From: Verrucomicrobiota bacterium
GTDB lineage: Bacteria; Verrucomicrobiota; Verrucomicrobiia; Limisphaerales; CANJSG01
Direction: 5' to 3'
Length of the DNA stretch: 37,020 nucleotides
NCBI GenBank assembly: GCA_947476875.1
Contig: CANJSG010000013.1
Coordinates: forward strand, 1-37,020
The position numbers and the translations under genes are program-made. This document shows, in pieces, positions 1-37,020 of the stretch. The notes under the pieces are model-generated. The model had not been told where the DNA came from. It searched no databases and saw only the letters and a program-made list of their open reading frames with translations. Every line of letters starts with the position of its first letter. The first letter of the stretch is position 1.

Positions 1-2
1 AC

Positions 3-197
3 GGGCGCACTCCTGTGATCGAGGGATTGAAGCGTATCAGTCGGCCTGGATTGCGCCGTTACACGGGCGGGGCGGAAGTTCCAAAGGTCCGTGGTGGTCT
101 CGGGGTTGCAATTGTGTCTACCTCACAGGGCTTGATGACGGGAATTCAGGCTCGACGTGCAAATATTGGCGGAGAATTGCTTTGCTTCATTTGGTAG
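3..197 (+). CDS. rpsH: 30S ribosomal protein S8, C-terminal part (truncated by window start)
   Basis: Frame 3 reads [21 protein letters not shown]...[33 protein letters not shown], typical S8 C-terminus; located directly before rplF. Confidence 0.95.
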
Positions 198-218
198 GCG
201 CTCAAAATTTTACTGACT

Positions 219-755
219 ATGTCACGTATTGGAAAACTGCCGATCGAGATTCCTGCAAAGGTCAAGGTAGCGATCAAGGGTGCTGAAGTTTCGGTTGAGG
301 GGCCTAGGGGAAAATTGTCCTTTGTTCTGCCGAAACGGGCTTCAGCTAAGATCGAGGGGAACCTGGTGATTATCTCGCGAGATGGTGACACCGCTGAAGC
401 AAAAGCCCTCCATGGTTTGAGCCGCGCCTTGATAAACAATATGGTCAAGGGCGTGAGTGAGGGTTTCGTAAAGAAGCTTGAAATCAACGGAGTCGGTTTC
501 AAAGCGTCGATTGTAGGGAAGATCATCTCATTAAACTTAGGCTACTCTCATCCGATCACCTACACGATACCGGATCAGATCAAGGTCACGATCGAAGAAA
601 ACACCAAACTGACCATTGAAGGTCCTGATCGACAGGTAGTCGGTGTTGTGGCCTCGGAGATTCGGAGTTTCTATCCACCTGAACCTTATAAGGGTAAGGG
701 AGTTAAGTATTCCGACGAGAAGATTATCCGTAAGGAAGGCAAAACAGTCCAATAA
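219..755 (+). CDS. rplF: 50S ribosomal protein L6
   Basis: MSRIGKLPIEIP...EGPRGKLS...GPDRQVVGVVASEIRSFYPPEPYKGKGVKYSDE signature; operon position. Confidence 0.97.
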   Translation: MSRIGKLPIEIPAKVKVAIKGAEVSVEGPRGKLSFVLPKRASAKIEGNLVIISRDGDTAEAKALHGLSRALINNMVKGVSEGFVKKLEINGVGFKASIVGKIISLNLGYSHPITYTIPDQIKVTIEENTKLTIEGPDRQVVGVVASEIRSFYPPEPYKGKGVKYSDEKIIRKEGKTVQ

Positions 756-793
756 CGGAGTTAGGTTACGGCGACAACCGTGACCGCATAAAA

Positions 794-1159
794 ATGAGAA
801 CCGAAAAAAAGCAAAAGCTGGCGCAATTAAGACATTGGAGGATTAGGCACCGAGTTAAGGGGACTCCGGAGAGGCCGCGCATGAGTGTGCATTTTAGCAA
901 CATGCACATATACGTTCAGTTTATCGATGACACGAAGGCGCTGACGTTGGCTTCGGCGTGCACCACCTCCGATATATTTCCTGCTGGGTCCAAGATCCGT
1001 GCAAATTCTGTCACTGCAAAAACAGTGGGGACTGCCGCCGCTGAAAGTGCCAAAGCAGTCGGCATAACCAAGGTTGTTTTTGATCGAGGATCACTTCGGT
1101 TTCACGGTAAGGTAAAGGCCTTGGCGGATTCCGCGAGGGAAGCAGGGCTCCAGTTTTAA
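794..1159 (+). CDS. rplR: 50S ribosomal protein L18
   Basis: RRRIRxRVKGTxERPRxSV-like N-terminus (RHWRIRHRVKGTPERPRMSVHFSNMHIYVQFIDD) and VVFDRGSLRFHGKVKALADSAREAGL. Confidence 0.96.
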   Translation: MRTEKKQKLAQLRHWRIRHRVKGTPERPRMSVHFSNMHIYVQFIDDTKALTLASACTTSDIFPAGSKIRANSVTAKTVGTAAAESAKAVGITKVVFDRGSLRFHGKVKALADSAREAGLQF

Positions 1160-1179
1160 CCATTTTGGAGATAAAATAA

Positions 1180-1794
1180 GTGTCTGAACCACAACGCACA
1201 GACGGAAATGTAAGGGGTCCCGGGGGGAGCTTTGGGGCGCGGCGCGGGCGTCCTAGTCGTCCTAACGACGGATCTGGTCAGGGTGATCAGCGCTCTGGAA
1301 ACGAACTGGTCGAAAAAGTTGTATTCATCAACCGATCGGCGAAAGTAGTTAAGGGCGGTCGACGATTCAGCTTCAGTGCTCTGGTAGTCGCGGGTGACAA
1401 AAAAGGCAGGGTCGGAGTTGGGTTGGGCAAAGGTGGCGAGGTTTCGGACGCGATCCGAAAAGGTGGGGATTCCGCGAAATCCCAGATGGTCTCAATTTCG
1501 ATCAAATTAGCGACCATACCCCACGAGATTAATTTCGAATTCGGTGGAGCCAAAGTTTTGTTGAGGCCCGCGTCGCCTGGAACTGGGGTAATTGCTGGGA
1601 AAACCGTTCGGGCAGTTTTGGAAGCGGTTGGGATAAAGGATATTCTGACGAAATCACTTGGTTCCAATAACCCCTCAAATGTCGTTAAGGCCACTTTGGG
1701 GGCATTAAAGAAGCTTCGATTGGCTGAAGATATCTATCGCAGTCGCGGAATTGAACGTCGCCAATCTTCGGGTGAAACCGTCGCAACCAATTAA
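1180..1794 (+). CDS. rpsE: 30S ribosomal protein S5 (GTG start)
   Basis: [54 protein letters not shown] signature. Confidence 0.96.
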
Positions 1795-1802
1795 GTCTAC
1801 CA

Positions 1803-2264
1803 ATGCGTCTTCATAACCTAAAACCGCGCCCGGGAGCGAAACACCGCACCAAGCGCCTTGGACAGGGTGAATCTAGCGGACATGGAAAAACCTCCGGCCG
1901 CGGTGGTAAGGGACAGTCTGCCAGATCCGGTTCATCGATTCGAATTGGCTTCGAGGGTGGACAAATGCCGTTGATCCGGCGGATGCCAAAACGGGGGTTC
2001 AACAACGCTCGATTCACCACCCGTTACATGCCCGTTAATGTCGAGGATCTGAACATTTTCGAGGATGGGGCGACAGTTGACGTTTTGGCGCTCGAGGCAG
2101 CTGGCCTTGCTGCTGGACCGATAAAACTAATAAAGATCTTGGGTGAAGGTGAACTTAAGCGAAATCTAACCGTTGTTGCCAATGGGTTCAGTGCTACCGC
2201 TAGGGTGAAGATAGAGAGCTTGGGCGGTTCCTGCAAACTGGTGGATAAGAAGCCCACGGCCTAA
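1803..2264 (+). CDS. rplO: 50S ribosomal protein L15
   Basis: MRLHNLKPRPGAKHRTKRLGQGESSGHGKTSGRGGKGQSARSG and GFEGGQMPLIRRMPKRGF. Confidence 0.97.
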   Translation: MRLHNLKPRPGAKHRTKRLGQGESSGHGKTSGRGGKGQSARSGSSIRIGFEGGQMPLIRRMPKRGFNNARFTTRYMPVNVEDLNIFEDGATVDVLALEAAGLAAGPIKLIKILGEGELKRNLTVVANGFSATARVKIESLGGSCKLVDKKPTA

Positions 2265-2267
2265 TAG

Positions 2268-3671
2268 ATGCTTCGCATGTTCGCTAGCATCGCAAACACG
2301 TTCGTCAACTGCTTCAAGATACCTGAACTCAGGTCGCGAATATGGTTTACCCTGACCGTCTTGGGTGTATGCAGACTCGCGGCGCTAGTTCCGGTTCCGG
2401 GACTGGACAACGCAGCGTTGAAGGCCTATTTCGAGGACTCAGCCAAGTCGGGCGGCAATTCTCTGATAGGACTATACTCTCTGTTCACGGGTGGCGGATT
2501 TGAACACTGTGCGCTGGGCGCGTTGGGAATAATGCCCTATATCAGCGCTACCATCATTATTCAGCTGCTTGCAGCCGTGGTTCCCCAACTGAGCAAGATG
2601 GCCCGGGAAGAGGGTGGGCGTGTTAAAATTATCCAATACGGCCGCTATCTTGCTGTATTGCTTGCTCTCGGACAGGGTTTTGCGATGTCTCTTGGATGGG
2701 AGAGTCCGGAGAAAATTTTCCCCAATTGGAGCGTTGGCAGTGGACTCGTCTTGGTTGAAAATCCGTGGATTTATCGTTTCCAGACAGCTTTCTTCTTGGC
2801 GGCTGGGACTGTGCTATTGATGTGGCTGGGTGAGCAGATTACCGATCGTGGTATCGGTAACGGAGTCTCTCTTGTAATTACGGTTGGAATTTTGGCGCGA
2901 CTTCCGAAGGCAATCCAGGGTTTGTGGCAGATTTTTGTTCCGCCTGCTGGCATTGAAAGCAAGTTGAATATGTTCCACGGTCTGGCGCTCATTGTCCTGC
3001 TGGTTGCAGTTGTAGCTGGGGTGGTTGCAGTTGTTCAGGGGCAGAGGAAAATTCCGGTTCAATACGCTCAGCGAGCGGTTGGTCGGAAGGTTGTATCGGG
3101 CGGGAGTTCGTTCATGCCATTAAGGGTCAATTATGCAGGCGTTATGCCCGTGATTTTCGCCCAAGCGATCCTTATGTTTCCAGCGCAGATTCTGCAATTC
3201 ATGGCACAGAAGGTATCAGGAGACTTGTCGAAGTGGCTCAGCCAGTTTTCCAGATACCTTGTTGAGCCTCATCCGATTTATCTTATTTCATTCGGGCTGA
3301 TGATTTTGTTCTTTTCCTATTTTTGGGTCGCTACCCAGTTCAACGAGCTTCAGATCGCCGACGACATGAAAAAATCCGGTGGTTACATTCCTGGAATACG
3401 CCCTGGTTCTGCTACAAGTGAATTCTTGCATTCGACGATGTCGAAGATAACTTTGGCTGGCGCGGTTTTTCTCACGGTCATTGCAATTATTCCAATCTTG
3501 CTTGGAAGGGCTTTCGGGATTGATCCGATTGTGACCCAATTTTTCGGCGGAACCAGTATGTTGATCACGGTTGGTGTTGTATTGGACACAATGCGGCAGA
3601 TGGAATCCTATCTTCTGATGCGTCATTACGACGGCTTTCTTAAAAAAGGTCGGATCAAGGCAAGATTTTAA
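2268..3671 (+). CDS. secY: preprotein translocase subunit SecY
   Basis: Multi-spanning membrane protein; IPVPGLD-like segment, GIMPYISATIIIQLL, RKIPVQYAQR, KSGGYIPGIRPG, SYLLMRHYDGFLKKGRIK. Confidence 0.97.
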   Translation: MLRMFASIANTFVNCFKIPELRSRIWFTLTVLGVCRLAALVPVPGLDNAALKAYFEDSAKSGGNSLIGLYSLFTGGGFEHCALGALGIMPYISATIIIQLLAAVVPQLSKMAREEGGRVKIIQYGRYLAVLLALGQGFAMSLGWESPEKIFPNWSVGSGLVLVENPWIYRFQTAFFLAAGTVLLMWLGEQITDRGIGNGVSLVITVGILARLPKAIQGLWQIFVPPAGIESKLNMFHGLALIVLLVAVVAGVVAVVQGQRKIPVQYAQRAVGRKVVSGGSSFMPLRVNYAGVMPVIFAQAILMFPAQILQFMAQKVSGDLSKWLSQFSRYLVEPHPIYLISFGLMILFFSYFWVATQFNELQIADDMKKSGGYIPGIRPGSATSEFLHSTMSKITLAGAVFLTVIAIIPILLGRAFGIDPIVTQFFGGTSMLITVGVVLDTMRQMESYLLMRHYDGFLKKGRIKARF

Positions 3672-3681
3672 GGGTTTCCCG

Positions 3682-4428
3682 ATGACGGTCCTTAAAACAG
3701 CGAAAGATCTCGAACTAATGAGGCCTGCCTGCAAGGCAGCCGGGCAGGTTCTGAGAGAAATCGGGGAAATGATCAGACCGGGAGTCACAACACTTGAGTT
3801 GGACCGGATAGCTGCAGAGTTGATCAGGGTAGCCGGCGGGAAAAGTGCCTTTTTTGGTTACAGGGGATATCCCTGCCATGTCTGTTTATCTCTGAACGAC
3901 GAAGTGGTTCATGGATTGGCGAGTAGCCGGACATTAAATTTTGGAGACATTCTTTCTGTAGACTGCGGAGTGGCCTTGAACGGATTCATCGGGGACACCG
4001 CAAGAACTTTTGTTGTTGGTGGATGCCAAACCGAGGTAAGCGTCCTCCTTGAGGTGACGGAGCGGGCGCTGTTTGAAGGAATTGCAGAGTGTCGATCTGG
4101 AAATCGCGTAGTTGATGTTTCGCGAGCGATCCAGGAATACGTTGAAGCGAGTGGGTTCAGCGTTGTTCGTGAATTTGTTGGCCATGGGGTTGGGAGATCG
4201 CTCCATGAAGACCCGCAGATTCCAAATTTTGTGGAAGCAGGATCATCTGTCAAACTGAAGGCGGGGATGACTCTGGCTATCGAGCCCATGGTTAATGCTG
4301 GCAGGGCCGAAGTGAAATTTCTTAAAGATGGCTGGACAGTGAAAACTCGGGATGGTTCACTTTCTGCCCATTTTGAACACACGGTCCTCGTCACTGATGA
4401 AGAGCCGGAAGTGTTGACGAAGGTCTGA
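3682..4428 (+). CDS. map: methionine aminopeptidase type I
   Basis: LSLNDEVVHGLA, GDILSVDCGVALNGFIGDTARTF, FVGHGVGRSLHEDPQIPNF, MTLAIEPMVN, SAHFEHTVLVT. Confidence 0.95.
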   Translation: MTVLKTAKDLELMRPACKAAGQVLREIGEMIRPGVTTLELDRIAAELIRVAGGKSAFFGYRGYPCHVCLSLNDEVVHGLASSRTLNFGDILSVDCGVALNGFIGDTARTFVVGGCQTEVSVLLEVTERALFEGIAECRSGNRVVDVSRAIQEYVEASGFSVVREFVGHGVGRSLHEDPQIPNFVEAGSSVKLKAGMTLAIEPMVNAGRAEVKFLKDGWTVKTRDGSLSAHFEHTVLVTDEEPEVLTKV

Positions 4429-4436
4429 ATGATCCT

Positions 4437-4634
4437 ATGTGGATTGTTGCTGAAGTGGGGCGGAGATTGTCCAACCGGACATTGGCGTGTCGGTTGGTTA
4501 ATGGCCACCGGTTGATTGGCGTGTTACCGAAAAAGCTCGCCAGTATCTCTGATGCCATTTCGGTTGGCGAACGGTTGACTATATTGGTAAGTCCTTTCGA
4601 TATGTCGAAAGGCGTGGTTGTCGGTAGGACATAG
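4437..4634 (+). CDS. infA: divergent translation initiation factor IF-1-like protein
   Basis: RLSNRTLACRLVNGHRLIGVLPKKLASISDAISVGERLTILVSPFDMSKGVVVGRT aligns by eye to IF-1 (FRVxLENGHxxxAHISGK...GDxVTVELSPYDLSKGRIVxR); canonical map-infA-rpmJ position; 65 aa. Confidence 0.8.
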   Translation: MWIVAEVGRRLSNRTLACRLVNGHRLIGVLPKKLASISDAISVGERLTILVSPFDMSKGVVVGRT

Positions 4635-4640
4635 AATTTT

Positions 4641-4754
4641 ATGAAGGTTCGTGCGTCAGTTAAAAAGCTTTGTGAGAATTGCAGTATCGTCCGAAGAAAA
4701 GGGATACTGCGGGTTATTTGTTCGAACGCCCGCCACAAGCAGCGGCAAGGTTGA
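4641..4754 (+). CDS. rpmJ: 50S ribosomal protein L36 (37 aa; below the ORF-track cutoff)
   Basis: Direct translation [37 protein letters not shown], with the CxxC...C...H pattern of L36. Confidence 0.95.
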
Positions 4755-4789
4755 GTCGAGCCCAGTAAAGAATTGGCCCAAACAACTAT

Positions 4790-5176
4790 ATGGCACGCAT
4801 TATCGGTGTTGAAATTCCTAGTGACAAACGGATCGATATCGCTCTTCGATATATATACGGAATTGGCCCCAAGAACGCTCTTCGTGTCCTCGAAGTCGCG
4901 CAAATCGAGGGATCTGTTCGCGCGAAAGACCTCACAGAAGAGCAGTTGTCACGGATCGTTAAAGCGATCCAAGATGGCAAATATATCATCGAGGGCGACC
5001 TCAGGCGCGAAATTGGTATGAACCTCAAGCGGTTACAGGCTATCAAGTGCTACCGCGGTGTCCGGCATTTGCGTGGTCTGCCTGTGCGTGGCCAGCGGAC
5101 GTCCACCAATGCCCGCACGCGCAAGGGGCCCCGCAAGACCGTTGGCGTTCAGCGCGCCAAAGCCGCAACTCCCTAA
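4790..5176 (+). CDS. rpsM: 30S ribosomal protein S13
   Basis: [26 protein letters not shown]...[32 protein letters not shown]. Confidence 0.97.
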
Positions 5177-5191
5177 CTTTTAAATTGACTT

Positions 5192-5761
5192 ATGGCCGAG
5201 GAATCTAAGCCCAAAAAGGCTGCTGCTCCCAAAGCAGGAGCGAAATCATTGGTCGGTGAAAAAGCCCCCAAAACCCAAGGTGAGGGAGCTGTCCCGACCG
5301 AACCAAAGGTTCCACCTGCTATTGAGCCGCCTGCTGTTTCAGCCCCCACAGCAGCTGAGTTGCTGGCGGATGATCCGAACGCGAAGAAAATCGTAAAGGC
5401 CAAGGGGTCAAAGAACATATCCGCAGGGATCGCAAACATTCTAGCAACGTTCAACAACACTGTTGTTAGTATTACCGACATGCAGGGTAATGTCCTGGGC
5501 TGGAGTGCTGCCGGACGAGTTGGATTCAAAGGCTCGCGGAAGAGCACGGCTTTTGCTGCACAGCAGGTTGCGCAAGACGCCGCCCGGCAAGCGATGGCGC
5601 ACGGCATGCGTGAGATTGAGATCCATGTTAAAGGGCCAGGATCCGGTCGCGAATCGGCTATCAGGGCGCTTCAAGCGATCGGGTTGGAAATTTCAACTAT
5701 CAAGGATGTCACCCCTGTTCCACACAACGGCTGCCGGCCTCGCAAAAAGCGCCGCGTCTAA
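5192..5761 (+). CDS. rpsK: 30S ribosomal protein S11 with a long N-terminal Lys/Ala/Pro-rich extension
   Basis: Core [49 protein letters not shown]...[18 protein letters not shown]; about 65 extra N-terminal residues. Confidence 0.96.
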
Positions 5762-5784
5762 AGAGCATTTAACAGACTATTCTC

Positions 5785-6393
5785 ATGGCTCGTTACACTG
5801 GTCCTCGCACTCGAATCAGCAGACGCTTAGGCGTTCCAATCTTTGGACCCTCGAAATACCTCGAGCGGCGTCCCTATTTCCCTGGTGTTCACGGGCCGAA
5901 ATCCCGCCGAAAAAACTCGGAATACGCTGTCGGATTGATTGAAAAGCAAAAGCTTCGGTATTACTACGGGCTTCTGGAGAGGCAATTCCGTCGAGTGTAT
6001 CAGGAGGCCACCCGCCGCCGCGGTGTGACCGGTGAGCAGATGCTTCAGATTCTTGAGACTCGGTTAGACAATGTCGTTTATATGCTTGGATTCGCAAACA
6101 CCCGGGCGCACGCTCGGCAGGTTGTTGGTCACGGGCATGTCAAGGTGAACGGTCGGAAGGCTGCCATCGCATCCTACGCCCTGCGGGTTAGCGATGTGAT
6201 TGAAATTAAGGACTCGAAGATTTCTCGGCAGATCGCTGCCAAAGCCGGGGAGTCGACCGTTAGTCGTTCGGTCCCGGATTGGCTGTCGGTCGACAAAGAA
6301 AACTTTAAGGGTGTTGTGATGCGCGTTCCGACTCTGGAAGAGATTCAACCCATCGCAAACGTTCAGGCCGTCGTCGAATTCTATTCCCGTTGA
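5785..6393 (+). CDS. rpsD: 30S ribosomal protein S4
   Basis: MARYTGPRTRISRRLGVPIFG...RLDNVVYMLGFANTRAHARQVVGHGHVKVNGRK. Confidence 0.97.
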   Translation: MARYTGPRTRISRRLGVPIFGPSKYLERRPYFPGVHGPKSRRKNSEYAVGLIEKQKLRYYYGLLERQFRRVYQEATRRRGVTGEQMLQILETRLDNVVYMLGFANTRAHARQVVGHGHVKVNGRKAAIASYALRVSDVIEIKDSKISRQIAAKAGESTVSRSVPDWLSVDKENFKGVVMRVPTLEEIQPIANVQAVVEFYSR

Positions 6394-6491
6394 TCTGTCC
6401 ACCGCCCTCAAAAGGGGCAAAGCAATTACATGGGCCGTTTTCATCCACGGGATGTGCTGAACGGCCAGATTAAAATTGCAAAAGGAAAACC

Positions 6492-7505
6492 ATGCCAGTT
6501 CGTCTTGCTCGTTTCGAAATACCTAAGCGCCTGATCAAAGATGATGCCAGCGCGACCAACAATTACGCCAAATTTATCGCGGAGCCTTTTGAAACAGGCT
6601 ACGGTCATACGGTTGGGAACTCGATTCGGCGGGTTTTGCTCTCGTCGCTCGAAGGCGCCGCCGTCTCTTCGATCAAGATAGACGGAGCAATGCATGAATT
6701 CGCGACCGTTGACGGGGTTAGTGAGGACGTGACTGATATCATTCTGAATCTGAAGAAAGTTCAGTTTAAAATGCAGGGTTCACGCGAGCCGCAAATGCTG
6801 CGGATCTCGGTCAACAAGGAAGGGGCTGTAACGGCGGCCGACATTGAGACCAATCAGAACGTCGAGGTTGTGAATCCGAAACAGCACATTTGCACAATTG
6901 ATAAAAAGAAGAAACTCGACATTGAGCTCGAGGTTAAAATCGGGCGCGGGTTTTGTCCTGGTGATCAGAACAAGAAATCTGACCAGGCGATTGGTGTGAT
7001 CGCCATTGATTCGCTCTTCTCTCCTGTTTCCCGGGTGCGTTACAACGTTGAGTCCGCTCGCGTTGGGCAAAGGACCGATTACGACAAGCTTGTGATTGAG
7101 GTGTGGACAGATGGGCGTATGACCCCAGATGATGCCCTTACCCAAGCTTCGGCAATTCTTCAGCACCACTTGGATGTTTTCGTCGGCTACGATAAGAACG
7201 CCATCGAATTTGAGAAGGAAGAAACGAAGGTTGATGACGAGAAGGCCAAGCTCAAAAAGCTGCTCAATATGTCGGTTAACGAGATTGAGCTGTCTGTTCG
7301 TGCCGCTAACTGTCTCAACAACGCAAATATCACCACGGTTGGCCAGTTGGGAATGAAATCAGAGCAGGAAATGTTGAAGTATCGTAACTTTGGCAAGAAA
7401 TCGCTCAATGAGATCAAGGATAAGCTGGCAGCTTTGGGGTTGATGCTTGGAATGACCTTCGAGCCAGGACTTCTCGAAGCGCCCAAGGAAGAGCCGAAGA
7501 ACTAA
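6492..7505 (+). CDS. rpoA: DNA-directed RNA polymerase subunit alpha
   Basis: FIAEPFETGYGHTVGNSIRRVLLSSLEGAAV and C-terminal domain ELSVRAANCLNNANITTVGQL...NFGKKSLNEIKDKLAALGLMLGM. Confidence 0.97.
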   Translation: MPVRLARFEIPKRLIKDDASATNNYAKFIAEPFETGYGHTVGNSIRRVLLSSLEGAAVSSIKIDGAMHEFATVDGVSEDVTDIILNLKKVQFKMQGSREPQMLRISVNKEGAVTAADIETNQNVEVVNPKQHICTIDKKKKLDIELEVKIGRGFCPGDQNKKSDQAIGVIAIDSLFSPVSRVRYNVESARVGQRTDYDKLVIEVWTDGRMTPDDALTQASAILQHHLDVFVGYDKNAIEFEKEETKVDDEKAKLKKLLNMSVNEIELSVRAANCLNNANITTVGQLGMKSEQEMLKYRNFGKKSLNEIKDKLAALGLMLGMTFEPGLLEAPKEEPKN

Positions 7506-7521
7506 TTCTCAGGAGACTGTT

Positions 7522-8001
7522 ATGCGCCATTTGAAGCGAACGGCCAAGTTGGGCCGCACCGGCAGCCATCGTAATGCGATGCTTGCCAATTTAGTTTGCA
7601 GTTTGATTCTGCATAAACGTGTCACGACTACCTTGGCTAAGGCCAAGGCTGCTCGGATTGTAGCGGAAAAGATGCTGACCCTCGGCCGCAGGGCTTTGGT
7701 GGCCAGAAACGCTGCCGGGACCGTATCGGATTCGACTGAGAAACGGGACTTGGTCGCCAAGAGCGTGCATCTTCGGCGCTTAGCAGTGTCTAATCTTCAT
7801 CAAGAAGCGGCCGTAAAGATTCTCTTCAATGAGATTTCTACCGCCAGCAAGGAACGTCGGGGTGGCTACACCCGCATCATCCGGTTGGGTCAGCGTCAAG
7901 GTGATGTTGCCAAAATGGTGATTCTTGAATGGGTAGATGGAGCCGATCCCGGCCCAGCTGTGGCGCCAATCGAAGAGAAGGTCGACCTCGCAAAAGCCTG
8001 A
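7522..8001 (+). CDS. rplQ: 50S ribosomal protein L17
   Basis: MRHLKRTAKLGRTGSHRNAMLANLVCSLILHKRVTTTLAKAKAAR; RRGGYTRIIRLGQRQGDVAKMVILEWV. Confidence 0.97.
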   Translation: MRHLKRTAKLGRTGSHRNAMLANLVCSLILHKRVTTTLAKAKAARIVAEKMLTLGRRALVARNAAGTVSDSTEKRDLVAKSVHLRRLAVSNLHQEAAVKILFNEISTASKERRGGYTRIIRLGQRQGDVAKMVILEWVDGADPGPAVAPIEEKVDLAKA

Positions 8002-8019
8002 AGGGTTTTCAATTTTCAC

Positions 8020-8050
8020 AAGCCCGCCGAGAGGCGGGCTTTTTCTTTTT
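8020..8050 (+). terminator. rho-independent terminator ending the ribosomal operon
   Basis: AAGCCCGCC-GAGA-GGCGGGCTT perfect stem followed by TTTTCTTTTT, about 20 bp after the rplQ stop. Confidence 0.93.
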
Positions 8051-8123
8051 CGGAAGTCCTGCCTTGGCCATTTGGCAACAGGGAGTGTAGGAACACGGAG
8101 TAACGGTCTCTTCTGAAAAAATT

Positions 8124-9548
8124 ATGGCGACTCATTCTGCGTCTATCGATGCTCGACCTTGGTGGAAACAGCTTACGCCCTACCACCGGTCGGTTTTCCT
8201 CATTGCCTCGCTCGCTTGGATGTTCGACTGCCTTGACCAGCAGCTCTTCATCCTTGCACGGAACAACGCTATCCAAACCGTGCTCGGAGGCGCTTCGGTC
8301 GATCCGGGCAAGGTTAAGGAATTCGGCGGTTACGCCACCGCTATCTTTGTCGCGGGTTGGGCCATGGGCGGTTTGATCTTTGGTTCCGTCGGAGACCGGA
8401 TTGGACGAGCCAAGACCCTGGCGGTCACGGTCATGCTATACTCGGTTTGCACGGGACTTAGTGCCCTGTCTTCCACGTTTACTGAGTTCGCGATCTACCG
8501 GTTCGTCACAGGTCTTGGCGTGGGTGGAGTTTTCGGATTGGCAGTGGCTCTTGTGGCTGACGCGTTGCCCGAGTCCGCGCGTCCCAAGGCGCTTGGGATG
8601 CTCCAGGCTCTGTCTGCCGTGGGCAATGTAGCGGCCGGGTTGGGAGCCTTGGCCGTGGCAGGGCTATCACCGCTCGTTTCGTGGAAATATCTCTTCTTGA
8701 TCGGTGCTGCCCCGGCGTTTCTCTGCATCTTCATCATGGTGCGTCTAAAAGAGCCTGAGAAATGGGTCCAGGCGAGGGTTTCGAGCCTCGGGGCTGGGGG
8801 CAGAAAGATGGGTTCCTACGCCGACCTGTTCGGAGTTCCCCGATGGAGAAAACCGGCCGTGGGTGGAATGATTCTTTGCGTCGCGGGTGTCGTTGGACTT
8901 TGGGGCGTCGGCTTCTTCAGCCCCGAACTCATCGGGCCGGCGCTCGACAGGGCTCTTCGGGCCGAGGGTTTGGCCGACGCGGCACTTGGCCAAGCCAAGG
9001 GGCAATGGACGGCGTATAACCTCATCGTCCAGAACATCGGCGCCTTCGCCGGCATGATCGCCTTCAGCAAGGTCGCCCATCGCATTGGCCGGAAGAAGAC
9101 GTTTGCCATCGGGTTCGTGATGGCTTTTCTGGCCACTGTCTTTTTCTTCACCAGCTTCAAGAGCAAATCCGATCTCTGGATGAGCGCCGTCATGGGATTC
9201 TTCCAGCTCGGGCTTTTCGCCGGATTTGCGATCTACCTGCCCGAACTTTTTCCGACCCGCCTTCGCAGCACCGGAGTGAGCTTCTGCTACAACGTTGGCC
9301 GTTTCATCGCCGCCACCGGACCGTTCACCCTCGGGGTCCTCCAAAAATGGCTTGGCGACCGCGCGGTCGCGTTGCTGCCCGCGACGGCCGATGCCGTAGC
9401 CAAAGCTGAAGCCAAGCTGGGAGCGTTTCGCGAAGCCGCGTGCTGGTTGAGCAGTGTCTACCTGCTCGGCCTCGTGATCCTGCCGTTTCTTCCCGAGACC
9501 AAGGGCCTCCCGATGCCGGAGGATGAACCGGTGGCGAAGACGACCTGA
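8124..9548 (+). CDS. MFS transporter
   Basis: About 12 predicted TM segments; GSVGDRIGRAKTL motif, GLGVGGVFGLAVALVADALPESARPKALG, second-half motif KVAHRIGRKKTFAIG. Confidence 0.9.
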   Translation: MATHSASIDARPWWKQLTPYHRSVFLIASLAWMFDCLDQQLFILARNNAIQTVLGGASVDPGKVKEFGGYATAIFVAGWAMGGLIFGSVGDRIGRAKTLAVTVMLYSVCTGLSALSSTFTEFAIYRFVTGLGVGGVFGLAVALVADALPESARPKALGMLQALSAVGNVAAGLGALAVAGLSPLVSWKYLFLIGAAPAFLCIFIMVRLKEPEKWVQARVSSLGAGGRKMGSYADLFGVPRWRKPAVGGMILCVAGVVGLWGVGFFSPELIGPALDRALRAEGLADAALGQAKGQWTAYNLIVQNIGAFAGMIAFSKVAHRIGRKKTFAIGFVMAFLATVFFFTSFKSKSDLWMSAVMGFFQLGLFAGFAIYLPELFPTRLRSTGVSFCYNVGRFIAATGPFTLGVLQKWLGDRAVALLPATADAVAKAEAKLGAFREAACWLSSVYLLGLVILPFLPETKGLPMPEDEPVAKTT

Positions 9549-9628
9549 CGGTCGATCGAATCGCTGCCGGCGAGAGTTTTTTGTCCTGGACGCCTTCGGT
9601 TTCGTGCAACTCGACCTTCCGATTTGGG

Positions 9629-9821
9629 CTATTGGGTCCGGATACTCATCGTCTTGATTTCCGAGCCACGTCGCACAGTCATCGTGATCGGATCACCTTT
9701 TTTCGACGCAAGCGCGGAAGGTCTTTATGTCCTCTGTCACTTTTTCCAGCGGTGAAGCGGCGCCGAGCGCGAAGGGGAGGACCAATCCGCCGGCAAGCAA
9801 GGCGAGCGAGATAGTTTTCAT
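9629..9821 (-). pseudogene. remnant of a small secreted protein with a PDZ-like C-terminal tail, frameshifted
   Basis: Minus strand reads MKTISLALLAGGLVLPFALGAASPLEKVTEDIKTFRACVEKR*; the next frame continues KKGDPITMTVRRGSEIKTMSIRTQ*, the two meeting at an A6 run. Confidence 0.4.
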
Positions 9822-9867
9822 GGATGTGGGGCGTTATCCGCCTGCCGCCCTTTGTCCATAAGCGGGA

Positions 9868-11295
9868 TTACCTGCCGAGGCCGTAGGCGACGAGGCGGTC
9901 TTCGCTGCGGAGGAAGAGCCGTTTGTCGGACAGCACGGGCGCGGCCCAGCACGGGTAGCTCAGCCTGGGAACCTGGAAGCGCGAGATTTCGTCCAGCCTC
10001 TCGGGATTTGGTTTCACAAGACCGAGCAATCCACCTTCGCCGAGCGTGATCAGTTTTCCGTCCGCGAGGATGGCCGAGCCGCGGCCGAAGACGTCGGGTT
10101 GCGCTTTCGCGCCGCGGGGCGGATGGCCCCGCCAGCGTTCGTCACGGGACCACTTCACCGCGCCGGTCTTCAGTTCAACGCAACGGAACGTGGCATCGGG
10201 TTCGTTGCGCCCGCTGAAGGCGTAGAGGAATCCCTGATGAAGCACGGGCGTGGACCAATGGACTTCCAGCGTCGGTTCGCGGAACCCGCCCTCGGGCAAA
10301 CGTTCGCCGGACGATTGCGGGATGCGCCAGACTTCATCGAATGACCGCCCGTCTGGCTTCACCTTCAGGAGCACGGAACCAATCCGATAGTAGGCGGCGG
10401 AAAGCAGGATGGTATCGCCGTCGACGATGGGATTGATGGCGTTGACGGATTCGTTGATGACGCTCTGGAACCAGCGCTTGAACCGCACTTCGCCGTTCGT
10501 TGGGTTCAACGAAACGAGCCCCTGCCGCATGAAGCAGAGCAGGTGGCGTTGGCCGTGAATGGTGGCGAGCACGGGAGTCGAATAGCTCGCCTGCTTTTCT
10601 TCGCCGGTCCACGAGTAGGGCGCCTCTGACCTCCAACCGATCGTCGTCACGCCGCTCCAGGTTTTTTCGCCGACGCTTTCCCAGAGCGTTTTTCCAGTGG
10701 AGGCTTCGAGCGCGACCAGGCCCGCGTTCGGCTGCCCGCCGACCATCACGAAGAGGCGGTTGTCCTCCAGCACCGGCGTGCTGCCGACGCCAAAGAACGC
10801 CTCCGGCACTCGCCAGTCTAGGGCGGTTTTCCGCTGCCAGACGACTTTTCCGTCGGTGAAATCGAGACAGGTCAAAGTGCCCTCGGCGCCGAACGTGTAG
10901 ACGCGGTTGCTGGTGATCAGCGGCGTGCAACGTGGGCCGTTGTTGTAGCCGAACGGATCTTCGTAGAGCGAACGGTAGGCGTGGCGCCACACTGGTTTTC
11001 CCGTGTCGGCCGTGACGCACTCGACGATTTCCTCGAGGCCTTGCCGATGGAAGACGACCAGCTTTCCGGCCCGGACCGAGGGCGCGGCATAGCCGGTGCC
11101 GACCAACTTCTCCCAGAGCATCGGTGGGCCGCCGGCGGGAAACTTGTCGAGCAGGCCGGTCTCCGGCGAATGGGTGTTGCGGGTGGGTCCGAGGAACTCC
11201 GGCCAATCTGCGGCTTCTGAGGCGGTCAATGAAGCGATCAGAACGAAAGCCGAATAACAGGCGCGAATTGATCGGAACATGGCGAGGAACTTCAT
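9868..11295 (-). CDS. PQQ-binding-like beta-propeller repeat protein, secreted
   Basis: Probable start MKFLAMFRSIRACYSAFVLIASLTASEA (signal peptide); DWPEFLGPTRN; repeated propeller strands (LTCLDFTDGKVVWQRKT, LVALEASTGKTLWES, FRCVELKTGAVKWSRDE). Confidence 0.85.
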   Translation of the reverse strand: MKFLAMFRSIRACYSAFVLIASLTASEAADWPEFLGPTRNTHSPETGLLDKFPAGGPPMLWEKLVGTGYAAPSVRAGKLVVFHRQGLEEIVECVTADTGKPVWRHAYRSLYEDPFGYNNGPRCTPLITSNRVYTFGAEGTLTCLDFTDGKVVWQRKTALDWRVPEAFFGVGSTPVLEDNRLFVMVGGQPNAGLVALEASTGKTLWESVGEKTWSGVTTIGWRSEAPYSWTGEEKQASYSTPVLATIHGQRHLLCFMRQGLVSLNPTNGEVRFKRWFQSVINESVNAINPIVDGDTILLSAAYYRIGSVLLKVKPDGRSFDEVWRIPQSSGERLPEGGFREPTLEVHWSTPVLHQGFLYAFSGRNEPDATFRCVELKTGAVKWSRDERWRGHPPRGAKAQPDVFGRGSAILADGKLITLGEGGLLGLVKPNPERLDEISRFQVPRLSYPCWAAPVLSDKRLFLRSEDRLVAYGLGR

Positions 11296-11353
11296 GGCGA
11301 CTGGGATCGATTGGAATGCGTTCCGGCCACTTATGGAAGCCCTGATCCATCCG

Positions 11354-11590
11354 TCACCTTCCCGGCTGGGCGCCGACGCAGGGCAGCGTGGCCCCGTCGC
11401 CTCGCTTGATCTCGCGTGTGTCCCCACCTCGGGTCTCGCGGACCAGCACCGCGAAGGGATCGCCGCTGTAGCGGACTTCGTTGAAGAACGCGAAAACGCT
11501 GGAGTCGGTCGTCACGAACATCGGAGCCAGCTTGCCCGCCGTCGTCGTAGCCTGAACTTGCCCATCACTTCGCTGCGGGCGCCGTTCCGG
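11354..11590 (-). pseudogene. C-terminal fragment of an unidentified protein
   Basis: Frame reads ...APQRSDGQVQATTTAGKLAPMFVTTDSSVFAFFNEVRYSGDPFAVLVRETRGGDTREIKRGDGATLPCVGAQPGR*; its 5' part is replaced by the neighbouring gene. Confidence 0.35.
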
Positions 11591-11593
11591 CTG

Positions 11594-12898
11594 TCAGAGC
11601 CGGAGGAACAGCTTCTTCCGGTAGAGGAAGCGGAGGAACAGGAACGCGAGCAGCATGCCGACGAGCGCGACGACGAGGTCTCCGAATCCTTTGGTGACAT
11701 TGGTCTCGAAGAACGCCCGGACATCGCCGCCGACGAATCGTGCGGCCACGGAACGGAATCCGCCGACGAGGGTGTTCGCCAGGTAGATGGTGATGGCATT
11801 GCAGCCGAACCACACGAAGGGCATGCACCACCAACGCCACTGTTTCACGTCGATGACCCAGTAGAAGACGGCCAGCAGCAGCGCGCTGTAACCACCCGCG
11901 ACGAGGACGAACGACGAGGACCAGAGCTTCTTCACGACGGGGAATTGCAGGTTCCATAGCCAACCCAGCAGCACCGCTCCCACCCCGAAGCTGACGAGGT
12001 AGATGAGCTTCCACTTGTCGCAGAAGTGCCGGCTGCGGATGAGCAGGCCGGCGAAGATTCCGAGCAGGCAGGTGCCGATCGCGGGGATGGTGCTCAAGAG
12101 GCCTTCGGGGTCGTAGTAGCGGTCGTATTTTTTGCCGGGGAGGAACTGGAGGTCGACGTGGTTGGCCAAGTTGTAGCCGGGCTCGAACTTGCCGGTGACG
12201 AAGTTCGTGGTGGCGTCGAACTGCTGTCGCGCGAACGCGATGGCCGGGCTGTTCTTCACGGACGACGGATTGGTAGCCGAGTTCAGCGCTTTGACGGCGG
12301 CGGAGTTGCCGGCCTTCTCCGCCAGTTCCATGAGCGGCTTGTCGGCGAGCTGGATGTCGCGGATGGGAATGAAGGTCAGCAACGCCCAGTAGCTGACGAG
12401 AATGCCCGCGCAGAGGGCGACGAGCTGCTTGGGTTTGAAGAACAGGAACAGGATCGCAGCCGCGCCGTAACAGAGCGTGATTCGATTCAGCACGCCGAGC
12501 AGCCGCATGTCCGGCCAGACATTCCTGAAGCCGCCGGAGTAGAGGAAGGCGATGGCGAACAACAGCAGGACGCGGCGGACGACTCGCTTCAACGCCGCAG
12601 GACGTCCGCCTTGTTCGAGCTCCTTGGTCAGTGAGAAAACGACTGAGACGCCGACGATGAAGACGAAGAGCGGAAAGATCAGATCGTAGAATCGGAAGCC
12701 CGCCCAATCGGCGTGCTCCAACTGGGAGGCGAGGAACTTGAAGAAGGAAAAGCCTTCGCCCTTTTCACCGGCCATCCGGCTGAGCGCGTAGACCAGCGCG
12801 TCGCCCGCGATGATCCAAAACATGTCGAAGCCGCGCAGCGCGTCGATGGACATGAGACGGCCGGAGCCGGGCAGGGGAGTGGATGACGGAGAGGACAT
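11594..12898 (-). CDS. NagX/DUF5009-type membrane protein (heparan-alpha-glucosaminide N-acetyltransferase-like)
   Basis: RLMSIDALRGFDMFWIIAGDALVYAL, FRFYDLIFPLFVFIVGVSVVFSL, multiple TM segments. Confidence 0.85.
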   Translation of the reverse strand: MSSPSSTPLPGSGRLMSIDALRGFDMFWIIAGDALVYALSRMAGEKGEGFSFFKFLASQLEHADWAGFRFYDLIFPLFVFIVGVSVVFSLTKELEQGGRPAALKRVVRRVLLLFAIAFLYSGGFRNVWPDMRLLGVLNRITLCYGAAAILFLFFKPKQLVALCAGILVSYWALLTFIPIRDIQLADKPLMELAEKAGNSAAVKALNSATNPSSVKNSPAIAFARQQFDATTNFVTGKFEPGYNLANHVDLQFLPGKKYDRYYDPEGLLSTIPAIGTCLLGIFAGLLIRSRHFCDKWKLIYLVSFGVGAVLLGWLWNLQFPVVKKLWSSSFVLVAGGYSALLLAVFYWVIDVKQWRWWCMPFVWFGCNAITIYLANTLVGGFRSVAARFVGGDVRAFFETNVTKGFGDLVVALVGMLLAFLFLRFLYRKKLFLRL

Positions 12899-13031
12899 CG
12901 CCGCGAGAGTGAGCGGCTCATCTTCCCGGGGCAAGGCGGGGACGGTTACACTTACGGCCAATGGGACGAACAGCTTGGAGAAAATGGCTGCGCCGCCGGC
13001 CTGGTTCGTTTCATCTCGGGGCCGCATCGAC

Positions 13032-13832
13032 ATGAATCCCCATTTCCTCCCGGTCGTGTGGTTGTGTTGCCTCGTGGGCATGCTCCTCGTCCCCGGTTGC
13101 GCCACGGCTGCGGCGCCCAAGACGCTGCGAATCCTCACCTACAACATCCATCACGGGGAAGGCCTCGACGGAAAGGTCGACCCGATCCGGATCAGCAAAC
13201 TGATCTCCAATCTCCAGGCGGACATCGTCTGCTTGAACGAAGTCGACAAGGGAGTGAGCCGGACCCAAGGGCGGGATCTGACTGCAGAACTGGCCGCCTT
13301 GACCCGCATGACCGGTGTCTTCAGCAACAACTACCACTACCAGGGTGGCGAATACGGCAACGCGATCTTGAGCCGGTATCCGGTGATCTCCTCGAAGAAC
13401 ACCCGCTTCAAGATGCTTCGCCCCGGTGAACAGCGGGGCATTCTCCAGGCGAGGATCGACGCTGGTGGCCGTGAGGTCGTCGTGATGGCGACGCACATCG
13501 ACTATCGGCCGGATGACACGGAACGCTTGATGAACGTGGACGAGCTCAGCGGGTTGCTCGGCGGTTACCACGGCAAGACCGTCATCGTCGCAGGAGACTT
13601 CAATGACACGCCCGACAAACGCGTCCACACGAAGATGAAGGAACGTTTCCGAGACGCCTGGGAAGAAGCGGGGCAGGGCGAAGGGTTGACGATTCCGGTC
13701 AAGAAACCCACCAAACGCATCGACTACATCTGGCTCGAGAAGAACGCGCCGCTGAAGGTGAAAGAAATCACCGTGCCCTACTCCGAGGCGTCCGACCACT
13801 TGCCCTTGTTCGCCGTTCTTGAATGGCGCTAA
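13032..13832 (+). CDS. endonuclease/exonuclease/phosphatase (EEP) family hydrolase, signal/lipoprotein N-terminus
   Basis: LRILTYNIHHGEG, DIVCLNEVD, EYGNAILSRYPV, VMATHIDYR, VIVAGDFNDTP, SDHLPLFAVLEW. Confidence 0.92.
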   Translation: MNPHFLPVVWLCCLVGMLLVPGCATAAAPKTLRILTYNIHHGEGLDGKVDPIRISKLISNLQADIVCLNEVDKGVSRTQGRDLTAELAALTRMTGVFSNNYHYQGGEYGNAILSRYPVISSKNTRFKMLRPGEQRGILQARIDAGGREVVVMATHIDYRPDDTERLMNVDELSGLLGGYHGKTVIVAGDFNDTPDKRVHTKMKERFRDAWEEAGQGEGLTIPVKKPTKRIDYIWLEKNAPLKVKEITVPYSEASDHLPLFAVLEWR

Positions 13833-13845
13833 CGGACACGTTGGG

Positions 13846-14538
13846 TCAGCGCTCAGAACAGGGAGAGTGCCCTGCGTGAAACATCGTGGGTTCGGCGTCG
13901 CCGGTCTCGACCTCGGTGTAGCTCACGGTGACGGCGTCCGCCCGGTGCATGCAGGTGGAGAAGGGGCCGCGTTCCGGCAGATGCGACGAATGCAGCCGCC
14001 GCAGCCAGGCCGTCGAGCCGGCGTCGGATTCAAGACGGGCGGTGGCAAAGACGCCGCTGCGAACGGGCTGTGCGCCGGGTTCATCATGGCCCGAGGAGAT
14101 CCACTGTCGCGGTTCCCAAGGATGGCGCCGGGCGGAAAGAGTCTCGCGGTCCCATCTCCATTCGAACGCCGCCTGTTCGTCTTCGAACACTCCGATGAGT
14201 CGGAAGGGATTCATTTCGGCGAGCGGGAGACCGGCTAGACGGGTCGCCACGTCTTCAGACGACTTGGCGGCGCATGTCGCGAGCACGACTCGTCCCCGCG
14301 ACACCGCCGTTCCCTTGGCGCGGCCCGGAATCGAATACCAGTTGATCAGCGCGATGGTGGCTCCGAGTTGGTTGACGGAAATCCAGGTCCCACCGGCGGG
14401 TTCGCTGGGATGAACAACCTTCAAGCCCTCGGCTTCAGACTCCACCGGGGGCAAGCCCAACGGACGGGTCCGCTGCTCGTCGCGGTTCATGCCGAGGAGG
14501 TAGCCGCGCTTCTTGGGCCAAAAGGTGACGGTGCACAT
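13846..14538 (-). CDS. NRDE (TANGO2-like) family protein
   Basis: MCTVTFWPKKRGYLLGMNRDEQRTRPLGLPP; GGTWISVNQLGATIALINWY. Confidence 0.85.
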   Translation of the reverse strand: MCTVTFWPKKRGYLLGMNRDEQRTRPLGLPPVESEAEGLKVVHPSEPAGGTWISVNQLGATIALINWYSIPGRAKGTAVSRGRVVLATCAAKSSEDVATRLAGLPLAEMNPFRLIGVFEDEQAAFEWRWDRETLSARRHPWEPRQWISSGHDEPGAQPVRSGVFATARLESDAGSTAWLRRLHSSHLPERGPFSTCMHRADAVTVSYTEVETGDAEPTMFHAGHSPCSER

Positions 14539-14544
14539 GGCGGT

Positions 14545-16206
14545 TCAATCGGCGGACGGATAGGCCGCGATCTGCCGGCTGGTTTCGCGCCACGTGCGCC
14601 AGAGCGAGCCGGGGCTCGACGGCCGATGGCCTCGGGCGCGATTGGCCGCGCCGATGGCGAAGACCAGGCTCCATTGACGGAAAAGGGTGCGATAGGCGGA
14701 GACGAGGGTGTTCCGGGCGTCGTAGATGTTCGTGGCTTCGGCGGCGGCTCCGTTGAGTTCAAGGATCTGGAATCCTCGACCGGCCTTCAGCTCCTCTTCG
14801 GACGAATAGCGCACGTCGTAGCGGCCGATGAAAAATCCATCGATCCGCCGGGAGATTTCATCGATGCGCGCCGTCAGTTCCGGCGTGGCGAGCCGGTGTC
14901 CGTCGAGAAAGATGCAGCCTTGGGCGTGGTTGCCGGCCTCGACGAGGCGAAGCTGTTCATCCGCGGCGAGGACTTCGTCGCGGCGTTTTTCGAAACGCTC
15001 GAGATACTTGGCGGCCATGCAGCGGGCCCGTTCGTCCTGCCAGATGAGTTCCTCGACGGTGTGAACGCCGTCGCCGGTGAGCATGGGAAACACCTTCTCC
15101 GTGATGGCGAAGATCGCGCCACGGGCCTGATCGGGGAAGCGGTAGTAAAACACGCCCGCTTCGAACGGTCCCGGCACGTAGCGCTGGAGGACCAGCGCGG
15201 TCGGAGATGTTTCCAAGCAGGCGGTGGCTTCGGCGTCGGAGCGGATGAGTTTCACGCCGACTCCCCGTTGGCCAATGTCGGGCTTGAGGATGAAAGGAAG
15301 CTCGACGGAATGGCGGGCCCGCAGTTGGGCCAGCGCCGACTGCTGGTCGACGAGTCCACCCGCGGGGATCAACCACCCCTCGGCGGTGAAGTCGGGGCTC
15401 GTTCGGTGCAGGTCCTGAAGCGTTGCGATCTTGGATTCCCCGACCATTCCACCGTGGTGGATTGAAGGGTTGGCGGCGCAGGGAACCGTGAACCCGCGAT
15501 GGCGAATCGACAGCTGGATGTAGCGAAGAACCACCGGTGCGTAGAACAACCAGGCGGGCCAGAATTCCCATCGCGTCCATCGGGTCGCGGAGGCCCGGAT
15601 TCGATTCCAGGAGAAGCCGCTCACGGCGCGCAGGAGGATCCGGATCAATACGACGAGTCCGACCACGATGATCAGCCCGACCCAGACCGTGTTGCCCCGG
15701 CCTTTTACGGCTGCGCCGATCGAGGCACCGAAGCAATGGATCAACGAGAAGATGGCCGCCGTCCAGAACATGACCGTGACTCCGGTGATGGCCAGGAACC
15801 GCCCGAACGGCAGTCGGAGAAATCCCGCCGCCAGATAGGTCGGCAGGCGTGTTCCGGGCACGAAGCGACTTGTCACCAGCAGCCACGAGCCACGTGATTC
15901 AAACCAAGCTTCGCTGCGTTTCACCGAGTCGGAACTGACGAAACGGCGGGCGAGTTTGCTGTCGAGCAAGGGCCGCCCGATGCCACGCGCTGTGAGGTAG
16001 AGCAGTGCGTCGCCAAGCCAGATTCCAAGGAAGCACCCCAGCCAACCGGTCTGCCAGCTGATCACGCCGGTCACCGCCAACAAAGCCGCACCGATGGTCG
16101 GCACGTCCTCCTGAACCAGCGTCGAAACGGCCAAGGTCGTCGCTTGGGTCCATGGAAGCCACTCGGCGAAGCCGGGGGGAACCCATTGGGTGAAGGTGGT
16201 GTCCAT
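14545..16206 (-). CDS. DedA-family (VTT) membrane domain fused to a C-terminal ATP-grasp-like domain
   Basis: N-terminal half DVPTIGAALLAVTG...GIWLGDALLYLTARGIG...VPGTRLPTYLAAGFLRLPFGRFLAITG is DedA-like; C-terminal half PFILKPDIGQRGVGVKLI...LQRYVPGPFEAGVFYYR...GFQILELNGAAAEAT is ATP-grasp-like. Confidence 0.85.
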   Translation of the reverse strand: MDTTFTQWVPPGFAEWLPWTQATTLAVSTLVQEDVPTIGAALLAVTGVISWQTGWLGCFLGIWLGDALLYLTARGIGRPLLDSKLARRFVSSDSVKRSEAWFESRGSWLLVTSRFVPGTRLPTYLAAGFLRLPFGRFLAITGVTVMFWTAAIFSLIHCFGASIGAAVKGRGNTVWVGLIIVVGLVVLIRILLRAVSGFSWNRIRASATRWTRWEFWPAWLFYAPVVLRYIQLSIRHRGFTVPCAANPSIHHGGMVGESKIATLQDLHRTSPDFTAEGWLIPAGGLVDQQSALAQLRARHSVELPFILKPDIGQRGVGVKLIRSDAEATACLETSPTALVLQRYVPGPFEAGVFYYRFPDQARGAIFAITEKVFPMLTGDGVHTVEELIWQDERARCMAAKYLERFEKRRDEVLAADEQLRLVEAGNHAQGCIFLDGHRLATPELTARIDEISRRIDGFFIGRYDVRYSSEEELKAGRGFQILELNGAAAEATNIYDARNTLVSAYRTLFRQWSLVFAIGAANRARGHRPSSPGSLWRTWRETSRQIAAYPSAD

Positions 16207-16220
16207 GGCCCTTGGTCGGA

Positions 16221-16820
16221 TCAGCGGCTGCCGGTGGACTGAAGGTGGGCGACGGTCGACGGAGCGACACCAAACGCGGGTGGTAGCGGGACTTCGAGGA
16301 TGCGGGCCATGACCGAGATGAGCGCGTAGTGGTGGATCGCATGGCCGATCACGTAGACGAGTTCGCGGCCGAGCGAAGACTTGGACAAAGGAGAGTCGCC
16401 AGGTTCGTAGCTGACTTCGCAGCGTGCGATCATAGGGGTCCACAAGGCGGAAGGCTCCAAGCATTCGATGCCGGCCCGGATACGGCGGGTGAGCGCGAGG
16501 GCGAAATCGACCTGCGTTTCCAATCGGGAATCCCGCTGGCGGTGATCGTAGTCGACGAGGGCGCCGTCGAGGCCGGCCAGAAGGCTGGTGAAATGATCCA
16601 GACAGTGCCGGTAGTGGCCGCCGATGGAGGCGTTGAAGGCGACGGGAACCTTCTGGACGAAGGCTCCTGGCGGAAGCGAGGCCAGCAGAAGTTCACCTTG
16701 GCGCAGGATTTCCGCCGCAGCCGCGAGAATCCGCTCGGAGTCGGACTGGGAAGAGCCGTCAATGGCGGTTACGGCGGCAACTGAGCGAACGGCAGTGGTC
16801 AGGACCTGGGATTGATTCAT
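16221..16820 (-). CDS. DinB-like superfamily protein
   Basis: SIGGHYRHCLDHFTSLL...VIGHAIHHYALISVMARILEVPLPPAFGVAPSTVAHL; His positions typical of DinB-like bundles. Confidence 0.7.
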   Translation of the reverse strand: MNQSQVLTTAVRSVAAVTAIDGSSQSDSERILAAAAEILRQGELLLASLPPGAFVQKVPVAFNASIGGHYRHCLDHFTSLLAGLDGALVDYDHRQRDSRLETQVDFALALTRRIRAGIECLEPSALWTPMIARCEVSYEPGDSPLSKSSLGRELVYVIGHAIHHYALISVMARILEVPLPPAFGVAPSTVAHLQSTGSR

Positions 16821-16869
16821 ACGGCGGACGGATTCAGCGATCCGTTCCGCGAGGTGGTCGTCCGTCCCG

Positions 16870-17673
16870 TTAGTTCCTTACAGCGTCCCGAACAGAATTT
16901 TTTGCCAGCGCATTCACCACCACCGGCCGGCCGGCTTCCCCGGCCAAGGCGACCACGCGGGCGTGTGTTTCCCGGGCCAGGGACTTGCGGTCGCCGGAAG
17001 CGGTCATTGCCTGGCCGATCCGCACGTGCGCGATGATCTGTTTCTTTCCGAGAAGTTTGAAGAAGTGGGGCACAAACGTCATGTCGCGCCAGTAGCAGAT
17101 CTCTTCGGCGGGATCGCCCTCGTGAAGTTCGTAGCCGAGCCAGGCCGGCGTCACCGCGTGGGTTGAACCGGCCACGGATTCGAAGACGCCCGGATAGAAC
17201 GGAAGCACGTCGCTGCCGCCTGAACTCGTGCCTTCAGGAAAAACCATGACGGAAATGCCCTGTTCCAGCAGGTGACGGATCCCTTTGGCCGCGGCGGCGA
17301 TGTCGGCCCGGTTTTCACGGCGGACAAACAGCGTTCCCGCGGCTTGGGCGCCCCACCCGATCACAGGCCACGAACGGACTTCGACCTTCGAAACAAAGGA
17401 GCAGGGATGCAGCGAACCAAGGACAATGATGTCGAGATAGCTCAGGTGATTCGCGACGAGCAGCCCGGTGGAGATCGGCGGCCCACTCGCCCGGATTTGA
17501 AGCCCGATGCCCGCCGCGATTCGACGGCAGGTGTCCTGAAGCCATTCCGAACGTCCGACCTGGGTCCGGTGCTTGGCGGAGAGCAGAAAACGGCAAAACG
17601 CGCCGCCCAGAATGACTGCGAAAGCCAGCAGGTGCCAGAGACTGCGGAAGAACGATGGGACAGCGCGGGCCAT
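16870..17673 (-). CDS. 1-acyl-sn-glycerol-3-phosphate acyltransferase family (PlsC/OlsA-like)
   Basis: NHLSYLD (NHxxxxD) and FPEGTSS motifs; N-terminal TM. Confidence 0.88.
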   Translation of the reverse strand: MARAVPSFFRSLWHLLAFAVILGGAFCRFLLSAKHRTQVGRSEWLQDTCRRIAAGIGLQIRASGPPISTGLLVANHLSYLDIIVLGSLHPCSFVSKVEVRSWPVIGWGAQAAGTLFVRRENRADIAAAAKGIRHLLEQGISVMVFPEGTSSGGSDVLPFYPGVFESVAGSTHAVTPAWLGYELHEGDPAEEICYWRDMTFVPHFFKLLGKKQIIAHVRIGQAMTASGDRKSLARETHARVVALAGEAGRPVVVNALAKNSVRDAVRN

Positions 17674-17676
17674 GCG

Positions 17677-18462
17677 CTAGTTTCCGGGCGCGGAGATCCC
17701 GAAGAAGCGCTGCATCGCCCGGGGCGACAACTGGCGCAGGTCCATCAGCGTGAGAAAATCGATCGTCTTGAACTCCCGATCCAATGCCGGCGGCCCGCAG
17801 ATCTTCGCGCCGACCGTCAGGTAGGCTCCGAGCAGCCGTGGGATCTTCGGCGTCTCGTTCGACACAGTTTCCAGAGGGCAATGAAACGCCGGCGTCGGAA
17901 CGGTGCGAAGGCGTTCCTCCACAAGACTGTCGTGGAGTTGCTGGTAGGCGGTGGCGCCGAGCGCCGGATCCTGCGAGGTGAACGAACTGCAACCGATCAG
18001 GTAGTAGGCATCGTGGCTGGCGGCGTATTGGGCGATGCCTTTCCAGAGCAGGTTCAGCACGGTGAAGTTCCGGTGCTCTTCCTTGATGCACGCCCGGCCT
18101 AACTCGATGACGTGCGGCCGGAGCGGTTCGTAGGGCGCGAACCCGAATTCCTGTTCGCTGTAGTAGCCATGGTTTTTTGCCGCCGAAGGTCCGGTTTGCA
18201 GACGATAGGTGCCGACGACTTCGCCCGTGGCCGGGTTCTCGACCAGCAGATGGTCGCAGACGCTGTCGAACCGGTCGGCGTCGAGGCAAGTCTCGTAGGC
18301 GGTCTCAAGGCCTTCGCGCAACTCGAGATTGAATACGACGAACCGGAGGAACTGCGCGGCACGGATGTCGGCTTCCGAATTGGCGAGGCGGACCCGGTAG
18401 TTCGCGGGTTTGGCGCTTTGGGCGACTGCTGAGATGGCGGACAACAAGGACATGAACCGCAT
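17677..18462 (-). CDS. GNAT-type N-acyltransferase (OlsB/hemolysin-like)
   Basis: YRVRLANSEADIRAAQFLRFVVFNLE...VENPATGEVVGTYRLQTG...VIELGRACIKEEHRN...YLIGCSSFTSQDP; next to a PlsC-like gene. Confidence 0.8.
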   Translation of the reverse strand: MRFMSLLSAISAVAQSAKPANYRVRLANSEADIRAAQFLRFVVFNLELREGLETAYETCLDADRFDSVCDHLLVENPATGEVVGTYRLQTGPSAAKNHGYYSEQEFGFAPYEPLRPHVIELGRACIKEEHRNFTVLNLLWKGIAQYAASHDAYYLIGCSSFTSQDPALGATAYQQLHDSLVEERLRTVPTPAFHCPLETVSNETPKIPRLLGAYLTVGAKICGPPALDREFKTIDFLTLMDLRQLSPRAMQRFFGISAPGN

Positions 18463-18896
18463 CAGGAGTGCCGGACCTTTGTCCCGCAGTCAACGGCGGC
18501 GAAGCGCGCTCCAAACAGGGGAATCTCGGAACGCCGGAGCCAGACCACGAGAGCGCTGGAAAGGAACACCGTCCACGCAAGCGCGAACAAAAGCCCTCCG
18601 TCGTCCTTCACGACAATCCCAAGCCTGGTCAGGTGGCTGCCGATGGCTCCGGCCATCACGCCCATGGCCATCCCGGCGCCGTAGATCGAGAACCGTCCGC
18701 TGAGGAGCAATCCGGCGGCGATCAATTCGGCGATGCCGGAGCCGATCCGGCCCCACGGTTCAGCCCCGAGCTTGGTGAAGATGTAGACCGATTCTTCAGC
18801 TGCCGTGAATTTGAAGAACAGAGTCTGGAACAGGATGGCGGCGGCGATGATCTGGCAAGTCCAGGTGACGTTGCGATGGCGTTTGCAGGAGTTCAT
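18462..18896 (-). CDS. DoxX-family membrane protein
   Basis: IAAAILFQTLFFKFTAAEESVYIFTKLGAEPWGRIGSGIAELIAAGLLL; four predicted TM segments. Confidence 0.75.
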   Translation of the reverse strand: MNSCKRHRNVTWTCQIIAAAILFQTLFFKFTAAEESVYIFTKLGAEPWGRIGSGIAELIAAGLLLSGRFSIYGAGMAMGVMAGAIGSHLTRLGIVVKDDGGLLFALAWTVFLSSALVVWLRRSEIPLFGARFAAVDCGTKVRHS

Positions 18897-18948
18897 GGGA
18901 GGTATTGGAGGAGGGTGGCTACTGGTCGTCTTGGGTCGCGCGTTCCGG

Positions 18949-19443
18949 TCATTCGCCGGAGATCTTTTTCCACTGGGTGTCGGCCTTCAAAGTCTGGGCG
19001 GACTCATCCTTGTCCCAGTCCTTGCGGGCATTTCCCCAGAGGCCTTTGTAGAAGAGGAAGAGCCGGCCGTTGGTCACCTTGAAATTCTGCGGGTCGATTT
19101 CGACCTTCTCACCCCGGGCCATCGCCGTGGCGCACCATCCGCCGTAGGTCGGGAGATACTTGGCCGGGCCCGCTTCGAAGAGAGCTTTGTTCACGGCGGT
19201 GGCGAACCAATAGACGACTCCGGCGTGCGTCGTGGAGATTTCCCTGGAGCCTTTGGCCGCCTTGTTCTGTGCAATGTAGGCAACAGGATCGTGGCCTTGG
19301 AGTGCGATCTTGTCGGCACCGAGGTTGTATTGCTTCGGGTCCGTGGCGGCCGCGCGGGTCGCGAAATCGACGGCGACGAAGGAGGCCAGAACAAGCAAAG
19401 GAGTCCGGCTGATGAACGAACGACGTGAGAGGATGGCTTTCAT
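18949..19443 (-). CDS. YHS domain-containing protein with signal peptide
   Basis: IALQGHDPVAYIAQNKAAKGSREISTTHAGVVYWFATAVNKALFEAGPAKYLPTYGGWCATAMARG. Confidence 0.88.
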   Translation of the reverse strand: MKAILSRRSFISRTPLLVLASFVAVDFATRAAATDPKQYNLGADKIALQGHDPVAYIAQNKAAKGSREISTTHAGVVYWFATAVNKALFEAGPAKYLPTYGGWCATAMARGEKVEIDPQNFKVTNGRLFLFYKGLWGNARKDWDKDESAQTLKADTQWKKISGE

Positions 19444-19533
19444 TTTTGAGGAGCGGCACTTGTGATTCCGTGCCAGCAGGGATGAGTGGGAGATCGTAGA
19501 GAAACCTTACAGGGAGAGATCAGGCGGCGAATT

Positions 19534-19637
19534 GAACCGGAACGATTCCGGGGGAAATGCGGCTGCGGAGCGACTGCTTCAAGGCAGGGCAGCGCATCTT
19601 GCCTGCCCAAGACACTCCCGCCCTGCCTTCAACTGCG
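19534..19637 (+). repeat. interspersed repeat, copy A
   Basis: GAACCGGAAC-(15 nt)-GCGGCTGCGGAGCGACTGCTTCAAGGCAGGGCAGCGCATCTTGCCTGCCCAAGACACTCCCG; same layout and spacing as copy B at 32600. Confidence 0.75.
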
Positions 19638-19802
19638 TGGTCCCGGCTGAAGCACCAGTGCACGGGTCGACTGGCTCGCCCGTCCTTGTTGACGAAGCGA
19701 CACGGCTGCTCCGGGGAGCCTCGGTCGTCCACGGAAATGTCCGGATCCGGTTCGCCGGTGCCGCTGCAAGCCGCAGGTGGTTGGATGCCGTGATGCGGGC
19801 GG

Positions 19803-20117
19803 TCAGCTCGGTTCGTCGACCGCCTCGCGCAGTCGGCGTTTCAGGCGCGCGCGCGATTCTTCCGGCATGTGCTTCGAGGATTGGGAGGGCGCCTGATGCT
19901 TCGCCTGCGAAGCGGTGGAACGGATCAGTTTGATCTGGTCGGTGTAGCGTTGGCACCAGGAGCAGATCCGGAAGTGCATCCACATCAGCAGCCGTTCACG
20001 CAGCGACAAACGGCGTTCGTGCGATTCGGAGTCCAGGCGAACGATCGCCTTGCAGGGCGGCAAGCGGTGCGCGAGCCGGAACATCAAGCGCTTCTTCAGG
20101 GACGGCTTGGAGATCAT
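19803..20117 (-). CDS. small putative zinc-finger anti-sigma-like protein
   Basis: MWMHFRICSWCQRYTDQIKLIRS contains HxxxCxxC (ZAS-like); directly downstream of a sigma factor. Confidence 0.65.
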   Translation of the reverse strand: MISKPSLKKRLMFRLAHRLPPCKAIVRLDSESHERRLSLRERLLMWMHFRICSWCQRYTDQIKLIRSTASQAKHQAPSQSSKHMPEESRARLKRRLREAVDEPS

Positions 20118-20121
20118 GGTA

Positions 20122-20787
20122 TCACGCCTCCTCCGGGTCCTCTTTGCCAAACCAGCTCACTTCGAGACATCGCCTCAACGCAAGGCGTGCCCGGTGGAGC
20201 ATCACCCACAGATTGTTCTGCGAGATGTTCAGGGTGGAGCAGATCTCTTCGCCTGGAATGTCGTCGACCTCGCGCATCAAGAATACTTGGGCGATCTTCT
20301 GGGGGAGTTTGCTCGTGCAGCCGTTGAACGCCTTCCAGAACTCGTCCTGGTCGACGTCGCCGGCGCTGCTCCAGTCGCTCGGCGCCATCGCCGGAGTCCA
20401 ATGGTCGGCGAAGCCGGGATACTCGAACGTCTTGTTCTCCTCGTCCTCGTAGAAGTTGAGGTCGGTGAAGGAGGTTTCACGGCCGGCTTTCCGAAAATGA
20501 TCGAGGATCTTGTTCTTCAGGATTCCGGTGAGCCAGCTCCGCTCCGAAGATCGGCCTTCGAATTTTTCGTGGCTTCGCAGCGCCGCCAGAAGGGTCTCTT
20601 GCACAAAATCCTCCGCCCTCGTCTGGTCGCGCAGCCGGGACAGCGCGTAGTGGAAAAGATAGTCCCCGTGGTCATCGACCCAGCGCTCTGGATCAAGGGC
20701 CTGTGCTGAGGCGGGGCCGGCGCGATCCGCTTTCGCGGGCGGAAGCGCATCTGTTTTCTGAGGAAACGGCCCGGATGGAGAGCTCAT
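20122..20787 (-). CDS. sigma-70 family (ECF-type) RNA polymerase sigma factor
   Basis: YLFHYALSRLRDQTRAEDFVQETLLAALRSHEKFEGRSSERSWLTGILKNKILDHFRK; LPQKIAQVFLMREVDDIPGEEICSTLNISQNNLWVMLHRARLALRRCL. Confidence 0.92.
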   Translation of the reverse strand: MSSPSGPFPQKTDALPPAKADRAGPASAQALDPERWVDDHGDYLFHYALSRLRDQTRAEDFVQETLLAALRSHEKFEGRSSERSWLTGILKNKILDHFRKAGRETSFTDLNFYEDEENKTFEYPGFADHWTPAMAPSDWSSAGDVDQDEFWKAFNGCTSKLPQKIAQVFLMREVDDIPGEEICSTLNISQNNLWVMLHRARLALRRCLEVSWFGKEDPEEA

Positions 20788-20803
20788 GTCTGAAGTCAGA
20801 GGC

Positions 20804-21109
20804 TCAAGACGCGGGTTTATTGCGGATAATGTTTTTAATTCTCTCCTTGGCCGGTTCAGTAAGCCTGTGGCGCCCTCCGCCCGACGGACCAACAGTCCGG
20901 ACCATTCTCCTTAGCCACTGGAGCTGAAGGCGATAACGCCTGCATGAACGACACAGTGCGAGATGGAGCCAGTAGCCGACATTCCTGAAGAACGGCAGCG
21001 TCGTCTCCTGCTTTTCAGAAGAGCGACAGCACATTTCCCGGCAGTTGGGAGAAATCGTTTCCCTCAAGCCCCGGAGGGATGCGCTCCAGCCATGGGTTTG
21101 CATCGTCAT
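20804..21109 (-). CDS. second small HxxxCxxC (ZAS-like) protein
   Basis: NCREMCCRSSEKQETTLPFFRNVGYWLHLALCRSCRRYRLQLQWLRRMVR; resembles the 19803-20117 product (CKAIVRLDSESHERRLSLRERLLMWMHFRICSWCQRYTDQIKLIR). Confidence 0.6.
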   Translation of the reverse strand: MTMQTHGWSASLRGLRETISPNCREMCCRSSEKQETTLPFFRNVGYWLHLALCRSCRRYRLQLQWLRRMVRTVGPSGGGRHRLTEPAKERIKNIIRNKPAS

Positions 21110-21341
21110 GCTCGGTATGTCGTTCGAACGGCGGATTCATTACAACAAAAGCCAACAGAAATTCGGAGCCGAGCGGACGAGATCACTCAAACCGGCGCCG
21201 TCGGCTAGGTTGGAGACCATGTTTTCGATCCGTTGTAAGGATTTCGCCGGCGGCCCGACAGACCCGGGAGCACCCAGCCGTTACACTCAGCTCCAAGAAC
21301 CGCCCTTGAGAAGTGACGGCAATCATCAATCCTCCCTACGA

Positions 21342-21902
21342 ATGATCACCCTCATCTCCGGCACCAACCGCCCGGGCAGCAACACCCGCAAAGTCACCGC
21401 CGTCGTCGCGTCGCTCTACGCGGAGCTCGGCATTCCCACGAAGCTGATCGATCTGCTCGATCTTCCTCCGGCCATCTTCGATCCGTCCGCCTACGCGGCG
21501 CCGCCGGCGGCATTCCTGCCGTTTTCCCAGGGCATCCTCGACGCGTCGGGTCTCGTCGTCGTGACCCCGGAATACAACGGGTCGATGCCCGGCGTCCTGA
21601 AGCTCTTCATCGACCATCTGAAATTCCCGCAGAGTTTTGAGGCCAAGCCGGTCTGTTTCACCGGTTTCGCCGCCGGCATGTGGGGAGCGCTGCGAAGCGT
21701 CGAACAGTTGCAGGCGATTTTCGGCTACCGCAACGCGCACATCTTTCCCAAACGCGTCTTCCTGCCTGGGATCGGCCAAGCGCTCGATGCCGACGGGCGA
21801 TTCGTCGATGCCGGGATCACGGATCGCTTGCGCGAACAGGCGGCGGGGTTCAGCGCCTTTGTGAAAGCCTTGGAGGGAATCCGCGCTCCGGTAAAACCGT
21901 GA
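21342..21902 (+). CDS. NADPH-dependent FMN reductase family protein
   Basis: MITLISGTNRPGSNTRKVTAVVASLY...GLVVVTPEYNGSMPGVLKLFIDHL. Confidence 0.9.
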   Translation: MITLISGTNRPGSNTRKVTAVVASLYAELGIPTKLIDLLDLPPAIFDPSAYAAPPAAFLPFSQGILDASGLVVVTPEYNGSMPGVLKLFIDHLKFPQSFEAKPVCFTGFAAGMWGALRSVEQLQAIFGYRNAHIFPKRVFLPGIGQALDADGRFVDAGITDRLREQAAGFSAFVKALEGIRAPVKP

Positions 21903-22036
21903 AGCATCCAAGGGCTCGGTCTGTTTCAAAGTCCGCCCAAACGCTCACTGGCATCCGATGAAAAAAGGAGGACGCCGATTCAGGAAAATAGTGCGCGGAT
22001 CTGGATGGATGGCAGCGATCGGCTTGGTCGCTCTTC

Positions 22037-22711
22037 ATGGTGCAGGGTGTCTTGTCATGCCCGGCGAACGCGGCGATCTGGCATACGCAGTTCGCCGCTC
22101 CGTTTCCAAAAGCAAACTTGGTTGCCTGCGATCGGCCGGGATTTGGCGCTTCAAAACCTGCAGCCCGCGATCCCCATCTGGGCGAACAGGTGAAGGCGTT
22201 GACCCATCTCATCACCGCATTGCCGCGGCGGCCGACCATTCTCGTGGGTCATTCCTATGGTGGTCCCGTGGTCTTGATGACGGCAGTCCGACAGCCTGAC
22301 CTTGTCGCGGGCATTGTTCTGATCGGCGGCAGCGTCGATCCGTCGCAAGAGCGCCCGCTCTGGGGGCAATACCCGCTGCATACCGCCGCCGTATCGTGGG
22401 CTCTTCCGGGCTGGCTTCGTCAATGCAACCGCGAGCTCATGACGCTCCAGGGCGATCTGATTGCGCTGGAGAAGGAGCTGCCCCGGCTTCGAACGCCCGT
22501 CGTCATGCTTCATGGCGAACGCGATCGACAGGTGCCGGTCGAGAACGTCGCCTTTCTCCGCCGGAAGCTCGTGGCATTGGGAAAGAGCGGCCTGTTTCAG
22601 GAGCTCGTCTTCCCTGACTACACGCACTTCATCCCGTGGAAACATCCGGACGCCGTCGCCGAAGCAGTCACGATGGCCATGGAACGCTCGGGACAGATTC
22701 GGAGCCGCTGA
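22037..22711 (+). CDS. alpha/beta-fold hydrolase (N-terminus uncertain, possible frameshift)
   Basis: VACDRPGFGASKP, VGHSYGG nucleophile elbow, VVMLHGERDRQVPVEN, DYTHFIPWKHP. Confidence 0.8.
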   Translation: MVQGVLSCPANAAIWHTQFAAPFPKANLVACDRPGFGASKPAARDPHLGEQVKALTHLITALPRRPTILVGHSYGGPVVLMTAVRQPDLVAGIVLIGGSVDPSQERPLWGQYPLHTAAVSWALPGWLRQCNRELMTLQGDLIALEKELPRLRTPVVMLHGERDRQVPVENVAFLRRKLVALGKSGLFQELVFPDYTHFIPWKHPDAVAEAVTMAMERSGQIRSR

Positions 22712-22791
22712 GCTTTCGGAAGTTTGGATCAACTTCGGCGACGTATGCATTCCTGAACAACTACGACCCCACTCACGCCCGCCGATCGGCG

Positions 22792-23382
22792 ATGATCGAG
22801 CTGAACGACCAGCGTTCGTTTCAAGTGCTCGGTGCGGAGTTGGCCGCCGCTCAACGGCCGCAGGCGATGGTCGTCGGCAAAGTGTTCCTGACCGGCGAGT
22901 TGGTCGACACCAAGTGCTATCTCGGAGTCATGCGGCCCGCCGTGGGCAAGGTCCATCGCGCGTGCGCCGTTCGTTGCCTCAGCGGAGGCGTGCCTCCCGA
23001 AATTCTCGTGAAGGACCAGGCCGGGAACCAGATCGCCGTTCCGCTTGTCGGGGCCAACGGCGGCCTCCTTTCCGTCGATCCCCAGTGGGCTGCAAGGATT
23101 CTGACGGTTGAAGGAATCTTGGAGATCGTGGACGGGCTGACTTGGTTGAAGGCCGGGGCGATTCGATTTCATCGAGACCAGGCGCGAGGCGGCGCAGTTC
23201 GGTGGAACGTTTTTGCAGGATGGTCCTCCGCCGATCGAGTGAACGCGAACGGGGCATTTGGAGTAGAGGAGGAGGTTTGTTCGGCAGGCAATTTTCCTGA
23301 AACTTCCCTCCGAGGCCCGTGTCCTGTTGCTATGGTCACCCGGCGAGCCGGGCCGATAGATGAGCCAACTGGAAGAGTTTGA
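22792..23382 (+). CDS. conserved hypothetical protein with Cys/His-rich motif
   Basis: VFLTGELVDTKCYLGVMRPAVGKVHRACAVRCLSGGVPPEILVKDQAGNQIAVPLVG; downstream part of the ORF is low-complexity and may be read-through. Confidence 0.5.
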   Translation: MIELNDQRSFQVLGAELAAAQRPQAMVVGKVFLTGELVDTKCYLGVMRPAVGKVHRACAVRCLSGGVPPEILVKDQAGNQIAVPLVGANGGLLSVDPQWAARILTVEGILEIVDGLTWLKAGAIRFHRDQARGGAVRWNVFAGWSSADRVNANGAFGVEEEVCSAGNFPETSLRGPCPVAMVTRRAGPIDEPTGRV

Positions 23383-23917
23383 GACGTTCATGATGAACTA
23401 CCAGAACATGGTATTCACGACAGCCGTGCGCCTTCTCGGGAACGAGACCGACGCCGCGGACATCTCGCAGAACGCCTTCCTCAAGGCCTTCGAGCACTTT
23501 GAAACCATCCGGACAAGCCCGACGGCGGGAGGCTGGCTGAAGACGGTGACGACAAATCTCTGCCTCAACCACCTCCAGCGTTACCGCAACCGCTGGCGGA
23601 TGTTCTCCGAGCTCCGGAACGAGAAGGAGGACGAGAGCAGCTTCGAGTCGGACTTGGCCGCCGAAGTTCCGGTCGACTGTCTGGGCGAAGACGAGCGTTC
23701 CATTCTCGAAAAGGCCTTGGCCCGTTTGCCGGAGGCGCAGCGGGTGCCGCTGTTGCTCTACCATTTTGAAGACCTGAGCTACGAGGAGATCGCCGCGCGT
23801 CTCAGGGTCAGCGTCGGCAAGGTCAAGACTGACATCCATCGGGGCCGCGATGCCTTGAAGACCAAACTCAAACTCGACGCGGAGGGCGAACCTGTCGGTC
23901 TCCGTGTCGGAAGCTGA
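23360..23917 (+). CDS. ECF-type sigma-70 factor
   Basis: FETFMMNYQNMVFTTAVRLLGNETDAADISQNAFLKAFEHFETIR...LPEAQRVPLLLYHFEDLSYEEIAARLRVSVGKVKTDIHRGRDALK. Confidence 0.93.
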   Translation: MSQLEEFETFMMNYQNMVFTTAVRLLGNETDAADISQNAFLKAFEHFETIRTSPTAGGWLKTVTTNLCLNHLQRYRNRWRMFSELRNEKEDESSFESDLAAEVPVDCLGEDERSILEKALARLPEAQRVPLLLYHFEDLSYEEIAARLRVSVGKVKTDIHRGRDALKTKLKLDAEGEPVGLRVGS

Positions 23918-23921
23918 AGCC

Positions 23922-24383
23922 ATGAACAACCAACCACCAGACCCCGGCCTCGAAGAGCTGATCGGCCGCAAGCTGCGGACCCTGCCCGAACGCAAGGCTC
24001 CGGCCTCGCTCCGGGCGAACGTCTTCGCGGCCATCCGTGCCCGGGCGGCACGCCCGTGGTATCAGCGCGCCTGGTTCGAGTGGCCCCGCCATTTGCAGGT
24101 GCTGTCGCTTGTTCTCTTTCTGGGGTTCTCCGGCGCGCTGGGCTGGCTGATCACGGGCCACGAGGTGACTCTGACTTCGCTTTCTCCCGTTTTGGCGGAA
24201 CGGGTTTCCTCCGTTGGATCTGAGATCGGGTGGTTCCTCAACCTGATGACCGCGTTCGTCCGTGCGGTCCCCGCTTCCTACTGGATGGCCGCGTTGGGGG
24301 TGCTGGCCGGCATGCTGTTTACCTGTGCCGGGCTTGGTAGCGCCTTCTACCGGTTCGTCGTCCTCGACCTTCGAAAAGACTGA
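23922..24383 (+). CDS. membrane protein, putative cognate anti-sigma factor
   Basis: Immediately follows the sigma gene; soluble N-terminus (LEELIGRKLRTLPERKAPASLRANVFAAIRARA) then two TM segments. Confidence 0.6.
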   Translation: MNNQPPDPGLEELIGRKLRTLPERKAPASLRANVFAAIRARAARPWYQRAWFEWPRHLQVLSLVLFLGFSGALGWLITGHEVTLTSLSPVLAERVSSVGSEIGWFLNLMTAFVRAVPASYWMAALGVLAGMLFTCAGLGSAFYRFVVLDLRKD

Positions 24384-24385
24384 TC

Positions 24386-26077
24386 ATGAAGTCCACGTTT
24401 TCAAATTTGCTCCGTCTGCTGTCCATCGCCGCTTTGCTGGCCGGCCAATCGATTCGCGCGGCCGATCCGGTCCCGCCCGATGTGGCACCGACGGCTCCTG
24501 CGGCGCCGGCCGCTCCCGCTGCCTCCGATGTTCCAATGGCGCCCGAGTCGCCCGTCGCTCCGAAGGCGCCGCGGGTCCGGGTCCGGCATTCGAACAACGA
24601 ACCCGCGGTTCGAATCCATCAGGACTTCGTCCTCAAGGCGGGGGAAAAGGTGGAGGATGTCGTGGTCGTCGGAGGCAATGCGCGCATCGACGGCACGGTG
24701 GAGGGGGATCTGGTCGTGGTGTTCGGAAAAGTCGCGCTGGGAACCAACGCCGTCATCAGGGGCAACCTCGTCAACGTGCTCGGTGGCGTGGATCTCGGGG
24801 CCGGCTCCAAGTTGGAAGGCGACCTCACAGCCGTGTTGTCCAACGCGCTGCTTGGGCCCGGCGTGGAGGTTGACGGAGAAGTCCATGTGGTCGGTGGCCG
24901 GCTGGAGGCGGATCCGACCGTCAAGTATGACATCCGTCCGGAGGTTGTCGGCTTCGAGCAATGGGCCGATGCCATCGGGTGGTTGATCGCCTACGTCAAA
25001 GAAGGCCCCGGTCTTCTTCGCCCGATCGCGCCAGGCTTGGGTTGGGTCTGGATGGTGGCGGGAGGGTTCTTTCTTTTCCGTCTGCTGGTCACGCTCATTG
25101 CGCGAAAGCCTGTCGCGGCAACGGTTCTCGTCCTCTCTGAGCGTCCGTTGATGTCCCTCTTGGCCGGCATTCTCACCATTCTGTTGATCGGACCGGTGGC
25201 GGCGCTGCTCAGCTTCACGATCATTGGGCCTTTGGCCCTGTTTTTTGCCTATTGGATCGCGGGGATCATCGGCACAGCCGGTGTCTATTGCCTCGTCGGT
25301 CAGCAACTCGGGCGGCTTACGGGCGTCGACGCGCTGCAAAATCTCCTGCTCTCCGCCGTTGTCGGCACGGTGTTGATCTACGGTGCCTACTGTGTGCCGA
25401 TCCTCGGTTTTCTCGTGGTCGGCATCGTGTGGCTCCTGAGCATCGGCGGCGCGGTGATGGCGGTTTCCGTGGCGATGCAGGACCGAAGGGCCGCCCGGCA
25501 GGCCAAGTTGGCGGCCAGCATGGCTGCCGCTGCCGCTGCGGCAGCGGTGCAGCGTCCGGTTCCTACAGCGACGGCCGGGGCGGAATATCTCCCAGCGCTG
25601 CAGATGGCGGGTGCTCCCGAGGGGTTCGTCATCGCGTCGGGTTCGCCTTCGTTGTCCGGCGCGCCGGGGTTGGCCGGGGCCTCGTTCCTGATGTTGTCGA
25701 GGGCTGGGTTCTGGATCCGGATGGCATCGGCGTTCCTCGACGTGGTGCTTCTCTGCGTGGTTGGCGGCTTCATGGTGGCGACGACACATTTCCCGCCGTT
25801 GATGCCTGTGGTTTGGCTGACCTACTTCATCGGCATGATCGCATGGAAGGGAACGACGATCGGGGGAATCATCTGCGGGCTTAAGGTGATCCGGACCGAC
25901 GGGACGAAGATGACTCTGGCGGTTTCCGCCGTGCGCGGGCTTTCCAGCCTCTTTTCGGTGTTCGTATTCTTCCTTGGCTTCTTCTGGATCGGGTGGTCGG
26001 TCGAGAAGCAGGGATGGCACGACATCATTGCCGGAACCTGCGTCGTGAAGGTTCCCCGGAGCGCGTCGCTGCTTTGA
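24386..26077 (+). CDS. bactofilin-like polymer-forming domain + multi-TM + RDD domain protein
   Basis: KAGEKVEDVVVVGGNARIDGTVEGDLVVVFGKVALGTNAVIRGNLVNVLGGVDLGAGSKLEGDL (repeating beta-helix), then TMs, then RDD-like GFWIRMASAFLDVVLL...GGIICGLKVIRTDG...WHDIIAGTCVV. Confidence 0.8.
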   Translation: MKSTFSNLLRLLSIAALLAGQSIRAADPVPPDVAPTAPAAPAAPAASDVPMAPESPVAPKAPRVRVRHSNNEPAVRIHQDFVLKAGEKVEDVVVVGGNARIDGTVEGDLVVVFGKVALGTNAVIRGNLVNVLGGVDLGAGSKLEGDLTAVLSNALLGPGVEVDGEVHVVGGRLEADPTVKYDIRPEVVGFEQWADAIGWLIAYVKEGPGLLRPIAPGLGWVWMVAGGFFLFRLLVTLIARKPVAATVLVLSERPLMSLLAGILTILLIGPVAALLSFTIIGPLALFFAYWIAGIIGTAGVYCLVGQQLGRLTGVDALQNLLLSAVVGTVLIYGAYCVPILGFLVVGIVWLLSIGGAVMAVSVAMQDRRAARQAKLAASMAAAAAAAAVQRPVPTATAGAEYLPALQMAGAPEGFVIASGSPSLSGAPGLAGASFLMLSRAGFWIRMASAFLDVVLLCVVGGFMVATTHFPPLMPVVWLTYFIGMIAWKGTTIGGIICGLKVIRTDGTKMTLAVSAVRGLSSLFSVFVFFLGFFWIGWSVEKQGWHDIIAGTCVVKVPRSASLL

Positions 26078-26101
26078 TCCCGCTCGTGATCCGGCGCAGG
26101 C

Positions 26102-27868
26102 TTACTTGAGCTTCTGCAGTTCGAAGAAGACCGCCTCAAACTTCGGGATCCAGCTTTGGAGCTGTTCGGTCGTCTGGTGCGGTGCGTAGCGGACGTTGTT
26201 ACAGGAGCCGAAAAGTTCGTGGCAGCGCGCGAGAAATTCCTCGGGCAGGCCCCGGCTTCGCAGCCTTTCCTCCACCACGGATTCAGTGATGCCCGACGCG
26301 GTGATCTTGAGCCGTTCCCCGAGCTGTTCCTGCAATAGGCGGAAGCCGAGGGCGAAGAAGCCTTCCACGTTGTCCGCTTGCGCGAGGGCGGCCATCTCGG
26401 TCAGGCCGTCGCGCACCTTGCGGGACACGTCCTTCTTCCGGCGCGCGTCGACGTTGCGGAGGGAGGCCTCGCGGCGTTTCCGGATGGTGAACGCCGTGAG
26501 CCAGATCAATGGGGCCACGGATTGAAGCATCCAGAACCACGGTTGAGTGACCCAGGGAACGGACGGCGTGGAAATGACGCCCAGGGTCGGACGGATGTGG
26601 GCGATCTCGATGGGCTTGGGGCCGGTGTCGAGCTTCTTGGGATCGCTCCCGATCTGGGTCGAGCCGGTTGGGCGGACGGTGATCGGGATCGGCCGGGACA
26701 TCGCGGACTGGTAGGTGCCCGATACCGGGTCGAAGTAATTGAAAACGAGGGGTGGGATTTCGGTGATGGCGGCGTTCTGCGGAGCCACGACCCACTCGGT
26801 CCGAACCCGGCCTTGTTGGCCCAGAGGGTCGGTTTCGACGACGGAGTTTGGCGGATAGGTCTGGAAGTCCCGCAAGCCCTTCTGCTCGCCAAGCCGCGCC
26901 ATGTCCACGTTGCCCCGGCCGGAGATCTCGATGCGGAGCGTGATGGGATCGCCCGCGAGCACGTTGGTCGGACTGGCCGTGGCGTTGATCGCGAAGGTGC
27001 CGACGGCGCCGTTGTATTCCGCAGGACGTCCGGCGGTGGGTTGGGGACGAACGGTGACCGGAGTCGAGTCGCTGCGCAGCGTCACCCGCTGGAACGCGAC
27101 CGTGCCGAAGACGCCGGCGGGCCGGCCGTAAAGGCCGAACTCCATCGTGGCCGGCCCGAGCGCGAGATCGCCGGCCTTGTTGGGAATGGCCGTGCAGACA
27201 AACGAAAAGACCGTGTAGTTGATGCCATCGACTGTTTCGACCCCTTGGCCGTTCTGGATGACTTTCCCCATCGTGAAGCCTTCGCCGCCGAGCTGCGGCA
27301 GTTGGTGGAGGCGGCCATCGAGATAGTAGAGCCGGATCTCCGCCTGCATGATCTCGCCGAGGAATACGTTGGTGCGGCTGGTGGTGAGGCGGAGGAAGGC
27401 GGGCTTGGGCTGGTTGGCCGCGCCCGGGTTGCCGCCGCCCAGCTGGCTTTGTCCGGCGGGAACGACCTGCAGCGTCAGCGGCTGGGTGCTGAGCTTGCGG
27501 CCGCCGGCATCGACGGTGATGGCCGGGATGACGATGTTGCCAATGTTCTGCGGAGTGACGACGTAGCTGTAGGTCGTCTGCTGGTTCACCTGCCCGCCGC
27601 TGATCGTCATGCTCCGCGAAGACCCGGCGATCTGGACCTGGCTGTTTGGCACCGGGGGAATCGGCGGCGGGGTGGGGAGGGTGAAATTGTTGCAGGTGAC
27701 CGACAAGACCGCCTGCTCGCCGATGCTGATGGTGTTGCGGTCCAGGGCGGCTTGGATTCCCGGGATCTGCGCGGACGCCCGGTTGGCGCCGAGAACCAGC
27801 GACAGCGCGGCCATGAACAGGAAAAGGCCGCGCAACATCCGGGGACGCGCGGCGGCGGAGCAGGTCAT
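26102..27868 (-). CDS. BatD-family protein (oxygen-tolerance/aerotolerance)
   Basis: Signal peptide then QAALDRNTISIGEQAVLSVTC...ITVDAGGRKLSTQPLTLQVV...NVLAGDPITLRIEISGRGNVD; C-terminal TM and cytosolic region. Confidence 0.82.
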   Translation of the reverse strand: MTCSAAARPRMLRGLFLFMAALSLVLGANRASAQIPGIQAALDRNTISIGEQAVLSVTCNNFTLPTPPPIPPVPNSQVQIAGSSRSMTISGGQVNQQTTYSYVVTPQNIGNIVIPAITVDAGGRKLSTQPLTLQVVPAGQSQLGGGNPGAANQPKPAFLRLTTSRTNVFLGEIMQAEIRLYYLDGRLHQLPQLGGEGFTMGKVIQNGQGVETVDGINYTVFSFVCTAIPNKAGDLALGPATMEFGLYGRPAGVFGTVAFQRVTLRSDSTPVTVRPQPTAGRPAEYNGAVGTFAINATASPTNVLAGDPITLRIEISGRGNVDMARLGEQKGLRDFQTYPPNSVVETDPLGQQGRVRTEWVVAPQNAAITEIPPLVFNYFDPVSGTYQSAMSRPIPITVRPTGSTQIGSDPKKLDTGPKPIEIAHIRPTLGVISTPSVPWVTQPWFWMLQSVAPLIWLTAFTIRKRREASLRNVDARRKKDVSRKVRDGLTEMAALAQADNVEGFFALGFRLLQEQLGERLKITASGITESVVEERLRSRGLPEEFLARCHELFGSCNNVRYAPHQTTEQLQSWIPKFEAVFFELQKLK

Positions 27869-27956
27869 TTTTTCAAACACGGGACTCACGCAATGCAAGA
27901 CAGGTGCGACGTTGCGGGCGTTCAGACGCCAAGGCAAGGCTTCGGGATCCGGGCGG

Positions 27957-30863
27957 TCATTCGTAGGCCACAAGGGTGTCCGGCAGGATGAGGGAATCGG
28001 GCTTGCCCATGCCAGCGGCCCACGCGATCCCGCGCAGCACGAGAACGCGGAAGAACGGATCGTCCAGCGTCCAAGAATAGTGCCCGAGGCAGGTCGCCCA
28101 GACCCGGCCCGGCCCCGGACGATGGGTCCAGACTACCGGCTGGTCGGCGCCGTCCATCCGGACGGTGGCGAGCACATCCACTTTCGACCGGTCGCCGATC
28201 ATGGGCCAGTAGGGTTCGTCGATCAGCGCAATCTTGCGGGGAAGGCCGGCGGTCAGCGGTTGGTCTTCGGCGGGTGCGAGAAAGAGATCGAATGGCGCGT
28301 GGATATATTTCGAGCGCTTGGGATGCGCGGCCAGGCCGATACGGGCCGCGAGCTTCTCCGGATCGTTGTCCTCGATGGTTCCGCTGTGCAGCACGACGAC
28401 CCCGCCGCCCCGGGCGAGATAGGCGTCGAGTTGGGCATACTTCGCGTCGTCCCAGGCGCGGTTCCAGTAATAGAACACGACGACTTTAGCCGAGGTGAAC
28501 TGCTCGTCCGTCGGCCACAGCCAGGCATTGGTCACCGTGGCGTGAGGGGTTAGAAGCCGGTGCCAGTTGGTTTGCCAGCGCGGGTAGTCGTGCTGGAGCG
28601 CCCCGTGGTCCTGCTTCGAGGCGACGAGCACGATCTTCGGACGGTCCGTCCCCGGCGTCGAACCTGCGGCCGCTTTCAGGATGCCTTCGACATCGGCCCG
28701 GGTGCGGACGGGAGGTTCGTGCATCAGATAGGTCAGCAGGTCGTTCACTTCGCCGGGAGTCAGCGCGTCGATCAGGCCGGCGGGCATGAGGCTGCGCCCA
28801 GTGGGATGGAGGTTTCGGATGGTGGAACGTTGGACCGGGGTTTCCTTGCCCTGCGCGTCGACGATCCGCACCGCCGTGTCGGTCTGTTCGCGGACAAACC
28901 CGACCAGCGAGGTGTCGTCCTTCAGCTCGGCTTCGTAGGTGATGTAGTCCGGGTGCAGCGTGGCGTCGGGACTGCGGATGTCGCGGAGAATGCTTTCGGC
29001 GTCGCGGTGCACGAGGTTGCTGAGATCGGGCCCGACGACCGCGCCTTTTCCACGAACGCGATGGCAGGTGGCGCACTGTGTCTTCAGGCCGTGGAAGAGC
29101 GCCGAGCCCCGTTCCCAGTCGGCTCCGGCGATCGCCATTGGCCGGCTGGAAGTTCCCGATGAAGGGCGATTGGTCGGGGCCCATGCGGCGATGGTGTGGA
29201 ACGCCTCCACCGAAGCCGGAGCCGCCACAAGGAACTGCGGATTGCTCCCGGCCGTGAGGTTGTAGCCGATGGAGAGCGGGATCGGTCCCGGGATCGTCAC
29301 GACATACTCGGTGCGGACGGGATGCGCGTCGGTTGTGAGCACCACCTCACGTCGATCCTCGGACAGCTTGGCCGCGCGGATCGTGAGCCGGCCGCGCGGA
29401 ATGGCGTCCTGTTGTTTCACCACGGCGTAGGGCGGTTTGAGCGTCTCGAACTGGTCCCCGGCGGAAACGTAGTCGCCGAATTCGATCCGGCCCTCCGCCT
29501 TGGCGCGCATGGCCAACGATTCGTCGACCGGCCGGTCGAATCCGATGCGGACCTCCGTCGATGAATTGGCCCAGGCTCCCGTCGGCTGCGCGGCCGACGG
29601 ATCGGTGTAGCGGATGCGGAAGATCTTTCCGTCGCCCTTGGGGCCGGTGCCCCAGTCGGGTTTGCCGCTGTGGCAGCAGACATAGAGGTCGCCCTTCGGC
29701 GAGATGGCGAAATCGAGCGTGAGCATCTGCAATCGCGCGATGGTGAACTTGTGGCCGACGTAGCCGGTCGGCGTCTTCACCATCTTCACCCGCCAGATTT
29801 GGCCTCGCGATTCACCGGCCACGAACGCGTCCCCATCCCACCACTTCGGTCCGAACAGTCCTTGGGCTGGCCCGGATGGAAGCGCGACCGCGGTCGCGTC
29901 GGACGAAGGCGCCGGATTCAAAGCGCCATGGGGTTCGTTGAAAACCAGCCCGCAGGTGCTCTGGTGCTGCGGGCCAAAACCCACGACGGGCGCTTCGCTG
30001 ACAACGTCCGGGAGCCACTTCGGGTGCCGAGGCGGGAAGCCGTAGTTCCTTCCGGCGACGATGTGGTTCAGCTCGTCGAGGGGATTGCCGTAGGGCATCC
30101 AGGTCTCGCCTTCCTGGTCGGTGTTGAAGAGGTCTCCGGCGCGGTTGAAGGCGAGCGTGTAGGGGACACGCATGCCGGTGGCGATGGTCTCCAGCTTCTT
30201 CGTGCGGGCATCCCATTTCTGGATCGTCCCGCGCTGGGAACGGATGTCGTAGAGCGAGACTTCCTCGTCGGGATTCCCCTCGGCGGCCTTGCCCTGCTGG
30301 ACGAGCCAGGCCTTGTCCTGCGGGCGAAGGTCCCTGTGCTTCCGCAGGCGGTAGGCGTTGGAGTAGTCGGCGACGAGCAGGGCGAAGTAGGCGTTGCCCT
30401 CCCGGTCCAGCGTGACGGAACTGGCATCGACCCCGCCGCTCGCGACGTCGGTCGCCGGCCAGCCGGATGCGACGACCTCTTCCGTGTCCGCTTCACCGTC
30501 GCCGTCGTTGTCCCGGAGGAGCGACAGCTTGCCCTTCGACGAAACGTAGAGCCCGCGCGTGCTCCAAGCCATGCCCACGGGGATGCTGAGGGTTGACCGG
30601 CTCCAGAAGGGCTTCGCCGAATCCTCCAGTCCATCGCCGTCCGAATCCGTCAGGCGCCAGATGCGTCCGTCGTAGCCGAGAGCGGTGAGGCTTCCGTCGG
30701 GGGCGAACCGCAGGTTGTTCACGTTGTTCAACCGCACCGGCAACTCTTCGACTGTGAATCCCGGCACGAGCATCTGGACGAGGGGAAAATTGGTCGCCGC
30801 ACGAGCGGATGTCCCCACGACTGTGAAACACGCGAGCAGCCACGTTGTCATCCGAGGAATCAT
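27957..30863 (-). CDS. secreted propeller (sorbosone-dehydrogenase-like) + c-type heme domain + ThuA-like domain protein
   Basis: FTVEELPVRLNNVNNLRFAPDGSLTALGYDGRIWRLTDSDGDG; CATCH heme motif in LFHGLKTQCATCHRVRGKGAVVGPDLSNL; C-terminal ThuA-like VVVLHSGTIEDNDPEKLAARIG...VVWTHRPGPGRVWATCLGHYSWTLDDPFFRVLVLRGIAWA. Confidence 0.85.
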   Translation of the reverse strand: MIPRMTTWLLACFTVVGTSARAATNFPLVQMLVPGFTVEELPVRLNNVNNLRFAPDGSLTALGYDGRIWRLTDSDGDGLEDSAKPFWSRSTLSIPVGMAWSTRGLYVSSKGKLSLLRDNDGDGEADTEEVVASGWPATDVASGGVDASSVTLDREGNAYFALLVADYSNAYRLRKHRDLRPQDKAWLVQQGKAAEGNPDEEVSLYDIRSQRGTIQKWDARTKKLETIATGMRVPYTLAFNRAGDLFNTDQEGETWMPYGNPLDELNHIVAGRNYGFPPRHPKWLPDVVSEAPVVGFGPQHQSTCGLVFNEPHGALNPAPSSDATAVALPSGPAQGLFGPKWWDGDAFVAGESRGQIWRVKMVKTPTGYVGHKFTIARLQMLTLDFAISPKGDLYVCCHSGKPDWGTGPKGDGKIFRIRYTDPSAAQPTGAWANSSTEVRIGFDRPVDESLAMRAKAEGRIEFGDYVSAGDQFETLKPPYAVVKQQDAIPRGRLTIRAAKLSEDRREVVLTTDAHPVRTEYVVTIPGPIPLSIGYNLTAGSNPQFLVAAPASVEAFHTIAAWAPTNRPSSGTSSRPMAIAGADWERGSALFHGLKTQCATCHRVRGKGAVVGPDLSNLVHRDAESILRDIRSPDATLHPDYITYEAELKDDTSLVGFVREQTDTAVRIVDAQGKETPVQRSTIRNLHPTGRSLMPAGLIDALTPGEVNDLLTYLMHEPPVRTRADVEGILKAAAGSTPGTDRPKIVLVASKQDHGALQHDYPRWQTNWHRLLTPHATVTNAWLWPTDEQFTSAKVVVFYYWNRAWDDAKYAQLDAYLARGGGVVVLHSGTIEDNDPEKLAARIGLAAHPKRSKYIHAPFDLFLAPAEDQPLTAGLPRKIALIDEPYWPMIGDRSKVDVLATVRMDGADQPVVWTHRPGPGRVWATCLGHYSWTLDDPFFRVLVLRGIAWAAGMGKPDSLILPDTLVAYE

Positions 30864-30933
30864 GGCTGAAATGTGGGGTCCCATGCACGCCACGCCAACT
30901 CCAACGTGACACGATCCCAAGTTGCAGGGTGGC

Positions 30934-30973
30934 GCAGGCCTCCGGCCTGCTGTTCCGGGCGTCGCGCCCGGAA
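30934..30973. repeat. tandem pair of perfect GC-rich hairpins (REP-like)
   Basis: GCAGGCC-TCC-GGCCTGC (30934-30950) and TTCCGGGCG-TCG-CGCCCGGAA (30953-30973). Confidence 0.8.
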
Positions 30974-31149
30974 CGGTTTGAGGCGCCCGCCCGGAAGTGG
31001 TTCGCAGAAACCGCCGGTGCATCCGCCTCGCGGAGCGTTGGTCGCACTGGCTGGCCGCAGACGTCCGCTCCTCCTCCGGTCTGCGCCACCCGGACTGTCG
31101 GTGGAGAAATCCCTTTCTCACCGATGCGCTGCATCCCTAGGCTCCGCTG

Positions 31150-31650
31150 GTGGACGATGTGTTCATCGAGTTGTTTGATCCGGCGGATCCGCCCGACCTC
31201 GGCCCCGGGCCCCGGAATGGCAGGCTTTCTGTCGCGGAGGTTGACGCCGGGTTGAAGCGCGCATTTGCGGTTACGGCGCCCGGAACCGACGGCCGCGAGG
31301 CGATCCGCGGGCTGGCGTTGCTCTGGCACGACCATCACGACGCGGCTCATTCGCTCGTGCAGGATGCTTCCAACGGGGTCGGCGCCTACATCCACGGGAT
31401 GCTCCATCGCCGGGAGCCGGACTTCTGGAACGCGAAGTATTGGTTCCGTCGCGTCTTGGGGCTGCCGTTTCTCGCGCCGCTCGGGGCCAAGGTGGCACTC
31501 ATCGGTGGAGCCGAGCCGTTGGCGCCAAACGGCGTGTTCGATGCATCGCGTTTCGTGGATGCGGTCGAAGCCGAAACGCTCGACTCGGAGACCTTGAAGC
31601 GTGTCCAGGTCGCGGAGTTTCATGCGGTTGTCGCCCACCTTTCGCGATGA
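31150..31650 (+). CDS. conserved hypothetical protein
   Basis: GLALLWHDHHDAAHSLVQDASNGVGAYIHGMLHRREPDFWNAKYWFRRV; stop overlaps the next start (ATGA). Confidence 0.7.
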   Translation: MDDVFIELFDPADPPDLGPGPRNGRLSVAEVDAGLKRAFAVTAPGTDGREAIRGLALLWHDHHDAAHSLVQDASNGVGAYIHGMLHRREPDFWNAKYWFRRVLGLPFLAPLGAKVALIGGAEPLAPNGVFDASRFVDAVEAETLDSETLKRVQVAEFHAVVAHLSR

Positions 31651-32600
31651 ACGAACTCGCGCCGGTCTTCACCGCGGTCATCCCGGTATTCCTGATCATC
31701 GCGATCGGCGTCGTGCTGCGCCGCATCAACTGGCTGACCGAGGAGGCGGACGAAAGCCTGATCAAGATCACGGTCAACGTGCTCACGCCTTGCCTGATCC
31801 TGGACTCGATCCTCGGGAACAAGGCGCTCAAGGAACTCGGCAACGTGTTCGTTCCGCCGGTCGTCGGCTTCGGCTGCGTGGCGCTTGGCATGACGATCGC
31901 CTATCTGATCGCGCCGTTGGCTGGGCTGAAGGATCCGCGGACGCGCCGGACGTTCGCCTTGTGCGCCGGCTTGCAGAATTACGGCTATGTTCCGATCCCG
32001 TTGGTCGACGCGCTTTTTGATCCGCAGACGCGTGGAGTCCTGCTGGTGCACAACGTCGGGGTCGATGCGGCCATGTGGGTGCTTGGCCTCGCGCTCCTCG
32101 CCGGAGCGACGGGCGGCAAGGCGTGGAAGCATCTGATCAACGCGCCCGTCATCGCGATCATCGTCGGGTTGCTCATCAATTTTTTCCACATCTACGAGTT
32201 CCTGCCGAAGTTCCTCCTGCAAACCTTTCGTGTCCTGGGCCAGTGCGTCATCCCGATCGGCGTGCTGATCGTGGGCGCGACGGCGGCGGACCAGATGCGG
32301 GGCATGCAGGTGCGATCCGGCGGACGGGTGATGCTGTTCGCGTGTATCGTGCGGCTCGCGCTCATCCCGGTGGTCTTCCTCGTCGTCGCCCGAGTGCTTC
32401 CTTGTTCAGACGAGCTGAAGCGCGTGCTTGTCGTCCAGGCGGCGATGCCGGCGGGGATGTTTCCGATCGTCATGGCCCGGCACTACGGAGGCGATTCGAA
32501 CACGGCCGTCCGCATCGTCCTGGCGACATCGGTCGTCAGCTTCCTGACGATCCCGTTCGTCATCCGAGCGGGTCTGGCGTTTGTTCTCGAAGGCCGCTGA
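31647..32600 (+). CDS. AEC family transporter (auxin efflux carrier-like permease)
   Basis: VFTAVIPVFLIIAIGVVLRRINWL...ITVNVLTPCLILDSI...CAGLQNYGYVPIPLVDALF...AAMPAGMFPIVMARHYGGDSNTAVRIVLATSVVSFLTIPFVI. Confidence 0.9.
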   Translation: MNELAPVFTAVIPVFLIIAIGVVLRRINWLTEEADESLIKITVNVLTPCLILDSILGNKALKELGNVFVPPVVGFGCVALGMTIAYLIAPLAGLKDPRTRRTFALCAGLQNYGYVPIPLVDALFDPQTRGVLLVHNVGVDAAMWVLGLALLAGATGGKAWKHLINAPVIAIIVGLLINFFHIYEFLPKFLLQTFRVLGQCVIPIGVLIVGATAADQMRGMQVRSGGRVMLFACIVRLALIPVVFLVVARVLPCSDELKRVLVVQAAMPAGMFPIVMARHYGGDSNTAVRIVLATSVVSFLTIPFVIRAGLAFVLEGR

Positions 32601-32700
32601 ACCGGAACCACCCAGTCGAGAAAGCGGCCGCGAAGCGCCTGCTTCAAGGTAGGGCCGCGCGTCTTGCCTGCCAAAATCGCTCCCGACATGGAACCAACTG
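32600..32700 (+). repeat. interspersed repeat, copy B
   Basis: GAACCGGAAC-(15 nt)-GCGGCCGCGAAGCGCCTGCTTCAAGGTAGGGCCGCGCGTCTTGCCTGCCAAAATCGCTCCCGA; matches copy A at 19534. Confidence 0.75.
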
Positions 32701-32804
32701 GTGGGGGCCGGTCAGGACGTCGATCCGGGCGAAAAGCCTGGTCTGCTCGGGGTAGGCTGGAAGACCGCATGGTCGGGAGGTAACAGGCCAAACCTCGGGT
32801 GGTC

Positions 32805-33165
32805 CTACGCGGGAGTCCTCCCCGCCAACACCCCCGAGAGGGCCGGGGCCAGGGCGCTGTTGGAACCTTTGCTGCCGTGGTTCCGTTCCCTGCACAGGAT
32901 GTGGGTGGACGGGGGGGATTCTCCGGGCCCGACTCCGCGGCGTGGGTGCGCAGGCAGAGTCCGAACCTGGAGGCCGGGGTCGTCAAACGCTCCAACGATC
33001 CGAAGGACTTCAAGGTCCAGCCCCGCCGCTGGATGGCCGAGGGGACCTCCGGCTGGTTTAGGCTCAAACGGCGGCTGGTCCGCGACCGCGAGAAGACCCA
33101 ATCCAGCGCCACCACCAGGATCTACATCGCCATGATAGTCCTCGTGCTCAACAGACTGGTCTTTC
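32805..33165 (+). pseudogene. degraded IS5-family transposase C-terminal fragment, frameshifted at a G7 run
   Basis: Frame 1: LPANTPERAGARALLEPLLPWFRSLHRMWVDGG; frame 2: FSGPDSAAWVRRQSPNLEAGVVKRSNDPKDFKVQPRRWMAEGTSGWFRLKRRLVRDREKTQSSATTRIYIAMIVLVLNRL, together resembling IS5 DDE transposase C-termini. Confidence 0.8.
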
Positions 33166-33252
33166 AACGTCTGTGCCATTCCTCGGCCCAGACTCTCTTT
33201 CCTCCCGGTTCAGTTTGGCGAGGTCAGATCACTGTAAGTCCTTGATTGAAAA

Positions 33253-33297
33253 TGGAGCCAGTTGTCGGGATTGAACCGACGACCCACGCTTTACGAA
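33253..33297 (-). tRNA. partial tRNA-Thr(CGT): 3' part only, from anticodon loop to CCA; putative attachment-site remnant
   Basis: Minus strand TTCGTAA-AGCGT-GGGTC-GTCGG-TTCAATC-CCGAC-AACTGGC-T-CCA fits anticodon loop, 3' anticodon stem, variable loop, T arm, 3' acceptor, discriminator and CCA; upstream sequence cannot form the 5' half. Confidence 0.8.
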
Positions 33298-33469
33298 CTT
33301 GTTTTACGCGAAAACCGCACCTCGTCCTTAATTTTTATCAATGTAACTGTTTGATGTTGAGGACTCCAGTGTCCACGGGCCAGCAGGCGATTTTTTTCTA
33401 CCTCTCAATAAGTGCCTGCAAACAAATAAAAATATAAGCGTTCTTGGCAGAATTTGGCAGAACACGTGA

Positions 33470-34129
33470 CTAGCTCGCCAATGTCGTCAGATTCTTGACC
33501 GCTTGAGCACTCCACTTCTCGGAACCGTAGGCCGTCGCAATGCCGCGAGCTGATAGCGCCTTGGCAATTCCCGACAGCGAAGAGACGCCAGCGGCCTTGA
33601 TCTGATCAACGATTGGCAACACTCGCGTTCGGAACAACGCAGCCTGTGCCCGTTTGGCTTCAGATGAACGCAGTCGTGCGTCCGATAAATTGGGATTTCC
33701 AAGACGCTGGCCGCGAGACTTTGCAGCTCTTAATGCCGCTTTGGTGCGGGAGGAAATCTGTTCCCGTTCAAACTGCGCAAACGCAACGAGCAGGTGGATC
33801 ATCAGCGGCGTTGCGTGGGGGTTATCAGCAGCAACGAAGTCTGTGCCGGATTTCTGGAGCTGACAGACGAAAAACAAGTCTCGGGTCAACCGATCCAGCT
33901 TCGCGACGAGCAGCGTGTGATTCCCCTTGCGGCAAAGCTCAAGGGCCTCTGCCAAAACGGGACGATCTCCATTCTTACCTGACTCGACCTCCACCATTTC
34001 ACGGACTACCACCGATTCACCCTGAGTCTTCAGGAACGAGGAAACGGCAGTTCGTTGCGCTTCGATTCCAAGCCCTTCAATTCCCTGAAGGCTCGTCGAG
34101 ACGCGTAGATAGGTGACAAACGATTTCAC
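33470..34129 (-). CDS. serine recombinase, small resolvase/invertase family
   Basis: FVTYLRVSTSLQGIEGLGIEAQR, LLVAKLDRLTRDL, LLVAFAQFEREQISSRTKAALRAAKSRGQRLGNP, C-terminal helix-turn-helix-like GIAKALSARGIATAYGSEKWSAQAVKNL. Confidence 0.93.
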   Translation of the reverse strand: MKSFVTYLRVSTSLQGIEGLGIEAQRTAVSSFLKTQGESVVVREMVEVESGKNGDRPVLAEALELCRKGNHTLLVAKLDRLTRDLFFVCQLQKSGTDFVAADNPHATPLMIHLLVAFAQFEREQISSRTKAALRAAKSRGQRLGNPNLSDARLRSSEAKRAQAALFRTRVLPIVDQIKAAGVSSLSGIAKALSARGIATAYGSEKWSAQAVKNLTTLAS

Positions 34130-34156
34130 GCCGCCAGCATTCGGTATCGTTAACTT

Positions 34157-34258
34157 TTAGGCGAGAACAATTTTTCAAATTCCTAAACGAGCGTTTGTGA
34201 ACTTGAAATCACCCTGCCCGTTTGAAGCCAAATAAACATATGCAGGGAAATCGCCTAA
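34157..34258. promoter_or_regulatory. AT-rich intergenic region with nested inverted repeats, between divergent recombinase and HUH-like genes
   Basis: TTAGGCGA at 34157-34164 and its complement TCGCCTAA at 34251-34258; AAACG-AG-CGTTT; CCCTGC at 34212 with GCAGGG at 34242. Confidence 0.5.
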
Positions 34259-34451
34259 GCACGAATGGAACCAAAGGAACTCTATTCTCCTCTCTATAAG
34301 CTACTTCCAGCGTTTTCTGCCCGACAAATCAGAATCACAGACGCTTTCACTGGCCGACTTCTACTTATTCTTTGGTGCCACTCGGGTTATCCGAGCGATA
34401 AGCGGCACGAAGGTCCGGCTGGTTCTGGATACTTCTTTGGAGAAATTGACC

Positions 34452-34979
34452 ATGATATTAGAAAAATCAAAACACCTAGATGAACTTGAATATGTCTTAT
34501 TACCATCCATTTCAGAGATTCAATGGCTCTTTCATGTATCGTTAACCTACCACTACTCACCAAAGGATGAATTCCTAGTGGAGAAGGATGTTTTGGAATA
34601 TCTGACCCAAGTCGGGGACAAGGTTCACCGGAAGAAAAAAGAAATGCATTGGTTCTTCCGGGTGGAGGAACACGAATCAAAAAGACTTCATGTCCATCTC
34701 CTCATGGGTGCCAGATTCCTGCTTGAAAATGACATTATCCGATGGAGGACGGTAGGAGGGAAGCAAGTCGAGTTGGGCAGATTTCTGGCGTCATCTTGGA
34801 AGAAGGGGATGGCAACGGCAGTCGAGTTCATTCCCTACCATTTGGAGTATGTCACCAAGCGTTCCGGATTGATCCAACACTGCGGATGGTCAAAAGCCGT
34901 CAGGCAATCTGTCCGACGGGGCGAAGAATATAAGAAAGCTCAAGTAGTTAAAATATCTCGAAATGGGACAGAACTATGA
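34452..34979 (+). CDS. small HUH-endonuclease/Rep-like protein
   Basis: Motif I-like WLFHVSLTY, HUH motif RLHVHLLM, YxxK motif YHLEYVTK in correct order; ATG 34452 preceded by GGAG at about 9 nt; frame is open upstream to 34236. Confidence 0.65.
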   Translation: MILEKSKHLDELEYVLLPSISEIQWLFHVSLTYHYSPKDEFLVEKDVLEYLTQVGDKVHRKKKEMHWFFRVEEHESKRLHVHLLMGARFLLENDIIRWRTVGGKQVELGRFLASSWKKGMATAVEFIPYHLEYVTKRSGLIQHCGWSKAVRQSVRRGEEYKKAQVVKISRNGTEL

Positions 34980-34993
34980 TAAGATGGTCAACA

Positions 34994-35013
34994 GTTAGGC
35001 AATTACGCCTAAC
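34994..35013. repeat. perfect inverted repeat GTTAGGC-AATTAC-GCCTAAC
   Basis: 7-bp arms, 6-nt spacer, 15 nt after the HUH-like gene stop. Confidence 0.8.
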
Positions 35014-35030
35014 ATTAATTACTAACCTAT

Positions 35031-35303
35031 ATGTATCGAAAAAAAAGTACACCAACAAATCAACTCTCTACTGAAGAGCTAAATCTAATCCGTAAAAAAA
35101 GAATACAATATGAGCTGAATGAGGGTCTCGCTAACCTGAAGGAAAAACATCGCGCGGCAATCGAGGACTGGCACGGCCGCAGCTCGTTGCGTAAAGACGT
35201 CGAGGACCAAAGTGAAATCGACGATGGTTACGCCGAGGAATGCGCCGAACTCCGGAAAACGGCGAAACGGATCGAAAACAGGGAAGACGAGGTGGACGGA
35301 TGA
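35031..35303 (+). CDS. small charged orphan protein (90 aa)
   Basis: ORF MYRKKSTPTNQLSTEELNLIRKKRIQYELNEGLANLKEKHR...; stop overlaps the next ATG. Confidence 0.55.
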   Translation: MYRKKSTPTNQLSTEELNLIRKKRIQYELNEGLANLKEKHRAAIEDWHGRSSLRKDVEDQSEIDDGYAEECAELRKTAKRIENREDEVDG

Positions 35304-35554
35304 AATTGAATTCACCGTTGTCACCCGAGGAACTGTCGAAGCTCTGCAAGGCCCTGGAATACTCGGCCGAACGTCTAGCCCGATTCTTTGAGCAAGGGGT
35401 GTTGCTTGCAGAATCGCTCGAAGACGAGGAACTCGCGAGTTCGCGACGAAAGATCGCTGACTACCAAGGGAAAATTAGGCGCGAGCGCGAGCGTATTGGC
35501 CGCATACAAAACATCATTCGTCGAAAGAGGGAGAACGAGCGCAACCGACGCTAA
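35300..35554 (+). CDS. small charged/coiled-coil orphan protein (84 aa)
   Basis: ATGA overlap with the upstream ORF; MKLNSPLSPEELSKLCKALEYSAERLARFFEQGVLL... Confidence 0.55.
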   Translation: MKLNSPLSPEELSKLCKALEYSAERLARFFEQGVLLAESLEDEELASSRRKIADYQGKIRRERERIGRIQNIIRRKRENERNRR

Positions 35555-35582
35555 ACTTCTGAATATGAGGCGATAAACGCAA

Positions 35583-35636
35583 GGCGAAGGGCATGAGAGG
35601 TATTCCGCACACACGGAACCTCTCATGCCCTTCGCC
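35583..35636. repeat. long near-perfect hairpin
   Basis: GGCGAAGGGCATGAGAGG (35583-35600) pairs perfectly with CCTCTCATGCCCTTCGCC (35619-35636); inner TTCCG/CGGAA with a 2-nt bulge and loop CACACA. Confidence 0.92.
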
Positions 35637-35640
35637 GTAA

Positions 35641-35654
35641 CATATGCGCATATG
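35641..35654. repeat. 14-bp perfect palindrome CATATGCGCATATG
   Basis: Direct reading, 4 nt after the hairpin. Confidence 0.9.
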
Positions 35655-35753
35655 CCCAAACGTCGGCTTCCCACCAAGCCGGTCTGCGAATATGACATTT
35701 TGGTGGTTGGAACTGAAAAGAACGGCCAACCAATTAAGTGACTGAGAATCCGG

Positions 35754-36449
35754 TCACTTCTCGTTCGCTTTGAGGTATTCGTTTGAGAACTTCACCACTT
35801 GGCCAGCTACAGAATCCTTGAGGAATTGTTTACCACCTGCTTTGGTGATCTTACCAAACGATCCATGATCCCAAGTATGGGCATATGACGTCACAATTTC
35901 TGCCTTTCTCCAATAAGTAACCACTTCCGATACGAACGTGGATATAGTGAAGGTCGCAAAGTTTTTGTCTTTGTCCCAGAGCGCGTCTATTTCGATGACC
36001 AGACGGTGGGCCGCTTTAGGGTCAATACGTATTGAGCTTCTGCGGAGCTCAAGTTCGACGTTATCCCTGATATCCGCTTCAGTCAGCACGCCCTCCAAGT
36101 CCGAGAGATAGATTTCCAATGCGACACGTTCCACGCCAGCAAGCGAGGCGTAACTGGTAACGAATTTGGCTGCACGGACTTTGTCTGCGAACAGTTTTGC
36201 CGTAACGTAGTCTTCAGGAATTGCTGCCGGAACTTCTTTGACCACCTCGACCGGCACTCTGACCAAGTTGGTCTTCCAGACCTCGACCGGCTTGTCCACC
36301 AAGACAGTGACCGTGTTGGTTTTGGTGACTTCGACAATCTTGTCGACGTATCGAGGCTCAACCTTCCCTGAAGATTTTCCCGCAAAGTAGGCGGTCACAG
36401 CTACCGCGATCCAAACAACGGTCGTCGTAATCAGCACGTTGGTTTTCAT
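35754..36449 (-). CDS. membrane-anchored orphan protein with extended V/K/T/P-rich stalk
   Basis: MKTNVLITTTVVWIAVAVTAYFAGKSSG (TM anchor), then VDKIVEVTKTNTVTVLVDKPVEVWKTNLVRVPVEVVKEVP, then a globular C-terminal region. Confidence 0.6.
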   Translation of the reverse strand: MKTNVLITTTVVWIAVAVTAYFAGKSSGKVEPRYVDKIVEVTKTNTVTVLVDKPVEVWKTNLVRVPVEVVKEVPAAIPEDYVTAKLFADKVRAAKFVTSYASLAGVERVALEIYLSDLEGVLTEADIRDNVELELRRSSIRIDPKAAHRLVIEIDALWDKDKNFATFTISTFVSEVVTYWRKAEIVTSYAHTWDHGSFGKITKAGGKQFLKDSVAGQVVKFSNEYLKANEK

Positions 36450-36703
36450 ATTGAGATCATCGCTCGCGGCTTCCCTCGGAAATTCTTAGACCCGTAATGC
36501 ATTCATTTCAAGAACGCATCGGCCGATAGAACCGCTCCAACTCCGGCCCAGGGTTCACGACTGGATTTCAAAATAGACTTTCAAAAAATACACAACAAGT
36601 TGTGCAGCAACAACTTAACGATTAGCGTGGCACGGTCGATGCTTGAATATGGGGCAGTGAAGGGGAAACGGAAACATCCCCATACATCAACAAAGGACCG
36701 CCA

Positions 36704-36955
36704 ATGCATACGACTCCGCCGTTTGTTGGAAGACAGTTCCTTGATCTACTCGTGAACCTGCTTCCTGACCTGCTAGCTGGCCGAATCCCTAGCATAATGT
36801 TCAAAATAGATGACGCAGGGTTGAAGATTGAAGGCGACGCAAGTTTCGTCGCCTTCGTCTTCACAGTAGGCGTTCTGTTGTGGTTGTGGAGAAGGTCAAC
36901 CCTAGCAGCCCGTCAAAGAACGGGTGTTTTGGAGCGGCGTGACGGAGGCGTATGA
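36704..36955 (+). CDS. small single-TM orphan protein (83 aa)
   Basis: AGGA upstream of the ATG; TM segment ASFVAFVFTVGVLLWLW followed by basic residues; stop overlaps the next ATG at 36952. Confidence 0.5.
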   Translation: MHTTPPFVGRQFLDLLVNLLPDLLAGRIPSIMFKIDDAGLKIEGDASFVAFVFTVGVLLWLWRRSTLAARQRTGVLERRDGGV

Positions 36956-37020
36956 TGGCTTGGCCTGGGATGGTCCGGAGAAAGTTGTGGGAGAGCGGCG
37001 GACGAGACGGGCGACCAGGG
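36952..37020 (+). CDS. start of a further ORF, cut by the window end
   Basis: ATGA overlap with the 83-aa ORF; open to the window end (MMAWPGMVRRKLWESGGRDGRPG...). Confidence 0.35.
   Translation, partial: MMAWPGMVRRKLWESGGRDGRPG

Follow-up and report, generated by a model that had tools for sequence, protein, structure and literature searches.

How did the 3′ half of a threonine tRNA gene come to stand in a bacterial chromosome with no 5′ half in front of it? The window, i.e., the whole stretch of 37,020 nucleotides that was analysed, is one entire contig (C13) of a draft genome of 4.17 Mb in 317 contigs (85.5% complete). On its minus strand, positions 33297-33253 read TTCGTAAAGCGTGGGTCGTCGGTTCAATCCCGACAACTGGCTCCA, which equals bases 31-75 of a 75-nt tRNA-Thr(CGT). 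The features of this locus and of related loci are listed in Table 1.

The displaced tRNA half and its intact counterpart

The anticodon occupies bases 33-35 of the tRNA, and the fragment begins at base 1 of the 7-nt anticodon loop. A sequence-only reading had described a minus-strand 3′ half running from the anticodon loop to CCA, and had stated that the upstream bases, AAACAAG, leave the 3′ anticodon stem unpaired. Both points hold: the identity with the tRNA is exact, and AAACAAG differs from the true 5′ stem, CAACGCT. ARAGORN and Rfam did not detect a tRNA at the scar, and the scar strand gave a folding z of −1.1 versus −3.5 for the intact gene described below. In shuffled versions of the window, 0 matches were expected for the 46-nt scar pattern. 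A 44-nt pattern had two exact copies in the 4.17-Mb genome, while the reversed control had none.

In an exact search of the assembled genome, the only other copy was located inside an intact tRNA-Thr(CGT) on a separate contig (G000:C57:16511-16585), followed by an integrase gene and low-G+C DNA. An intact gene of this kind had been predicted for the far end of an inserted element, with a direct repeat inside a complete tRNA-Thr as the thing to look for; the repeat is there, and at 64 bp it is longer than the 45 nt first noticed. The two copies are 100% identical, the shared stretch starts at the anticodon loop and continues for 19 bp past CCA, and both C13 flanks of the repeat differ from C57. 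G+C on C57 is 64% up to the tRNA and 52% behind it, and on C13 the host part has 63% and the element DNA next to the scar 50%, the composition step coinciding with the tRNA break. A terminator hairpin (−18.6 kcal/mol, z −4.8) lies directly behind the intact tRNA on C57. The 64-bp repeat, the intact tRNA and the adjacent integrase thus support the proposal that the fragment is an attachment-site scar, the 3′ half left over from a threonine tRNA gene and displaced when a mobile element inserted there.

The missing 5′ half could also be read as a sign of a split tRNA, or of one with an intron, with the 5′ half encoded close by, and nothing more than this absence speaks for that view. No 5′ half, which the sequence-only reading had named as a sign against insertion, was found in the window with as many as 3 mismatches allowed, and the same gene is intact elsewhere in the genome; the split or intron-containing tRNA was therefore rejected and has next to no chance of being correct. 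In a genome as fragmented as this draft, the contig might instead be a chimera assembled through the shared tRNA sequence. However, a false join at the 64-bp repeat would place C57-side sequence alongside it, whereas both C13 flanks are different; furthermore, the composition step falls at the break, and independent genomes show the same architecture, which makes such an artefact very improbable.

Table 1. Coordinates of features on the window, on C57 and at related loci
Feature	Location	Strand	Basis or description
Displaced tRNA-Thr(CGT) 3′ half, from anticodon loop through CCA	window 33253..33297	-	matches bases 31-75 of the intact C57 gene exactly
Complete 64-bp direct repeat (att core), 3′ half of the tRNA and 19 bp past CCA, including ATCAAGGACTTAC	window 33234..33297	-	identical to L003 (C57) 16541-16604
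ATCAAGGACTTAC box sites	window 33234-33252; L003 16586-16604; L087, L088, L091, L121, L122, L127
Distal end of integrated element, incomplete, running off the contig in multicopy sequence	window 33298..37020		G+C, recombinase and Rep genes, multicopy contig end
Small serine recombinase, resolvase/invertase family, 219 aa	window 33470..34129	-	PF00239, E 7e-27
Serine recombinase relatives (~219 aa)	L111 2311-2967; L112 13780-14436; L123 7625-8281; L138 16240-16902
HUH-type replication-initiator-like protein (Rep ORF2/G2P), 180 aa	window 34437..34979	+	PF23343, E 4e-7, above its cut-off
Hypothetical protein, 231 aa, N-terminal hydrophobic segment	window 35754..36449	-	no family match
Transposase fragment and dispersed repeat, host side of scar	window 32701..33245	+	PF13586, E 5e-8
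Host chromosome: end of ribosomal-protein operon (L6, S5, SecY, S11, S4, RpoA, L17) and transporter	window 219..9548	+	Pfam
G247:C59 element	L123 6268-12592		tRNA-Thr(CGT), 3′ half from base 30, 6.3 kb, one contig
G154 element			tRNA-Thr, 3′ half from base 27, 6.9 kb, then second integrase, one contig
G127 element			tRNA-Arg, 3′ half from base 31, 4.4 kb, one contig
G117:C16 element	L112 6928-15861		tRNA-Thr(CGT), 5′ half to base 39, 8.9 kb, one contig
G196 element			tRNA-Ser, 5′ half to base 41, one contig

The two ends of the proposed element

The gene beside the intact tRNA on C57 encodes a tyrosine integrase (P0001) that matched phrog_1 with an E value of 2e-26, while its Pfam integrase matches were weak and below the cut-off. 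Its alignment displays an invariant R, R-H, Y pattern (R265, R344, H345 and Y376), as would be expected of the catalytic residues. Adjoining it is a gene of the DndB/DGQHR family (P0002, L003 17983-19431; Pfam E 6e-25, phrog_36010 E 5e-116), which shows 42% identity over its length with genes from Pseudomonas phages of 95-107 kb. The short element stretch on C57 showed no further Dnd gene. Searches of viral contigs with the integrase and the DndB-family protein gave no relatives, and neither did one search of genome contigs; the integrase alignment was too weakly conserved to serve as a query.

On C13, the element side of the scar encodes the small serine recombinase, whose relatives in four related tRNA-targeting elements are 43-50% identical, and the replication-initiator-like protein, whose translation carries an HVHLL motif. 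In several of these elements, a small serine recombinase is found together with the tyrosine integrase. Structural or packaging phage genes were absent among the genes examined in the 3.7 and 3.0 kb that are visible, which are perhaps a small part of the element. The host part of C13 includes the ribosomal-protein operon at 0.2-8 kb, indicating that the contig is chromosomal, and a transporter at 31.4-32.6 kb. On this side of the scar, no integrase was found. The copies of the dispersed repeat beside the scar end near 33233; the idea that this repeat is a clean insertion-sequence end with a target duplication was unsupported, as the repeat is degenerate and dispersed.

C57 and C13 are separate, unjoined contigs. 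Each of them stops in multicopy sequence with about ten copies, and the assembly breaks there because of these sequences, whose other copies are mostly found at contig ends too. They are probably insertion sequences. Window positions 36901-37020 and L003 19506-19642 belong to two different multicopy sequences with the same CCTAGCAGCCCGTCAAA start. The orientation of both ends is that of a single element between the intact tRNA and the displaced 3′ half, and C57, when reversed, fits beyond the right edge of C13, in line with the minus-strand orientation that had been predicted for the intact gene. We infer from this that the two contigs are physically linked. An empty site was not found in the relatives examined (same order, other families), in which the flanking genes were not syntenic.

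In the proposed event, an element with a tyrosine integrase, presumably P0001, would have entered a chromosomal tRNA-Thr(CGT) by site-specific recombination within the 7-nt anticodon loop. The attP of the element would bring its own tRNA 3′ half and 19 bp, so that an intact tRNA gene would be formed at the integrase end on C57, with an element-side terminator behind the restored tRNA. The original 3′ half would be pushed to the far end and become the scar at 33253-33297. This explanation as a whole, an integrase-bearing element in tRNA-Thr(CGT) with its ends on C57 and C13, has a probability of roughly 0.94. It rests on the intact tRNA and the integrase beside it, on the 64-bp repeat, on the change in composition at both ends, on the matching orientation, and on the same layout in complete relatives.

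Crossover and polarity in related elements

Relatives of the integrase in the same order adjoin tRNA genes for Thr, Arg, Ser, Pro, Lys and SeC. As shown in Table 1, the elements of G247, G154 and G127 each combine an intact tRNA and an integrase with a 3′ half that starts between bases 27 and 31, while the halves of the 5′ type end at base 39-41. The stretch shared by the two kinds of half is confined to the surroundings of the anticodon loop, and this puts the crossover at the loop. The G247 element resembles the C57/C13 element in its tRNA-Thr(CGT) target, its displaced 3′ half, its integrase (33%) and its serine recombinase (48%); however, it has other cargo, and its serine recombinase is beside the integrase and not at the far end. 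The G117 element is also in tRNA-Thr(CGT) and has a similar integrase (35-40%) and serine recombinase (50%), but here the 5′ half and not the 3′ half was displaced. Integrases of the same clade displacing the 5′ half of tRNA-Thr, tRNA-Ser and probably other tRNAs were observed at L112 6928-15861, L132 5226-10106, L111 2924-4393, L131, L133 and L143. Two short intervals, of 1.7 kb (L115 5531-7210) and 3.8 kb (L116 5047-8859), run from a 5′ tRNA-Thr half to an intact tRNA-Thr. An integrase of this clade was not detected in either of them, and they are possibly minimal or decayed elements.

The tree of 22 integrases, in which six polarities were mapped at both ends and most were taken from layout alone, requires polarity to have changed at least twice on branches with good support. 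In the tree, the C57 integrase groups most closely with integrases of the 5′ type, and the support for this grouping is moderate (92/87). The ATCAAGGACTTAC box was present 5-8 nt after CCA in 15 of 71 tRNA-Thr 3′ ends (at most 3 mismatches), compared with 0.3% in shuffles. The 13-mer goes with a downstream integrase (9/15 versus 11/56, Fisher p = 0.004, a value that is indicative, since the loci were partly picked for an integrase). The continuation of the box, CTTACGAAAG, looks like the anticodon loop CTTTCGTAAAG in inverted form. We tentatively suggest, at somewhat less than even odds, that anticodon loops are where the clade recombines, that its polarity has switched at least twice, that the near-symmetric stem-loop lets attP work either way, and that the ATCAAGGACTTAC box is part of the recognised site in some lineages.

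The box also bears on whether the C57 element and the C13 end could stem from two different insertions into one tRNA gene, other elements or scars lying in between, as in a tandem array or after an earlier element. Although linked to elements, the box also stands behind the scar, as expected if the scar once adjoined another element, and an earlier element may have stood there. Tandem arrays occur at this site in relatives, with a second integrase directly behind the scar in G154 and another after the scar in G247; furthermore, the single-element reading takes the linkage of two separate contigs from inference. However, the assembled genome has only two copies of the core, 100% identical to each other, and the host side of the scar is without an integrase, so that two insertions are unlikely, though far less so than a chimeric contig. 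Second integrases directly behind the scar of a first element were observed at L114 11906-19924 and L123 6268-13896.

Relation to known tRNA-gene islands

The proposed single element between C57 and C13 would be an ordinary new example of the well-known tRNA-gene island signature. According to Islander (PMC4383910), the ends of an island are marked by an intact tRNA gene and a displaced fragment, with an integrase gene inside. Of its 3919 islands, 3760 have a 3′ fragment and 159 a 5′ fragment, and the anticodon-loop subsite is used in 2083 of the 3919. The C57/C13 element likewise has an intact tRNA and a displaced 3′ fragment, an inner tyrosine integrase and the anticodon-loop subsite. The fragment is identical to part of the intact tRNA gene in the same genome (100%, 64 bp), it is terminal and correctly oriented, the element is downstream of the intact tRNA and upstream of the fragment, and the tyrosine integrase gene (P0001) is within the island. 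By the Islander definition, both ends also lie on one replicon at 2-200 kb; here the two ends are on two contigs, which are broken by multicopy sequence. The element differs from the catalogued islands by an additional small serine recombinase and a Rep-like gene.

The finding gives the exact position of one end of a mobile element in the draft genome of a bacterium, where a tRNA fragment alone predicted an intact gene and an integrase on another contig. Both polarities are found at one tRNA anticodon loop within one integrase clade, and this is a natural series for studying how direction is chosen.

Follow-up and report, generated by a model that had tools for sequence, protein, structure and literature searches.

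Does the run of small genes that follows a tRNA-Thr fragment at the right-hand end of the window (the whole 37,020-nt stretch analysed, which is the entire contig C13 of a 317-contig Verrucomicrobiota genome, 85.5% complete) constitute a mobile element and, if so, of which kind? The initial annotation had proposed a small integrative element at this place and had described the DNA to the right of the fragment as richer in A+T; G+C indeed falls from 60% over positions 1-33233 to 49% over 33298-36904. As read from the sequence, the contig ends within a compact mobile element lodged in a tRNA-Thr gene and holds one of its halves; the half with the integrase lies on another contig, C57. The features of both parts are collected in Table 1.

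Table 1. Features of the element and of the adjoining insertion sequence (positions in the window unless C57 is named).
Feature	Position	Strand	Evidence
attR core: tRNA-Thr 3' fragment and 19 nt beyond the 3' end	33234..33297	-	100% identity with C57 16541-16604
Two TTGGCAGAA repeats, putative integrase arm sites	33444..33462 (33444-33452, 33454-33462)	.	repeat search
Small serine recombinase of resolvase/invertase type (219 aa)	33470..34129	-	PF00239, 7e-27
Single-Tyr HUH Rep-like protein, 175 aa	34452..34979	+	PF23343, 4e-7; SLTY, HVH and YVTK motifs
smA, small charged protein, 90 aa	35031..35303	+	ATGA overlap with next gene
smB, small charged coiled-coil-like protein, 84 aa	35300..35554	+	phmmer, 9e-12 to L182
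Near-perfect hairpin, 54 nt, between two convergent genes	35583..35636	.	z about -10
Membrane-anchored (N-terminal) stalked protein, 231 aa, putative cargo	35754..36449	-	ORF
Remnant of single-TM protein gene, 3' end cut by IS	36704..36901	+	ORF and IS boundary
CTAG, putative IS target duplication	36902..36905	.	IS boundary
End of multicopy IS, outside the element	36906..37020	.	genome copies
Left element part: tyrosine integrase, DndB/DGQHR-type protein	C57 16605-19509		

The boundary at the tRNA gene is confirmed. When 33230-37020 was compared with the genome, a perfect 64-bp copy of the attR core came up on C57; the 45-nt tRNA-Thr 3' fragment described earlier (33253-33297) is present as part of this longer shared repeat. 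The stretch over which the two contigs are identical runs from the anticodon loop to 19 nt beyond the tRNA. An intact tRNA-Thr(CGT), which the initial annotation had suggested looking for, stands on C57 at 16511-16585 with a tyrosine integrase gene beside it, and together with the repeat it bears out the proposal of an integrative element next to tRNA-Thr. The intact tRNA and the displaced fragment have the same orientation and lie on the two sides of the island, whose ends fall on two contigs presumed to be adjacent. This geometry is that of a tyrosine-integrase island with crossover in the anticodon loop, and such islands are catalogued in Islander (PMC4383910). Two copies of the 9-mer TTGGCAGAA lie within the element close to each junction (C57 16646 and 16667; window 33444 and 33454) and none in 50 kb of flanking chromosome (33 kb and 16.5 kb), which indicates that both ends belong to one element; the likeliest role of the repeats is that of integrase arm sites. 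A 14-mer, CGTTCTTGGCAGAA, is also common to the two element ends.

The presumed integrase gene lies inside the island (C57 16704-17864), its ORF starting about 119 nt after the tRNA-Thr 3' end, and encodes a 386-aa tyrosine-recombinase-like protein that matches XerC/XerD profiles at 6e-9 to 8e-9 and PF00589 weakly, at 4e-4; it is followed by the gene of the DndB/DGQHR-type protein (PF14072, 6e-25). At an E-value of 1e-20, matches to it occur in 51 of the 313 genomes of the order survey (its own included), the nearest genomes compared being of the same order only, and several homologues adjoin tRNA-Thr(CGT) in relatives. This tyrosine enzyme, and not the serine recombinase of the window, is likely the element's integrase; given its position at the other end of the element, an integrase role for the serine recombinase is probably to be abandoned. 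The latter is 46-49% identical to enzymes encoded beside the integrase in three relatives (L098-L100) and is the probable resolvase of the element. It was rejected as a marker of such elements, the family being widespread (119 loci in GTDB, 17 in IMG/VR), and the small viral contigs with relatives of it that were inspected carry other gene sets.

With the window forming the whole of contig C13, the element is cut by the assembly at an insertion sequence (IS). The IS end from 36906 onwards also occurs at about 11 other contig ends of the genome, C57 stops in what is probably the opposite end of this IS, and the genome contains 12 matches of each end type, both beginning CAGCCCGTCAAA. The 4-bp flanks, which are CTAG, TTAA or CTAA/TTAG, agree as target duplications, and the IS ends on C57 and the window, both flanked by CTAG, are probably opposite ends of one multicopy IS. 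Among the CTAG-flanked IS ends examined, only those of C57 (0.52) and the window (0.50) adjoin DNA of low G+C, against 0.58-0.65 for the others; at the two sides of the gap G+C is 0.49 and 0.52, compared with 0.60-0.64 outside. Since both contigs end in opposite IS ends with the same CTAG, the element is probably about 8 kb long (about 6.5 kb native), and one IS copy between 2.9 kb and 3.6 kb of native DNA is the simplest join; for this unassembled C57-window junction, a longer element or two nested elements may be alternatives. The IS also disposes of the single-TM protein that had been thought to be coupled to a further gene. The TM ORF spans 36704-36955 and enters the IS from 36902, so that the end of the ORF (its last 18 or so codons) and the ATG of the 'coupled' gene are supplied by multicopy IS DNA, which cuts the TM gene.

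The remaining genes of the window, including the serine recombinase, the HUH-like protein, the two translation-coupled charged proteins, the hairpin and the stalked membrane-anchored protein, are as first described. The HUH ORF opens at a TTG at 34437, with the ATG at 34452 the more likely start. Its PF23343 match scores 30.7 bits against a curated cut-off of 27.8, and the HUH and catalytic tyrosine motifs of a Rep protein are present; the identification in the window points to a Rep on the strength of one profile and three motifs. In the family alignment LT[FY] and HxH are kept, and YxxK is found in most rows. Single-sequence searches returned no close relative from IMG/VR, phages, plasmids, GTDB contigs or 320 genomes of the order, and only the PF23343 profile reached relatives, in 37 of 313 order genomes (the window's own included). 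Ten of 17 PF23343 loci had a tyrosine integrase within 2.2 kb, with a tRNA within 3 kb in eight of these ten, in a non-random set composed mainly of short frames and picked regardless of integrases except for L081 and possibly the genomes from the integrase search. A single-sequence AlphaFold model of the HUH protein was unusable (pLDDT 41), and no nick site or origin was identified in the element. The 54-nt hairpin after smB was considered as a conserved origin and dismissed, as it is absent from the equivalent place in most relatives, with a weaker one in L084; an Rfam search gave no match.

Neither smA nor the stalked protein matched a family in profile searches. The small protein smB recurs in relatives beside site-specific recombinases. 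Its profile, for which the window and three other loci served as seeds, matches 9 of 313 order genomes: one match adjoins a serine recombinase (G206), one a large serine integrase and a TIR-domain protein (G227; PF13676, 1e-7), and one an integrase fragment and a polymerase-like protein (G276), while a further match lies at a contig end (G247) and another is weak (G091; E 6e-4).

Four complete tRNA-bounded relatives of 4.7-8.8 kb, all from the same phylum, combine the same parts in different ways, and each has a small serine recombinase, which is close to that of the window in L100, L099 and L182. L100 (6.2 kb) is complete between tRNA-Thr and its 3' fragment; it has an integrase gene, and its serine recombinase shares 46-47% identity with that of the window. 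L099 (8.8 kb) lies on the 5' side of tRNA-Thr, where a 43-nt repeat of the 5' half of the tRNA marks its boundary, and carries a frameshifted integrase, a serine recombinase and smB. At tRNA-Val, L182 (5.1 kb) has genes for an integrase and a serine recombinase as well as coupled small proteins, smB among them. The gene layout of L082 (4.7 kb, tRNA-Ala) is that of the window, with an integrase, a serine recombinase divergent from the HUH gene and, besides an HTH_17 protein, a small charged protein encoded by a coupled gene. Beyond these four, L092 (6.2 kb) is a probable further element, with a 26-nt repeat of tRNA-Asn, an integrase and an HUH protein; L087 and L123 again have HUH, smB and serine recombinase in this order, and two elements stand in tandem at tRNA-Thr in L101. 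Some relatives encode a polymerase-like protein and no recognised HUH protein, so the HUH gene is not shared by all members of the group; the gene for the polymerase-like replication protein of L099 and L100 was not found in the genome of the window.

Taken together, a compact integrative element in tRNA-Thr(CGT) likely has its right part at 33298-36901 and its left part on C57, probably with one IS between them. It is best read as an integrating, plasmid-like rolling-circle replicon, that is, a hitchhiker element. Integration at the tRNA is well supported by the sequence evidence; the subsequent steps, up to transfer with the aid of a helper, are suggested by the protein families. Excision by the integrase would yield a circle, on which the single-Tyr HUH protein would nick one strand and drive rolling-circle replication (or mobilisation), and the serine recombinase would resolve multimers or invert DNA; smA and smB may be accessory to replication, and the stalked and DndB-like proteins may be cargo. 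Transfer would need a helper, whether a conjugative element, a phage or a vesicle, because no packaging or secretion gene was seen.

Several other readings of the locus were weighed. A phage satellite, in which a helper phage would package the compact unit of integrase, replication protein and small genes in the manner of minimal satellites of the PICMI type, would fit the size and content of the element, since PICMIs are 6.1 kb long and have an integrase, a regulator, a replication protein and no capsid genes (PMC10803314); moreover, smB adjoins a TIR-domain gene in one relative, L228, and satellites carry defence genes. We nevertheless consider it unlikely, as no capsid-remodelling or packaging gene was found, as queries with the HUH protein (window and L082 types), smB and the integrase returned no relative from IMG/VR viral contigs, and as the HUH protein has none among phages. 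The HUH protein might instead act mainly as a relaxase, in an integrative and mobilizable element moved by a resident conjugative system, given that HUH nucleases serve as relaxases and that Rep-type relaxases (MOBT) occur in mobilizable elements (PMC11389934); this too is improbable, the profile match being to a Rep (ORF2/G2P) and not to a relaxase family, and no coupling protein having been recognised.

The inovirus-like reading put forward at first, which would make the locus a provirus of an inovirus or another ssDNA phage, drew on the small single-TM ORF and on a Rep whose Pfam family, PF23343, is named for ORF2/G2P proteins, which we take to be the replication proteins of microviruses and inoviruses. 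It is not supported, because no Zot match exists in the genome (at the completeness given above) and because the complete relatives L082, L182, L099 and L100 show no recognisable Zot-like, coat-like or other virion gene; only one TM ORF of the short coat-protein kind was seen, the IS-truncated remnant, and the reading is extremely improbable. A decayed genomic island, where unrelated genes have gathered at a tRNA hot spot and form no functional unit, would account for the IS that inserted and cut one gene, and decayed integrase copies do occur at the tRNA-Thr of L099. However, the integrase, serine recombinase and HUH ORFs are intact with their catalytic motifs, and other families of the order carry the same gene set at tRNA genes that are unrelated, which leaves this explanation with little probability.

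The preferred integrating rolling-circle replicon belongs to a recurring, apparently undescribed group of small self-inserting elements, each equipped with a replication gene of rolling-circle type. The open-access literature searched, most subscription papers being outside its scope, covers tRNA islands and PICMIs and mentions tycheposons and small marine elements, but yielded no account of this group in Verrucomicrobiota. More tentatively, these elements could form a distinct superfamily of 5-9 kb tRNA-integrating units of Verrucomicrobiota, with an exchangeable integrase, a serine recombinase, the conserved small protein smB and a replication slot taken by an HUH Rep or by a polymerase-like protein, with entry on either side of the anticodon loop and with spread as satellites or vesicle-borne circles, a proposal that we regard as possible without expecting it. 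Integrated elements this small, in which an integrase and a Rep are accompanied by just a few orphan genes, typically escape annotation pipelines. The exact ends, the complete relatives and the minimal HUH replication gene make excision, rolling-circle replication and travel directly testable.

Among known systems, tycheposons and VEIMEs are likewise islands in the chromosome that carry an integrase and cargo, those called tycheposons being associated with tRNA genes; the known ones have other hosts and core genes than the elements described here. Mobilizable elements with Rep-type relaxases share the combination of an integrase and an HUH/Rep protein in a small integrated element, whereas here no recognised relaxase family or coupling protein is present. 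The REP_ORF2-G2P family (PF23343) has in common the HUH domain with LT[FY], HxH and YxxK motifs, which in the present case belongs to integrase-bearing elements with no recognised virion genes and has no close sequence relative. PICMI satellites, described in the paper that also names tycheposons and VEIMEs (PMC10803314), are similar in size (about 6 kb) and in having an integrase, a regulator, a replication protein and no capsid genes, but they sit at fis in Vibrionaceae and carry AlpA and a DUF3987-type primase, in contrast to the tRNA sites, HUH Rep or polymerase-like protein, serine recombinase and Verrucomicrobiota hosts of the present elements, for which no helper is known. Closest are the tDNA islands of Islander (PMC4383910), which share the intact tRNA with its displaced fragment, the integrase beside the tRNA and the anticodon-loop crossover (sub-site A). 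Carriage of the tRNA 5' half is rare in that collection (159 of 3919 islands; PMC4383910), yet it is seen in three of the complete relatives (L082, L099 and L182). What sets the present element apart from known tRNA-integrated islands is its very small size, together with its own HUH Rep, smB and serine recombinase.

In those related elements that lack HUH, the window's putative rolling-circle replication protein, a polymerase-like protein of 380-430 aa may substitute in a replication role. Its motifs, such as 'YFDVTACYPNLLPFW ... VPMYDGFL' and 'ECDQRASQPF ... VHDCIGC', resemble motifs A and C of family-A polymerases, and its L100 and L084 copies gave no match in Pfam. A further conserved protein recurs across related elements and bears weak similarity to DUF3102 (E 0.1 in L087, below the DUF3102 cut-off). 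The TIR-domain protein of L228 is possible defence cargo.

Features of the window, of contig C57 of the same genome and of related elements (L numbers)
Feature	Position	Remark
Boundary copy of tRNA 5' half	L099 1924-1966; L182 4513-4551; L082 4955-4994	not 3' half
tRNA-Thr	L100 8268-8342; its 3' fragment, 14547-14592	
Polymerase-like protein	L099 5313-6485; L100 11390-12529; L084 9096-10385; L103 6886-8124	380-430 aa
Conserved protein	L098 694-1509; L099 7152-7937; L087 8773-9657	260-295 aa
TIR-domain protein (PF13676)	L228 9467-10468	adjoins the small charged protein smB and a large serine integrase
Insertion sequence	window 36906-37020; C57 19511-19642	~12 copies
Near-perfect 54-nt hairpin	window 35583-35636	flanked by two convergent genes

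The window's hairpin lacks a T run and occurs only once in the genome; in the relatives checked, a hairpin at the equivalent place is weak or absent. Many contig ends are assembly breaks caused by the multicopy insertion sequence, which targets 4-bp palindromic sites of CTAG/TTAA type.

At the tRNA-Thr of L100, the 3' half supplied by the element and the original half that it displaced are not identical: the T stem shows compensating changes (TCGG/CCGA to CTGG/CCAG). The tRNA 5'-half copies that bound three of the related elements suggest that both orientations of the anticodon-loop site can serve. Such 5'-half boundaries are rare among known islands, accounting for 159 of 3919 in Islander (PMC4383910).
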